DNA of 41,599 nucleotides from Paraglaciecola polaris LMG 21857 (GTDB lineage: Bacteria > Pseudomonadota > Gammaproteobacteria > Enterobacterales > Alteromonadaceae): positions 1 through 41,599 of the forward strand of contig NZ_BAER01000129.1 in NCBI RefSeq assembly GCF_000315055.1, given 5' to 3'. Positions 1 to 41,599 of the stretch are shown here, piece by piece. A program made the position numbers and the translations under genes. Under the pieces are notes generated by a model. That model saw nothing but the letters and a program-made list of their open reading frames with translations. It was not told the origin of the DNA and did no database searches. The first letter of the stretch is position 1; every line of letters starts with the position of its first letter.

Positions 1-21
1 AAATAATATTTACAAAATTAT

Positions 22-49
22 AAAAAAGGCGCTTTTTAAGCGCCTTTTT
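22..49 (-). terminator. Rho-independent terminator of the gsp operon
   Basis: A 12-base perfect inverted repeat (AAAAAGGCGCTT, loop TTT, AAGCGCCTTTTT) lies 20 bases beyond the gspN stop codon. It is A/T-flanked on both sides, so it could also stop transcription coming from the left. It is the only strong hairpin-plus-T-run next to the operon's 3' end. Confidence 0.85.
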
Positions 50-68
50 AGTATTCGCTATACGCCAG

Positions 69-812
69 CTAAAACTTAACGGGATAGTAACCTTGTGTGT
101 CTTTCTTTCCAAAAAATTGAGCTGCTTGGTGCACTTCTGTTGGCAATGCCGGATCCGGTTTGAAGCGGCCATTAATACGAAATGCCAATGAACTGGGAAT
201 ATGAGCTACAGCACTTAGACCGAAGCTATTAGGTTCATTAATAGTCATGACAATTTCTTCGTTGTCACACTTAAGGTCCGCTTCAAAGTTGCCCAACTCT
301 ATATCTTGCTGGGTACCCTGTACCTTAGCTTTAAGCCATAAGCCTTGCCCCGTTAATGCCTGACAATGCTCAGTGTAATCCAATTCTTGTAAAGCAATTT
401 TGAATCGGCCACTGGCATTAACCGGAATGGGTAAAGGCAAGCTGCTGATCACCAGACTTGTGGGTAAAAATACTTGCACACCTTCACCTTGCAGACGACC
501 GTTGGAAATCACGACATGACCGTCGATAGAAATATCTTCCATTTCGCGAATATTACCAGCGTTGACATCCAAACTCGCGCTGCCGGTGAGTAAAGGCCAA
601 AAAGCCAGTTGCCAATTCACATCGTGAATGGGTAAGCCTTGTACCGTTACGATTGTCGCATGGCCATTCCAAATAGTGCCTGATACGCCATGAACAGTGA
701 TCTCATCAGGTAGCTGAACGCGAGAAATAACCTGCGCCGCAGGTAACTTTGCAATAAGAAAAGCGACATAAATGGTTAGGCAAACAACGCCCCATTTTAA
801 AACTGACTTCAT
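69..812 (-). CDS. gspN: Type II secretion system protein GspN
   Basis: Predicted 247-residue inner-membrane protein of the type II secretion machine. It has one N-terminal membrane segment (about residues 5-23) followed by a periplasmic beta-rich domain. Length and the position as last gene after gspM fit the GspN family (PulN/OutN/EpsN). GspN is an accessory component of the inner-membrane platform, dispensable in some species. Its ATG overlaps the gspM stop as ATGA (809-812), so translation is probably coupled. The call rests on synteny plus domain architecture, since GspN sequences diverge a lot. Confidence 0.9.
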   Translation of the reverse strand: MKSVLKWGVVCLTIYVAFLIAKLPAAQVISRVQLPDEITVHGVSGTIWNGHATIVTVQGLPIHDVNWQLAFWPLLTGSASLDVNAGNIREMEDISIDGHVVISNGRLQGEGVQVFLPTSLVISSLPLPIPVNASGRFKIALQELDYTEHCQALTGQGLWLKAKVQGTQQDIELGNFEADLKCDNEEIVMTINEPNSFGLSAVAHIPSSLAFRINGRFKPDPALPTEVHQAAQFFGKKDTQGYYPVKF

Positions 813-1288
813 GATTTACCTAATTTCAAACGACGGATTTTGATCTGCCCTGGGGCATCGGCTTCAGCGATATCTAAATCTAAAATACTGATCCCCATCT
901 CTTCGAGTGATTTAAGCCAATCTAATACATCGTTGAACGATGCTTGATCAACCCAAACTTGCAACTCATCTGCTTGTGGCTGCATACGAGCTATGGCGAT
1001 ATTATTGTTTGCAGCGGTTTGGTTTGCCGCTTGGGCAAGGGATCCATTAAAACCAGCACTTACACCTTGAGCGGCTCTGAGTTGAATGGCCCGATTAGCG
1101 TTTTTATGTACCCAGCTTAATAAAGATTGTTGCCCAGTCACCGCTTTTTGGTCTCGCTCAATAGCCTGATTAAGTGGCGACCACACTAACCAATAAAACA
1201 TGCCTACTATCACCACAACCGCTGAAATAAGGACTAAGCGTTGTTCACGTTCGGTTAGTTGACTAAATTTTTGTTTAATATTATTCAT
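809..1288 (-). CDS. gspM: Type II secretion system protein GspM
   Basis: Small bitopic inner-membrane protein (159 aa). It has a short cytoplasmic N-terminus, one membrane helix at about residues 18-37, and a periplasmic ferredoxin-like domain. In this family GspM binds GspL and helps anchor the GspE ATPase to the membrane platform. A good ribosome site (GAGGAG, 6 bases before ATG) precedes it, and only one base separates it from the gspL stop. The 3' end overlaps gspN. Size, topology and operon position all agree. Confidence 0.93.
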   Translation of the reverse strand: MNNIKQKFSQLTEREQRLVLISAVVVIVGMFYWLVWSPLNQAIERDQKAVTGQQSLLSWVHKNANRAIQLRAAQGVSAGFNGSLAQAANQTAANNNIAIARMQPQADELQVWVDQASFNDVLDWLKSLEEMGISILDLDIAEADAPGQIKIRRLKLGKS

Positions 1289-1289
1289 G

Positions 1290-2483
1290 TTAACTCCTCA
1301 CAACCAAAGAACCGTACACTAAGTCATTACGGTTATTGATGGCTCCCTGCTCCACTTCAAAACCTTGCGCTTCAGCTAAACGTTTAAATTGTTCAAGGGA
1401 TTCAAAGTTCGCTGCCATCGCTTGCATACGCAATTCTCTTCGTGCGGAGTCGAATTTAACACTGGCCGGTTTTACTTGGCTTTTGGCGAAAGCTTCGCTC
1501 AATTGATTCATCATAACCAACATGGATGAACTGCCAGCTCCCTGCTCAAGGGCTGCCATTTTACTACGCATAGTTGCGCGTACATCCCGATATGCCCCCG
1601 CACTGGGAAAGGCGCGTTGAAACTCTTCTTTTATTTGCTGAGACAAGGCAGCCTTTTCCCCGCTAAGCTGCTGTTGCAAGGCAACTTTATCAATCAAGGT
1701 GGTACATAATGCAATGCCCGCTAAAACAGCCGCAAGCCGCCACTTTCTGAAATTACCTCCTTGCTTCTTACGTGATTTAAACTCCCCTTGCAGCAAATTG
1801 AACTGCGTACTCTGTAGACCGTCCGCGAGGATTTTCATTGGCATATCGACACGCTGTTGTTGCACGGTGACATTGTTCAGATCTTGGGCGGTTAAACTAC
1901 TGTAGTTATCCAAAATTAAAGGGGTGATTAACGGCTTAGCATGATGGTTTATCGCTTGTATCAACCAGTTTTTTTCACCTTGGATACCCGCCCACTGGTC
2001 TTGGCGGATCAATAACTGCTCACCAAGCTCAAGAGCTGCCCAGCCTTCGACTGGCTCTGGCACCGCTAAAATATCCGGTAAAATGCGTTCACAATGCAAC
2101 CCCGCATCAGCCAGTTGTGACTGCCACGCTCGCAGACGTAGCTTACTGACCACAGCAACCGCTTGTTGATTGTTTTTTCGCCCACCTAGGGCAAAAAACT
2201 GAGTAGCGATATCGCCGCTAATTTCGTCTTCAAGCATGAAAGGAATGGCACTCAGCGCTTTACGTCCACCTTTCGCTGGCAAGGTAACCCACTTAAGTAA
2301 TACGTCGCTGGTGGGAACAAGCGCTATAATAAGTCGCTGACCTGCGCGATCGACTAACGATGACAGATGACCCGCATCGGGGAGCTCGCCACTGGCGATA
2401 ACATCGTCGTCTTGAGGGGAGCAGACTATCCAATGGATCACATCATCTTCATTCGAACCCAGTCTAACTATTAATTGTTCCAT
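1290..2483 (-). CDS. gspL: Type II secretion system protein GspL
   Basis: 397-residue platform protein. The N-terminal cytoplasmic part (about 1-240) corresponds to the actin-like GspL domain that binds GspE. A membrane helix follows at about 247-265, then a coiled-coil-rich stretch and a periplasmic ferredoxin-like domain at the C-terminus. It recruits the ATPase to the inner membrane and pairs with GspM. The start is fixed by an in-frame stop shortly upstream. It is the only gene of the operon preceded by a sizeable gap (79 bases after gspK). Confidence 0.94.
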   Translation of the reverse strand: MEQLIVRLGSNEDDVIHWIVCSPQDDDVIASGELPDAGHLSSLVDRAGQRLIIALVPTSDVLLKWVTLPAKGGRKALSAIPFMLEDEISGDIATQFFALGGRKNNQQAVAVVSKLRLRAWQSQLADAGLHCERILPDILAVPEPVEGWAALELGEQLLIRQDQWAGIQGEKNWLIQAINHHAKPLITPLILDNYSSLTAQDLNNVTVQQQRVDMPMKILADGLQSTQFNLLQGEFKSRKKQGGNFRKWRLAAVLAGIALCTTLIDKVALQQQLSGEKAALSQQIKEEFQRAFPSAGAYRDVRATMRSKMAALEQGAGSSSMLVMMNQLSEAFAKSQVKPASVKFDSARRELRMQAMAANFESLEQFKRLAEAQGFEVEQGAINNRNDLVYGSLVVRS

Positions 2484-2530
2484 TATGTTGGCCTACTCTG
2501 GTCATTCCACATGTGCTTTATGCCACTCAT

Positions 2531-2544
2531 ACCCATGTGTGGGT
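2531..2544. repeat. Small hairpin in the gspK-gspL gap
   Basis: ACCCA-TGTG-TGGGT forms a 5-base stem with a 4-base loop inside the 79-base gspK-gspL spacer. Read on the plus strand it is followed by a T-run at 2549-2554, so it resembles a weak antisense terminator. On the gsp strand it has no T-run. Function unknown. Confidence 0.35.
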
Positions 2545-2562
2545 TAGGTTTTTTATCATTAT

Positions 2563-3567
2563 TCATAATGTGCCAAATTCTCTGCGCAATATACTCACAT
2601 TTTGACTATCGTCCACAGCGAAAACAGTGGCCATAGAAAACGTGGCATTATTGTACGTGGTCTTAACCTGTAAAATGAAGTGTGAGGTGGTCACATCAAA
2701 CCAATCTTCCCGCTCGCTTGGCATATTCAGTGCTGTAATGGCATTATCGGCCAAAAAATCGGCTTTGGTTTTAAAGCCCTCTTTAGGACGGTTGGCGATG
2801 ACATCTTGCGCGTCAGACAAGGCTAAGCCTGTCAAAGCCGCTAATACTGGAGCGCTTTTTTCATCTACGGTATTGACGTTTATTTTTAACTGATCATTAC
2901 CTGGAATGACACAGACCTGCTTTAGCAATAAGTCTAACCACTCAATACTCACCCCATTGACCAAACGTAGCTCGGATTTATGGGCCATTAGATTATTAGC
3001 AGCAAGATACGGAAACTGACGCGATTCATACTCGCTGTCCTCAGCACCTTGTTGCAACATATTACTATCCGCGTCTAACCAATCCACTAAAGAGTCGCTA
3101 AAGGTGTCAATATCGTAAGTACTAATATCACCGTTAATATTTTCCATCAGCCGCTTAAATGCCATTTGACGCTCACTGGACCCAGAACTTGTGTCTTCGG
3201 TATTGCTACCTTGCTCGCCTGAACGCAAACTGTTCACATTGAAACAGCTTTGCATGTCAGACAATTGCGCTTCAATCCCCCCGCCATCTAGAGGATACAC
3301 AAAAGGTTCAGACCATTGCTGATCCAAATGAATGACACCATCACTGTTATCTAATAGGTACTTAATTGATTTCTGGGCATATTGCTCAGCGCCCATGGCA
3401 TACCAGTAGGCCTGATTATTATCTTTAATATTCGACGCCCGTTTTACTTGTAGCTGTAAACGGGAGCCCATTTCCGTTGCCAAGACACTGACCAATGCCA
3501 CTATCAGCAGCACAATGATTAAGGCCACGCCTTTTTGCTGTCTTATAACCTGCCCTATGCCGCTCAT
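2563..3567 (-). CDS. gspK: Type II secretion minor pseudopilin GspK
   Basis: 334-residue minor pseudopilin. It has a short basic leader ending KG, then a hydrophobic helix (VALIIVLLIVALVSVLATEM). As is typical of GspK, the usual Glu at position 5 of the mature pilin is missing. The large periplasmic domain contains the alpha-helical insertion of the family. GspK caps the pseudopilus tip together with GspI and GspJ. Its ATG overlaps the gspJ stop as ATGA (3564-3567). Processing needs a prepilin peptidase that is not encoded in this window. Confidence 0.95.
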   Translation of the reverse strand: MSGIGQVIRQQKGVALIIVLLIVALVSVLATEMGSRLQLQVKRASNIKDNNQAYWYAMGAEQYAQKSIKYLLDNSDGVIHLDQQWSEPFVYPLDGGGIEAQLSDMQSCFNVNSLRSGEQGSNTEDTSSGSSERQMAFKRLMENINGDISTYDIDTFSDSLVDWLDADSNMLQQGAEDSEYESRQFPYLAANNLMAHKSELRLVNGVSIEWLDLLLKQVCVIPGNDQLKINVNTVDEKSAPVLAALTGLALSDAQDVIANRPKEGFKTKADFLADNAITALNMPSEREDWFDVTTSHFILQVKTTYNNATFSMATVFAVDDSQNVSILRREFGTL

Positions 3568-4232
3568 GAACTGCTACCTGACAGTAAAAACTCCCGGCGG
3601 ATCACACCGAAATCTTGGCTGGTAAATTCTATCGCCACTGCTTTGGGTAATACTGCAGCACTGTAATCGTCCTGCCATGCAGAATCGCCTTCTTCTTCCT
3701 CATCCGCAGGAATAAAATACACTTTGAAGTCATCGATGTTTTCCAACAGTATTTTAACCTTGGGCTCATATCCAATCACGTTGTCTACGTAGTTGCCGTA
3801 AAGACGTTGCAATTGACGCTCTTGCACACGATAACCAACGCCTTGCAAGGTACTGCGTGGTAGGCGCAGCTGAGGGTTATGCCAACCCCCATGCACAAAT
3901 GCGAGCCCATCGTGGTTGCTATCGAGCACCCCATCGCCACCTAGCATCACTCGCTCACTCACTTCACCTTCCACTCGCACAGGCCTTGCGACAGCTTGTA
4001 ATACATCTCGCTCGATGGTTAACATGGCTCGCTGTAACGTTTGCAGCTTGTCGAACCGCTCATTAGATAGCTCATCACTATCGATGACGCTGGTAAGCAC
4101 GCCCGTACTGGCAATACCAATAAGGGTAAATATCGCCATCGCAATCAAAATTTCCAGCAGAGTAAAACCAGCGACAGCCTTTGAAACAGTGGGGAATTGG
4201 GTAGCGTTTTTTCGCGTGCAGTGGCTATACAT
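3564..4232 (-). CDS. gspJ: Type II secretion minor pseudopilin GspJ
   Basis: Minor pseudopilin of about 222 residues, with a prepilin cleavage signal AVAG^FTLLEILIAMAIF including Glu5. GspJ sits in the GspI-J-K tip complex of the pseudopilus. I prefer the ATG at 4232 to the longer open frame reaching 4292. It starts 5 bases before the gspI stop, the normal overlap for this operon, and avoids an implausible 41-residue leader. Even so the leader (about 22 residues) is longer than usual for the family. Confidence 0.92.
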   Translation of the reverse strand: MYSHCTRKNATQFPTVSKAVAGFTLLEILIAMAIFTLIGIASTGVLTSVIDSDELSNERFDKLQTLQRAMLTIERDVLQAVARPVRVEGEVSERVMLGGDGVLDSNHDGLAFVHGGWHNPQLRLPRSTLQGVGYRVQERQLQRLYGNYVDNVIGYEPKVKILLENIDDFKVYFIPADEEEEGDSAWQDDYSAAVLPKAVAIEFTSQDFGVIRREFLLSGSSS

Positions 4233-4614
4233 CGCTATCTCGCTTAGCCACAAAAGTTGATACAGACGTGATGGGCGCAGAAAACTTTTCATCTAAAGCG
4301 ACGCTGACTTCTACTGACAATAACTCTTTGTCATTGGTTTTTGTCACTTTCTGCTGCCAATACCAGGTACGGTCGGACATTTCTTGCTCACCTTTGGCAT
4401 TGTTCTTGGGCGGCCATTTACTAGATAACTGTAATTCCGTTAGACGATTGTTCGCCACCCATGTCGCATAGGTAATTTCTTCTATCTGGCCGATACTGCC
4501 AAGATGATCACTGGCGGCTTTCATGATGGCGGTAGCGGTCATAGCAAAGATAACCAACGCAACCATCACCTCGAGTAAAGTCATGCCTTGGTGCTGCCTA
4601 GCATGTCGACTCAT
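4225..4614 (-). CDS. gspI: Type II secretion minor pseudopilin GspI
   Basis: 129-residue minor pseudopilin with a short leader (MSRHARQHQG) cut before MTLLEVMVALVIFAMT, then a small globular domain. GspI is the core of the tip complex with GspJ and GspK. The length is normal for the family. It overlaps gspH by ATGA (4611-4614) and gspJ by 8 bases, suggesting coupled translation through this part of the operon. Confidence 0.95.
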   Translation of the reverse strand: MSRHARQHQGMTLLEVMVALVIFAMTATAIMKAASDHLGSIGQIEEITYATWVANNRLTELQLSSKWPPKNNAKGEQEMSDRTWYWQQKVTKTNDKELLSVEVSVALDEKFSAPITSVSTFVAKRDSDV

Positions 4615-5255
4615 AAACGATCCAGCGGCCCATCGACCGTTACCGGTAATGAATCTTGCACATTCAATCGAAAATAACTGGGAGATTCGGATGAAAATCC
4701 AGGCTCAAATGCAAACGCCAAAGAGAAAGGAGTGATATCGCCGCTAGACAATAAAAACACTTGGGGCGGGGGCAATTTCTTGTCATCGTCGTCGCCTATG
4801 CTGACGCTCTCGTCACTGATCGAGAGCTCGGCATCAATAGATGACTCGTTGAACAAACTATCATCTGTGTCCCAAGGTAAATCATTTAGCTCTAACTCAA
4901 AGGTAAACTCTTCGGGCAAGGTGTAGGCTTCAAACGTTTTGTCACCAGAGATGAGTTGCCAATTTTGTTCTTCATCGAGGCGCATAAAGCTGTATTGATT
5001 TTTATCACTGTCTATGCGCAATCCTAACTGCTGCTGGTTCAAGACCGCATAATCAGATGCCATACTAAACACCACTTGAAAACGCTGCACTTGCTTTTTA
5101 AGTCTGTCTTGGCCACTTTGCCCACTAATGTTGAACACCACAGTGCCTGCGAGCAGCCCCATGATAACCAGCACCAACATCACTTCGAGTAATGTGAAAC
5201 CTCGCGATTTTTTGAACATAGCGCCAAACTGGCTAAAACAGGCAGACTGCGGCAC
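4611..5255 (-). CDS. gspH: Type II secretion minor pseudopilin GspH
   Basis: Minor pseudopilin with the cleavage site SRG^FTLLEVMLVLVIMG, followed by an acidic domain. GspH links the major pseudopilin shaft to the tip complex. The start is uncertain. The frame opens with GTG at 5255, 7 bases after gspG, giving a leader of about 19 residues. An internal ATG at 5219 (MFKKSRG) would give the short leader typical of this family, but has no clear ribosome site. The mature protein is the same either way. Confidence 0.92.
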   Translation of the reverse strand: MPQSACFSQFGAMFKKSRGFTLLEVMLVLVIMGLLAGTVVFNISGQSGQDRLKKQVQRFQVVFSMASDYAVLNQQQLGLRIDSDKNQYSFMRLDEEQNWQLISGDKTFEAYTLPEEFTFELELNDLPWDTDDSLFNESSIDAELSISDESVSIGDDDDKKLPPPQVFLLSSGDITPFSLAFAFEPGFSSESPSYFRLNVQDSLPVTVDGPLDRL

Positions 5256-5262
5256 TGGCCGA

Positions 5263-5703
5263 CTAACCTAAGTAGTCGTTAAGATTCCAATTACCAATAT
5301 CGTCATCTGTGCCCGCTTCGCCGTCAGGGCCGTTAGAAAATATATCAATGACTCCCACTTCACCTGGACTCAACAACTGATAAGAATTCCCCCAAGGATC
5401 GTCAGGTAAACGTTTTATAAAGCCGCCTTCCTGATAATTACGCGGGATAGGGTCGATCGTCGGGATTGTCACCAAGGCATCTAACCCTTGTTCACTGGTA
5501 GGGAATACATTATTCCGCAGCTTGTACATTTCAAGCGCGCTTTCGAGCTGTTGAATATCCACGGCGGCCTTTTTCAATTGCGCCTGTTCCTGATTGCCTA
5601 GTATAGATGGGGCAATCATCGAGGCCATAATGCCAATGATCAGTAATACCACCATGACTTCAATTAAGCTAAAGCCGCGCTGTGTGCGTTGTAACGTTTT
5701 CAT
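5263..5703 (-). CDS. gspG: Type II secretion major pseudopilin GspG
   Basis: 146-residue major pseudopilin that forms the periplasmic pseudopilus shaft. The leader ends RG and is cut before FSLIEVMVVLLIIGIMAS, with Glu5 present. Conserved family features follow: FPTSEQGLDAL, LPDDPWGN, and the C-terminal Asp-rich loop DGEAGTDDDIGNW, which binds calcium in characterised homologues. The length matches GspG closely. Its ATG shares one base with the gspF stop (TAATG). Confidence 0.98.
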   Translation of the reverse strand: MKTLQRTQRGFSLIEVMVVLLIIGIMASMIAPSILGNQEQAQLKKAAVDIQQLESALEMYKLRNNVFPTSEQGLDALVTIPTIDPIPRNYQEGGFIKRLPDDPWGNSYQLLSPGEVGVIDIFSNGPDGEAGTDDDIGNWNLNDYLG

Positions 5704-6923
5704 TAAAGATTCACCATATTGTTTAAAGCTAAAATAGGTTGCAGGATCGCCATTACGATAAACAGCACAATCCCTGCCATAGAGACAATCAAAAGTGGCT
5801 CAAACACTTTGAGTGACACACCAACCAAAGACTCAAATTCTCTGTCTTGGTTATCCGCTGCGCGCCCCAACATTTGCGTTAACTCACCACTGCGCTCACC
5901 GGAAGCAATCATATGCATCATCATAGGCGGGAACATCTTGGTGCGTTCAAGAGCTGCGCGCAGACTCGAGCCTTCTTTCACGTTAACCGATGCCCCTTTG
6001 ACCTCATCACGAATGTACAAGTTCGCCAGCACATCACTAGAAATTTTCATGCTCTCAAGCAAAGGCACCGAACTGGAGGTTAAAATACTTAACGTGCGGG
6101 CAAAACGTGCGGTATTAAGGCCTTTCGAAACCTTGCCCAGCAGGGGTAAACCAAGAATAAAATGGTGATAGCGTTTTTTCATCACGGGTTGCTGCAATAC
6201 CCGACTGACAATCACTGCCACAATGGCCAGAAAAACAATGAGTAGCAAACCATAGTTTTGCATCCACTCACTGACACTGATCAGCACTTTGGTGATAGTC
6301 GGTAGGTCCTGACCCATATGATCAAACTGACCGACAATTTTTGGTACCACCACAGTGAGCAATAAAATAACGATGCCCATAGCAAAGAACATCATCAGCA
6401 TGGGGTACACCATAGCTTGCGTGATCTGACTGCGGGTTTGCTGGCGCTTTTCGGTGTAATCAGCCAAGCGATTGAGCACAGTATCCAAGTGTCCCGACTT
6501 TTCACCTGCGGCCACCATAGCGCGGAAGAGCTCATCAAATACATGGGGGAATTCAGCCATAGCGTCTGCTAAATTGTAACCTTCGACGACTTTGCTGCGC
6601 ACCGCCATCATCATATTTTTTTGCCGTGGCTTTTCAGACTGTTGCGCCACGGCCATCAAGGCTTCTTCAATCGGCAGGGATGACTCAACTAAGGTAGCTA
6701 ATTGCCGAGTAAGCAGTGCCAGATCCGATGCGGAAATTTTCGCCTTAAACAACGAAAATTGATTCGCCGACTTGCGCTCTTTTTCAGCGACTTGTTCGAC
6801 TTCCAGTGGAATAAGTTGCTGTTCACGCAATTGCTGGCGTATCTGGCGAGCATTATCGCCCTCCAATACGCCGCTCTTATTTTTACCGTTTTTATCAATC
6901 GCTTTAAATGCAAAGGCTGCCAT
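5703..6923 (-). CDS. gspF: Type II secretion inner-membrane platform protein GspF
   Basis: 406-residue polytopic protein made of two repeated T2SSF domains (about 70-190 and 270-395). Membrane helices lie near 170-195, 220-240 and 375-398. GspF is the integral-membrane core that couples the GspE ATPase to pseudopilus assembly. The characteristic MVAAGEKSG and MIASGERSG repeats mark the two domains. One base separates it from gspE. Length and motifs are canonical. Confidence 0.98.
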   Translation of the reverse strand: MAAFAFKAIDKNGKNKSGVLEGDNARQIRQQLREQQLIPLEVEQVAEKERKSANQFSLFKAKISASDLALLTRQLATLVESSLPIEEALMAVAQQSEKPRQKNMMMAVRSKVVEGYNLADAMAEFPHVFDELFRAMVAAGEKSGHLDTVLNRLADYTEKRQQTRSQITQAMVYPMLMMFFAMGIVILLLTVVVPKIVGQFDHMGQDLPTITKVLISVSEWMQNYGLLLIVFLAIVAVIVSRVLQQPVMKKRYHHFILGLPLLGKVSKGLNTARFARTLSILTSSSVPLLESMKISSDVLANLYIRDEVKGASVNVKEGSSLRAALERTKMFPPMMMHMIASGERSGELTQMLGRAADNQDREFESLVGVSLKVFEPLLIVSMAGIVLFIVMAILQPILALNNMVNL

Positions 6924-6924
6924 T

Positions 6925-8487
6925 CTAGTCTTCTCGCGTCACGCGCAGTACTTCTTCTAAGGAAGTGATCCCCCTGAGCACCCGGCGACAACCATCGTCA
7001 CGAATACTTGGCGTATTCTGACGTATATATTTTTCAATGGCTTGCTCGCCATGACCATTGTGGATCAGCTCACGAATGCCTTCATCGACAATCAGTAGCT
7101 CATGTATTCCCGTTCGACCGCGATATCCAGTGTGATTACAAGCCGCACAGCCTTTAGGACGACACACTTGATGCTCTGATTCACTACCAATGGCGATCCC
7201 AAGGATCGTGCATTCTTGCGCACTAGGCTGGTAGCTGATTTTACATTCAGGGCACAAGGTACGCACCAAACGCTGTGATAATACAGCTAACAAGCTTGAC
7301 GACAATAAGAAGGGCTCAATACCCATGTCTTCTAAGCGGGTAATCGCACCAGCTGCCGTGTTAGTGTGCAGAGTCGACATAACCAAGTGACCGGTTAAAC
7401 TGGCCTGAACACCAATTTGCGCCGTTTCTAAATCGCGAATTTCTCCTACCATCACCACATCGGGATCTTGACGCAGTATGGCACGCAGTCCCCTAGCAAA
7501 GGTCATATCCACCTTTGGGTTGACTTGCGTTTGACCAATACCCTGCAAGTCAAATTCGATTGGGTCTTCGACGGTCAGAATATTACGATCTTTGGAGTTA
7601 ATTTCACTCAAGCCCGCATATAGCGTGGTTGATTTACCAGAGCCTGTGGGGCCTGTTACTAAAATAATGCCGTGGGGTTTACGAATAAGTTCAGAAAAGT
7701 GCCCGCGATTAGCCTTGGTCATGCCTAAATCTTGCAGATTCAAGCGAACATTATTTTTATCTAGCAGTCGCAATACCACTCGTTCGCCATGACTCGATGG
7801 CATAGTCGATACACGCACATCGACCGCTCGCCCGGCAATACGCAAAGTAATACGGCCATCCTGTGGAACACGCTTCTCAGCAATGTCCATTTTCGACATA
7901 ACTTTTATCCGCGACACCAACATAGAGGCCATCTTACGATTAGGACGCAAGATTTCCCGCAACACGCCATCAACCCTGAAACGTACCAATAATTGGGTTT
8001 CAAAGGTTTCAATATGAATATCTGATGCACCTTCTTTGATCGCTTCACCTAACATGGCATTGATCAATTTAATAATGGGCGCATCATCTTCGCTCTCAAG
8101 CAGATCCTCAGTATCCGGCAGCTCTTCAGCTAGGGCGAATAAATCACTCTCGTTACCGATATCTTCCATTAACTGTTTTGCCGCTGACGAGTCCCGTTGG
8201 AACGCACTGGTCAGTAATTTCTCGAACTGACCGCCTTCTATTTCGCGTAATTGAAAAGGCTGGCCTAAAAAGCGTCGTACTTCAGCAAAAATCGCAAAGT
8301 CAGTTTCATCGGTGTGATAAAGCAAAGCTGGGCTTTCTGCTGTTTCTAGCAAAACCTTATGGCGCTTAGCAAAGCTAAATGCTAATTGCTTGTGCTCGGC
8401 CTCATCGATAGGCGCATCAACATCAGTTCCTGCAGCGACTAATGCCTGCTCTTCAGCGTCCACACTGCTAATTGATTCTGAACTCAT
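6925..8487 (-). CDS. gspE: Type II secretion ATPase GspE
   Basis: 520-residue cytoplasmic hexameric ATPase that powers pseudopilus extension. Visible motifs are Walker A GPTGSGKS at 279-286, the Asp box near 300-312, the Walker B region [10 protein letters not shown] near 343-352, a His box ([12 protein letters not shown], 365-376), and the tetracysteine zinc site CPEC (412-415) plus CAAC (447-450) typical of GspE. The N-terminal domain that docks to GspL covers about residues 1-130. The start codon overlaps the gspD stop by one base. Confidence 0.98.
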
Positions 8488-10559
8488 TACTCCTGTTCAC
8501 CCTTTTTCTCCATGGCTTTTTCAGCGTCGGCTTTTTTCTGCAAGTATTCACTGTAAGAAGGAGGCAAGGCCAAGCCTTCATTCCATTCGGGTAAAGCAGG
8601 ATTTTCAGAAAACGGCATTAACGGAATGCCTTCTGATTGACGTTTAAGCTGTTCAGCACGGATGTAATTGTATTTTTTGCGACTAATATCATTCATGGTG
8701 ATCCCATCACGAATGATGGTAGGACGAATAAAGACCATCAAATTACGTTTCGACTTACTGGTAGTCGTTGATTTGAATAAGTTACCAATATAAGGGATAT
8801 CCCCTAAAATCGGTACTTTAGAGACACTTTCTTGCACATCGTCATCAATCAAACCACCGAGCACGATCGTACCACCATCATCGACTATGACCGTCGTTTT
8901 AATCTCACGCTTATTGATCAAAATATCCACTGATGTGGCACCACTAATACTCGATACTTCTTGTTCGATAAGCAATTGCACCGCATTCCCTTCGTTAATC
9001 TGGGGGGTAACTTTAAGCTTAATACCTATTTCTTGACGTTCAACAGACTGAAACGGATTTGAATTGGTAGACCCTGTGGTTGAACCGGTAATTATTGGCA
9101 CCTCTTGACCAACAATAAAGTACGCTTCTTCGTTATCTAGCGTGGTCAAATGCGGCGTCGAAAGCACATTAGAGTTGGTATCAGTGCTGACCGCCTGTAA
9201 TACGGCTCCCCAGCCATCTTTCACTGCACCAACCAAGAAGCCATTTACGCCCCCAAGCAAAGATGCCAGAGAGGAGTAATCCCCTTCAGTTGTTTCATCA
9301 AACGAATAAGGGTCGCCGTTATCATCAAAACCTACCGTAGTTGTGGTGGTGTCTTCTGCTTCTGCGGCTGCCACTGCTAGTGAGCCGATACCCACAACGT
9401 TGCCATTACTAAATTGCTGGGCACCGTATTTCTCGCTGGCCCACTGTACACCGACGGTTGTGCCGTCGCCTTCAAATACTTCCACAATAATCGCTTCTAC
9501 TTGCACCTGAGCGCGGCGAATATCAAGTTGACGAATAACATCTTCTAAGGAACGCATCATATCCGGCTGAGCGGTAATAACCAGAGCATTAGAATCTCCA
9601 TGTGCTTCTATGCTGATCCCTCGATTCGTCTTGGTGGTTGTTTTCCCTCCACCTTGCTCTTCGGCTTGAATACTCGCGCTGACACCTTGTAGCACTTTAA
9701 CCAGCTCTTCGGCTTTTGAATACTTTAAGAAAATAACCCGGGTATTCCCATTACTCTCTAACTCTTGATCCATCCGCTCTATCAAGTTAATGATGCGCTT
9801 ACGCGCCTTGATATCACCACTGACCATCACACTGTTGGTTCGATCATCGGCCACGACTCGAGGGGCATCTTTGCCTCCGGCACTGGTTTTACCCGATGTT
9901 TTGTTAATGCTGTCAATGATACGCACCATTTCAGTGGCGGATGCGTACTTGAGTTTGATGATTTCAACTTCTTCATCGCCAGCTTTATCCACTCGTTCAA
10001 TAATTTCTACTAAACGATTCACCACGGCTGCACGTCCGGTTAGCATCATCACATTGGATGCGTCATGGCTGACCACATTACCGCCACCAGCTTGATCGTT
10101 TAGCTGACGCAGAATAGGCGCAAGTTCCCGTACAGGTACGTTATAAACGGGCATCACTCGGGTGATCATCTCATCGCCGTCAAAAGGCGTGCCTTCCACT
10201 ACAGGTAAATTCGACGTTTTCGCATCTTTGGAACGCACCACTTTGACAATACCGCTGGGCATTTCAACCACCGCATAGCCGTATACTTGCAGCACGTTTA
10301 AGAAGAACTGATAGTACTGGGCTTCATCTAATAAATCGTAACTACGAACAGATATTTTACCTCGTACATTAGGGTCGACTATGATGGTTTTTTTAAGGTT
10401 CTTACCCACTATGTTAATAAATTCACCGATATCGGTATTTTTAAAGTTGGGTGAATACTCGTTCGCCGCCACATAGGTTGACGCAGTAAAAAATGCGGTC
10501 CCAATAACAAAGCACAAGCTAGGTAAGATATTACGGCTTGTTCGCTGGATAAAATTCAT
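8487..10559 (-). CDS. gspD: Type II secretion outer-membrane secretin GspD
   Basis: 690-residue secretin that forms the outer-membrane exit channel. An N-terminal signal peptide (about 1-33, ending YVAA) precedes the N0 domain ([17 protein letters not shown]). Three N1-N3 repeats follow, with Val-rich motifs such as [12 protein letters not shown], then the secretin domain from about 345 with [10 protein letters not shown] and [14 protein letters not shown], and a C-terminal tail. Length is within the family norm. Pilotin-type targeting cannot be judged from the sequence. It is separated from gspC by only 5 bases. Confidence 0.98.
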
Positions 10560-10564
10560 TCTCG

Positions 10565-11455
10565 TTATTCCTGTTCCACATCGGGTAAATCTAAAAATAA
10601 GGTCAGCAATTCATTATCACGGCTGACGGTAATTTGTAGTGACTGTGCTTGGCGCAATTCGCCCATGGCTTCAACTGCCTGCTGTGGATCGGTTAAATTC
10701 AAACCGTTTATATCGGTGATCACGTCACCGCTTTGCAGGCCTGCTGCTTTAAATAACTCAGGCTTTTTGCCTGGGCTCACCTGGTAGCCCTGCAACTCGC
10801 CGTTTGAGCTGTGGGGCGCCACAGAAATGAAGTCCGTAAAATTCGCCGGTTGCTGCTGAAGCATGCGCGTGGCGTCCATTACATCATCCGATAAAGTGAC
10901 AACATTCTGCTCTTTTGGTGAAGGCGATAACGTTGGGGTGGCTCGCCTAGGTTTGTTGCTGCGTTTATTGTTCGCTTCGTCGTAGTCAATACCATCCAGC
11001 ATAAGGGTTTCATTTGCTACTCCGTTGCGAATAATCACTCGGTCTCTAAACACTTCCCGCAAGGTCGCGTTGGTACCTATAATCTTATCTCCCAAACCAT
11101 ACGTATCCTGACTGCCTTTGTTTTCAATAATCGCGGCGCCTTGCTCCGGTACCGAGCTAGTTACCACGCCAGTTAAGGTCAGGTTCAATTTGGTTTCCGG
11201 CGCATCCGTCACAGTTTGCTCTACGGTAGGGGAGGCCTGAAAATCGCCAAATAAATTTAGCCGTTTTAGGACATTCAAATCGAGTGCGTTCTGAGATCCG
11301 CTGGCTAAGGGGACAACCCGTGTATTCGGTGTTTCATTGCTCGTTAACGCATTTTGAGGCCATAGACGCCAAGTGAGTTCAGCTACATAAGCCAACAGAA
11401 AAATCACCAATAGTGCCACAACAACACGGTTAATCTGTTGTTGATACTTAAGCAA
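10565..11455 (-). CDS. gspC: Type II secretion protein GspC
   Basis: 296-residue bitopic inner-membrane protein that connects the platform to the secretin. It has one membrane helix (about residues 10-29), a homology region around 85-155 that contacts the GspD N0 domain, a linker, and a C-terminal PDZ domain (about 215-295: LQSGDVITDINGLNL). The frame opens with TTG (11455). I see no usable ATG near it and no clear ribosome site, so the exact start is the weakest part of the call. First gene of the operon. Confidence 0.94.
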   Translation of the reverse strand: MLKYQQQINRVVVALLVIFLLAYVAELTWRLWPQNALTSNETPNTRVVPLASGSQNALDLNVLKRLNLFGDFQASPTVEQTVTDAPETKLNLTLTGVVTSSVPEQGAAIIENKGSQDTYGLGDKIIGTNATLREVFRDRVIIRNGVANETLMLDGIDYDEANNKRSNKPRRATPTLSPSPKEQNVVTLSDDVMDATRMLQQQPANFTDFISVAPHSSNGELQGYQVSPGKKPELFKAAGLQSGDVITDINGLNLTDPQQAVEAMGELRQAQSLQITVSRDNELLTLFLDLPDVEQE

Positions 11456-11476
11456 AACTAGCCAGAAGTGGTCGAA

Positions 11477-11505
11477 ATTATAATGTGTGATAGTTAAGGT
11501 CTCAT
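11477..11505 (-). promoter_or_regulatory. Putative promoter of the gsp operon
   Basis: On the minus strand a perfect -10 box TATAAT (11477-11482) lies 17 bases from ATGAGA (11500-11505), which matches 4 of 6 bases of the sigma-70 -35 consensus. Transcription would begin around 11469, leaving a very short leader before the TTG start of gspC. Confidence 0.5.
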
Positions 11506-11563
11506 GGTTGCGTCAAGCCATTTAAAGGCCAGGTGTTGTTTATGCGCATGTTATTTTTATCAT

Positions 11564-12259
11564 TTACCAAGGAATTTGCGATCCAGATTCATCTATAAAT
11601 TTACCGCTATCGGCTTTGGTCAACCCCTTGATTACGCTAATCAGTTGTATTACCGCTTGCTCTACCGTACTCGTGGCTTCTTGACCGCCCATGTCGGTTT
11701 GTACCCAACCAGGGCTGATAGCACACACTATTTTGCCGTTTTCTTTATTTTGCCATGCAAAACGCTGGGTAAACATATTCAGCGCCGCTTTACTCATGGC
11801 ATAAGCATCAAGTGGCGCGTCGGCAAATTGCTTACTGTGGGTAATTGACGCCACACCAGAAGACATTTGAATGACTTTCGCCTCAGATGTTAATGCCCCC
11901 AACAGCGCTTGGCAAACTAAGCTAGGCGCAATGCTATTTATCATGAAATTATCAACAAACGCTGATTGCGTCCATTGTCCAAATGTCTCATTAGCACTAA
12001 CACCTGCGTTATTAATCAATATGTCGAGCTTAAAATTGCCCTGCACAGCATTAGCTAATTGATTAATCGAATTCTCAGAGTGAAGATCAGCATGCAGTAT
12101 ATGCATTCTATTTCCACTTATGGTTTTTAACGCCAATAAATCTTGTTGTGACGAACCTTCACGGCACACACCAATCACAACATCACCTTGGGAGATATAC
12201 TGCTGACAGAGCCCTAACCCGATGCCACGGTTAGCTCCTGTGACAAGCACTGTTTTCAT
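11564..12259 (-). CDS. Short-chain dehydrogenase/reductase (SDR) family
   Basis: 231-residue classical SDR oxidoreductase, predicted cytoplasmic and NAD(P)-dependent. Motifs are the nucleotide-binding TGANRGIG (7-14), NNAG (83-86), the catalytic Ser in the MSSG stretch near 132-135, and YxxxK (Tyr153, Lys157). PGWVQTDMGG follows the active site. The overall flavour is that of the small C-factor-like SDR subgroup, but the substrate cannot be inferred. It is monocistronic, divergent from hslR, and lies just upstream of the gsp operon on the same strand without sharing its promoter. Confidence 0.9.
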   Translation of the reverse strand: MKTVLVTGANRGIGLGLCQQYISQGDVVIGVCREGSSQQDLLALKTISGNRMHILHADLHSENSINQLANAVQGNFKLDILINNAGVSANETFGQWTQSAFVDNFMINSIAPSLVCQALLGALTSEAKVIQMSSGVASITHSKQFADAPLDAYAMSKAALNMFTQRFAWQNKENGKIVCAISPGWVQTDMGGQEATSTVEQAVIQLISVIKGLTKADSGKFIDESGSQIPW

Positions 12260-12417
12260 GGGTTAAGTTTTCCTTTTAGGACCTGTGGGCGTAACATGAG
12301 CCAAGTCATTTTTATTATTATTTTTTATCTTAACGTTTGCCAATGATAACGAGTAGGCACTGGGGTCACAACTCTATTAAGCAATCGTTATGAAAATATT
12401 ACATATTGGTCACTCAT

Positions 12418-12822
12418 ATGCAAAACAGCAAAAAATCTCTTACAGAACAAAGTCTTCGCTTGGACAAGTGGCTTTGGGCTGCGCGCTTTTTCAAAACACG
12501 CTCCTTAGCCAGAGATGCCGTGATGTCGGGCAAGGTCAGTTACAATGGTCAAAGGTGCAAGCCAAGCAAGGTGGTAGAGCTCGGTGCCGAGATAAAAGTT
12601 CCCCAAGGGTTCGATGTGAAAGAGATCATCGTGGTAGAATTAGCCCAGCATAGGCGTTCTGCTCCGTTGGCGCAGCTAATGTTCGAAGAAAAGCCAGAGA
12701 GCATCGCCCAGCGTGAAAAAAATGCTGAGATGCGCAAGTTAAGTGCTTTTCATAGCCCAAAGCCCGATCAGCGTCCCGACAAAAAACAACGTCGACAAAT
12801 TATTCAATTAAAACACCAGTAA
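12418..12822 (+). CDS. hslR: Heat-shock protein 15, ribosome-associated RNA-binding protein
   Basis: S4-domain protein of 134 residues, closely resembling E. coli Hsp15: RLDKWLWAARFFKTRSLA, then YNGQRCKPSKVVELG, and the basic tail PDQRPDKKQRRQI. Hsp15 binds free 50S subunits that still carry a nascent chain after heat shock and helps recycle them. I chose the ATG at 12418 over a TTG at 12406; neither has a strong ribosome site. It is followed after 33 bases by hslO, the same pair as in E. coli. Confidence 0.96.
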   Translation: MQNSKKSLTEQSLRLDKWLWAARFFKTRSLARDAVMSGKVSYNGQRCKPSKVVELGAEIKVPQGFDVKEIIVVELAQHRRSAPLAQLMFEEKPESIAQREKNAEMRKLSAFHSPKPDQRPDKKQRRQIIQLKHQ

Positions 12823-12855
12823 CCAGCGTACGCGCTGAATCATCGAGAAATTACT

Positions 12856-13749
12856 ATGTCATTTGATCAACTGCACCGTTATCTTTTTAATCAAGCTCAT
12901 GTACGCGGCGAGCTTGTTCGATTAGAAAGCAGCTACCAATCTATTTTAGACTCCTATGCTTACCCCCCTGTTATTCAGCAATTGCTGGGTGAATTAATGG
13001 CAGCAACCTCAATGCTCACAGCCACCTTGAAATTCGAAGGGGATATTGCCCTGCAATTGCAAAGTGACGGCCCAGTTAATTACGCCGTGGTAAACGGAAC
13101 ACATCATCAGCAATTACGAGGGGTTGCTCGTTGGGATGAGTCCCTAGCAGAGCTGCCCAGTGATTTCAGCCAGCTGTTTCAAAAAGGGGTATTAGTCATC
13201 ACTATTACGCCAACAGACGGAGAGCGTTACCAAGGCATGGTGGCTTTAGACAAACCAACGTTGGCCGAATGTATTGAAAGCTACTTTCAACAGTCTGAAC
13301 AGTTAGCGACCAAGGTTATTCTGCGCACACAACAAACAGCAAATAACGCGAAGGCGTGCGGCATGTTTTTACAAATACTCCCTACTAGTAGTCAGGCCAC
13401 AGATACTGCAGATACTGGATTTGAGCACTTGGCAAGCCTGACTGATACCATTAAAGATGAAGAGCTATTTAACTTGCCTGCAGAAGATATTTTGTATCGC
13501 CTTTATCATCAGGAAGAGATTGAAGTGTATGCGCCAGCGGATGTTATTTTTAAATGCACTTGCAGCCGTGAACGCAGCGCTAATGCCCTAGCGGCAGTAG
13601 AAAAAAGCGAGCTACTTGATATTGTTGCCACTGAAGGCGCGATAAAAATGAACTGCCAGTATTGCCATACCGAATACCGCTTTGATGAAATTGATGTACA
13701 CAGCATACATGCAGGTACATTTGCTATGGACACCAGCCAAAATCAGTAA
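12856..13749 (+). CDS. hslO: Redox-regulated chaperone Hsp33
   Basis: 297-residue cytoplasmic holdase chaperone activated by oxidation. The C-terminal redox switch is intact: CxC at Cys234/Cys236 and CxxC at Cys267/Cys270, the four zinc-binding cysteines of the family. The N-terminal substrate-binding core and linker have normal length. A GAGAAA ribosome site precedes the ATG. Probably co-transcribed with hslR. Its 3' end faces envZ. Confidence 0.98.
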   Translation: MSFDQLHRYLFNQAHVRGELVRLESSYQSILDSYAYPPVIQQLLGELMAATSMLTATLKFEGDIALQLQSDGPVNYAVVNGTHHQQLRGVARWDESLAELPSDFSQLFQKGVLVITITPTDGERYQGMVALDKPTLAECIESYFQQSEQLATKVILRTQQTANNAKACGMFLQILPTSSQATDTADTGFEHLASLTDTIKDEELFNLPAEDILYRLYHQEEIEVYAPADVIFKCTCSRERSANALAAVEKSELLDIVATEGAIKMNCQYCHTEYRFDEIDVHSIHAGTFAMDTSQNQ

Positions 13750-13768
13750 GCTCAATTGAGCGAATACG

Positions 13769-13819
13769 GCCCCTAATCGATATTAATCGACGTCATTCTA
13801 AGCAATACGTATTAGGGGC
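13769..13819. repeat. Inverted repeat between hslO and envZ
   Basis: A perfect 9-base inverted repeat (GCCCCTAAT at 13769-13777, ATTAGGGGC at 13811-13819) with a 33-base loop spans the space between the two convergent genes. The right arm includes the envZ stop codon. There is no T-run, so it is at best a structural 3' end shared by both transcripts. Confidence 0.4.
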
Positions 13820-15116
13820 ATGTATGAGGAATATACACACTGGCCACCAAACCACCTTCAGGGTGGTTTTTTAATGTCACTTCGCCGCTATGCATATCAA
13901 CAATTCGCTTGATAATGGCCAACCCTAAGCCAGAGCCCAAGCTGCCACGGGCTTTATCACCCTGAGTGAAAGGCTTAAACAAGCCTTCCATTTGGGCATC
14001 GGGGATCCCTGAGCCAAAATCACGAATAGAGAAATAGAGTAAGTTTCGCGCTTTATCAAAACCCGAGCGGATCTCAATATCTTCGCTGCCGTAGCGAAAG
14101 GCGTTTTCAATCAAGTTATCTAATACCCGTTTCAGTGCCACTCGGCGCATACACGCAGTGGGAATGGGTTTCAAATGTAAATGTATATTGTGGTGCTCTT
14201 CAATATTACGCACCTGAACTGCATCGCGAATCAATTCATTTACGTCTACGCTGACCATGCTTTCTTGCTGGTCTTGACGTACGTAATTAATAAACTGATC
14301 TATGATGTCATTCATATCTTCAATATCGTTGACTATGCCCTCTTTCAGCCAATCTTGCGCTTCTGGGAGCATTTCAGTGGCCAAACGAATGCGCGTTAAG
14401 GGCGTACGTAAATCATGAGATATGCCTGCCGTCAACAATGCTCTATCATCTTCGAGTTGCTTAATCCCCTTAGCCATTTGATTAAACGCTTGGGTAACGG
14501 CCATCAATTCAGTAGAGCCTTGGGCATCAAGTGGTGGAGGAATGTTACCCCGTCCAACTTCGATCGCTGCATGTTGCAGGGCCTGTAGAGGTTTGTTGAG
14601 TCTGCGTACAAAAATCCAGCCTCCGGCCACACTCAAAATGCCAATTACCAGTAGATAAATAGTCAATGGCGAAATATCGGATTCCCCATGACTTAACATG
14701 GGGATTGTCACCCACACACTAGGATCTTGCGGTGGTTTAACCCACACTAAGTAAGGATTACCCTGCGTGATCCGCACTTCTGCCTCACCGCCCAGTTTTA
14801 AGCTCATTTGGCGTGACAGATAGGGGTAATAAATGGCTTGTTCGACTCCCTCAGCGAGGGCTTTTTCATCACTTAGCAAACGCATTCCCGTGGCCGCAAA
14901 AAAACGCTTGTGCAGCTCAGGATCTTTGTGATCAATCTCTTCGATGAACACCAAATTAATTTGCGTGGCCAGCAGGTTATTTATCTGCTGATAACTAGGT
15001 CGAATAAAATAATAAGTGACTGATAGGTACGATACCACTTGATTGATCAGTAACAACATACCAATCAGCAGTACCGTTTGCCCAAATGCACTTTTAGGTA
15101 GGAATCTCAATTGCAT
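13812..15116 (-). CDS. envZ: Osmosensing sensor histidine kinase EnvZ
   Basis: 434-residue inner-membrane sensor kinase. Membrane helices at about 12-35 and 150-170 bracket a periplasmic domain, followed by HAMP (about 171-222), the dimerisation/phosphoacceptor box [19 protein letters not shown] with His234, and a HATPase domain (N box, DFGSGIP, GLGLAI). The H-box and HAMP regions match E. coli EnvZ almost residue for residue. It phosphorylates and dephosphorylates OmpR. It lies 20 bases downstream of ompR in the same transcript. Confidence 0.96.
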
Positions 15117-15136
15117 TAGCTACGTTTGGGGGTCAA

Positions 15137-15859
15137 CTATGCACCGCCGCCATCAGGCACAAATACATAACCCAAGCCCCAAACGGTTTGAATATACCTA
15201 GGGTTAGCAGGATCTTCTTCTAACATGCGGCGCAGGCGCGATACCTGTACATCGATACTACGTTCAAGCGCACTGTAATCACGCCCCCGAGCCAAATTCA
15301 TCAGTTTATCTCGCGACAAAGGTTCACGCGGATGGGTTACTAACGATTTTAATACCGCAAATTCTCCACTGGTCAGCGTCATCGGCGCACCATCGCTAGC
15401 CATCTCCCGTGTGCCCAAATTCAATCTGAATTTACCAAATTCAATAATTTGCTCAGCTTGGGAAGGTGCACCAGGGGCTTCAACCACTTTACGACGCAAT
15501 ACCGCCTTGATCCGCGCCAACAACTCCCGTGGGTTAAATGGCTTAGGCAGATAATCGTCGGCCCCCATTTCAAGACCGATAATACGATCAACTTCGTCGC
15601 CCTTGGCGGTCAACATCACGATGGGAATTTCATTTTCTTTTTGACGCAGGCGACGGCAAATGGATAAACCATCTTCTCCGGGTAACATTAAATCAAGCAC
15701 CATTAAATGGAAATTCTCACGTTCTAACATACGATCCATTTGCTCGGCGTTTGCTGCTGCACGCACCTGATAACCTTGCTCAACCAAATAACGCTCAAGC
15801 AGGCTGCGTAAACGCATATCATCGTCTACGACTAAAATTTTTGTGGTTTCTTGTCCCAT
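15137..15859 (-). CDS. ompR: Response regulator OmpR
   Basis: 240-residue winged-helix response regulator. The receiver domain (about 7-120) has the acidic pocket DDD at 12-14, the phosphoacceptor Asp56 (LDLMLPG) and the conserved KPF. The C-terminal DNA-binding domain carries the OmpR signatures (TSGEFAVLKSLV, SIDVQVSRLRRMLEEDP, IQTVWGLGYVFVP). It acts with EnvZ to control outer-membrane porins in enterobacteria; the targets here are unknown. First gene of the ompR-envZ operon. Confidence 0.97.
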   Translation of the reverse strand: MGQETTKILVVDDDMRLRSLLERYLVEQGYQVRAAANAEQMDRMLERENFHLMVLDLMLPGEDGLSICRRLRQKENEIPIVMLTAKGDEVDRIIGLEMGADDYLPKPFNPRELLARIKAVLRRKVVEAPGAPSQAEQIIEFGKFRLNLGTREMASDGAPMTLTSGEFAVLKSLVTHPREPLSRDKLMNLARGRDYSALERSIDVQVSRLRRMLEEDPANPRYIQTVWGLGYVFVPDGGGA

Positions 15860-15887
15860 TATCGGATCCCTTTATCACAGTAGCCTC

Positions 15888-15915
15888 ACTATAAGGTAAA
15901 GCGCTGAAATACCAA
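15888..15915 (-). promoter_or_regulatory. Putative ompR promoter
   Basis: On the minus strand TTGGTA (15910-15915) and TATAGT (15888-15893) are separated by 16 bases, a reasonable sigma-70 match about 30 bases before the ompR ATG. Confidence 0.45.
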
Positions 15916-16168
15916 AGCATCCTATGTATTCCTTAGCCTTTGGTTTGTTACAAAGTTTGTCCCTAGTCAGGCAGTTATCGCGGCGCAATCTCCATGCGGA
16001 CAAGCGATGGATCCTGTTAGTCTATTTTAATTACGACATCGAGCAAAATAGTCTTAATCACGTTTGTTAATCCAAGCAAGTCAGCAACCATCACGTCTGG
16101 ACGTGCATTTCAGACTCTATATCCAGATGCGTGTGGCGCGGTTAAATACCACTAAAGGCGAATAGGCC

Positions 16169-16197
16169 TTGACCCAAACAAGCCGCTTGCTTATAAA
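16169..16197 (+). promoter_or_regulatory. Putative prkB promoter
   Basis: TTGACC (16169-16174), a 17-base spacer, and TATAAA (16192-16197) make a strong sigma-70 promoter. Transcription would start near 16204, about 25 bases before the prkB ATG. This also argues against the in-frame TTG at 16169 as a start codon. Confidence 0.65.
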
Positions 16198-16228
16198 TGG
16201 TGGTCATTTTTTCCATCAAGAAACCGAC

Positions 16229-17131
16229 ATGTCTGTAAAACACCCCATTATTGCTATCACTGGTTCTTCCGGCGCCGGCACAACATCAACCACAAATGCG
16301 ATCCGTCATATATTTCGCAACCTGTCGGTCAATGCAGCTGTGGTTGCTGGGGATAGTTTTCATCGTTTTACACGCCCGGAGATGGAAGTCGAGATCCGTA
16401 AAGCCCAAGAACAAGGGCGACACATTAGCTATTTTGGCCCCAAAGCCAATGACTTCGTCATGCTTGAAACCCTGTTTAGCGAATACGCCGAAACGGGGCG
16501 AGGAAAGCACCGTCACTACCTTCACTCATTTGATGAAGCCGTACCCTTTAATCAAATGCCGGGCACCTTTACCCCATGGCAAGACCTACCAAGCAACACG
16601 GACGTATTATTTTACGAGGGTCTGCATGGTGGTGTTGTTACAGAAGAAGCCGACGTAGCAACCCATGTCGACTTACTGGTAGGCATGGTGCCTATCGTAA
16701 ATTTGGAATGGATCCAGAAAATCGTCCGCGATACCACAGAACGTGGTCATTCTCGTGAAGCGGTAATGAGCAGCATAGTGCGCAGTCTCGACGATTATTT
16801 TCAATATATCACCCCACAATTTTCCCGTACCCATGTGAATTTTCAACGTGTACCCACAGTTGATACGTCTAACCCGTTTAGCGCTCGAGAAATCCCTAGC
16901 CAAGATGAAAGTTTTGTTGTGGTCCGTTTTCGACGCGAAATGAAAACGGTCAATTACCCTTATTTACTGCAGATGATTGACGGTGCTTTTATGTCACGCA
17001 TCAACACCCTTGTGGTACCGGGTGGCAAAATGGGCTTAGCCATGGAGCTTATCCTCACACCGCTATTAGAAGAAATCCTTGATAAAAAACGTCGGGCGGG
17101 ATTTCAAATGGATTGGGTCTCGGATAAATAA
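16229..17131 (+). CDS. prkB: PrkB-type phosphoribulokinase homologue
   Basis: 300-residue P-loop kinase with the nucleotide-binding motif GSSGAGTTS near the N-terminus. Further blocks, GDSFHRFTRPEM, GRHISYFGPKANDF, FYEGLHGG, VPIVNLEWIQKI and LVVPGGKMGLAMELI, match E. coli PrkB along its full length. The family is annotated as phosphoribulokinase, but no other Calvin-cycle gene is visible, so the physiological substrate is unclear. The ATG at 16229 gives an N-terminus (MSVKHPIIAITGSSG) aligned with E. coli PrkB. Confidence 0.95.
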   Translation: MSVKHPIIAITGSSGAGTTSTTNAIRHIFRNLSVNAAVVAGDSFHRFTRPEMEVEIRKAQEQGRHISYFGPKANDFVMLETLFSEYAETGRGKHRHYLHSFDEAVPFNQMPGTFTPWQDLPSNTDVLFYEGLHGGVVTEEADVATHVDLLVGMVPIVNLEWIQKIVRDTTERGHSREAVMSSIVRSLDDYFQYITPQFSRTHVNFQRVPTVDTSNPFSAREIPSQDESFVVVRFRREMKTVNYPYLLQMIDGAFMSRINTLVVPGGKMGLAMELILTPLLEEILDKKRRAGFQMDWVSDK

Positions 17132-17293
17132 AGCCAATCCAAATCAATCATGGTCATCGAGTATACTAGCGGTGCTGTTTGAGCACCGCATTGCGATGGA
17201 ACAATTGAAGTAAACAAGCCGCAATTAACATGATATAACGCAACCTTGATCAGTTTTTTGCCTTGCAGGCAGAACATTATTAGGTTGTACGCT

Positions 17294-18367
17294 ATGCCCC
17301 ACTCCACTACGCAAGCTGGATTACCTCCGAGCTTTATCGAATTACTCAGCAGCCTTATGCGCAGCCCAAGTGTGGTTGGCGCCGAGCATTCATTCTTTCG
17401 TGTGTTGCAACGTGAGTTAGAAGAACGCGGTGCCAAGGTAACTTGGTATGAGGGCCTGCTTGTCGCCCAAGGTAGTGAGCCAGACAGCATGATGTTCTCA
17501 GCGCACATCGACCGTCATGGCCTAATTTGTACCGGCCCTAACGAATTTCAATATGCTGCGTTTGTTGCCGGGGCACGCTCGGATTTACTTGGTAATTCTG
17601 TCAGTGAAAGCCTGATGCAAAAAATTGTTGACCGCTTCGATGATGAATCTGTTTATGCCTATGAGCCTTGGTCTGGTGCTTATCGCGGGCGAGGTACCAT
17701 AAAAGGTGCCTATATCTGCGAATACCGCAACAACTTGATCTTCGAAGTCGATGGTTTAGAGCATGTCGTCGCAGGCACACCTGTCGCATTCACCGACAAG
17801 TTAAGCATCACGGAGCAGGCCTTGGTTGGCCAACTCGACAACATATTGACCACAGCTGCCCTGGTGCACTTATTCGAACAAGGCTTTCAAGGCACGGCCT
17901 TTTTCACTGCTCAAGAGGAGGCGGGCAAGAGTTGGCGTTATTTATTGGAATGGTTCCGGCGTTTTGGCGGCTCGACCAATCAATTGATCGTGGTCGATAC
18001 CAGTCCGTATCCTGATCTACCCACAGCTGCTCAGCAGAATCTTATTTTACGCCACAAAGATGCCAACGCTGTGTTTAATCCACGTTTAACTGAACGCTTA
18101 GTTAGCGAATGTCAGCGCCTAGGCTTGAGCTATCAATTTAAAGACACCTATGTTGAGGCGCAAAACGCCAGACTGATTGCCAACGGTGAAGCACCACATT
18201 CATTGGGTGCCACAGAATTAGGCCGTATCATCTCAGCATCAAATGGGCTGGTAGATGGTACGACCTTGCAAATTCCATCGTCGGGCTATCACACCATGCA
18301 GGAGTCTGCTCCTTTGTCCTCGGTAGCGGGATTTCTGCGCATGCTTGAGACATTAGCTAAAGGCTAA
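17294..18367 (+). CDS. M42/M20-like zinc aminopeptidase
   Basis: 357-residue predicted cytosolic dinuclear-metal peptidase. Likely ligands and catalytic residues are His71 and Asp73 (SAHIDRHG), bridging Asp182 (QLDNILTTAAL), the Glu208-Glu209 pair (TAQEEAGKS), Asp235 (VVDTSP) and His333 (SGYHTMQE), the order expected for the MH clan. An insert between about 85 and 165 is probably the M42 beta-sandwich domain. Substrate unknown. The ATG at 17294 has a weak AGG upstream; a TTG at 17246 would add 16 residues and looks less likely. Confidence 0.85.
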   Translation: MPHSTTQAGLPPSFIELLSSLMRSPSVVGAEHSFFRVLQRELEERGAKVTWYEGLLVAQGSEPDSMMFSAHIDRHGLICTGPNEFQYAAFVAGARSDLLGNSVSESLMQKIVDRFDDESVYAYEPWSGAYRGRGTIKGAYICEYRNNLIFEVDGLEHVVAGTPVAFTDKLSITEQALVGQLDNILTTAALVHLFEQGFQGTAFFTAQEEAGKSWRYLLEWFRRFGGSTNQLIVVDTSPYPDLPTAAQQNLILRHKDANAVFNPRLTERLVSECQRLGLSYQFKDTYVEAQNARLIANGEAPHSLGATELGRIISASNGLVDGTTLQIPSSGYHTMQESAPLSSVAGFLRMLETLAKG

Positions 18368-18408
18368 CGACGTAAGGTAGACGAGATATGACAGGATAAA
18401 AATAAGAC

Positions 18409-18429
18409 AGCCACGCTGTAAGCGTGGCT
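18409..18429 (-). terminator. Terminator of the small secreted protein gene
   Basis: AGCCACGC-TGTAA-GCGTGGCT forms a perfect 8-base stem. On the minus strand it is followed by a T-rich stretch (GTCTTATTTTTA), as expected for a rho-independent terminator 24 bases after the stop codon at 18453. Confidence 0.75.
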
Positions 18430-18452
18430 AAAGTGCTAAGCCAGATATTGGA

Positions 18453-18674
18453 TTAGATTTTTTCGATAGCTTGGTAACCTTCACTTTTCAGCTCGTTGTT
18501 TACACATTCAAGCAAAAATACATTTAGGTTTTGTCCGCCTGTGCCATCTTCTTCTGCAATATCATTACAATATTGCGTTAACTCTGCAATTAGCGCTGCA
18601 TCGGCAACTTCGCCTTCATCAGCAACTGCACCGAACATAGCCAGTGTTAAAACCAATCCCAGTAAAAATTTCAT
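18453..18674 (-). CDS. Small secreted hypothetical protein
   Basis: 73-residue protein that I do not recognise. It starts with a clear signal peptide (MKFLLGLVLTLAMFGAVA, cut before DEG), leaving a mature acidic peptide of about 55 residues with two cysteines that could form one disulfide. The start at 18674 is supported by a strong ribosome site (GAGGAA). It is a stand-alone gene with its own terminator. A periplasmic location is predicted; no function is claimed. Confidence 0.75.
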   Translation of the reverse strand: MKFLLGLVLTLAMFGAVADEGEVADAALIAELTQYCNDIAEEDGTGGQNLNVFLLECVNNELKSEGYQAIEKI

Positions 18675-19062
18675 AAATTCCTCACCAAAATAAGGATGCC
18701 TTACGGCGATATTGAAGTATTTTCTTGCAGCGAAAAAAGCCTGCAATCGGCGGATTTTTACGCCCAATTACAAACCTCGTCAAGCAAAATTTAACCGCAA
18801 TTTAAAAAATAATTCACACCTTGATTAACACACCCCCAAGACACAGTTTAAATCATTACTTTTCAAATACTTAACAACAAATTAAGAATGAAATATCGCG
18901 TGCCATTTAGTCGCCAATTAACGACATAATTTGACTCCTATGCAGCAAAACATGCCTGTTACCATCAAGTAACACTTTTTTGCTCTTAGGGTTGGAATAT
19001 AAGCGCATTTTTTCGCTGTATATCGGTATACTTTATTTAACAGTTCATTTTTCTAACTTTCG
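18675..19062. other. Intergenic region, divergent
   Basis: 388 AT-rich bases between the small secreted protein gene and the propeller gene. The frame upstream of 18674 stays open to 18767, but the ribosome site at the inner ATG makes that extension unlikely. A TATACT at 19027-19032 could be the -10 box for the right-hand gene, but I find no convincing -35. Nothing else seen. Confidence 0.5.
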
Positions 19063-20010
19063 ATGCTGACAAAAAAATCTCTTACTTTTCTAGCACTGGC
19101 AACAGTAACGGTTTTCTTAGCCGTTCAGGGCTACCGCGTTTGGTTACTCAATAGCGTTAAATTCATTAGCTTCGATAGCCGTTTGAAAGAAATTTCAGGT
19201 ATTGAATTTGATAAAAGACAGCGCTTATGGGCAATTAATGACGGCGGTGATGCACCGCGCTTATATCAACTTAACGACAAAGGCGACATTGTCCGTAGTA
19301 TCGAGATCACCAACGCCAAAAATTCGGACTGGGAGGATATGACCCAAGATTATTTTGGCCATTTTTTTATTGGCGACTTTGGCAACAATGATAACGATCG
19401 CGAATGGTTAACCATATACAAAATAGAAAACCCCATTGATATCAAGGGCGATACCACCACTGCTGAAATTATCAAATTTACTTATCCTAAATTTAAAGCT
19501 GTCAATGGTGAAAAACCTCGCAAGAATGTGCATTACGATGTTGAGGCGTTTATTTATTACAAACGCAACCTATACCTATTTACTAAAAATCGTACCAGCC
19601 CTTTTGATGGTAAGACACGCCTGTATCGCATAGGAGACCATGCCGCTAACTTTAATGCCGAATACATAGATGAGTTCTTAACTTGCACCATTATTAAAGA
19701 ATTATGTTGGGTTACCTCTGCAGCACTTAGCCCAGATCGTACCAAGCTTGTATTACTCGATTCAGAACGACTGTGGTTGTTTGAAAACTGGAAAGATGAC
19801 GATTTTTTTTCAGGGGACGCCTATCAAATTGATTTAGGAATAGTAACGCAAAAGGAAGCAGTAACCTTCGCGGCTGATAACAACACCATTATTTTCACCG
19901 ACGAAGTATTTAATGGCATCGGCGGCAATGGTTACAGCATACAGTTAGATAAGGCAGATAAAATTCCGATTAGAAAAAAATTCAAGAAACCCAGCAGAGC
20001 AAAGCCTTAA
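19063..20010 (+). CDS. Membrane-anchored beta-propeller-like protein
   Basis: 315-residue protein with an N-terminal membrane segment or uncleaved signal (about residues 6-28). The rest looks like a six- or seven-bladed propeller: repeated short beta stretches with motifs such as GIEFDKRQRLWAINDGGDA, DWEDMTQD, FFIGDFGNNDND and VEAFIYYKRNLYLF. The combination WAINDGGD...WEDMT...GDFGNND recalls a class of secreted propeller proteins that estimate or hydrolyse small ligands, but the function is unknown. It is monocistronic, with no hairpin seen after it. The call describes the fold; no activity is claimed. Confidence 0.7.
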   Translation: MLTKKSLTFLALATVTVFLAVQGYRVWLLNSVKFISFDSRLKEISGIEFDKRQRLWAINDGGDAPRLYQLNDKGDIVRSIEITNAKNSDWEDMTQDYFGHFFIGDFGNNDNDREWLTIYKIENPIDIKGDTTTAEIIKFTYPKFKAVNGEKPRKNVHYDVEAFIYYKRNLYLFTKNRTSPFDGKTRLYRIGDHAANFNAEYIDEFLTCTIIKELCWVTSAALSPDRTKLVLLDSERLWLFENWKDDDFFSGDAYQIDLGIVTQKEAVTFAADNNTIIFTDEVFNGIGGNGYSIQLDKADKIPIRKKFKKPSRAKP

Positions 20011-20096
20011 TTTTACTCACATAAATCCCCGCTCAAAGACTGAATGATAACTGACACAAAACGTTTTTTATCCCTCATCCTAGGAGGACAGAATCG

Positions 20097-20168
20097 TTGA
20101 TGTTTCGTGATACTTTCGGGACGTTTACCTCTCATAGTGTTGATGTATTAACAATAATCAATACTTAG
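20097..20168 (+). CDS. Possible leader peptide upstream of the spondin genes
   Basis: A perfect GGAGG (20083-20087) lies 9 bases before TTG-ATG (20097-20102). This opens a 23-codon frame (M)MFRDTFGTFTSHSVDVLTI... that ends with TAG at 20166-20168, 10 bases before the ATG of the first spondin gene and overlapping its ribosome site. This layout suggests a translated leader that could affect translation of the next gene. It could also be chance; there is no independent support. Confidence 0.3.
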   Translation: MMFRDTFGTFTSHSVDVLTIINT

Positions 20169-20178
20169 AGGAACTAAC

Positions 20179-20883
20179 ATGAAACCCATTAACATTTTAT
20201 CTGCCGCAGCTGTGCTGGCATTGACCAGTCAACAAAGTTTGGCAGCCGACATTACAGTTGAGGTTCAAAACTTAACCCACGGCTTATATTTCACGCCTAT
20301 CGCAGCGGTTGTGCATGCTCCAGATGTGAGCTTATTTGAAGTAGGTGAAGCCGCGAGCACTGAACTGCAAATGATGGCCGAAGGTGGCAGTATAGATGGT
20401 ATTACGACTGTGGCGAACGCGGCCAGTGCCGATATGATTTCAAACCCCGCAGGCGGATTGCTTGCTCCTACCATGAAAGCCTCAGGCGATTTAATGACGA
20501 CTGATGGCAACCTTATGTTGTCAGTCGTAGCTATGGTTCTGCCGTCAAACGATGGTTTTATGGGTCTAGATAATTGGGAGCTCCCCACTGAAGCTGGCAC
20601 CTATACGGTTTATTTAAATGCCTACGACGCCGGTACTGAAGCAAACGATGAACTGCGCGGTAGCGGTGCACCTGGTATGCCTGGTATGCCTGTTCCCCCT
20701 CCGCTTGATCCTTTGCTTGGCACAGGTGGTAGTGGTGTTGCAGGGGCTGATAGCAATGCAACGGTACATATTCACCGAGGTAACATAGGTGATGATTCGC
20801 TAACTGATGGCAAAAGTGACGTGAATAATACTGTACATCGCTGGTTGAACCCCGTAGCTAAAGTAACAGTGACCGTCAGATAA
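20179..20883 (+). CDS. Spondin-domain periplasmic/secreted protein
   Basis: 234-residue protein with a Sec signal peptide (about 1-22, ending LAA) and one spondin_N domain. The hallmarks are VQNLTHGLYFTPIAAVVH near the start, LPSNDGFMGLDNWELP in the middle and YDAGTEANDELRG. A Pro/Gly insertion (PGMPGMPVPPP) lies near 170-180 and the C-terminal strand is RWLNPVAKVTVTVR. Bacterial spondin proteins are exported and their role is mostly unknown. It has a good ribosome site (GAGGAAC) and is followed after 10 bases by a paralogue, so the two are co-transcribed. Confidence 0.88.
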   Translation: MKPINILSAAAVLALTSQQSLAADITVEVQNLTHGLYFTPIAAVVHAPDVSLFEVGEAASTELQMMAEGGSIDGITTVANAASADMISNPAGGLLAPTMKASGDLMTTDGNLMLSVVAMVLPSNDGFMGLDNWELPTEAGTYTVYLNAYDAGTEANDELRGSGAPGMPGMPVPPPLDPLLGTGGSGVAGADSNATVHIHRGNIGDDSLTDGKSDVNNTVHRWLNPVAKVTVTVR

Positions 20884-20893
20884 GGAGACTGTT

Positions 20894-21613
20894 ATGCCTA
20901 GTATCAAAAATTACCAAAAAGCCTTACTAATAGCGCTTCCACTGGCATTAAGTGCCTGTGGTGATGATGACACCAGAGAAGTCATTGTTGAAGTCGAAGT
21001 GCCTGCTCCGGTGCCTACACCCGTGGATGTAAGCTATGAAGTCACAGTCACCAATCTGACCAATGGCCAACCCGTTTCACCACCGGCTATTGTGCTTCAC
21101 ACCGAGGGGACGCTTTGGGCATTGGGTGAAGTGCCATCCGTTGCATTAGAACGCATTGCTGAAGAAGGGACATCCGATGAGTTTTTAACCTTAGGGACTG
21201 TGAGTGCCGGTGGTGACGGCCCTATTACTCCGGGCAATAACCAAACCATTAGCGTCACGATACAAGACATCACCAATGCCAAGCTGACTATTGCTGCTAT
21301 GTTAGGGAACACCAATGATACTTTCAGCGGTTTAAGTGCTTGGGATTTGTCACAACTGGAAGTGGGCGACAGCTGGACAACCAACAGCCCAGCCTATGAC
21401 GCCGGCACTGAAAAAAATACCGAAAGTGCTGAAACCGTACCTGGCCCTGCTACTGGTGGCGAAGGCTTCAATCCAACACGGGATGACACAGGGTTTATTT
21501 CGATGCACCCAGGTGTCGTCAGTGCCGACGATGGCTTAAGCACTTCCGCACTGACCGTTGATCATAAGTTCGATAACCCAGTGATACGGATAAAAATTAC
21601 GCGCACTGAATAA
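20894..21613 (+). CDS. Spondin-domain lipoprotein
   Basis: 239-residue lipoprotein: the signal ends in the lipobox LSAC, then GDDDTRE, a Pro/Val-rich tether (VEVPAPVPTPVD) and a spondin_N domain (VTVTNLTNGQPVSPPAIVLH, NTNDTFSGLSAW, YDAGTEKNTE, HPGV). The Asp at +3 after the lipid-modified Cys does not match the classical Asp+2 retention rule, so outer-membrane sorting is possible but unproven. It is a divergent paralogue of the preceding gene. It is followed by a strong terminator and then a two-component system. Confidence 0.88.
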   Translation: MPSIKNYQKALLIALPLALSACGDDDTREVIVEVEVPAPVPTPVDVSYEVTVTNLTNGQPVSPPAIVLHTEGTLWALGEVPSVALERIAEEGTSDEFLTLGTVSAGGDGPITPGNNQTISVTIQDITNAKLTIAAMLGNTNDTFSGLSAWDLSQLEVGDSWTTNSPAYDAGTEKNTESAETVPGPATGGEGFNPTRDDTGFISMHPGVVSADDGLSTSALTVDHKFDNPVIRIKITRTE

Positions 21614-21646
21614 TTAAAAAAACACATTGTTAATTCACACGTAAAT

Positions 21647-21683
21647 AAAAAGCGCTGGTCTTGTGAAAGATTAGCGCTTTTTT
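21647..21683 (+). terminator. Terminator after the spondin genes
   Basis: AAAAAGCGCT...AGCGCTTTTT, with an inner extension GGTCTT-GTGA-AAGATT, makes a long near-continuous stem ending in a T-run. It separates the spondin pair from the response regulator gene. It is fairly symmetrical, but no gene on the other strand needs it. Confidence 0.85.
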
Positions 21684-21717
21684 ATCGCTCTATATGTTTT
21701 TAAGTATTGGTGATCAC

Positions 21718-22437
21718 ATGACCGACAAAATCCTCATCGTGGAAGACGATTTCGACATAGCAAACCTGATGCGCGTAAATCTACTCGAGCTTGGTGTAGA
21801 AATTGATCACCAAGCAGACGGAAAAGTAGCCCTTGACCAAGCATTGCAGAATGAATACGCCATAATTATTTTGGATGTCATGTTACCCAGCATGAACGGA
21901 TTGGATATCTGTCGCAAAATTCGTGACGAACGCCCCATGCAAATCATCATTATGTTGACCTCAAAGAACTCTGAGACCGACCGAGTGTTAGGTCTAGAAT
22001 TAGGCGCTGACGACTACATGACCAAACCCTTCAGCGTCCGTGAATTACAAGCTAGAGTACGCTCCCAATTGCGTAAGGTTCATGTACTTCAACAAGCGCA
22101 AATTTCGTCACAGCCCGCTGACGCGGCATTAAACATCGGTATTTTAAACATAGATCAGAAGAACCATCAGGTCTTTTTGGCTGACCAAGAGCTGGTACTC
22201 ACCGCCACTGAATTTGAGCTACTGCACCATTTAGCTAGCCACCCGAGTCAGGTATTTAGCCGTAGTCAGTTGTTGGAGTCGGTGTGGGGTTATCATCACA
22301 GTGGTTATGAACACACAGTTAACTCCCACATTAATCGCCTAAGAGCCAAAGTTGAAAAGGATGCCACGTCACCCAAAATTATTCAGACCGTTTGGGGCGT
22401 AGGTTATAAATTTAATCCCCAGGGGGTAGCAACCTAA
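21718..22437 (+). CDS. OmpR-family response regulator
   Basis: 239-residue regulator. The receiver domain (about 4-118) has the acidic pair near 10-11, phosphoacceptor Asp53 (ILDVMLPSMNG), switch Thr (LTSKN) and Lys in TKPFS. A winged-helix domain follows (TATEFELLHHLASH, HTVNSHINRLRAKVE, IQTVWGVGYKF). I take the ATG at 21718 (MTDKILIVEDD) rather than 21694, because it gives a normal N-terminus. Its stop overlaps the kinase start (TAATG), so the pair is coupled. Target genes are unknown; the adjacent spondin genes are candidates by position only. Confidence 0.93.
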   Translation: MTDKILIVEDDFDIANLMRVNLLELGVEIDHQADGKVALDQALQNEYAIIILDVMLPSMNGLDICRKIRDERPMQIIIMLTSKNSETDRVLGLELGADDYMTKPFSVRELQARVRSQLRKVHVLQQAQISSQPADAALNIGILNIDQKNHQVFLADQELVLTATEFELLHHLASHPSQVFSRSQLLESVWGYHHSGYEHTVNSHINRLRAKVEKDATSPKIIQTVWGVGYKFNPQGVAT

Positions 22438-23936
22438 TGAGAATCTGCTTCTATCAACGCCTAGCAATCTCATTGGTTGCAGTGTTTATGCTGGTGATAA
22501 TTGCTTGTTTTTATTCAACCAATGAACTGCAAAAACTCACTCAACAAGAAGCACAGCAAAAACTGCATCTGGGTTTAGCTGAGCATCTGGTTAGTGATAA
22601 CCCCTTACTTAAAGAAGGCGTTTACGATTATGCAGCCCTAAGTAACCTCTTTCATACTTTGATGATTCTAGGCCCAAATTTCGAATTTTATTATTTAGAT
22701 CCCCAAGGGAAAATTCTCACTTACTCAGCCACACCCGGCAAAGTGAAAGCCACATCAGTCAACGTAGGCCCCATCAAGCAACTAATTGGTGATAATCAAA
22801 GCTTTCCCGTTGAGGGAGACGACCCAAGGCAGTTAGGCAGACACAAAATATTTTCTGCTGCTCCCGTTTATAACAACGAGCAATTACAGGGATATTTGTA
22901 CGTCATTATTGGCGGTGAGCGTTACGACTCGATACTGGCCAATCTGCAAAATAGTCAAAGCATGCGTGAAATCGCAATCTTTTTGGTAGTCGGTCTATTG
23001 CTGTTACTGATCGCGTTATTGGCCATGTTTAAATATTTCACTTCGCCGCTCAAGCGTTTAAGCGACGATATGGACAAGGTACGCGACGCAGATTTTCATC
23101 GTGATCAGCTACCTCGAGATCTCGCGCTGTGGAACAAAAACAGTTACAACGAAGTGGATCGTCTTGGCTGTGCGTTTACCGAAATGCTGGCTCACATCGA
23201 CAGTCAATTTGACCAACTAAGTAAAATTGATACCCAGCGCCGGGTGTTGTTGGCGGATTTATCCCATGATTTGCGTACCCCACTGGCGAGCCTACAAGGC
23301 TATATAGAAACACTGGCAATAAATGCCGATACCTTATCCGTTGAGGATCGTAAGCACTTTGTCGACATCTCTCTAAAAAACGCCAAAAATCTCAAACATC
23401 TTATTGATCAGATTTTCGAACTCGCCTATTTAGAAGGTGGTCAGGTCACACTGCATCAGGAGCCATTCCCCCTAGGCGACTTACTGCATGATGTTGCAGC
23501 CAAGTTTGCCCTTGACGCACAAGAGAAAAATATCGAAATAAGGGTCAGCCCCAATCATTTTGAATATCATGTATTTGCCGATATTGGAAAGTTAGAACGC
23601 GTTTTAACCAATCTGATCGCCAACGCCATTCGTCACACCCCTGAGTTCGGCAAGATTGATTTGGTCGTGGCAACCCACAATGAAAAGCTGCGGGTAGACA
23701 TTCGAGATACAGGAATAGGCATAAGCGATAAGGAAATCGCCTTTATTTTTGATGCACGTTACCAAGCCAACAATACTGAAAAAGATGCCTGTAGTCATGC
23801 TGGACTCGGCTTAGCCATATGCAGAAAGCTTATGGCGCTACTCAATTCAGACTTAAAAGTAGAAAGCCAATTAGGTAAAGGAACCTGCTTTAGCTTCGAG
23901 CTGACCCTAGTGAATAACAACCATTTGGCACATTAG
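22437..23936 (+). CDS. Sensor histidine kinase
   Basis: 499-residue inner-membrane sensor. Two membrane helices (about 8-27 and 178-198) enclose a periplasmic domain of about 150 residues. HAMP follows at about 199-255, HisKA with the H-box [21 protein letters not shown] (His277), and HATPase_c with the N box NLIANAIRHTP, DTGIGIS and the G box GLGLAICRKLM. It works with the response regulator it overlaps. The stimulus is unknown. No neighbouring gene other than the spondin pair suggests what it senses. Confidence 0.93.
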   Translation: MRICFYQRLAISLVAVFMLVIIACFYSTNELQKLTQQEAQQKLHLGLAEHLVSDNPLLKEGVYDYAALSNLFHTLMILGPNFEFYYLDPQGKILTYSATPGKVKATSVNVGPIKQLIGDNQSFPVEGDDPRQLGRHKIFSAAPVYNNEQLQGYLYVIIGGERYDSILANLQNSQSMREIAIFLVVGLLLLLIALLAMFKYFTSPLKRLSDDMDKVRDADFHRDQLPRDLALWNKNSYNEVDRLGCAFTEMLAHIDSQFDQLSKIDTQRRVLLADLSHDLRTPLASLQGYIETLAINADTLSVEDRKHFVDISLKNAKNLKHLIDQIFELAYLEGGQVTLHQEPFPLGDLLHDVAAKFALDAQEKNIEIRVSPNHFEYHVFADIGKLERVLTNLIANAIRHTPEFGKIDLVVATHNEKLRVDIRDTGIGISDKEIAFIFDARYQANNTEKDACSHAGLGLAICRKLMALLNSDLKVESQLGKGTCFSFELTLVNNNHLAH

Positions 23937-23991
23937 GGCAAGGGAACGATTTGCTATATGATATGCAGCTTGTTTCGTTTTAGAGCGTTTT

Positions 23992-24177
23992 ATGCTGCAT
24001 ACCCTGCTTATTGCCTGTGCATTAGTATTAATTATTGAAGGCATTGGCCCCATGTTATTTCCTAATAAATGGCGTTTATACCTGCAACAATTGGTAGAAC
24101 AGCCTGTAAATCAATTACGTAGCGTCGGCGGTGTACTCGTGACTATAGGCTTAGTGAGCTTGTTTTTCTTACTGTAG
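23992..24177 (+). CDS. DUF2065 family inner-membrane protein (YjeT-like)
   Basis: 61-residue protein with two hydrophobic helices (about 2-20 and 42-60) joined by a short basic linker (FPNKWRLYLQQL). The conserved EGIGPMLFP and the GxxxxxxG pattern in the second helix are typical of DUF2065. In E. coli the homologue yjeT lies between hflC and purA; here it also directly precedes purA, although hflKC are absent. Function unknown. It is a short gene but the family match and conserved neighbour make it convincing. Confidence 0.9.
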   Translation: MLHTLLIACALVLIIEGIGPMLFPNKWRLYLQQLVEQPVNQLRSVGGVLVTIGLVSLFFLL

Positions 24178-24255
24178 AAATTAAGCGAATTTTTATATTC
24201 AGCTAGCGCAGGAAATTTGATAGGATCCCCGCCTAATTTTCTGACACTTCTCTAA

Positions 24256-25557
<1,302 letters not shown>

Positions 25558-25577
25558 TCACCAATTGTTGTATCCTG

Positions 25578-25602
25578 AAAGCCGCTTTTAAGCGGCTTTT
25601 TT
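25578..25602 (+). terminator. Terminator of purA
   Basis: AAAGCCGCTT-TT-AAGCGGCTTTTTT forms a perfect 10-base stem with a T-run, 21 bases after the purA stop codon. Confidence 0.9.
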
Positions 25603-25623
25603 AATGCCCAAAGGAGAATCACC

Positions 25624-26043
25624 ATGTCCGTTATGCCTTTTCACTTAGCCATCCCAGTGACCAGCTTGGCGGCTAGTCGAGACTTTTACGCTGATCTACT
25701 CGGCTGCGAACAAGGCCGCTCATCTGAACACTGGATAGATTGGAATTTTTTCGGCCACCAATTAGTAACCCACTTAGTCGCGGCCATGCCCAATCAGCCA
25801 GCACCGAATAACGTCGATGATAAAGCAGTACCGGTGCCACATTTTGGTGTGGTGCTTAGCATGCAAGACTGGCAAGTATTAGCCCATCGATTACAAGCCG
25901 CAGAAATAGCATTTGTTATCGCGCCTTATGTGCGTTTCAAAGGCCAACCTGGCGAGCAAGCCACTATGTTCTTACTCGACCCTTGTGGTAACGCCCTTGA
26001 GTTCAAGGCGTTTAATGATATAGGTCAGCTTTTTGCCTGTTAG
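25624..26043 (+). CDS. VOC-fold (glyoxalase/dioxygenase-like) protein
   Basis: 139-residue protein of the vicinal-oxygen-chelate superfamily, one beta-alpha-beta-beta-beta module repeated twice. Likely metal ligands are His7 (PFHLAIPV), the His of PHFGVVL and the Glu of NALEFKAF. The reaction cannot be predicted from this fold. A strong ribosome site (AAGGAG) precedes the ATG. Its stop codon overlaps the stop of the opposite-strand YitT gene (TTAG at 26040-26043), so neither gene has a dedicated terminator. Confidence 0.87.
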   Translation: MSVMPFHLAIPVTSLAASRDFYADLLGCEQGRSSEHWIDWNFFGHQLVTHLVAAMPNQPAPNNVDDKAVPVPHFGVVLSMQDWQVLAHRLQAAEIAFVIAPYVRFKGQPGEQATMFLLDPCGNALEFKAFNDIGQLFAC

Positions 26044-26699
26044 TCCGTGATTTTGACGTCCTGGGGGGATTCAGAGGTTAACTCAGCCATCGTTTGGGCA
26101 TAGTTGCTGTGGTAACGACCAGGCTTATGATTCACAGCCAAAATAACATTGGTCGTCACCATACCCGCAAGTGAGATAGCCAACAGAATCGGGTTCATAA
26201 GAAATAACGCTCCGACGACAATCAGACTGTCCACCACCAGTTGAAACGTGCCAGCACGAATGCCGCGGCTACCCTGTAGATAAAAAGCCAGTATTCCCAG
26301 TCCGCCTAAACTCGACTTGTGTCTAAACAGTATCAACATACCCATACCAATCAGCATACCGCCCACAATGGCACCAAAGACAGGCTGAATGTCACTCAGG
26401 GAAATAAACAGATGCATGTTCTCCACCAGCAAAGACACCAATGTAATGGTCACAAAAGTATTAATGGTGAAGCGCCAACCCAGTTGTTTGACCGCGATAT
26501 AGTAAAACGGTACGTTAACCAAAAAGAACAACAAACCAAATTTTAACGCTACAAACTGGCTCAGCAGCAGCGCAATTCCAGCCGTACCGCCGATAAGTAA
26601 ACCCAAGGTTTTAAATATTGCTAGACCCAAACTAACAAAAACCGCACCGCTTAAAATCGCCAATACGTCTTCATAAAATCGATGAGTGGAGGAATGCAT
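26040..26699 (-). CDS. YitT family membrane protein
   Basis: 219-residue polytopic inner-membrane protein with about five hydrophobic helices, the YitT_membrane domain (DUF161). Helical stretches include VFVSLGLAIFKTLGLLIGGTAG, FGLLFFLVNVPFYYIAV and VVGALFLMNPILLAISLAG. The C-terminal DUF2179 domain present in many YitT proteins is absent, so this is the short form. Function unknown. It is monocistronic and its 3' end overlaps the VOC gene on the other strand. Confidence 0.85.
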   Translation of the reverse strand: MHSSTHRFYEDVLAILSGAVFVSLGLAIFKTLGLLIGGTAGIALLLSQFVALKFGLLFFLVNVPFYYIAVKQLGWRFTINTFVTITLVSLLVENMHLFISLSDIQPVFGAIVGGMLIGMGMLILFRHKSSLGGLGILAFYLQGSRGIRAGTFQLVVDSLIVVGALFLMNPILLAISLAGMVTTNVILAVNHKPGRYHSNYAQTMAELTSESPQDVKITD

Positions 26700-27075
26700 A
26701 CCTTTTTTGCTCCTAAATTAGCTAAATAAAAGGTGATCGCTGACGAGCCTCATATTGCGCACTATTTAAACAGTGCGATGTTTTCGAGGGGCGGCATTGT
26801 ACAGTAATAACACAGGCTTACCAGCCTTATAACATGACAAGTTAATCACATGTAAACAACTGATATTTAATGTAAAAACAGTCGAGTGACAGTAAATCGA
26901 ATAATAGCTAGCTGAGCGAAATCGATTATAAATCCGCCCTTTAAATTCAGTCTCAGTGACTAAAAATAAGTAGCAGAATAAATATATTTGTTTCTATTTT
27001 GCACTATGCGCGAATGCTGCTTGGCGATATGCTAGTAACCCACTTTTAAAGCCGTCTAAAGACTCAGGAGACCCA
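26700..27075. other. Intergenic region between YitT and aminotransferase genes
   Basis: 376 AT-rich bases upstream of both divergent genes. It contains one inverted repeat (CGCACT-ATTTAAAC-AGTGCG, 26758-26777) about 60 bases from the yitT start, which could be an operator. The right end carries the ribosome site CAGGAG for the GTG at 27076. No open frame or RNA gene seen. Confidence 0.5.
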
Positions 27076-28272
27076 GTGTCGATTTGTGTGCCACAAGGAA
27101 TTATTTCGCTAGATAACATTTTACCCGATGAACCCTTATTGATGATGGGAGCAGGCCCGGTTCCGATCCCGGCCAAAGTGGCAGCGGCGAACGGCATAGT
27201 GATCAATCACTTAGGTGACACCATGGCGCAAATAATCGAGCAAGTGAAAATCATGTCTCGTTATGTTTTTCAAACTGAGAATGGCCTGATCCTAGGGGTT
27301 GCTGGCCCAGGCTCAGCCGCCATGGAAATGGCCGTGGCCAACTTAGTGCGCCCCGGCGACAAAGTACTCAGTATCTGTAATGGTTTCTTCAGTAGCCGTT
27401 TAGCCGAAATGGCCGGGCGTTTACAAGCCGATGTGAGCAAAGTGGTTATTGAAGAGCGTCAAGCCGCCAGCGCTGAACTGATCGAGCAACATATTATTCG
27501 TACCCAGCCTAATGTACTGACCATAGTGCAAGGCGAAACGTCCAACACAGTGCACAACGCCGAGTTGGCGCAAATTTGTAAAGTTGCCAAGAAGTATGAC
27601 TGCATGGTCATTGTGGATGCCGTTTGTACACTGAGCACCATGGAACTCGCTATGGACGACTGGGGAATTGACGCCGTGATTACGGGCGGCCAAAAAGGTT
27701 TGTCGTGTATTCCTGGGGTATCTTTGGTGGGATTTTCTGAAAAGGCTTGGGCTTTTATTGAGTCTCGCACCGATCAACTACGCCATTGGTGCCTTGATGC
27801 CAAGCTGGCCCATCAATTTTGGTATAAAAAATCCTACCACTACACCGCGCCTGTGTCGGGCATATTAGCCATTCATGAAGCCTTACGCTTGGTATGTACC
27901 GAAACATTGCCACTGCGCTTCGCTCGTCACCAACGTTGTTCAAAGGCCTTGCAAGCCGCTGTCGAAGGCATGGGGTTAACCTTATATGTTGAGCCCAGCG
28001 CTCGCCTTAACTCAGTAGTAGGTATTCGTTTACCTGAAAGCATCATAGGCAAAGAATTGCTCAGCACTATGTCCAATCGCTACCGGGTGGAAATATCAGG
28101 CTCTTTTGGTCCCAATATTGTACGTATTGGCCAAATGGGCGAACAGTGCCGTACCCATAATTTATTTCGCACTATCCATGCTCTAGGATCCGCGTTTATC
28201 GACCTAGGCCACAAGTTAGATTTACCCTCTGGTATGGCCGCCTTAGAAAGCACCCTAGACGACCTGCGCTAG
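27076..28272 (+). CDS. Class V aminotransferase, alanine/serine-glyoxylate type
   Basis: 398-residue PLP enzyme. The N-terminus has the family signature LLMMGAGPVPIPAKV. The PLP site includes Asp181 (VIVDAVCTL) and the Schiff-base Lys207 (ITGGQKGLSCIPG). GPGSAAMEMAVANL and VQGETSNTVHN are also typical of the alanine-glyoxylate/serine-pyruvate/purine-catabolism PucG group. Which amino donor it uses cannot be told from sequence. The GTG start at 27076 has a strong ribosome site (CAGGAG). It is monocistronic. Confidence 0.9.
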   Translation: MSICVPQGIISLDNILPDEPLLMMGAGPVPIPAKVAAANGIVINHLGDTMAQIIEQVKIMSRYVFQTENGLILGVAGPGSAAMEMAVANLVRPGDKVLSICNGFFSSRLAEMAGRLQADVSKVVIEERQAASAELIEQHIIRTQPNVLTIVQGETSNTVHNAELAQICKVAKKYDCMVIVDAVCTLSTMELAMDDWGIDAVITGGQKGLSCIPGVSLVGFSEKAWAFIESRTDQLRHWCLDAKLAHQFWYKKSYHYTAPVSGILAIHEALRLVCTETLPLRFARHQRCSKALQAAVEGMGLTLYVEPSARLNSVVGIRLPESIIGKELLSTMSNRYRVEISGSFGPNIVRIGQMGEQCRTHNLFRTIHALGSAFIDLGHKLDLPSGMAALESTLDDLR

Positions 28273-28446
28273 TTTCTCATCTAACGTACAGGGCGATACA
28301 TTTTCGCTTTGTACGTACGCCGTACAATCTATGTTTCATTATTCATCTATGCTTATATTTATGTAGGGATAGTCATTAACTTGCTGTCACCGTGCTGTAT
28401 TTCCCTTCTGCTACAAAGGACTCATCAGAAACTAACGGAGAAGAGC

Positions 28447-29469
28447 ATGTCTAAACTCATACTTTCATTAGATGGTGGCGGTATTCGCGGCGCAGCGACC
28501 ACTCAGTTTTTAACCCATGTCGAAAAAGCACTTCAATCAACCCATCAGAAATCATTACGGGATTGTGTCGATTTTTACGCTGGCACGAGCACGGGTAGCC
28601 TCATCGCATTAGCACTGGCCACAACGAACATGGATATGCAGGATATTAATAAGCTGTATAGCTACAGCAATGCCAAAAAAATCTTCGTTGAGAATCGCGG
28701 CTTGTTTGAACTCGACGGCCTTAACGCTCCGAAATATGAAGCCAAGGGTAAAACCGCAACCCTGAAGAAGTATTTAGGTGACGCCAGAATAAAAGATGTA
28801 CCAGCGGGCAAACATGTATTGGCAATCACATATGGCATCGAAAATCGCCGTCCCTACGTGATTAAATCAACTGAGGGTATATTTCAAAACTTGCTCTCCT
28901 ATCAAGTGGCAGATGCGTCAAGCGCCGCGCCAACCTATTTCCCTACCCGAGACATGCCCTTACTGCCAGGCAATGAGCAAGCTTGGTTAATTGATGGCGG
29001 TGTGATTGCTAACAACCCCACCATGTGTGCCATAGCGGAGGTTTGCCGACTGTGGCCTGACGACAAACGCCGGGTACTAACGGTAGGCACTGGCACGAGC
29101 ACGCGCAAAATTAATGGACCAGATTCACGTAATTGGGGCGCGCTGCAATGGATGCTAAAAGGCTGTATTATCGATGTGCTGTCAGACGAAAAAGTCGTTG
29201 CCTATCAAGCCATCACCATATCCCCCCAAGGCAGCTATATTCGTGTCAACGCCGAAATGCGCTGCCAGCCAGGATTTGACCAAGCCCCAGATGATGCCAT
29301 GGACGATATTAGCCAAACCAACATTAAGCGTCTCAAGGGGATGGGGGATTTTTGGTTTAGTCAGTACGGTGATGCTGTTGTTGCTTTATTAAATGACAGT
29401 TACGACGGCCCATCACTTGATAGAATCGACCCGCAAACCGGTCATCCACTGGTGTATCAAGCTGGGTAA
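28447..29469 (+). CDS. Patatin-like phospholipase
   Basis: 340-residue lipid acyl hydrolase. It carries the oxyanion-hole motif GGGIRG (10-15), the nucleophile elbow GTSTG (46-50, Ser48) and the catalytic dyad Asp183 in DGGVIANNP, so all active-site elements are intact. No signal peptide or membrane segment. The start at 28447 is supported by GGAG in the leader; the frame is open further upstream to 28309 but has no ribosome site. The closest families are cytosolic CapV/RssA-like patatins; there is no cyclase or other defence gene beside it. Confidence 0.9.
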   Translation: MSKLILSLDGGGIRGAATTQFLTHVEKALQSTHQKSLRDCVDFYAGTSTGSLIALALATTNMDMQDINKLYSYSNAKKIFVENRGLFELDGLNAPKYEAKGKTATLKKYLGDARIKDVPAGKHVLAITYGIENRRPYVIKSTEGIFQNLLSYQVADASSAAPTYFPTRDMPLLPGNEQAWLIDGGVIANNPTMCAIAEVCRLWPDDKRRVLTVGTGTSTRKINGPDSRNWGALQWMLKGCIIDVLSDEKVVAYQAITISPQGSYIRVNAEMRCQPGFDQAPDDAMDDISQTNIKRLKGMGDFWFSQYGDAVVALLNDSYDGPSLDRIDPQTGHPLVYQAG

Positions 29470-29490
29470 ATCCGTGCAGGTAGGCCTTGC

Positions 29491-30369
29491 TTAACCTGAA
29501 GAGTCCGCTAATTGCCTGCGCAAACACTGTAGTTCCTGTTTGCGCTCTTCATCTACTTCTGGATAGTGCATATCCAGTGATTGAAATGTTTTTACTATGG
29601 TTTTTGCGATAATCAAACGAGCATTACGTTTATCGTCCGCGGGAATTATGTACCAAGGTGCTTCGTTACTGGTGGTCGAGGCGATACAATCTTCATAGGC
29701 CTGCATATATTGCGGCCAAAATTCCCGCTCTCGTACATCCGCATCAGTGAATTTCCAATTTTTATCTGGGTTATCAATGCGGGCTAAAAAGCGTTTACCT
29801 TGCTCGTCTTTGGAGAGATGCAGGAAAAACTTAATGACCCTAGTGCCGTTTCGATTCAGGTGCTGCTCTAAATCGTTGATTGAACGAAATCGTTCTCGCC
29901 AGATATGCTGTAAATGCATATCCTCATCGGGTATGCGTTGGCTGGTCAAAATTTCCGGATGCACTCGGGCAATCAAGACTTCTTCATAATAAGAGCGGTT
30001 GAAAATACCGATACGCCCGCGTTCTGGCAACACTTGATTCGCTCGCCATAAAAAGTCGTGATCCAGCTCGCTTTCACTCGGGTGTTTAAAGCTGTGTACT
30101 TGGCAGCCTTGGGGGTTAACACCGGACATAACATGACGAATGGCGCTGTCTTTACCTGCAGCATCCATCGCTTGAAAGATGATCAGCACTGAATGCTCAT
30201 TGGCAGCATAGAGCATGCGCTGTAAGTCGCTCATTTTATTAATTTGTTTTTTCAGTTTCTTTTTATAATGGGACTTTGAAGTGTACAGGGGTGCAATACC
30301 GGTAGGCCGTTGATGCAGCTCCCACGGTTCTCCCTGCCTCGCGATAAAATCTGACGGTGTAATTTTCAT
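29491..30369 (-). CDS. PPK2-family polyphosphate kinase
   Basis: 292-residue cytosolic kinase that transfers phosphate between polyphosphate and nucleotides. Motifs are the Walker A-like [10 protein letters not shown] (66-75), the conserved [14 protein letters not shown] near 96-109 and the Walker B-like [10 protein letters not shown] (121-130). Single-domain length and the N-terminal extension fit the class III or class I PPK2 group; which nucleotide is preferred is not clear. The ATG at 30369 has an excellent ribosome site (GGAGGAAAC). It converges on the patatin gene with only 21 bases between the stops. Confidence 0.92.
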
Positions 30370-30481
30370 GTTTCCTCCGGCAATTAAAATCCTCAACATT
30401 GATTAAAGACTGTTCTGTTCTAGGTTGCCTGTCAACTGACTTGCTCACAAGGGGGTCAGTACAGTCGGTTTGGAAAAAGGG

Positions 30482-31276
30482 CTAAAGATAGTGCTCAGTA
30501 ATGAACGCAATCAATTCATCTTCTTTGACTAAACTCAATCCTTTGTTTTGAAATTTTTGTAGGTCTTGCACATTTGGAAATGAAAAATACTGGCCGCCGC
30601 TTTGCTCTGTCGTCGATAGATTTTCACCTAACGCCAGCGTTGATATCGCTTCGATAAGCAAAGCCACGCCCTCAACATATAACTGCAAAACATGCCATAA
30701 ATACGATTTATCCGCTTCAACGTCAACGTGTGATTGAGCGACAATACGTCCGGTATCGATGCCTGCGTCGACAATGTAATGCAAGCTTGTGCCTATCTTT
30801 TTCTCGTCGTTTAACATTGCCCAAAATGTGGCCATGACACCACGATAATCAGGCAACACACCCGAGTGTAAATTCAAGACACCAAGGCGCGGTAAACCCA
30901 ACACATCTTGCTTTAAAATACTGCCATAACGAATCGACAGAACCAGATCTGGCTGTAAAGCGCTGATTTTTGCTAGTCCTTCGGGGCTGTTGATAGCGTT
31001 TAACGCTTCTACGGGGCTGACCAAAATACTGCTCATTTGTGCAAAGCTTTTATACCCTCGATGACTCGATAATTTTTCCAACAGCGGTGACAACAATTGG
31101 TTTAATAGCTTCTGCTCAAAGAAACTCAGGGTAACGAGTTCAGCGGGTTTACGGCCATTACCTCCCACTTTGGCAGATAAAAACACACTGACATTATGTT
31201 GTGATAACTGCGGTAGTAATAAATTTAACGCGTAGTTACTGGCTAAATCTCTGTTGGCTAATATGACAATATTCAT
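30482..31276 (-). CDS. Formyltransferase-family enzyme
   Basis: 264-residue protein of the formyl_trans_N family (as in methionyl-tRNA and GAR formyltransferases). The central part has LNLHSGVLPDYRGVMATFWAM, which corresponds to the Asn-His-Ser/Ala catalytic region, and DAGIDTGRI with the Asp of the active site. It lacks the C-terminal domain of Fmt, and the first 100 residues are unlike housekeeping enzymes, so it is probably a specialised sugar- or amine-modifying formyltransferase. The acceptor is unknown. Confidence 0.75.
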   Translation of the reverse strand: MNIVILANRDLASNYALNLLLPQLSQHNVSVFLSAKVGGNGRKPAELVTLSFFEQKLLNQLLSPLLEKLSSHRGYKSFAQMSSILVSPVEALNAINSPEGLAKISALQPDLVLSIRYGSILKQDVLGLPRLGVLNLHSGVLPDYRGVMATFWAMLNDEKKIGTSLHYIVDAGIDTGRIVAQSHVDVEADKSYLWHVLQLYVEGVALLIEAISTLALGENLSTTEQSGGQYFSFPNVQDLQKFQNKGLSLVKEDELIAFITEHYL

Positions 31277-31402
31277 TCACAACACTTCTTTAATGACGTT
31301 AATCACTACAAGTAGAGCATTAATTGCCCAGAAACAAAATCTGCTTAAACCCAAGCAAATTAACCTTAATGGCAAATAGAAAATGAAGAGAAACGAAGGA
31401 GG

Positions 31403-31418
31403 GGCATTATTTAATGCC
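31403..31418. repeat. Perfect 16-base palindrome
   Basis: GGCATTATTTAATGCC-type dyad (GGCATTA-TT-TAATGCC) 127 bases upstream of the formyltransferase start, beside the SDR terminator. It could be an operator or part of a second 3' hairpin. Confidence 0.4.
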
Positions 31419-31423
31419 TAAGT

Positions 31424-31455
31424 AAAAAAACAGAGCTGGGCGTGATACCCAGCTC
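31424..31455 (-). terminator. Terminator of the SDR gene
   Basis: GAGCTGGG-CGTGATA-CCCAGCTC is an 8-base perfect stem. On the minus strand it is followed by a run of seven T (31424-31430), 40 bases after the SDR stop codon. Confidence 0.85.
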
Positions 31456-31470
31456 CCGATGTATAAATAG

Positions 31471-31486
31471 GTGAGCTAACTCACAT
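31471..31486. promoter_or_regulatory. CRP-like palindrome
   Basis: On the minus strand TGTGAGTTAGCTCAC is found, half-sites TGTGA and CTCAC around a 5-base centre. The sequence is the same as the well-known CRP site of the E. coli lac promoter over these 15 bases. It lies between the SDR stop and its terminator, upstream of the formyltransferase gene, so whether it is used is unclear. Confidence 0.35.
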
Positions 31487-31494
31487 AAAATACC

Positions 31495-32229
31495 TTATAG
31501 CGATAAGTCACTCGTGATGATCGCATCTGAGTAGCTTTGATAAGCCGCTTCTAGCTGCTTCGCTACCGGATCAGGGAACGAGTGGAAGTCACCATTATTT
31601 AACGCTGTAATAATGGCTTCTGATACCACGGTTGCATCCGGTGCACCTTCAAAACCAGCAGAGTCACCCATTTCTGTGCCAATCGGCCCAGGATGCACGC
31701 TCAATACACGGATCCCTTTGTCAGCCCATTTGTCTTTCAAGCCTTGGGTAATCGAATACGCCGCTGCTTTTGATGCGCAGTAAGTAGCAATATCGCCGAA
31801 GGCTTTAATCGATGCGATAGAGTTCAACTGCACTAATACGCCTTTGTTACGCTCTAACGTTTCAGCAAAAGCATTGGCTACGCGCATCAAACCAAACACG
31901 TTAATATTGATTTGTTCCATCAAGGATTCTTCTGCGTTTTCACCCAAAGGTGAAGTCACATGCATAATACCGGCGTTGTTGACTAAAATATCCACGTCGC
32001 TAGCTTGGGTAGCTAAACGTTGAATAGATGCTGTATCTGCAACATCAGCAGCTAACGTAACCACTTTGTCACCGTATTGCGCTTCGATTTCTTTGGTTGA
32101 CTCAGGGTTGCGTACCGCTAGATAAACCTTAGTCGCGCCATTTTCAATTAGTGAATTTACGATTGCTTTACCAATACCTCGATTGGCGCCTGTCACTAAT
32201 GCTACTTTGCCTTGAATTGAATCAGTCAT
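31495..32229 (-). CDS. Short-chain dehydrogenase/reductase
   Basis: 244-residue classical SDR with TGANRGIG (13-20), NNAG (84-87), catalytic Ser in LNSIAS (135-140), Tyr150 and Lys154 (TYCASK), and PGPIGTEMG behind the active site. Probably NAD(P)-dependent and cytosolic; substrate unknown. It is divergent from a TetR-family gene, and two identical palindromes in the shared 126-base promoter region make it the likely target of that repressor. Confidence 0.92.
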   Translation of the reverse strand: MTDSIQGKVALVTGANRGIGKAIVNSLIENGATKVYLAVRNPESTKEIEAQYGDKVVTLAADVADTASIQRLATQASDVDILVNNAGIMHVTSPLGENAEESLMEQININVFGLMRVANAFAETLERNKGVLVQLNSIASIKAFGDIATYCASKAAAYSITQGLKDKWADKGIRVLSVHPGPIGTEMGDSAGFEGAPDATVVSEAIITALNNGDFHSFPDPVAKQLEAAYQSYSDAIITSDLSL

Positions 32230-32267
32230 TATCTTACTCCTGTTAATGGTTTAAGTATTTTAAGTTG

Positions 32268-32279
32268 TACCGATCGGTA
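32268..32279. promoter_or_regulatory. Operator palindrome 1 (TetR-type)
   Basis: TACCGATCGGTA, a perfect 12-base palindrome, followed by AAC; identical to the copy at 32296-32307. The centres are 28 bases apart. Typical of TetR-family autoregulation between divergent genes. Confidence 0.75.
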
Positions 32280-32295
32280 ACGTTGATTAATCTTA

Positions 32296-32307
32296 TACCG
32301 ATCGGTA
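32296..32307. promoter_or_regulatory. Operator palindrome 2 (TetR-type)
   Basis: Second perfect copy of TACCGATCGGTA (both followed by AAC), positioned to cover the promoters of both the SDR and the tetR gene. Confidence 0.75.
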
Positions 32308-32355
32308 ACATACGTCAAATACATTTCTAAATAGATTTTTATGAGGTTCATAGCG

Positions 32356-32955
32356 ATGAGCGGAAAACGTACTTTTGATGATGAAAAGGCTCTTGAGTCG
32401 GCTATGGGCGTGTTCTGGAAAAAAGGCTACGCGGGCGCGTCTCTAGCAGAGTTGACTCAAAGCATGGGGATCAACAAACCCAGCATGTACCGCACGTTTG
32501 GCAACAAAGAAGCTTTATTTATTAAGGCGACCCAAAGGTACATCGAGAAAAATGCCCAACCACATTTCGTGCATTTACATCAAGAAGGTACTTCGTTAGC
32601 ACAGCGCATTAAGAATTACATGACATCAGTGGTCAGCGAGCAGTGCACCGCTGAAGACCCTAAAGGGTGTTATATATTTTTATGCCAAGGGGAGATTGCC
32701 AGTGGCGATATGCCTGAGTTGCCGAGCAACTTATTGAATCAAGCCAGTAAAAAAATTCAAGACGCCCTAGTCGAGATTTTCACCCATGACCCAGAAGCCA
32801 TTGCACTAGGGTTAGAAACCCACGCAACTAGCATTGCATTATGTATTGCTACCACCCTCAGAGGAACTGCCTCTATGGCGCGTGCAGGTATACCATTAAG
32901 TGAATTAGAAACCGTTATTGAACACAGTCTCCGTGGTATAGGCTTGCCGTCCTAA
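32356..32955 (+). CDS. TetR-family transcriptional repressor
   Basis: 199-residue regulator. The N-terminal helix-turn-helix spans about residues 8-55 (FWKKGYAGASLAELTQSMGINKPSMYRTFGNKEALF). The C-terminal part is the ligand-binding domain; the effector is unknown. I prefer the ATG at 32356 (GAGG 9 bases upstream) to the ATG at 32341. It very likely binds the two palindromes upstream, controlling itself and the divergent SDR, which suggests a small-molecule (carbonyl or electrophile) response. That last point is inference. Confidence 0.9.
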   Translation: MSGKRTFDDEKALESAMGVFWKKGYAGASLAELTQSMGINKPSMYRTFGNKEALFIKATQRYIEKNAQPHFVHLHQEGTSLAQRIKNYMTSVVSEQCTAEDPKGCYIFLCQGEIASGDMPELPSNLLNQASKKIQDALVEIFTHDPEAIALGLETHATSIALCIATTLRGTASMARAGIPLSELETVIEHSLRGIGLPS

Positions 32956-33289
32956 CTGGCAAAATTGCTGTCATTTTGGCTTAATGGGCACGCTGCCCTG
33001 CATTTTTGTTATAAAGGTATCCTTGGTATTTTTGCAGCAGCCCATCAGGTATCGAGTGAATAAAGTCTGTGCTTTTGCCAGAGAAGACAGACCACCCTTT
33101 TATTTTCCTCCCTTCGCGTTCCTACCCGTTACATTTCAAAACAGTTATCCCAGCATTGCCTTTGTGTGGCTATTGAATTTTTATGCGTATCAGCAGATAG
33201 TCAATCGATTCAATATTAATCAATATGGTTAGAGTTTAATCTTGCTACTTTAAAATCAGCGCGCATTATCAACTACTAGGAGAAACCCC
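32956..33289. other. Intergenic region before the dienelactone hydrolase gene
   Basis: 334 bases without a credible gene. A frame of about 80 codons is open at 32984-33232 on the plus strand but has no ribosome site and no recognisable protein. The right end carries a good ribosome site (AGGAGA) for the ATG at 33290. No hairpin terminator for the tetR gene stands out. Confidence 0.5.
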
Positions 33290-34180
33290 ATGACACATAT
33301 CGATCCCAAACATATCCCCCAGCAAGCTTTTGATTGGTATGACGAGTACGCCCACGGAGATATGGACAGGCGTACCTTTATGTCACGTTTAGCCTCTTTG
33401 TCAGTGGCAGGATTAAGTATTGGAACCCTCAGCGGCGCGCTTACCCCCAATTATGCGTTGGCAGAGCAAGTGTCCTTTAATGATGAAGACATTACCGCTA
33501 GCTACCAAAAGTTCGCGTCCCCTGATGGTTACTCCGAAGGCCAAGGCTACTTAGTCTTGCCTAGCAAAATGTCAAAATCCGCCCCTGGGGTGTTGGTAGT
33601 TCACGAAAACCGCGGCTTGAATCCTTATATAAAAGATGTGGCGCGCAGGTTAGCCAAAGAAGGGTTTATCGCCTTTGCCCCCGACGCGTTATTTCCCCTT
33701 GGTGGTTACCCGGGGAATGATGATAAAGGCAAAGAAATGCAGCGTAGTATGGAGCGTCCAAAGATAGAAAATGACTTTATCGCAGCGGCCAATTTTATTA
33801 AGCAACATGAAAAAACCACAGATAAATTAGGTGTGGTCGGTTTTTGCTTTGGCGGTTACATTAGTAATTTTTTAGCGGCTAAAATACCCGATGTAATTAA
33901 TGCAGCGGTGCCGTTTTATGGCACCCCCGCCGCCGAAAACTTAGTTGGTCAGGTAAAAGGGCCATTGCTACTCAACTTTGCTGAAAACGATAGTCGTGTA
34001 AACGCCAGCTGGCCTGATTATGAAGCTGCACTTAAAGCCAATAACGTCACCTATAACGCCCATATTTATCCAAACACCCAACATGGTTTTCATAATGACT
34101 CCACCAGCCGTTACGAGCCTGAGGCGGCGGAGCTTGCTTGGTCTCGCACAGTGGATTTCTTTAAGACTCATTTAACTTAG
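33290..34180 (+). CDS. Dienelactone hydrolase family protein with Tat-type signal
   Basis: 296-residue alpha/beta hydrolase. The N-terminus carries a twin-arginine motif (MDRRTFMSRL, Arg27-Arg28) followed by a hydrophobic stretch and an ALA-type cleavage site near residue 58, so export by the Tat system is likely. The catalytic triad is Cys186 (GFCFGG), Asp234 (ENDSRV) and His265 (QHGFHN), with Glu106 in HENRG, as in Cys-type dienelactone hydrolases. Substrate unknown. Ribosome site AGGAG. Confidence 0.9.
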   Translation: MTHIDPKHIPQQAFDWYDEYAHGDMDRRTFMSRLASLSVAGLSIGTLSGALTPNYALAEQVSFNDEDITASYQKFASPDGYSEGQGYLVLPSKMSKSAPGVLVVHENRGLNPYIKDVARRLAKEGFIAFAPDALFPLGGYPGNDDKGKEMQRSMERPKIENDFIAAANFIKQHEKTTDKLGVVGFCFGGYISNFLAAKIPDVINAAVPFYGTPAAENLVGQVKGPLLLNFAENDSRVNASWPDYEAALKANNVTYNAHIYPNTQHGFHNDSTSRYEPEAAELAWSRTVDFFKTHLT

Positions 34181-34210
34181 ACAGTAAAATTCATAGTATA
34201 TGACAAGACA

Positions 34211-34230
34211 GTGCACCATGGAGTGCACAT
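34211..34230. repeat. Hairpin after the hydrolase gene
   Basis: GTGCAC-CATGGA-GTGCAC is an inverted repeat 30 bases after the hydrolase stop. ATTGTTT follows, so it may act as a weak terminator. Confidence 0.4.
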
Positions 34231-34470
34231 TGTTTCTCAGTCGTCTGCGGTTCACTTTTTGTAATGTAATTTTTACTTGCCACCAAGAACAAACGAGAGA
34301 AATTTCAACAGGTTAGTTTTCAATACTACTGACACACCTTACAAAATCGAGTTATAACACCTTGTTTCCATTGGGCATTATTTTCACCGGTTGAGAAATA
34401 CGACTAGGCACAGCCCATGCTTTAGCGATGAAACGAAACGCGTTTAGTTGTTAATTGCAAAGGTGTGCAC

Positions 34471-36222
34471 ATGAATAAAATTCGAATAGCGTTGATAGGC
34501 GGAGGCCCTAGTGCTCTGTCTATTATTAAGAAATTACTTTTCAGCGAACTACGCCAAGAACAAAGTCGAGAGCCAAGCGGATTTAGTATTGATATTTTTG
34601 AGCGTAATTCTTCCTTAGGTAAAGGAATGCCATACAGCGCAGAAGGCGCATCAGCTGAGCACATCACTAATATATCCTCAGACGAGTTAGCCCCATTTAA
34701 TGAGACATTAGCCCAGTGGTTAGGTAAGCAAAGTCACGCTTACCTCGCAAGCCATGGCATCGATAAAACCAATTTGCACGTCAAGCATGTTATCCCGAGG
34801 CTTCTCTTTGGTGACTATTTAAACGCCCAATTTGAAGCGCTTATGCACAAAGCTGCGAGCCATGGCCTGAATATTAATGCGCATGTAAACAGTGAAGTTT
34901 TAGATATCAAACCCAACACTAACAACCAAACCAGCGATGTACGTACCGCGTCTGGTTGGATAAAAGGATTCGATAAAGTCATTATATGTACTGGTCATGC
35001 ATGGCCGCGCAGGAACGAAGGAAACGTCGCTGGCTATTATGACTCGCCTTATCCGCCCATTAAGTTGCAACATAAATACAACCATCCAGTGGCCCTTAAA
35101 GGCTGTTCGCTGACTGCAATTGATGCAGTTCGTACCTTAAGCAAGGCAAATGGGCGCTTTTATCACGAACAAGAGAAGCTAAAATACAAACGAGCACAAG
35201 ATGTGCCTGATTTTAAAATAGTGATGCACTCATTGGATGGTCTTCTACCTAACATACGTTTTCATTTAGACGATCCATTAGTGTCTGACGAAGGTATGCT
35301 AACCGAGCAACAAATTGCGGAATATAGGGCCAATAACGACGGATTTTTAAGCCTAGATTTCATTTTCGAGCATAATTTCAAGAAGGTGCTTGAAAAGCGT
35401 GACGACACTTTTTATCAGAAAATAGCTCATAAGAACCTAGAGCAATTCACCGACTGGATGCTTGAATCGAGAAAGGCCTTCGACCCTTTTACCTTATTTA
35501 AAATTGAATGTATTCAGGCTGCGCAATCCATCAAAAATGAACAAACCCTGCAATGGAAAGAAGTTCTTGCCTTGCTCAGTTTCACCATAAACCATCCAGC
35601 CAAATACCTCTCTGGCGAAGATACACTTCGCTTACAGCAGAAATTACTGCCTTTGATTGGCTTAATGATAGCCAATATCCCCCAACCCTCTGCAGAGCAG
35701 CTATTGGCTCTATATGAAAGTGATGTACTTGAGGTTATCTCTGTTGATACTAACAGCAACGTGCAAATAGAAGGCGATCATTGTTTTATGTATCACTATG
35801 AAAATAGTGCGAAGCAATCAATCGCGACACCATATCGGACCTTTGTTGATTGCACCGGGCAGAAGCATTTACCCATGGCTGACTTCCCCTTTACCTCAAT
35901 GTTTGAGGCAGAAACAGTACTGCCCGCTTGCGTGCGCTTCAAAGATAAAGCGCAAGGGCAAAAACAGCAGCTTGTTGATCGCGAAAGTGTCAGCATAGGT
36001 GCAGACGCAGAGTACTACTTGACACTAAAAGGCTTTGCAATAAACGATGATTACCAGCCCATTTTAGCCACTGGCAAACCGAGCGAACGCTATTTTATGA
36101 TGGCGGTGCCATTTATCAGTGGTTTCAATCCAGACTATTCGGGCTTCGATTTTTGCGAACAGGTATCCACTATCATAGTGGAAAAACTCTGCGCTGAACT
36201 GCCTCTACGCTATGCTAGTTAA
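34471..36222 (+). CDS. FAD/NAD(P)-binding protein (NAD_binding_9 type)
   Basis: 583-residue cytosolic flavoprotein. A Rossmann motif GGGPSALS lies at residues 10-17 and FERNSSLGKGMPYS follows. KVIICTGHAWP looks like the second nucleotide-binding strand, and a third (TFVDCTGQKHLP) lies in the C-terminal part. The pattern fits the large FAD-NAD(P)-binding family (PF13454) related to N-hydroxylating monooxygenases. The reaction is not known. I take the ATG at 34471 with AAGGT in front rather than the GTG at 34465. It is monocistronic and converges on a lipoprotein gene. Confidence 0.8.
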   Translation: MNKIRIALIGGGPSALSIIKKLLFSELRQEQSREPSGFSIDIFERNSSLGKGMPYSAEGASAEHITNISSDELAPFNETLAQWLGKQSHAYLASHGIDKTNLHVKHVIPRLLFGDYLNAQFEALMHKAASHGLNINAHVNSEVLDIKPNTNNQTSDVRTASGWIKGFDKVIICTGHAWPRRNEGNVAGYYDSPYPPIKLQHKYNHPVALKGCSLTAIDAVRTLSKANGRFYHEQEKLKYKRAQDVPDFKIVMHSLDGLLPNIRFHLDDPLVSDEGMLTEQQIAEYRANNDGFLSLDFIFEHNFKKVLEKRDDTFYQKIAHKNLEQFTDWMLESRKAFDPFTLFKIECIQAAQSIKNEQTLQWKEVLALLSFTINHPAKYLSGEDTLRLQQKLLPLIGLMIANIPQPSAEQLLALYESDVLEVISVDTNSNVQIEGDHCFMYHYENSAKQSIATPYRTFVDCTGQKHLPMADFPFTSMFEAETVLPACVRFKDKAQGQKQQLVDRESVSIGADAEYYLTLKGFAINDDYQPILATGKPSERYFMMAVPFISGFNPDYSGFDFCEQVSTIIVEKLCAELPLRYAS

Positions 36223-36289
36223 CTGTATAATCCACCGAATTTAGGCAATGGAATAACAGAGGAGAAAAGTACCACGGGCTAGGAAAGTA

Positions 36290-36787
36290 CTAACCAACAT
36301 TCGCTGCCGTGGTACCTACAAGGTTTATGTCGTCCATTGAAGCGACGCGCATGTGGGTCTGATAATAATATTTATTACTGCGCTTACCATTTGAACTAAA
36401 CCAAATCTTCACTTGAACGAGTTGCCCTTTTACCAGGACGCGCTTTTTCAAGAAGTAAGCTTCAGGCGACATTTCATGCTTTTTCTCAAACTCGGTAGCG
36501 ATTTCAGGTGAGAGCACAATCGTGATATTTCTTGGGTCGCGGTAATCGTATTCGGTATTTAAAAACACCCGCCCCTCAAGACTGCCTGTTGCTTTCACTC
36601 TGAAAACACCACCTGTCTCAAAAGATTTTGGGTAAATAACAGCGGCTAAGTTGCGATACGCCATGGTATCTGTGGTTGCGCTTTTGTCGTCAATTTTCGC
36701 AGTTTGGGGCAGTGAATTACCGCCGTTTTGAGAAGTGCTGCTGCAACCGGCCACAAAAAGTACTAACAACGCTATCCATAATCTCAT
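36290..36787 (-). CDS. Hypothetical lipoprotein
   Basis: 165-residue protein that I do not recognise. It has a textbook lipoprotein signal, MRLWIALLVLFVAGC, with the lipid-modified Cys at residue 15 followed by SST, which suggests outer-membrane sorting. The mature part is beta-rich with FRVKATGSLEGRVFLNTEYD and lysine-rich segments. A ribosome site AGGGAT precedes the ATG. It is a monocistronic gene upstream of nothing obviously related. Confidence 0.75.
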   Translation of the reverse strand: MRLWIALLVLFVAGCSSTSQNGGNSLPQTAKIDDKSATTDTMAYRNLAAVIYPKSFETGGVFRVKATGSLEGRVFLNTEYDYRDPRNITIVLSPEIATEFEKKHEMSPEAYFLKKRVLVKGQLVQVKIWFSSNGKRSNKYYYQTHMRVASMDDINLVGTTAANVG

Positions 36788-36865
36788 ATTTATATCCCTA
36801 AAGCGCTAACACAAAGAGTAAAAAGATACTCATCCATCTTTAGCCTAGCGCGAAAAGCACATCCA

Positions 36866-38137
36866 CTACAACTGCTGCTTGTTCGCTGCTTCGTCATTTA
36901 AGCTATCTTCTGGTGAATCTTCTGACTCTTCATTCTCCAAGCCCATCTCGACAACTTCTTGCGTGGTGTTTCGCATGTTCACGAAAGGCTCATAATGCTC
37001 CCTAGCCACATCATGGAAACTAATGCGGTACAAGGTCCAGCAGGCTAATATCGACAACGCCACGCCTGATACAATAAACAAGGCCATGTGGGTATAACCC
37101 AACAAGAATGAAACGATAAGCGGCCCAAGAATACTGCCTACGCTATTCATCATTAACACACCACTACCAACCTCCATAATAGACAGATCCGTGTTGTCAT
37201 TTGCATGGGCTAGACATAAGGAATAAAGTGGAAAGCTCAAGCCACCTAACAAAAACATGGTCACGTAAATAACTTGAGGGTTGCGGCTATCAAGCACAAT
37301 AGCTGTGATACTGGTTAATACCGCAATAACGGCCAAACCGGTTATCACGTAACGCCTGTCTATGCGATCAGATAAACGTCCAACGGGTAGTTGCAATGCC
37401 GTGCCGCCTAATATGGTCACAGCCATAAACACACCTACTTGCCCAGCACTCAACTGATTGGCATCGGCTATCACCGGCCCTAACGCCCAAAAGCCACCGG
37501 TCACTAGCCCACCAAAAAACGCTCCCACCATGGCCACCTGGGACACAGCAAATAAACGCCTAAAGCTGAAGCTGACTGCAGGTATGGGATGCGGAGCAGC
37601 GCGCCTAGTGAGACCAACAGGTACAATACCCAATACCAACAAAGCAGCCGCGAGCATAAATAAACCTGCGTAACCAAGATCAAAGCCAACCAATAACTGC
37701 CCCACGCAGATGGCTGAAAGCGAGATCACGGTATACACAGAGAGCACGCTACCTCGGTGCTCGATACTCGTCTTATCATTAAGCCAGCTCTCAATGACCA
37801 TATAAATACCCGCAATACCCCAGCCAATTAGGCAGCGGGCTATCAGCCAAAGCATGAAATTATCCACCAAGCCAATAAATAACAGTGAAGACGTGAATAG
37901 TGCAACCAGCACGGTAAAGACTCTAATGTGACCAACCCGTGCCACAAGGCGCGGAACCGTCAAGCAACCCAAAACAAAGCCGAGGAAATAGCTTGAGCCA
38001 ATATAACCTATTAGATCGGCCTCCCACCCTAAGCTAATAGCGTAAAGAGGCACCAGAGTCAGTTGTAAACCGTGACCCACCAGCAATATGGCTGCAGAAA
38101 ACAACAAGGAAAACATGGAATGTAACAAGGTCGGCAT
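36866..38137 (-). CDS. Major facilitator superfamily transporter (YcaD-like)
   Basis: 423-residue inner-membrane transporter with about twelve hydrophobic helices; the first (LLFSAAILLVGHGLQLTLVPLYA) and the loop GLVGRVGHIR-type pattern (ARVGHIRV) fit the YcaD/YfkF branch of the MFS. The acidic C-terminal tail (about 30 residues) is cytoplasmic. Substrate unknown. I place the start at ATG 38137; a TTG at 38149 would add four residues. Its upstream side borders the cassette array. Confidence 0.85.
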   Translation of the reverse strand: MPTLLHSMFSLLFSAAILLVGHGLQLTLVPLYAISLGWEADLIGYIGSSYFLGFVLGCLTVPRLVARVGHIRVFTVLVALFTSSLLFIGLVDNFMLWLIARCLIGWGIAGIYMVIESWLNDKTSIEHRGSVLSVYTVISLSAICVGQLLVGFDLGYAGLFMLAAALLVLGIVPVGLTRRAAPHPIPAVSFSFRRLFAVSQVAMVGAFFGGLVTGGFWALGPVIADANQLSAGQVGVFMAVTILGGTALQLPVGRLSDRIDRRYVITGLAVIAVLTSITAIVLDSRNPQVIYVTMFLLGGLSFPLYSLCLAHANDNTDLSIMEVGSGVLMMNSVGSILGPLIVSFLLGYTHMALFIVSGVALSILACWTLYRISFHDVAREHYEPFVNMRNTTQEVVEMGLENEESEDSPEDSLNDEAANKQQL

Positions 38138-38498
38138 CGCGCGATCCAATTCGAAAATTTATCTTAAGCCACCGACAGTGACAGGTACAAACACTGACTC
38201 AAACCAAGAAATACAAAGTTGAGAGTGATGAAATGTTGAAGATCCACATAGTGGTTGTTTCGGCATATGAAGTCCAGAATGAATTTGAACTTAATGCAAT
38301 AACAATCACTTAGCGCATTGATTAATGCACAACAAGGCCGAGGATAAACTGGATGGAACGTGACGTGGTGGGCCCGGCGATTAAGTTGTTTTTCAGGCTA
38401 ACGCAGAAATGGAGAGAGACGGCTAAACGGTTTACGTTAAGAACTCAGCCTCACATGATGGGCGTCTTTGGGTGAACAGCGGTCGTTGGAGTTATGTA
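38138..38498. other. Non-coding border of the cassette array
   Basis: 361 bases between the MFS gene and the first clear attC site. It contains one attC-like inverted repeat (38327-38391) and some partial repeats; any frame here (for example 38437-38712, minus) runs into the array site and the GNAT gene and is not credible. This is probably the distal edge of the array, or a decayed cassette. Confidence 0.4.
38327..38391. repeat. Degenerate attC-like site at the array edge
   Basis: Complementary ends GCACAAC (38327-38333) and GTTGTTT (38385-38391) bracket a partly self-complementary 65-base segment (GGCCG...GGCCCGGCGA). The ends only approximate the attC consensus boxes, so this is a tentative call. 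Confidence 0.3.
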
Positions 38499-38605
38499 TT
38501 TTAACGCTTTGAATATTGGGGAAATTGTGAGTGTTTTGGCACAAAGTGCCAGCGAGAAATTGTCCCAAGCCAGCTTGTTGGCTGAACAACATTGGCTTGT
38601 TATAA
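38499..38605 (-). repeat. attC: attC-like recombination site of the GNAT cassette
   Basis: On the minus strand it begins TTATAACAAGC and ends CAAAGCGTTAAAA. The two ends are the inversely repeated R'' and R' boxes, and the 107-base middle is imperfectly self-complementary (GGGACAATT... AATTTCCCC). The GNAT stop codon TAA lies inside R'', as is usual in integron cassettes. Confidence 0.75.
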
Positions 38606-39031
38606 AGCTTTTGCATAAATATTAGGGGCATAAACCTCCATGAAAGTATCTGGCTTTTGTAATGGTGTAAATCCATACTTTTGGTAAAGTCCATGTGCAT
38701 TTGAAGTCGCAAGCGTAAATCGCCGAACCCCTTTAATACTTGAGTGAGCCATTACTGCTTCCATTAACTTACGGGATATTCCCTGCCCACGATATTCGGG
38801 CCAAACAATGACATCGACAAGATTTGCAAATGTTGCCTGATCGGTAATGACTCGACTGAACCCAACTTGCTCCTTGCCTATATAAGCCCCGATACAAATC
38901 GAGTTTTCAATACCAACATTTACAGTTTCGTAGTTAATTCCTTGCGCCCAAGTGCTTTCCGTCGTCAAAAAATAATGAATTTTTACAATATCAAGTAGTG
39001 ATTTGTCATCGCTAACTGTTACAGCTGACAC
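38600..39031 (-). CDS. GNAT-family N-acetyltransferase
   Basis: 143-residue protein with the GNAT fold. The acetyl-CoA-binding motif V-WPEYRGQGISRKLMEAV lies at about 75-95 (RGQGIS is the Q/RxxGxG pattern), and the late motif HGLYQKYGFTPL is characteristic. Acceptor unknown. GTG start with a perfect ribosome site (AAGGAGGT), 15 bases from the preceding attC core; the stop is inside its own attC. This is the first cassette of the array seen from the left. Confidence 0.88.
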   Translation of the reverse strand: MSAVTVSDDKSLLDIVKIHYFLTTESTWAQGINYETVNVGIENSICIGAYIGKEQVGFSRVITDQATFANLVDVIVWPEYRGQGISRKLMEAVMAHSSIKGVRRFTLATSNAHGLYQKYGFTPLQKPDTFMEVYAPNIYAKAL

Positions 39032-39045
39032 GGAACCTCCTTGCT

Positions 39046-39126
39046 TTATAACGCTTTAAACAGCGGAAAACTTGAACGTTTTGGCGCAGCCAGTGAGTGG
39101 TTTTCCGATGGTTTAACTTGTTAAGC
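39046..39126 (-). repeat. attC: attC-like recombination site of the NTF2-like cassette
   Basis: Minus-strand ends GCTTAAC (39120-39126, matches RYYYAAC) and GTTATAA (39046-39052). Between them CGGAAAAC...GTTTTCCG forms a stem around a variable loop. Total 81 bases. It lies 6 bases after the stop of the disrupted gene and 15 bases before the GNAT start. Confidence 0.85.
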
Positions 39127-39132
39127 AAACAC

Positions 39133-39597
39133 TTATGCATGATGTCTACGGAAATGTTTGATAAGACCGTTATCACCAAATTCTAAAGATATTATATTAG
39201 TGCTTGTATACTCAATGACCTTATCTATATGGCTAGGTTTGACTTTTGCGTGCTCAGTATATTTAACAAATACCACATTGCGTCCAATCATCACCTGGTC
39301 AATTTTAATTTCACTGAAGATTAATTCGTCGTTCATCTCCGCAATCATTCCCTGTCGAAGTTATTCCTTACTTGTCGTAGTGACATTAAATTTCAGATGC
39401 TCATCAATGAAATCATCAGCTAAAAGTGAAATAAAATATTCTATGTCTTCGACGGTGGTGTTTGGTTGTTGCCTTGCATTTTTCGCATGTATGAATGCCT
39501 TAGCCTTTTGTTTTAGCTCTCTTTCAGACAGTGTCTCATCAGCAAAAGCTGATAGTGAGAAAAGAACTAAGGTGACTAACGAGATGATAAATTTCAT
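39133..39597 (-). pseudogene. NTF2-like secreted protein gene, broken by an in-frame stop
   Basis: Two open stretches (39361-39597 and 39133-39348) lie in the same frame on the minus strand, separated only by a TAA at 39361-39363 and three codons. The first has a signal peptide (MKFIISLVTLVLFSLSAFA) and a segment with EDIEYFISLLADDF; the second continues MIAEMNDELIFSEIKIDQ to FRRHH. Joined, they make one protein of about 153 residues resembling the NTF2/SnoaL-like fold. I infer a single nonsense change from a Lys, Gln or Glu codon. Restart at the ATG at 39348 would make only the C-terminal half. Confidence 0.75.
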
Positions 39598-39613
39598 TGG
39601 ACTATCCTTGTTT

Positions 39614-39715
39614 GCTTAACAGCCAGCTCAACTGCGTAGCAAACTGGCTTTTTTTGTGCTGTTTTTGTACAAAAAGAGACAGATTGCGGAGCCAGATTAC
39701 AGCTGCTTGTTATAA
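39614..39715 (-). repeat. attC: attC-like recombination site of the third cassette
   Basis: Minus-strand ends TTATAAC (39709-39715) and GTTAAGC (39614-39620; exact GTTRRRY match). The 102-base body contains complementary stretches near both ends (CAGCTG..., ...GAGCTGGCT). It begins 3 bases after the stop of the 39719-40138 gene. Confidence 0.75.
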
Positions 39716-39718
39716 ATA

Positions 39719-40138
39719 CTACCCTCGTAACTGCGATGTTATAGAATCTTTAATTGATTGCTCATAATCGCCAACTAAATCAAGGCAAGCTTCTTTTGTA
39801 CAATATGAAATAGACTGCCTTTGTTTACCATTATCTGGGTCTTTGTCAGTAACTTCATAGATAGTATATGACTTAAACTTACTTTCTTTAATTTCAACAA
39901 TGATTGGATTTGCAGCTATATCAATATTATTTGGGCGAAAATTAAAGAAGTAATTTTGATTAGTTGAATTTTGACAAATATATAAGATCGAAAGCTCTTT
40001 TGCTTGAAAGTCTGCACGAGTTTCGCAATCAATTGGGAACGTTAATTTGTCAGGAAATATTTTAACGACAAAGCCTTTTTCAGCCATTGCATATGAATGA
40101 AAAGAAAGAAGTAATAATGTTATAATAAGAGTTTTCAT
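39719..40138 (-). CDS. Hypothetical secreted cassette protein
   Basis: 139-residue protein that I do not recognise. A signal peptide (MKTLIITLLLLSFHSYAMA) is cut before EKG. The mature part holds four cysteines (DCETRADFQ, YICQNST, YCTKEACLDL) that could form two disulfides in the periplasm. Ribosome site AGGATGG. Complete between two attC sites, same orientation as the other cassettes and visibly AT-richer than the flanking chromosome. Function unknown. Confidence 0.7.
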   Translation of the reverse strand: MKTLIITLLLLSFHSYAMAEKGFVVKIFPDKLTFPIDCETRADFQAKELSILYICQNSTNQNYFFNFRPNNIDIAANPIIVEIKESKFKSYTIYEVTDKDPDNGKQRQSISYCTKEACLDLVGDYEQSIKDSITSQLRG

Positions 40139-40262
40139 AGAACCATCCTTTGTTTTTATTAGTTATTTTTATACGCTATATAATTTCTCATGACGAAACC
40201 CAGATATCAACGAGAAAATTCGTAGACTTTTTATCAGCAGAGTTCTGAATTAGACCGAGTAT

Positions 40263-40334
40263 TTATAACGCTTAATATAACTGGAAAATACGGAGCGACA
40301 GCGAGTAATTTTCCAGTTGATGTTTTTGTTATAC
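40263..40334 (-). repeat. attC: attC-like recombination site of the HEPN cassette
   Basis: The clearest site: 72 bases on the minus strand from GTATAAC (40328-40334) to GTTATAA (40263-40269). The core stem CAACTGGAAAAT...ATTTTCCAGTT is almost perfect around the loop TACTCGCTGTCGCTCCGT. The gene's stop codon (TAA, 40329-40331) is inside R''. Confidence 0.9.
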
Positions 40335-40862
40335 GAAAAGTCTAGACAATGCAGCATTTGCTGTTGAACGTCCGTACTGAATTAAACATAGCGGCCCAGA
40401 GTAATCTACATTGCAGGGTAATAGTTGTCGCATATATTTATGTGTAAATGCGGAAGATAACTCTGCTATATCAAACAATGGAGTACTACCAGCACTGAAA
40501 TGTTCTGCATTAAAATGAGCCACTACATTATCTCGGAAAGTTTTCATTTCTTTCCAATACTGAGTAAAATGTTCTCGTTCTATATTTAAGTTATCCAATA
40601 AACAATCTCTAAACTCATCATGTTCTGGAATAATTGTTTTCCAATGAGTTTCCTCTGCATTACTTCCAAAGACTTTACACCAGCTAACAGCAGAATCAGA
40701 TAATAAAGCGTTACAAATAGTCTTGAACGGAAACAGGTTACCTGTTCCATAATCTAGTTCATCAAGTTTGCCGTAAATAGCATTAAAAAGAGAATAAGAC
40801 CTAGAGAATGAGGCCAAATACATCATGCTATGTTCAATTTTTTGAATTTGCTCGGTATTCAT
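40329..40862 (-). CDS. HEPN/AbiU2-like hypothetical protein
   Basis: 177-residue, mainly alpha-helical cytosolic protein. The segment WKEMKTFRDNVVAHFN contains Arg110 and His116 in the R-x5-H spacing of HEPN RNase domains, and AVSWCKVFGSNAEETHW resembles the conserved block of AbiU2-like HEPN proteins. Such proteins occur in phage-resistance and toxin systems, but ribonuclease activity here is an inference. I start at the ATG at 40862, because the frame further up (to 40934) reads through the previous attC. The start is 6 bases after that attC. Confidence 0.7.
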   Translation of the reverse strand: MNTEQIQKIEHSMMYLASFSRSYSLFNAIYGKLDELDYGTGNLFPFKTICNALLSDSAVSWCKVFGSNAEETHWKTIIPEHDEFRDCLLDNLNIEREHFTQYWKEMKTFRDNVVAHFNAEHFSAGSTPLFDIAELSSAFTHKYMRQLLPCNVDYSGPLCLIQYGRSTANAALSRLFV

Positions 40863-40868
40863 ATTTCC

Positions 40869-40926
40869 GTATAACGCCTTTAGCAAGTGCGCGCTTTTCA
40901 GCGTCGCTTGCCTAAACTTGTTGTGC
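40869..40926 (-). repeat. attC: attC-like recombination site upstream of the HEPN gene
   Basis: 58 bases on the minus strand from GCACAAC (40920-40926) to GTTATAC (40869-40875). The inner stem TTTAGGCAAGCG...CACTTGCTAAA is close to perfect around a GACGCTGAAAAGCGCG loop. Compact form, like those in class 1 integrons. Confidence 0.85.
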
Positions 40927-41139
40927 GATAACATAAACTACAAAGTACATTGTCACCGCAGTTAATTAAGATAACGATTTTGAGTGGATATGCAGACTAG
41001 ATGGTTACTGCGACCAAAAGAACTAACAAACTGACTTTGGCTTCCTGCTCAATTTTTTATTAATGGTGCCACGTTTTTACAGAGCTGACTATTGCACAAA
41101 AGTACTATTTACGTTGAACCAGCTAATGTCACTTTAAGC
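40927..41139. other. Non-coding cassette body
   Basis: About 210 bases between two attC-like sites with no open frame of useful length on either strand. It looks like a gene-less cassette, which in other integrons sometimes carry small RNAs or promoters. I see no terminator or clear promoter in it. Confidence 0.45.
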
Positions 41140-41425
41140 GCACAACGCCCAAATAATGGGCTAAAAATAGTGGGCTAAAATGGAGCGAAGCGAACAGCCC
41201 GCTGTTTTTAGTCCTTTTGATTTTCTTGTATGGATAATAACTCGTGTAAATCATCCTGATTTTAATCGGGGTGAGGTAAAGTGAGACCCAAGCTTTAGCA
41301 GCAACTAAAGCCTTCTTTTGTGGTAGTTCGATTGATTGATGGCTCCTCAGTTGAGAGACCGATAACAAGAAAGAACGCCACAAAGGACTCCAAGCAAAAT
41401 ACTCGAATAGTCTACTGGGTCTCAA
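41129..41425 (-). CDS. Doubtful ORF at the array's right side
   Basis: 98-codon frame with no ribosome site and no recognised domain. Its last 25 codons (NSGLFASLHFSPLFLAHYLG) are simply the translation of the attC-like site at 41140-41212. If it is a gene at all, only the first two-thirds are outside the recombination site. I list it because a reader may see it annotated elsewhere; I think it is probably not translated. Confidence 0.2.
   Translation of the reverse strand: MRPSRLFEYFAWSPLWRSFLLSVSQLRSHQSIELPQKKALVAAKAWVSLYLTPIKIRMIYTSYYPYKKIKRTKNSGLFASLHFSPLFLAHYLGVVRLK
41140..41212 (-). repeat. attC: Probable sixth attC-like site
   Basis: The right-hand core box GTTGTGC (41140-41146) on the minus strand and complementary GCGGGCT...TTTTAGCCC with the loop TTCGCTTCGCTCC resemble attC sites. 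The R'' end is not clear (CTAAAAAC), so the outer boundary is approximate. Confidence 0.5.
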
Positions 41426-41599
41426 CCCGCATTATGCAAGCAAGAGTTAGCTTATTATGAATACAAAAACAAATCAAAGCGTTAACGTCGGCGCGAATTC
41501 AACTCCGAAGTGCACCACTCGCTAAATTAAGCTGCGCTGCGTAGTTCATTAAAAACAACTAAGGGTTGTCTATACCCGAGGCATTTTCTTGGCCTCAGG

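Follow-up and report, generated by a model that had tools for sequence, protein, structure and literature searches.

The minus strand of positions 38,499-41,224 carries six attC sites (a-f). The integron to which they belong is very probably chromosomal and has lost its integrase, and its cassette array is represented here by the distal part. By definition the array is a CALIN; by origin, it is a decayed chromosomal integron, because an attC array without IntI is found together with an attI/intI remnant on another contig (C54) and with the equivalent locus of a closed relative (G012); its kind is already known. The window, i.e., the whole stretch of DNA analysed (41,599 bases), is an entire contig (C18) of a draft assembly (G000, 146 contigs), and stops inside a repeated insertion sequence (IS). 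A preliminary description, made from the letters of this DNA, had proposed an integron cassette array without an integrase in view, read leftwards, with at least five, probably six, sites. This description holds: all six sites lie on the minus strand, five are recovered under default search settings, and the sixth appears once the filters are off.

The sites were located with an attC covariance model (R1), trained on 45 sites lying beside intI genes of relatives, without window sequence. One of these comes from an array whose intI carries a stop codon (G001), and the training sites were chosen by a motif scanner that had been shaped by inspecting the window's own sites. With default filters and both strands of the 41,599 bases searched, R1 matches sites a, c, e, b and d, in falling order of score, and nothing else at E<=5. 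With filters off, site f reaches 13.7 bits, the runner-up in that 3.45-kb search being at 7.6 bits. A CALIN requires at least two attC-model matches without IntI, and five of the six sites match at E <= 0.022 across the whole window; sites d and f match the model weakly. The six sites are as follows.

41,140-41,224, minus strand: attC site a (body and R'); R1 match 41,140-41,235, 51.0 bits, E 1.2e-10
40,869-40,926, minus strand: attC site b; R1 23.6 bits, E 0.0013; DNA fold -10.5 kcal/mol, z -1.7; 8-nt circle match
40,263-40,334, minus strand: attC site c; R1 43.7 bits; fold z -3.2; 8-nt circle match
39,614-39,715, minus strand: attC site d; R1 18.8 bits, E 0.022; fold z -2.4; 12-nt circle match
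39,046-39,126, minus strand: attC site e; R1 41.2 bits; fold z -2.4; 12-nt circle match
38,499-38,605, minus strand: attC site f, the array's last and weakest; missed by default filters; 10-nt circle match

The R'' end of site a is displaced by an IS110-type insertion at 41,225-41,229, and its R1 match takes in 11 insertion bases that substitute for R''. The R' of site f has the same position as that of the terminal attC in the G012 array. When bottom strands are folded, sites b-e close end to end, while the lowest-energy folds of a (z -2.0) and f (z -1.8) leave the R boxes open. The recurring AGCGTTA core described earlier occurs in c, e and f, and is replaced by GGCGTTG in a, GGCGTTA in b and GCTGTTA in d. 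A possible seventh core, AAAGCGTTAAC at 41,476-41,486, was rejected, as it falls within the opening codons of an interrupted IS110-type transposase gene.

The array also shows the circle signature: the first 8-12 bases of each of five cassettes complement the cassette's own R'' box. The R' of the preceding site corresponds exactly to the cassette's own R'' over 8, 8, 12, 12 and 10 nt; own-pair matches are the row maxima in all five cases, and the true order is the single best of 120 pairings. The cassette boundaries are, therefore, consistent with a circular intermediate. A first attC scanner, which required six of seven complementary R-box bases inside one site, was dropped because the R' of an arrayed site belongs to the next cassette. 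Within 38,250-41,599, its sole minus-strand match was site c, and of its three plus-strand matches one was also site c; another 22 lay elsewhere in the window. A looser motif-plus-fold scanner, used solely to gather training sites in relatives, returned b-f and two scattered matches (22,452 and 22,868). At gathering score, Rfam gave no match in the whole window; below it, 38,150-41,599 contains two lncRNA matches.

It is barely credible that the repeats are terminator-like or REP-like hairpins between small genes, rather than integron sites. The modest fold z-scores of b and f would suit such hairpins, as would the single site seen by the first, crude scanner. Nevertheless, the paired R''/R' boxes follow the cassette order uniquely, a model trained on attC has no such matches in the other 38 kb, and attC types a, c, e and f are found again in congeners. 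For b-e, the hairpin explanation is disfavoured by both the circle signature and the separately trained model, site f being less secure.

The circle signature delimits five cassettes, followed by the junction with the MFS gene.

40,875-41,145, minus strand: cassette b, 271 bp; boundaries from the circle signature
40,269-40,874, minus strand: cassette c, 606 bp; ORF 40,329-40,862, 177 aa
39,620-40,268, minus strand: cassette d, 649 bp; ORF 39,719-40,138, 139 aa
39,052-39,619, minus strand: cassette e, 568 bp; NTF2-family gene, frame 39,133-39,597
38,505-39,051, minus strand: cassette f, 547 bp; ORF 38,600-39,031, 143 aa, GNAT acetyltransferase (PF13508, E 3e-15)
38,150-38,504, strand not given: array end to MFS gene start; 85% alignment with G012 through the R' of the last attC

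Stops had been placed in or within a few bases of R''. Those of c and f fall inside R'', whereas the d frame ends 3 nt short of it and the e frame 6 nt short (past an in-frame stop). The claim that starts lie 6-15 bases after R' is correct for two of four genes, c (6 nt) and f (14 nt), and fails for e (16 nt) and d (124 nt). Cassette b holds no ORF of at least 40 aa; in the ORF list, the frame 40,329-40,934 enters it only via upstream extension. HEPN proteins are helical and contain the motif R-x(4-6)-H, and the cassette c protein is perhaps HEPN/AbiU2-like. Its match to PF18734 (HEPN AbiU2) has E 0.0038 and 17.2 bits, under the gathering score of 26.8; all 15 aligned sequences, among them that of the window, conserve an R-x5-H (R110, H116), and the predicted structure is all helical (pLDDT 90.9), with no match at E<=0.001 in a PDB fold search. 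A class-wide search with this protein gave matches in six of 369 genomes, namely its own and five at 25-34% identity, and four plasmid records match, all below 60% identity. The cassette d ORF starts like a signal peptide (by eye) and matches nothing in Pfam or NCBIfam at E<=0.001; 13 proteins were retrieved with it, one identical to the query. The NTF2-family gene of cassette e is interrupted by an in-frame TAA at 39,361-39,363; it has 117 relatives, the nearest being 154-aa proteins, several of them annotated as nuclear transport factor 2 family. PADLOC, run on five cassette ORFs at E<=1, gave no match.

The integrase was searched for with the TIGR02249 curated cut-off over the 5.24-Mb assembly (completeness given as 100), and none of seven IntI-family matches lies above it. 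IntI could in principle be absent from a draft in 146 contigs. Matches above the cut-off occur in 18 of 21 congeners and in 45 of 60 relatives, some with stops. The recombinase matches on C24, C20, C29 and C96 all fall under the IntI cut-off, that on C24 adjoining an IS91-like transposase (by eye). On contig C54, an attI can be recognised, with an intI remnant of about ten codons (MKNPPFLTHI, then a stop) before it; the corresponding stretch (intI start and attI) of G017, G019, G013, G015 and G009, where intI is full-length, is homologous to this contig end. By the criteria for a complete integron, attI is present and intact intI is absent, and the locus differs from a plain CALIN in that attI and the intI start codon are still recognisable, on another contig. 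Judging from synteny with the closed G012, C54 would be the other end of the window's array, with an unsequenced gap between them. The expectation of an integrase and attI to the right, or else a CALIN, is thus partly right on both sides: attI is kept, and of intI only the first codons.

In G012, the deaminase-like gene, attI, attC cassettes and the MFS gene are contiguous. This genome has the same intI deletion and junction as G000 with different cassettes: the first cassette differs, and blastn finds none in common in the compared parts. The start of its first cassette and that cassette's R'' have 10 nt in common (by eye). The preliminary description had named two outcomes that would speak against it: no attC-model match for any of five sites, or the same genes and spacers fixed in non-integron contexts of many relatives. 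Instead, the separately trained R1 does match, and the closed relative has the same locus with other cassettes. R1 attC matches are present in all 22 genomes of the genus examined (in G005 only at the limit), and attI copies without full intI recur among them.

These findings also bear on two other origins. It is improbable that a complete, working integron was split by the assembly, with a full intI falling in a contig gap. This would fit a draft of 146 contigs and a window contig that ends within a repeated IS, and an extract of PMC9024848 reports that draft assemblies tend to inflate CALIN counts. However, beside attI, where intI normally lies, only the remnant of about ten codons is joined to the backbone; the closed G012 has the same junction, and a completeness of 100 is given for G000. 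Even less probable is that the array was seeded by insertion of a cassette at a secondary site, the locus never having held an integron. The lack of intI at the locus would agree with this, as would solitary attC sites elsewhere in G000 (C98, C3 and C103), where the attC tally for the genome is a minimum (of 1,575 candidates, 150 were scored, and site e was missed). Nevertheless, several integrons have an attI and intI start that align with the upstream boundary as far as the start codon of intI. Weighing against the loss of an integrase from a chromosomal integron, which remains the best explanation, are the weak sites d and f, the open R boxes of a and f, and the reliance on synteny to link C54 with the window.

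Under the integrase-loss explanation, cassettes would have entered as circles, an integrase recombining attI (or attC) with a folded bottom-strand attC, and would have been added successively, in the direction that leads from the deaminase-like gene to the MFS gene. Later, all of intI except the start codon and about ten codons would have been lost, with attI kept. The array would now be unable to move by itself in G000, as a CALIN needing an integrase in trans, and cassettes would have been gained or lost after the loss of intI. Extracts of PMC12444791 describe Xanthomonas chromosomal integrons with inactivated or deleted intI, which are similar in having an ancestral chromosomal platform, a truncated or deleted intI and retained cassettes. 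According to the same extracts, strain groups with one intI lesion usually have identical arrays, whereas G000 and G012 have one lesion and a different first cassette; the Xanthomonas comparison concerns strains, and G000 and G012 are different species. As one intI deletion is common to the two genomes and yet different cassettes stand at attI, trans activity on an orphan attI is testable.

The right end of the window, beside site a, is made up of insertion sequences.

41,225-41,456, plus strand: 5' non-coding region of an IS110-type element inserted next to R'' of site a; also found in congeners and on marine plasmids
41,457-41,491, plus strand: first ~11 codons of an IS110-type transposase gene (MNTKTNQSVNV), from homology to full copies
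41,492-41,599, strand not given: IS30-type insertion end, in which the contig stops; family read from the ORF by eye

The IS110-type element was inserted at the R'' end of attC, and its transposase gene is cut off after about 11 codons by the next insertion, a repeat also present at G000:C6, G000:C7, G012 and G007, with a copy of about 1 kb in L109. The 267-bp repeat 41,225-41,491 was considered as a multicopy cassette and rejected, since full copies show a transposase gene after it. Among 21 copies of the family scanned with R1, an attC match overlaps the left junction in 11, and 10 are under the thresholds used. The family is seen in Paraglaciecola and in plasmids of Pseudoalteromonas, Vibrio, Salinivibrio and Photobacterium. 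Full copies in relatives have the features of an IS110 type with bridge RNA, i.e., the transposase domains (DEDD_Tnp_IS110 and Transposase_20) and an upstream non-coding region (about 230 nt, against about 30 nt downstream of the gene); near the two ends of the element, only a 5-bp TATGG match is seen (by eye). At E<=0.001, the PDB matches of the transposase are IS621 and ISCro4 only, the best being IS621 (8wt6, E 3.3e-28).

The 5' non-coding region looks like a bridge RNA. Its consensus fold has 37 pairs, 11 with compensatory change, and a covariation term of only -2.67 kcal/mol. A left guide candidate, ATTGATTG at 41,331, and a right one, ATAACAAG at 41,362, appear to resemble attC. We lean, modestly, towards a joint proposal: this IS110-type (IS621-like) family may find attC by bridge RNA, the putative left guide (ATTGAGCG-like) corresponding to the L'' side of the attC bottom strand and the right guide (ATAACAAG or ATAACAAAC) to the R'' box, and attI copies without intI may still exchange cassettes via trans integrases. 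Confidence in this joint proposal stays at that level because the guide control cuts both ways, weakening the right guide and supporting the left one.

Extracts of PMC11208160 describe for IS621 a folded non-coding RNA with a target loop, to which the putative RNA is similar, and REP elements as targets, whereas the guide candidates here seem closer to attC. As far as extracts of PMC11187229 go, the IS1111-attC elements (ISKpn4, ISPst6 and ISPa25) are alike in inserting at one attC end, in their DEDD-kind transposase and in finding the target by an RNA from a non-coding region (putative here). In these extracts, the ISKpn4 RNA maps downstream of tnp, sub-terminal repeats of 11-13 bp mark the IS1111 family, and a few IS1111 elements have an upstream non-coding region. 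The long non-coding region of the window-type element lies upstream, not downstream, of the transposase gene; since a few IS1111 elements share this arrangement, position alone does not decide between IS1111 and IS110.

Overall, the array is one more decayed chromosomal integron in the genus, and the IS110-type element is the most novel part, set against the downstream guide region of ISKpn4. If the proposal is true, RNA-guided attC targeting would exist in both the IS1111 and IS110 branches, the two differing in the side of the transposase gene on which the guide region lies, and attC-associated IS110-type elements would offer natural guide/target pairs for studying how bridge RNAs recognise structured sites such as attC.

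Integron cassettes carry a trace of their circular form, their first bases and their own R'' box deriving from one site of the free circle. For the five cassettes (b-f) bounded by six minus-strand attC sites (a-f), cassette start and own R'' are exact complements over 8, 8, 12, 12 and 10 nt, each own-pair match is the maximum of its row, and the true cassette order ranks top of the 120 possible pairings (score 50, next 44). Being independent of any model, this circle signature constitutes the strongest evidence that these units are cassettes, and bears out the integron-cassette architecture read in the preliminary description.

An attC covariance model (R1) was trained on sites gathered beside IntI genes of relatives, so that the window was not judged by itself. 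Its alignment holds 45 of 92 listed sites, with the R''/L''-L'/R' pairing imposed and no window letters; one site comes from a genome (G001) whose intI carries a stop codon, and the remaining arrays adjoin stop-free IntI over the cut-off. The scanner that picked these sites used motifs (AACAA, GCGTT) first noticed in the window. The imposed pairing covaries, as 82% of cells pair vs 64% in shuffles, and cells with both sides changed number 172 vs 69; the number of additional pair types is unexceptional (reached by 78 of 500 shuffles). Over the window, R1 matches five minus-strand sites (a, c, e, b and d), with no other match at E<=5. Site f needs the filters switched off to be matched (13.7 bits; next-best, 7.6 bits). 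The attC cluster of the preliminary description is recovered by this covariance model. The features are as follows:

Window 38,499-41,224, minus strand: attC sites a-f.
Cassette b: 271 bp, no own ORF of at least 40 aa (ORF list).
Cassette c: 177-aa protein.
Cassette d: 139-aa protein with a signal-like start.
Cassette e: NTF2-family gene carrying an in-frame stop.
Cassette f: GNAT acetyltransferase gene.
Window 41,225-41,491, plus strand: IS110-type element, attC-associated, with a bridge-RNA-like upstream region; copies in relatives.
Contig C54 of the same genome (L139), 4,464-4,687: attI and intI cut to about 10 codons, by synteny with G012 the probable other end of the window's locus.

The cassette c protein matched 16 proteins, one at 99% identity, and an R-x5-H pair is kept in all 15 sequences of the alignment, 14 besides the window's. 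It is predicted with good confidence to be all-helical; as its match to the Pfam HEPN AbiU2 model lies below the cut-off and no solved fold is matched significantly, a defence role is a guess. No family was found for the cassette d protein, and the NTF2-family gene of cassette e has 117 relatives, the closest being 154-aa proteins.

The P. polaris assembly comprises 5.24 Mb in 146 contigs, the window being the entire contig C18 (41,599 bp). None of its seven IntI-family matches is over the cut-off; 18 of 21 congeners have IntI over the cut-off, some with stops (G001, G004). The gene flanking the locus in Paraglaciecola sp. 20A4, adenosine-deaminase-like according to Pfam, was used to locate C54, where its counterpart lies 892 bp from the contig end. 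The last part of C54 aligns with the closed genome G012 at 90% over 692 bases, as far as a shared ATATTG|TT, beyond which the two diverge. The C54 end segment has homologues, each covering attI and the intI start codon, beside full-length IntI at five places (G015, G017, G009, G019, G013). Its own intI start reads MKNPPFLTHI*, followed by backbone sequence; on these grounds, the array is judged to start at a genuine attI that has lost its intI. A LexA-like CTGT-N8-ACAG box occurs in three of the four genomes checked (G017, G019, G012) and is one base short in the fourth, P. polaris. Both the original observation and its reading as a cassette array without an integrase in view hold.

In G012, a single closed chromosome carries the deaminase-like gene, attI, cassettes and MFS gene in one piece and in this order; R1 matches there (L119) at 5,056-5,158, 1,225-1,311 and 782-886. 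Window 38,150-38,511 aligns with the end of that array through the last R'; the cassettes differ. Cassettes are missing between the ends of C54 and C18. The window's MFS protein is 90-94% identical to those of Paraglaciecola sp. 20A4, P. mesophila and P. chathamensis, and the stretches beside the MFS gene in the congeners G002, G006 and G007 (L121-L123) gave no R1 match at E<=0.01. A stretch of about 130 bp (38,374-38,504), lying between the MFS upstream region and the last attC, is common to the window and G012, absent from sp. 20A4, and perhaps a decayed last cassette. The G012 array also holds (L119, 1,793-4,493) a transposase gene of REP-associated (Y1-type) appearance and an oxidoreductase-like gene, both named by eye, on the strand opposite to its cassettes.

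The IS110-type element splits site a at 41,225-41,229 (CTTGT). Congeners have up to 99% identical copies of its first 267 bp, and the element is also present in L110, L112-L118, L146-L153 and L155. Full copies encode a transposase (318 aa in L118) with both IS110 domains, for which IS621 and ISCro4 are the sole PDB matches at E<=0.001; in the window, an IS30-type end, inside which the contig stops, leaves only ~11 codons of this gene. The ~230-nt upstream region is conserved into plasmids of Vibrio, Salinivibrio, Pseudoalteromonas and Photobacterium, and its consensus fold has 37 pairs, of which 11 show compensatory changes, although with a small covariation term (-2.67 of -39.9 kcal/mol). One Vibrio alginolyticus plasmid (L150) repeats head to tail a ~3-kb unit of three cassette-like genes and the element (455-3,457 and 3,503-5,954); its record has six places matching the transposase.

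Candidate guides, i.e., putative target-reading segments of the upstream region, resemble attC. The guide region is readable in 25 copies, and the right end also in 17, all of which complement the right junction at 7-8 of 8 bases by ATAACAAG, GTAACAAG or ATAACAAAC; 12 CAAG copies face CTTG, and 5 CAAAC copies GTTTG. Where both junctions are readable (15 copies), the guide agrees with the right core in 15 and with the left core in only 10 (disagreeing in L089, L113, L148, L150 and L151). This speaks against a simple reading, as the right core may be carried along by the element, in which case its agreement is a test of donor and not of target. The left guide matches its own left flank at 100 of 189 positions in 21 copies (shuffled mean 87.8, reached by 56 of 20,000 shuffles), and at 61 vs 51.4 with one copy for each of 12 distinct guides (59 of 20,000), the offset being the best of six and relatedness being removed only in part. 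An R1 match, including a few element bases as R'', overlaps the left junction in 11 of 21 copies scanned at E thresholds of 5, 0.01 or 0.1, differing by run (window, L124, L110, L114, L115, L116, L118, L146, L149, L150, L153; without a match, L111, L112, L113, L117, L147, L148, L151, L152, L154, L155); further copies, outside this set of 21, lie in L037, L087, L090-L093, L095, L099 and L108.

CALINs, i.e., attC clusters without integrase, are well known, and so are integrons that have lost intI (PMC9024848, PMC12444791); attC-targeting elements are known in the IS1111 group (PMC11187229). The guide RNA of ISKpn4 maps downstream of its transposase gene, whereas the non-coding region lies upstream here; exceptions in its position are noted in the same paper (PMC11187229). 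In the bridge-RNA paper, attC occurs solely in a reference title, twice (PMC11208160). Among the open-access papers listed, none was found to describe an attC-targeting element of IS110 type whose guide region lies upstream, and, judged by titles and abstract openings, none of those listed for the genus deals with Paraglaciecola integrons. The array belongs to an already known kind, and the element in site a is the more novel lead.

Across the genus, six attI matches in G013 adjoin short N-terminal IntI fragments (C2, C6, C22, C38, C40, C46), which would suggest repeated integron decay or duplication; this genome also has one full-length IntI, on C39. Nine further attI places have no IntI match listed nearby, some of which contig ends may hide (G012:C1:4.79 Mb, G016:C12, G015:C47, G021:C98, G021:C38, G011:C255, G019:C58, G013:C29, G014:C43). 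As attI copies adjoin fragments or no match, intI decay beside persisting attI looks recurrent in the genus. Elsewhere in P. polaris, solitary attC sites (C98:37,679, C3:10,192, C103:115,010) are possibly single cassettes outside arrays, and C53 (L124, 1-7,371) has two attC sites (257-341 and 1,380-1,479), the same IS110 left end and, at 4,574-6,676, a group II intron (Rfam RF02012, RF00029; RVT_1 and GIIM domains). P. polaris and G012 share the intI deletion and differ in first cassette, which suggests cassette movement at attI subsequent to intI loss, or exchange of the segment between lineages. The array was most likely built by capture through an IntI since lost, and would now be a cassette store, movable solely by an integrase acting in trans.
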